This document shows positions 1 through 8,059 of a DNA stretch of 8,059 nt, piece after piece. This DNA is from Flavobacteriaceae bacterium (GTDB lineage Bacteria > Bacteroidota > Bacteroidia > Flavobacteriales > Flavobacteriaceae). The position numbers were made by a program, and so were the translations under genes. The notes below the pieces were generated by a model. It was not told the origin of the DNA, did not search any database, and saw only the letters and a list, made by a program, of their open reading frames with translations. The stretch spans positions 1 to 8,059 of the forward strand of contig NZQO01000115.1 of assembly GCA_002693605.1 (NCBI GenBank), in the 5' to 3' direction. The stretch's first letter is position 1. Each line of letters begins with the position of its first letter.

Positions 1-326
1 ACAAACCATTCATGCATCTGCTGGTATATGATACGCTTACGAAAGCAGACTATACCTTCATAAAAGAAAAAATGCAAGACTACCAGACACCTATTGGAAT
101 GCTCGTTGAGTTAAAAGAGTATGAAGGGTTCACATTTCAGGCATTCTGGGAAGATATTAAAATAGGTTTTAACAGTTATAACAAGTTCAAAAAAATCGCA
201 ATTGTTACCGACAAGCACATTAAAGCGCTTATAAAAACCGCCGACTTTTTAACACCTGGCCTTGATTTTAAGGTATTCCTTCAAACAGAAAGAGCAGAAG
301 CAATCCATTGGATAGAAAATAAATAA
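1..326 (+). CDS. SpoIIAA-like (STAS/CRAL-TRIO-type) protein, 5' end outside the window
   Basis: The reading frame is open to the left edge (first full codon at position 3). The first ATG at 12 is probably internal: the stretch LVYDTLTKADY aligns with the first beta-strand and helix of SpoIIAA-like proteins (Pfam SpoIIAA-like/DUF3478 type, about 115-125 aa), so roughly 8-15 N-terminal residues seem to be missing. Family hallmarks visible are the acidic strand followed by EGFTFQAFWED, then KKIAIVTDK, and a C-terminal strand FKVFLQTERAEAIHWI. These are small cytoplasmic single-domain proteins with the STAS/CRAL-TRIO fold. Their biochemical role is not settled; lipid or hydrophobic ligand binding has been proposed from the fold, and a sigma-factor role should not be assumed from the name. 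The stop codon lies 12 bp before the dehydrogenase start, so the two are probably co-transcribed. Family assignment is from recognised motifs; function is unknown. Confidence 0.8.
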   Translation, partial: KPFMHLLVYDTLTKADYTFIKEKMQDYQTPIGMLVELKEYEGFTFQAFWEDIKIGFNSYNKFKKIAIVTDKHIKALIKTADFLTPGLDFKVFLQTERAEAIHWIENK

Positions 327-338
327 CACTAAAATATT

Positions 339-1100
339 ATGGAAAATTTCAAAAATAAAACGGTACTAATAACAGGTGGTTCAGGTGGAATAGGAACAGC
401 TACCGCTAAAGAGTTTTTATTATTAGGTGCAAACGTAATGCTAGTAGACATCAATAAAGAAGCTCTAAAAAAGACTGTTTCAGATTTAAGTACCGATAAA
501 GTAGCCTTCGTAACCGCAGATGTACGAGATGATGAACAAGTAAAAAACTACGTAGATAAAACATTACAAACTTTTGGCAGTATAGATGTGTTCTTTAATA
601 ACGCTGGCATTGAAGGAGAAGTAAAACCATTAGATCAATATTCGCTAGACGTGTTTAACCGCGTAATAGATGTTAATATTAGAGGTGTTTATTTGGGGCT
701 GCGCCACGTGTTTCCTGCTATGAAAAAGAACGGTGGAAGTATTATAATTACCTCATCTGTTGCCGGCCTTTCGGGCACTGCCCATGTGTTGCCGTATGTA
801 ACGAGCAAACATGCAGTAATTGGTATGATGCGTACCGCAGCTCTGGAAGGTGCACCTTATAACATTCGAGTAAATACGGTTAATCCTTCGCCAGTCAACA
901 ACCGTATGATGCGCTCCTTAGAAGCAGGATTTGCACCAGAGGACGCCACAGGAGCCCAGAAAAATTTTGAGGCGGGAATTCCCTTAGGTCGCTATGCAAG
1001 CAACCAAGATGTTACAAATATGGTTGTATTTTTAGCCAGTGAAAATAGCAGCTTCATAACGGGAAGCGTGTATTCTGTCGATGGCGGGATGACAGCTTAA
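339..1100 (+). CDS. Short-chain dehydrogenase/reductase (classical SDR, probably NAD-dependent)
   Basis: A 253-residue cytoplasmic oxidoreductase, the normal length for classical SDRs, with every core motif intact. The N-terminal Rossmann nucleotide site is TGGSGGIG (residues 12-19). Asp37 at the end of the second strand favours NAD(H) over NADP(H). DV at 61-62 is the adenine-ring contact. NNAG is at 87-90, followed by the active-site tetrad Asn113, Ser140, Tyr153 and Lys157 (YxxxK). The usual PG segment after strand six reads NPSP (182-185), and the C-terminus ends with the typical SVDGGMTA. The substrate cannot be read from the sequence; such genes are often loosely annotated as 3-oxoacyl-ACP reductase or glucose 1-dehydrogenase. 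The ATG at 339 follows an AT-rich leader without a clear Shine-Dalgarno, as is common in Bacteroidota. The gene sits 12 bp after the SpoIIAA-like gene and 37 bp before the OMPLA-like gene, so an operon is likely. Confidence 0.96.
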   Translation: MENFKNKTVLITGGSGGIGTATAKEFLLLGANVMLVDINKEALKKTVSDLSTDKVAFVTADVRDDEQVKNYVDKTLQTFGSIDVFFNNAGIEGEVKPLDQYSLDVFNRVIDVNIRGVYLGLRHVFPAMKKNGGSIIITSSVAGLSGTAHVLPYVTSKHAVIGMMRTAALEGAPYNIRVNTVNPSPVNNRMMRSLEAGFAPEDATGAQKNFEAGIPLGRYASNQDVTNMVVFLASENSSFITGSVYSVDGGMTA

Positions 1101-1137
1101 CCTTACTAATGTTAAACAGAAAACATTTTTATAGATA

Positions 1138-2034
1138 ATGAGAAAAGTCCTGTTCTTGCTGCTTATTATTGGGGTATTCCAAAATATTCATAGTCAACAG
1201 GTAGAAGATAGTAGTATTAGTTTTGATTTGAACACAATTGCCCAATTGCATCAGGAAAACAGTTATATAACCTTTCCCTTAGATGTAGGTAATCTAGCAG
1301 ATTTATGGTTTGAGGGGAATGTGAGTCCCATTTTTACAATTAGAAACAATAAGAAGTCGAGATTGCTTACCGTCCTAACCCCACAAGTGGTTTTCCGGAT
1401 GTATCAAGAAAGTTCCTTTCCCGTGCGTACACCAAGTTATATACCTCAACTTAAAGTGTATTATGTTACCGGAAACAAACAGGGAAATCATAACATTTCG
1501 TTGTTCGCAAGATTAGCCCATCACAGCAACGGTCAAGAAAACGATTTTTATAATAAGGATGGAAGTATTAATACTCATTCGGGCAATTTTTCTACTAATT
1601 TTTTGGAATTAGGTCTTATCGACACCCATTTTTGGTCTCGTACGCGTAATGCGCAATATTTTAAATCTTCTTTGGAAATACATCCTAAAGCTTGGATGGA
1701 AGATGAGCTGGTAGGGCAGTATAGTCGAGTGCGGTGGCATAACCAGTTTGGTGTAAATAATCTGGGGTGGGATTTAAAACCAATAAAAAACAGACTTGCC
1801 AGTATATCACTAAAGATTAAAACCACTTGGATGTTCGACAATTTTAACGGCTTCACCACCTTCGATATTAAGCGATTGAATTTTGCTGCCACCGTGTTTT
1901 ACCATCCGTCCTTTTTAGAAGATGTAGGCTTTTTTGCCAAATTTTATCACGGTTTTGATTATTACAACATTTATTTTAATGAGCGAATTGACGTACTCCG
2001 GTTTGGACTTATGATAGAGACATTAAAGTTTTGA
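1138..2034 (+). CDS. Putative outer-membrane phospholipase A1 (OMPLA/PldA-like beta-barrel)
   Basis: A 298-residue exported protein. Residues 1-19 form a typical signal peptide (MRK, then a run of Leu/Ile), with cleavage likely near HS-Q. The rest has alternating polar/hydrophobic strands of an outer-membrane barrel and ends in an aromatic residue (LKF). It resembles phospholipase A1. His128-His-Ser130-Asn-Gly matches the HxSNG active-site motif, where E. coli OMPLA has His142 and Ser144. Asn154 in STNF is a candidate for the third catalytic residue (Asn156). KAWMEDE (184-190) corresponds to the KPW segment, and the last strands (FYHGFDYYNIYFN, 269-281, then RFGLM) parallel the YSGYGESLIDYNFN region of the E. 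coli enzyme. Length also fits (E. coli precursor about 289 aa). The family hydrolyses acyl chains of phospholipids that reach the outer leaflet. A cardiolipin synthase follows after 33 bp. Divergence is high, so the enzymatic assignment is probable rather than certain; the outer-membrane barrel assignment is safer. Confidence 0.72.
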   Translation: MRKVLFLLLIIGVFQNIHSQQVEDSSISFDLNTIAQLHQENSYITFPLDVGNLADLWFEGNVSPIFTIRNNKKSRLLTVLTPQVVFRMYQESSFPVRTPSYIPQLKVYYVTGNKQGNHNISLFARLAHHSNGQENDFYNKDGSINTHSGNFSTNFLELGLIDTHFWSRTRNAQYFKSSLEIHPKAWMEDELVGQYSRVRWHNQFGVNNLGWDLKPIKNRLASISLKIKTTWMFDNFNGFTTFDIKRLNFAATVFYHPSFLEDVGFFAKFYHGFDYYNIYFNERIDVLRFGLMIETLKF

Positions 2035-2067
2035 TTTATATATTTTCAGATCGGTCTTTATTTAATA

Positions 2068-3513
2068 ATGGTCCAAGAAATCTTCTATTACATTTTATTA
2101 ATTGTACACGGCATCATTAATCTTGTCGCGTTTTACTACCTGCTCAAAGAAGGCAATAAACCATACCGCATCTGGGCGTGGATGATGACCATTTTTGCCA
2201 TTCCTGCAATTGGCGGTATTTTATTTTTTGTATTCGGCCTTAATCGTAAAAAAAATAAACTGTTCAATCAAAAAGCGCTTGTGGATGAGCAACAGATTAA
2301 AACATTTTTAAAAGAATATGCTACACACATTCAGCCATATCAACTAGAAGACACACAAATAAATTCCCGATATGGGAAGCTGGTTAGGTACCTGACCAAT
2401 GCCAACAAAATTCCGTTGGCGCATCATAATAAAGTAACCGTTCTCGACGATGGAGAGGAAACCTTCCGCGCCATTTTTAAAGCATGCGAAGCTGCCAACC
2501 ATTCAATCTTCATCCAATATTACATTTTTGAACATGGAACATTAGCAGATAGATTTCTTCAATTATTTAAGAAAAAGCGCGCACAAGGCGTTACAATAAA
2601 ATTTCTGTACGACGGTTTGGGCAGTTGGTCTCTGAAAAATAGCTATCGGAAAAAAATGACAGCCGCTGGTATTGCGGTTCAAGCTTTTTTACCCGTTAAA
2701 CTGGCAGCACTCGCCAAAACAAATTACCGCAATCACAGAAAGATAATTATTATAGATGAGAAAATAGCCTTTACCGGTGGTATAAATGTAGATGACAAAT
2801 ACATAAATGGCGATCCTATATTAGGACACTGGACTGATATGCACCTACAGTTGGAGGGAATGGCCGTTAATTTTTTAAAATTCGTTTTTCATAACGATTG
2901 GTATTTTGCCAGTGGGGAAAATCTATTTACCGGCAATGCCTTAAGACCCCTGGGCAAAATAGGGAAATCACCGGTACAGATTGTTTCCAGTGGTCCTGAT
3001 TCCAAATTTGAAACCATCCTTAATGAATACCTGTATCTTATCAATCACGCAGAACGTTACGTGTATATTGCAAACCCGTACCTCATTCCAACGCAATCGC
3101 TCAAAGAAGCGCTACAGGCTAGTGCGTTAAGTGGTGTTGACGTGCGTATTATTGTTCCAAAAAATTCCGATTCCCTGTTAGTAAAGTGGACGGTCCAATC
3201 GTATTTTGAACCGTTACTGGAAAGTGGGGTAAAAATCTATCTGTTCGAACCAGGATTTTTACATTCAAAAATTATCTTGAGTGATGATTTGGTTTACTCT
3301 ATAGGCACAGCCAATCTTGACATACGCAGTTTCGAACAAAATTTTGAAGTAAATGCTTTGATCTATGACGCAGATGTTACCCAAAAAGTACGCCAGCGCT
3401 TTATAAAATATCAGCAATCAAGTACCTTAGTAAGGTTTGAAACTTTCAGGCAACGCGGTAGACTATCGCGTATGTTAGAAAGTTTGTGTCGTTTGTTAAG
3501 CCCCATAACATAA
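2068..3513 (+). CDS. cls: Cardiolipin synthase (phospholipase D superfamily)
   Basis: A 481-residue inner-membrane enzyme that joins two phosphatidylglycerol molecules (or PG with another phospholipid donor) into cardiolipin. Two transmembrane helices occupy about residues 4-26 and 35-57, the usual bacterial Cls N-terminus (phospholipase D nuclease, N-terminal type). They are followed by two PLD domains. The first HKD motif is NHRKIIIID (His223, Lys225, Asp230) followed by TGGINV; the second is LHSKIILSD (His399, Lys401, Asp406) followed by GTANLDIRSF. Both are intact, as is QYYIFEHG (150-157), typical of the family. Length matches ClsA-type enzymes (about 480 aa). It is the last gene of the + strand block, 33 bp after the OMPLA-like gene. 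The pairing suggests one gene consumes and the other makes or remodels envelope phospholipid, which is an inference from adjacency. Confidence 0.95.
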   Translation: MVQEIFYYILLIVHGIINLVAFYYLLKEGNKPYRIWAWMMTIFAIPAIGGILFFVFGLNRKKNKLFNQKALVDEQQIKTFLKEYATHIQPYQLEDTQINSRYGKLVRYLTNANKIPLAHHNKVTVLDDGEETFRAIFKACEAANHSIFIQYYIFEHGTLADRFLQLFKKKRAQGVTIKFLYDGLGSWSLKNSYRKKMTAAGIAVQAFLPVKLAALAKTNYRNHRKIIIIDEKIAFTGGINVDDKYINGDPILGHWTDMHLQLEGMAVNFLKFVFHNDWYFASGENLFTGNALRPLGKIGKSPVQIVSSGPDSKFETILNEYLYLINHAERYVYIANPYLIPTQSLKEALQASALSGVDVRIIVPKNSDSLLVKWTVQSYFEPLLESGVKIYLFEPGFLHSKIILSDDLVYSIGTANLDIRSFEQNFEVNALIYDADVTQKVRQRFIKYQQSSTLVRFETFRQRGRLSRMLESLCRLLSPIT

Positions 3514-3670
3514 AATTCCCCGCTATCTTAAAACTTCTCATAGGAATTGGTTAAAGAAATAAAACTTTCGTAACACTTCTATTCAGGGTAACGATGAAGT
3601 GACGTGTGAACAGCACTGGCAAATGATTATTGGAAAAAATTATTGAATTTATACTTAGGTAGCAGTCAGA
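3514..3670. other. Intergenic gap between convergent genes
   Basis: This is 157 bp between the cardiolipin synthase stop and the response regulator stop, so both transcription units should terminate here. The only inverted repeat I found is AATTCC (3514-3519) with GGAATT (3543-3548), separated by 23 nt and not followed by a T run, which makes a poor intrinsic terminator. No small gene, RNA or other repeat is evident. Confidence 0.6.
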
Positions 3671-4744
3671 TTACAAGTAGGCTGAATGTGCAATCTTCAT
3701 TAGCTGGTCGCTATCCAGTATTTCAATTTCCTTGCCGTCTATACCTACAAGCCCCTCTTCGCGAAGTTGTGACAATGCCCTTATGGCGGTTTCCTTCGCC
3801 GCCCCTATAGTGCCGGCCAAATCGTCTCTGCTAATGGTGATTTTACCCGTACCCGTAGCTGGATCTTTCTCCTTTTCGTACAGATCGACCAGCAGTTTTG
3901 CGGTACGCTGTCGTACCGATGCAAATGCCATAGCTGCTAATTGTGTTTCACGTTCTTTGAGGTTGTTAGACAACATGGTAATAAACGTGTTAGAGATATT
4001 CTTGCTGCCAAATATTAAGGTGGTAAAATCATTTTTGGGTATTTTACAAATTTCAGCATCTTCGAGCACTATTGCCGTATCTGTATATTTTGACGCTTCT
4101 GTAAATAGCGGAATAAATCCTAAAAAATCGCCCGGACCATAAAACCCGGTAACGAACTCTTTACCATCATCAGTAGTTTTGAAGGTTTTTACCTTTCCGC
4201 TCTCGATAAAATAGAGTTGGGTAGCATAGCGTCCTTCCCGGAACAACTCGCTTTTTTTTGCGTAACGCTCCACCCGCCTATCATTTGAAAGCTTCTTTAC
4301 GTCATCGTATTGTGAGACCTCTTCAAAAAATTGGTTGATACCGTTTACGCTCTTGCTGAATTCCTGCCGAAGCCGTTCGTTTTTTTCCAGTCGCGTTTCA
4401 ATGGCATCGAGTAAATCTGCTTCTTCAAAGGGTTTGGTGAGATAGTCATCGGCACCCAGGTTCATCCCCTTCCGCAGTTCCTCTTTTTCAGATTTCGCTG
4501 TTAGGAAGATAAAGGGAATATGATGGGTTTCAGGGTTTTTGTTTACTATGTGCAGTACGCCGTAACCATCTAGCTCTGGCATCATAATATCGCACACGAT
4601 AATATCGGGACGAAAAGATTTTGCCATGGCCACACCCACTTTTCCGTTTTCGGCAGTCTTCACCTCAAAATCTGCCAACATCAAGATTTCAGCTGTGGTC
4701 TCCCTAATATCCTGATTATCTTCTATTAATAATATTTTTTTCAT
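3671..4744 (-). CDS. Response regulator: receiver domain fused to CRP/FNR-type transcription factor
   Basis: A 357-residue cytoplasmic regulator. Residues 1-122 are a complete receiver domain: acidic pocket Glu8/Asp9, phospho-acceptor Asp52 in CDIMMPELDG, switch Thr82, and Lys104 in KPF. A helical linker (about 118-155) leads to a cyclic-nucleotide-binding-type beta-roll (about 155-245, with SGKV at 182-185 and YGPGDFLG at 202-209). A long dimerisation helix follows (about 247-275), then a Crp-type winged helix-turn-helix (about 277-345; DDLAGTIGAAKETAIRAL, 307-324). In the recognition helix Lys317, Glu318 and Arg322 sit where CRP has Arg180, Glu181 and Arg185. The beta-roll lacks the GE...RSA phosphate-binding residues of cAMP-binding CRP, so phosphorylation of Asp52 is the likelier switch. 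It starts 6 bp after the stop of the LOV histidine kinase, its presumed partner. Target promoters are unknown. Confidence 0.94.
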   Translation of the reverse strand: MKKILLIEDNQDIRETTAEILMLADFEVKTAENGKVGVAMAKSFRPDIIVCDIMMPELDGYGVLHIVNKNPETHHIPFIFLTAKSEKEELRKGMNLGADDYLTKPFEEADLLDAIETRLEKNERLRQEFSKSVNGINQFFEEVSQYDDVKKLSNDRRVERYAKKSELFREGRYATQLYFIESGKVKTFKTTDDGKEFVTGFYGPGDFLGFIPLFTEASKYTDTAIVLEDAEICKIPKNDFTTLIFGSKNISNTFITMLSNNLKERETQLAAMAFASVRQRTAKLLVDLYEKEKDPATGTGKITISRDDLAGTIGAAKETAIRALSQLREEGLVGIDGKEIEILDSDQLMKIAHSAYL

Positions 4745-4750
4745 TATTTG

Positions 4751-7612
4751 CTATTTTGGCAAGGTAACGGTAAAAGTAGACCCCACGTTGAGCTGGCTTG
4801 TAAAAGACAAGGTACCATCCATTAATTCGACATATTTTTTTACAATGTGCAGCCCCAGTCCCGTACCCTGAATATTGGTTGCGTTCTGTGCCCTAAAGAA
4901 ACGTTCAAAAAGTTTTGCCTGCTCGTTCTTCGGAATACCTATGCCCGTATCTGTCACCGCAATGCTAAGTGTATTGCCGTGCTCGGCGATTGTAACATTA
5001 ATAGTTTCGTGCTCCTGCGAATATTTTATGGCGTTTGAAACCAGATTCTGGATAATATGGCGCAGCAGCTTTTCATCGACGAACGCGTAAATAGCTATTT
5101 TTTCCGAAGTTAACCGAAGTTTCTGCCCTTCCTTTTTATTGTTCTCGAACTCCTCCAACAAGTCTCTGCAATGGGCCACTACGTCGAGATGCTGCGAATG
5201 GAAGCTGATTTTTCCCTCCTCCAGTTTTCCCAAAGAAAGGAAATCATTTAAAATGGACACTAGGTTGCGCACATTTGTTTTAATGCGCGCCGCGTAATTA
5301 ACGCGTTTTTCCTCATTACCCGGCTTATTTAGTTTTTCAATGAGCGTGGCCGAAGACAATATGGTGCTAAGCGGTGTCCTGAACTCGTGCGAGGCCATAG
5401 AGAGGAAGCGCGACTTAAGCTCATTAAGTTCCTTCTCCTTGGCAAGCGCGTTGAGCATCTCCCTTTCGGTATTTTTCCGTTCTGTGATGTTCGAGTAGAC
5501 AAACAGTGCCTGGGTAGCCTTCTTCAGGTCATTGTAAAGCGGGATTGAATTTAGCGTATAGGTTATACCGTTCATTTCAATTTCTTCGGAAAGATGGTTG
5601 CCGGCTAGGGTCGCCCGTACATTTTTCTTAATGCGTTCCAGGCGGTCTGGGGCAAACTGAGTAATCGAATCGACCGATTGACTTTCAATTTTTTCCTTCT
5701 GAAGTCCAAATCTTCTTAAATCTTCCCCGTGCAGGGAAATCACCTTGTAATCTTGGTCGATCACGGCAATCATTCCATTGGGAAAATGCTGCGCGATGGC
5801 CAGGTACAATGCTTGGCTCGTCAAGGCCTTGAGTTCGGCCAATTTTGTCTCTTCAATCTGAATTTCCAATTGGCTATTAACCTGCATCAGCTTATCGATA
5901 CTCTCGCTAAGCTCGTTCGTGCGATCCCGCACCTTGTCCTCTAGCTTATCTGCATAGCTTTTTAGTTCCTGTTGGTTGTTTTGCAGTTGCGCATTGGTTT
6001 CATGCTGCTCGAGGGCAATGGCCATGAGCTTGCTGGCATCTACGATTATCTTCAACTCATGGGGAGAAGGTTTCTTTGGCTTTTCATGGTAAACCGCGAA
6101 GGTGCCCAGTACGTGTTTCGTAGACGATAAAATGGGAAGCGACCAACAGGCACGAAGGTTGTTTGCCAAAGCAAGGTCTTTATGATCCCTCCACAAATCG
6201 CTATGTTCAATATCTGACACGATAACCTCTTCCTTCAAAAACGCGGCAGTGCCACATGAGCCTACCGTTTTGCCAATGGCAATACCTTCAATTCTGTCTG
6301 TAAATGTCTTTGGTATCTTGGGTGCCGACAGCTTGTGCAAAGTATTCTTGGTTCTATCGAGAGCTAGTAGAGAAACCATCGCCTGGGGCATTTGGTTTTC
6401 AACGGTGGCCACCATATGGTTGGCAATTTTATTGAGTGCTTGGTGTTTTGCAATCATCTCGAGTGCTCTACTGGATTGTTCCTTTAGAAACTCATCTTTT
6501 TTACGGGAGGTAATATCATTTTGTACGCCAATGAAGTGCGTGACCGTTCCCGTACCATTTTTAATTGGAGTTATGGTAAGTTGATTCCAGAATAGCGATC
6601 CGTCTTTTTTGTAATTTCGCAATTCGACCTCGCAAGGCGCACCTTTATCTATGGCTCTTCGCAAAACTTCAATCTCCTTTTGCTGACGGTCGTTTTTTTG
6701 AAGGAACCTACAGTTTGCCCCAGAGACTTCCTCCTTGGTATAGCCCGTCATTTTTTCGAATGCCTCGTTTGCATAGATAATGGGCATGTCCTTCTGCAGC
6801 GCATCGACTATTACGATGGCATTGACGGCCGACTCAAGCGCCCTATCTTTCAAAAAGAGGTTTTTTTCGGCCTCCATATAATCTGATGTATCGCGAACCA
6901 CCACGAGAAATTCACCATCGCCTTTAGGCACGATCCTAGACTCATAGAATTTTACAGCGCCGTTGCGCTCATAGGAATATTGCAACAACTCACTCTGTTG
7001 GGTTCTAGCTACCGTATCGAAGGTGTGCTTAACTTTGGGCAACAAATCTGGGGGGATGTCATTGTAAATGCTCTTACCAACCAATTGTTCCTGCATGACC
7101 CGCAGAATTTCGAGGTTAGAAGAATGGACATCGATATATATTCGTTCTTTGCTCACCACGAAAATGAGATCTGGTAAGGCTCGCAAAATGGCGCTGTTTT
7201 TTTCGAGACTTTGCTTTAACTTAAGCTCAGTGTCCGTCCTCTTGGAAATATCCATGACGTAGGCGACCACCATGTGCCGGTTTTCTATGAACGAGGGACT
7301 TAAACTGATTTCAAGCGGGAATTTTGAGCCATCTTTTTTTAATCCCCAGAGGTCGAGGTTACTACCCATAGTGCGCACCTCCGCATTCTTTGCGAAATAT
7401 CTACGATGGGTCGCGTGTATATTTCGAAGCTGTTGGGGAATAAGCACTTCAATTTTCCTACCGTTGAGTTCATCCTTTTCGTAACCGAACATGGCGGTAA
7501 GCGACGTGTTCGTCTTAACGATAGCCCCTTCTTGGTCCGCAACCAGGATTCCCTCGACCGAGGCTTCAAAAATGCCCCTGAAAAAAGTTTCTTCTTCTAT
7601 AATCCGTTCCAT
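4751..7612 (-). CDS. LOV-containing multi-sensor histidine kinase (PAS-PAS-LOV-GAF-PAS-HisKA-HATPase)
   Basis: A 953-residue sensor kinase without signal peptide or membrane helices, so probably cytoplasmic. Approximate order: PAS (9-124), PAS (137-247), LOV-type PAS (255-370), GAF (395-535, with GSCGTAA and RACWSLPI), coiled coil (538-598, with LEDKVRDRTNEL), PAS (600-710), HisKA, HATPase_c. The LOV domain carries ANCRFLQ with photoactive Cys301, plus Arg302, Arg318, Asn333, Asn343 and Gln364, the flavin-binding set of phototropins and YtvA. The HisKA H-box is SHEFRTPLS with phospho-acceptor His742. The ATPase has the N-box NLVSNAIKYS (Asn856, Asn860), G1 DTGIGIP (888-894), F-box FERFF and G2 GTGLGL. 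There is no receiver domain, so phosphate should pass to the REC-CRP protein 6 bp downstream. I chose ATG at 7612; an in-frame TTG one codon earlier (7615) would add one residue. Blue-light or flavin-redox sensing is predicted; ligands of the other PAS and GAF domains are unknown. Confidence 0.95.
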   Translation of the reverse strand: MERIIEEETFFRGIFEASVEGILVADQEGAIVKTNTSLTAMFGYEKDELNGRKIEVLIPQQLRNIHATHRRYFAKNAEVRTMGSNLDLWGLKKDGSKFPLEISLSPSFIENRHMVVAYVMDISKRTDTELKLKQSLEKNSAILRALPDLIFVVSKERIYIDVHSSNLEILRVMQEQLVGKSIYNDIPPDLLPKVKHTFDTVARTQQSELLQYSYERNGAVKFYESRIVPKGDGEFLVVVRDTSDYMEAEKNLFLKDRALESAVNAIVIVDALQKDMPIIYANEAFEKMTGYTKEEVSGANCRFLQKNDRQQKEIEVLRRAIDKGAPCEVELRNYKKDGSLFWNQLTITPIKNGTGTVTHFIGVQNDITSRKKDEFLKEQSSRALEMIAKHQALNKIANHMVATVENQMPQAMVSLLALDRTKNTLHKLSAPKIPKTFTDRIEGIAIGKTVGSCGTAAFLKEEVIVSDIEHSDLWRDHKDLALANNLRACWSLPILSSTKHVLGTFAVYHEKPKKPSPHELKIIVDASKLMAIALEQHETNAQLQNNQQELKSYADKLEDKVRDRTNELSESIDKLMQVNSQLEIQIEETKLAELKALTSQALYLAIAQHFPNGMIAVIDQDYKVISLHGEDLRRFGLQKEKIESQSVDSITQFAPDRLERIKKNVRATLAGNHLSEEIEMNGITYTLNSIPLYNDLKKATQALFVYSNITERKNTEREMLNALAKEKELNELKSRFLSMASHEFRTPLSTILSSATLIEKLNKPGNEEKRVNYAARIKTNVRNLVSILNDFLSLGKLEEGKISFHSQHLDVVAHCRDLLEEFENNKKEGQKLRLTSEKIAIYAFVDEKLLRHIIQNLVSNAIKYSQEHETINVTIAEHGNTLSIAVTDTGIGIPKNEQAKLFERFFRAQNATNIQGTGLGLHIVKKYVELMDGTLSFTSQLNVGSTFTVTLPK

Positions 7613-7665
7613 CAAAAAAATAATTGAATGCTAGTTCCCATTCAGAAAATTAAGATTGTAGTGCT

Positions 7666-8059
7666 TTATTTGTATACTTTTTCCAGGTGAATGAAATAGT
7701 GGATGGTTATTTCATTTTTCGCCTTATACAAACCCAGGATTATCTTGGGTGGCTGTATGCCGAAGTCTGTCATCAGCATCGGTTTTGAGCCACTAATTGT
7801 CATTTCTTCCAGGGTGGTGCTTATAGCCACCGGAGTCGCAATTTGTTTGGTAACACCCGCAATAGTCATATTCCCGATTAAAATCGCATTATATGCATCA
7901 ACAATCTCGGCACTTACAAAGGCGTAGGATATTACAGGATATTCCTTTTGATTCAATGCCTCTGCCATTGCCTTGGTCATAGTATTGTCACCCGTACGTA
8001 ACGCTTTAACAGGAAAGCTAAAGTTGAAATCGGTAATTTCGGTTACCTTACCATCTACA
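7666..8059 (-). CDS. YceI-family lipocalin-like protein, 5' end outside the window
   Basis: The frame is open through the right edge, so 130 C-terminal residues of a protein usually about 190-220 aa long are visible. The ATG at 7980 is internal: the codons upstream of it continue the fold (FNFSFPVKALRTGDNTMTKA, matching the YceI pattern in which FxxPVxSL is followed by a short helix). Other family marks are LNQKEYPVISYAF, NMTIAGVTKQ, GSKPMLMTDFGIQPP, and the closing strand EITIHYFIHL. YceI proteins are periplasmic or secreted beta-barrels that bind polyisoprenoid or similar lipids; export cannot be checked because the N-terminus is missing. The stop lies 53 bp upstream of the LOV kinase start on the same strand, with no recognisable promoter between, so co-transcription with the two-component genes is possible but unproven. 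Confidence 0.9.
   Translation of the reverse strand, partial: VDGKVTEITDFNFSFPVKALRTGDNTMTKAMAEALNQKEYPVISYAFVSAEIVDAYNAILIGNMTIAGVTKQIATPVAISTTLEEMTISGSKPMLMTDFGIQPPKIILGLYKAKNEITIHYFIHLEKVYK

Follow-up and report, generated by a model that had tools for sequence, protein, structure and literature searches.

Does the sensor kinase encoded on a flavobacterial contig carry a true LOV domain among its PAS domains, and if so, into which cellular programme would blue light be fed? The window (i.e., the whole stretch of DNA analysed, 8,059 bases) is one entire contig of a draft genome of 2.19 Mb with an estimated completeness of 68%. The original prediction saw in its kinase gene a light-sensing LOV domain that routine annotation would overlook. 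We examined this domain, its relatives, the adjacent regulator and the DNA that the regulator might bind.

Architecture of the kinase

The open reading frame of the kinase is intact under either start codon (TTG or ATG). Residues are counted here from the TTG, hence the numbers of the original prediction, which started at the ATG, are one lower. The domains follow each other in the order PAS1 - PAS2 - LOV - GAF - long helix - PAS - HisKA - HATPase_c (Table 1), with the long helix predicted at residues 518-596, ahead of the C-terminal PAS, in a full-length model whose pTM of 0.34 makes the order of the domains usable but not their arrangement. The bounds of PAS2 and of the C-terminal PAS were set by eye from this model. 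By uniting LOV, HisKA and HATPase_c in a single protein, the kinase falls within the LOV histidine kinases in their broad definition.

Table 1. Features of the analysed stretch (positions within the 8,059 bases; residues counted from the TTG start)
Feature	Position	Strand	Details
Response regulator REC - cNMP_binding - HTH_Crp	3671..4744	-	357 aa; REC 4-116, Asp52; Pfam
LOV sensor histidine kinase gene	4751..7615	-	954 aa from TTG; 953 aa from ATG at 7612
HATPase_c	4757..5077	-	residues 847-953; Pfam
HisKA	5213..5416	-	residues 734-801; phospho-acceptor H743 at 5387-5389
C-terminal PAS	5486..5812	-	~residues 602-710; full-length model
GAF domain	6008..6436	-	residues 394-536; Pfam
LOV domain	6506..6847	-	residues 257-370; sequence and fold matches
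Gln365, predicted signalling glutamine	6521..6523	-	alignment of relatives
Asn344, flavin pocket	6584..6586	-	alignment of relatives
Asn334, flavin pocket	6614..6616	-	alignment of relatives
Cys302, predicted flavin-adduct cysteine	6710..6712	-	
PAS2, no cofactor inferred	6881..7213	-	~residues 135-245; PAS-like strands/helices in full-length model
PAS1, heme-PAS-like (DosP/FixL)	7217..7597	-	residues 7-133
His67 of PAS1, aligned to DosP residue 77 (heme ligand)	7415..7417	-	
YceI-family gene, cut by contig end	7666..8058	-	

Identity of the LOV domain

The span originally assigned to the LOV domain (6503-6850) takes in the domain as delimited here, and the seven residues named as its signature (Cys301, Arg302, Gln305, Arg318, Asn333, Asn343 and Gln364 in ATG numbering; 302, 303, 306, 319, 334, 344 and 365 from the TTG) are all present. 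Counted from the cysteine, the second arginine stands at +17, the two asparagines at +32 and +42 and the glutamine at +63. The corresponding residues of YtvA (C62, N94, N104, Q123), as given in Yee 2015 (PMC4682037), lie at +32, +42 and +61; both asparagine spacings thus coincide, as stated in the original prediction, and the proposed two-residue insertion before the glutamine is borne out because this residue sits at +61 in YtvA and at +63 in the kinase. Taken together, the motif G-x-N-C-R-F-L-Q, the adduct cysteine, the two pocket asparagines and the glutamine occur at LOV spacing.

A phmmer search of the domain against the PDB retrieved 159 sequences at E <= 1e-3 (best 2.8e-33), and the top 60 of these include phototropin, short-LOV, YtvA and Brucella LOV-HK entries. 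In contrast, PAS1 of the same kinase matches DosP and FixL, and reaches short-LOV and YtvA entries only at 1e-4 to 1e-3, hence such LOV matches are not to be expected of an arbitrary PAS domain. The nearest relatives by sequence and by fold are LOV photoreceptors, not other PAS domains, in line with the claim of a complete LOV rather than a generic PAS; Pfam reports just PAS families over the region, as had been expected of a routine annotation. In the proposed search with LOV-specific profiles, the NCBIfam YtvA family model (NF052652) does match residues 257-387, with its best stretch in the LOV part, while the whole protein stays at 169.5 bits, below the curated cut-off of 250, and so lies outside that family. 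The model for the Brucella-type blue-light histidine kinase (NF052306) gives 151.9 bits, far from its curated threshold of 450. Within the draft genome (68% complete) the domain in the window is the single match to LOV at E <= 1e-3.

On these sequence and fold matches, residues 257-370 are a LOV domain, which would likely bind flavin and form a cysteine adduct in blue light. The reading of the gene as a LOV photoreceptor kinase is supported, with the light response standing as a prediction.

Presence and absence of the cysteine among relatives

A protein search yielded 1,798 homologs, and the 120 best of them were taken further. The tree of 128 kinases (125 different) holds 118 of these, the window protein and nine loci; P0104, with just 81 aligned LOV columns, and P0003, which is the window protein itself, were left out. 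The LOV cysteine is kept in 113 of the 128 rows and missing in 15, a proportion that is not a family frequency since it stems from the best 120 of 1,798 homologs. The pocket is far more constant: Asn334, Asn344 and Gln365 are 96-99% conserved among the 113 cysteine-bearing rows and retained by all 15 rows that lack the cysteine. Besides the cysteine itself (113/113 to 0/15), the largest drop in the latter concerns Arg303 (84% to 20%), followed by Leu332 (86% to 40%). At least eight changes of the cysteine state are needed in the tree, and supported branches force six of these; the count does not distinguish gains from losses. Cysteine and Arg303 are both kept by the window protein and by the four rows nearest to it (three distinct sequences), and their sister P0007 (Winogradskyella bathintestinalis) has a tryptophan at the cysteine position. 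The 29 LOV loci recovered from genomes all carry the cysteine; being the best matches to a cysteine-bearing query, they are uninformative on how often it is absent.

Since LOV proteins without the cysteine have been shown to signal by flavin reduction (Yee 2015, PMC4682037), the relatives probably include redox-type forms of this sensor. The window domain might itself be mainly a flavin redox sensor, for which chemical or photo-reduction of the flavin, rather than the adduct, would be the physiological signal and the cysteine dispensable. The published precedent, the repeated changes in the cysteine with an invariably kept pocket, and the microaerobic-type genes around the kinase/regulator pair in relatives all speak for it. 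We nevertheless regard it as unlikely for the window protein, which shares cysteine and Arg303 with its nearest rows, in a tree where 113 of 128 kinases hold on to the cysteine.

The signalling glutamine varies too: P0066, P0068, P0072, P0120, L128, L130, L133, L137, L139 and L143 keep the cysteine and carry Leu, Ser or His at the glutamine position. LOV signalling without this glutamine has reportedly been described (PMC9098866).

The kinase tree, built from the window, 11 proteins out of the homolog search and all loci with enough kinase columns, suggested two independent insertions of the LOV domain, and a single LOV clade was rejected when LOV-less kin were excluded from it (p 6e-5). We do not claim two insertions, because one clade that admits six LOV-less relatives is not rejected and has an even higher likelihood (p 0.79; this clade was picked after viewing the tree). 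A single gain followed by losses may therefore have occurred instead. Six flavobacterial kinases of the same group (L023, L024, L025, L026, L028 and L033) yielded no LOV domain, and some of them may have lost it as a whole (L025 begins at a contig end).

PAS1 and a possible oxygen input

The top PDB row for PAS1 is a histidine kinase PAS (10jx, 1.7e-13), with DosP (3.6e-13) and FixL (1.3e-11) among its matches. His67 occupies the proximal-ligand position of DosP (residue 77), and His77 is the axial heme ligand of that protein (PMC4263535). Binding of heme or O2 by PAS1 is uncertain, because the alignment places Leu87 where FixL and DosP have their distal arginine and Ser85 where DosP has Met95. 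Where PAS1 is recognisable, His67 is kept in 48 of 49 LOV-less loci (21 others are without such a PAS1), in 80 of the 101 listed LOV homologs (17 others are without PAS1) and in 14 of 14 compact LOV kinases (described below). Its lower retention in the listed LOV homologs than in the LOV-less loci also speaks against heme or O2 binding by PAS1. The full FixL-type motif, distal arginine included, occurs in 7 of the best 80 loci. We also considered a coupled absence of the LOV cysteine and His67, as the histidine is present in 81 of 94 rows with the cysteine vs 3 of 13 cysteine-less rows with PAS1; this coupling is not claimed because the independent events are few: supported branches give four pairs, with p 0.5 in a sign test.

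The REC-CRP partner

The gene directly downstream of the kinase, six bases from its stop, encodes a receiver with phospho-acceptor aspartate, a cNMP_binding fold and HTH_Crp, i.e., a REC-CRP regulator. A scan of genome contigs found at least 583 related kinase loci, and at 74 of the best 80 that were kept a REC-CRP gene lies directly downstream. The other six are loci cut by contig ends (L037, L046, L081), matches to the receiver part only (L045, L060) and one match elsewhere in the locus (L054). At our chosen cut-off nine of these 80 loci possess a LOV domain, and all nine are kinase/REC-CRP pairs.

The association extends to the family. Taking E below 1e-30 as a strong LOV locus, a set of 149 Flavobacteriaceae genomes showed the regulator within 3 kb downstream of all 24 strong loci and of none of the four weak LOV-like matches. 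LOV matches (E <= 1e-20) were recorded in 59 of the 397 Flavobacteriaceae genomes sampled (55 of them strong, as judged from the rows) and the regulator in 66 of 149; many pairs must therefore be without LOV. A compact form of the LOV kinase (~630 aa, no GAF) makes up 14 of the 29 LOV loci, and the start of a regulator follows in 13 of these 14, none being found in the remaining 375 bases of L145.

The same genome contains a second, LOV-less kinase/REC-CRP pair (L152, G000:C46, 1901-8163), located beside four USP-like genes; its kinase, of 410 aa, has a PAS1-type PAS with the histidine and no LOV. Such a pair lends some substance to the idea that the LOV kinase signals elsewhere and that the adjacent REC-CRP serves the second kinase, which we nonetheless hold to be very improbable: each kinase has its own regulator beside it, and the window regulator groups (51-80% identity) with ten others, nine of them adjacent to a strong LOV match (the one in G078 is not), whereas the remaining regulators, that of the second pair included, share 39-46% identity with it.

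Gene neighbourhood

The YceI-family gene upstream of the kinase probably shares its transcript, the promoter of which probably lies off the contig. The plus strand of the window holds a SpoIIAA-like frame running off the contig start, an SDR gene, a gene for an unnamed 298-aa protein and a cardiolipin synthase gene. This order (window 3-3513) is kept in L015, a 71% relative, with two extras: a 255-aa gene between the 298-aa protein and the cardiolipin synthase, and a patatin-like gene after the regulator. The SpoIIAA-like part in L015 forms the end of a 331-aa frame, hence the contig start may truncate the frame in the window.

Among the neighbours at the best 80 loci and the window (family names assigned by reading the sequences) we counted 27 USP-type sequences, 18 cation ATPases of cbb3-cluster type, 13-14 of the cbb3 oxidase-type parts, and 10 each of HemN and Hsp20 type. 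The kinase/REC-CRP pair, mostly in its LOV-less form, recurs across Bacteroidota amid genes for cbb3 oxidase, HemN and universal stress proteins.

A candidate site for the regulator

A dyad search in the intergenic DNA of 15 flavobacterial loci placed ATGAC-N4-GTCAT on top (10 seen, 0.06 expected), and the same dyad again led in the other 66 loci, with runs of N left out (16 seen, 0.13 expected). Relaxed to WTGAY-N4-RTCAW, the motif occurs at 96 sites in intergenic DNA (156 kb) vs 43 in coding DNA (1,280 kb). Its excess is confined to spacer 4 (2-10 intergenic sites with other spacers), and among 24 half-site orders the runner-up reached 24. Of the two nearest genes behind each intergenic site, the kinase accounts for 22, the USP type for 9, the ccoN, ccoG, HemN and Hsp20 types for 3 each and others for 65, many of them at a distance of 50-100 bp. 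From these patterns, the palindrome ATGAY-N4-RTCAT is probably the site of the REC-CRP regulator.

The window holds no exact ATGAY-N4-RTCAT site, and two matches with one mismatch allowed vs 4.4 expected by chance; in L015 a motif site lies 80 bp upstream of the YceI start. The window's own genome shows a small excess (33 motif matches vs 20 for the control). We inspected 15 of these 33 (13 stretches), which by ORF calls divide into eight intergenic and seven coding. The intergenic sites precede a USP gene, an S30AE ribosome-hibernation-type gene followed by USP, a SpoIIAA-like gene and a glutamyl-tRNA reductase gene (Pfam), and another falls between NadA and an Rrf2 regulator (Pfam); of the eight, one (L114) is on the foreign-looking contig C69 and another (L110) is not followed by any gene start that could be seen. 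The genes of L114 and L119 (both G000:C69) gave the impression of being foreign to a flavobacterium, possibly a contamination of the draft genome.

Across Flavobacteriaceae, genomes that have the regulator do not differ in motif density from those that lack it (p 0.29); only the ratio of the motif to a reversed-pattern control differs between them (p 0.0016), and the site may therefore also serve other CRP/FNR proteins. We thus do not take the motif as proof of a regulon, supported as it is near the loci and weak at genome scale.

Relation to known systems

With YtvA of Bacillus subtilis, PF5-LOV, PpSB2-LOV and MrLOVe (Meiothermus) the window domain has its signature, spacing (+32, +42) and fold in common; it differs from YtvA in the two extra residues before the glutamine, and from YtvA and short LOV proteins in its partners within the protein, which are PAS, GAF and kinase domains rather than STAS or no partner at all. 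Brucella LOV-HK (BluLightHisKinLov) and other LOV histidine kinases share the union of LOV and histidine kinase, whereas the window kinase has HisKA/HATPase_c, PAS1-PAS2 before and GAF-PAS after the LOV domain, and a REC-CRP partner.

FixJ and FixK carry the receiver part and the CRP-type part in separate proteins. The FixL-FixJ-FixK system resembles the present one in its heme-PAS-like sensor, its CRP/FNR-type output and its cbb3-type oxidase genes (here near LOV-less relatives), and is unlike it in that the two parts are fused in a single REC-CRP protein and PAS1 of the window is without the distal arginine. YF1, an engineered LOV-FixL kinase that works with FixJ (PMC6798134), likewise places LOV on the kinase of an oxygen-sensor-like system. 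The window kinase differs in being natural, in having the heme-PAS-like domain in the same protein as LOV and in facing REC-CRP rather than FixJ; by analogy, it is best read as a natural counterpart of YF1. Natural cysteine-less LOV domains (BAT of haloarchaea, Yee 2015) have the pocket residues without the cysteine, as do the 15 of 128 relatives; unlike in BAT, the cysteine comes and goes here within one mostly cysteine-bearing kinase family, and the window protein has it.

LOV kinases, cysteine-less LOV domains and heme-PAS kinases are thus each already known, and flavin photoreceptors are not new to the phylum, because PMC4844311 has a Bacteroidetes/Chlorobi bar among the phyla with LOV or BLUF. 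A literature search that was short on subscription papers (and so weak evidence of absence) found no LOV histidine kinase tied to a CRP-type regulator in flavobacteria, and the consulted sections of three reviews (PMC6798134, PMC12627116, PMC9614035) hold nothing relevant on Bacteroidetes or CRP. For the combination of these known LOV and heme-PAS kinase parts with a REC-CRP partner, the literature searched gave no example.

Proposed light and oxygen signalling

Our main reading, to which we assign a probability of roughly 0.7, is that the LOV domain binds flavin, that its cysteine adduct alters the phosphorylation of REC-CRP, and that flavobacteria have put LOV onto a heme-PAS oxygen/redox two-component system. 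In darkness the flavin would be oxidised and the kinase in one activity state. Blue light would form the Cys302 adduct and turn Gln365, which in turn would alter the helices through GAF and PAS up to H743; the phosphate flow to Asp52 of REC-CRP would change, and the regulator would bind its palindromes. PAS1 may set the gain according to the oxygen or redox state, such that a single kinase would read both light and oxygen/redox conditions. We infer an oxygen/redox two-component system as the ancestral state, to which flavobacteria would have added LOV, because PAS1 has the DosP-like histidine and cbb3, HemN and universal stress genes adjoin the relatives.

That the domain is an ordinary non-flavin PAS with a chance or vestigial LOV-like motif, as Pfam's PAS-only annotation might suggest, is scarcely credible against key residues in register, PDB LOV matches down to 2.8e-33, a LOV fold and strong conservation across 128 relatives.

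A more detailed scenario is put forward only tentatively: LOV would have been fitted into a FixL-like kinase with a FixJ-/FixK-like fused regulator, the heme PAS reading oxygen, LOV reading blue light and both steering a microaerobic/stress regulon via ATGAY-N4-RTCAT, while some relatives dropped the cysteine and so turned a light sensor into a redox sensor.

Judging from the encoded domains and their neighbours, light would likely tune a low-oxygen and stress response, with both light and oxygen sensing predicted. If true, this would be a concrete light input into the low-oxygen/stress programme of a large family (strong LOV in 55 of 397 sampled genomes), and the repeated absence of the cysteine from a conserved pocket would make the question 'light or redox sensor?' testable on natural siblings.
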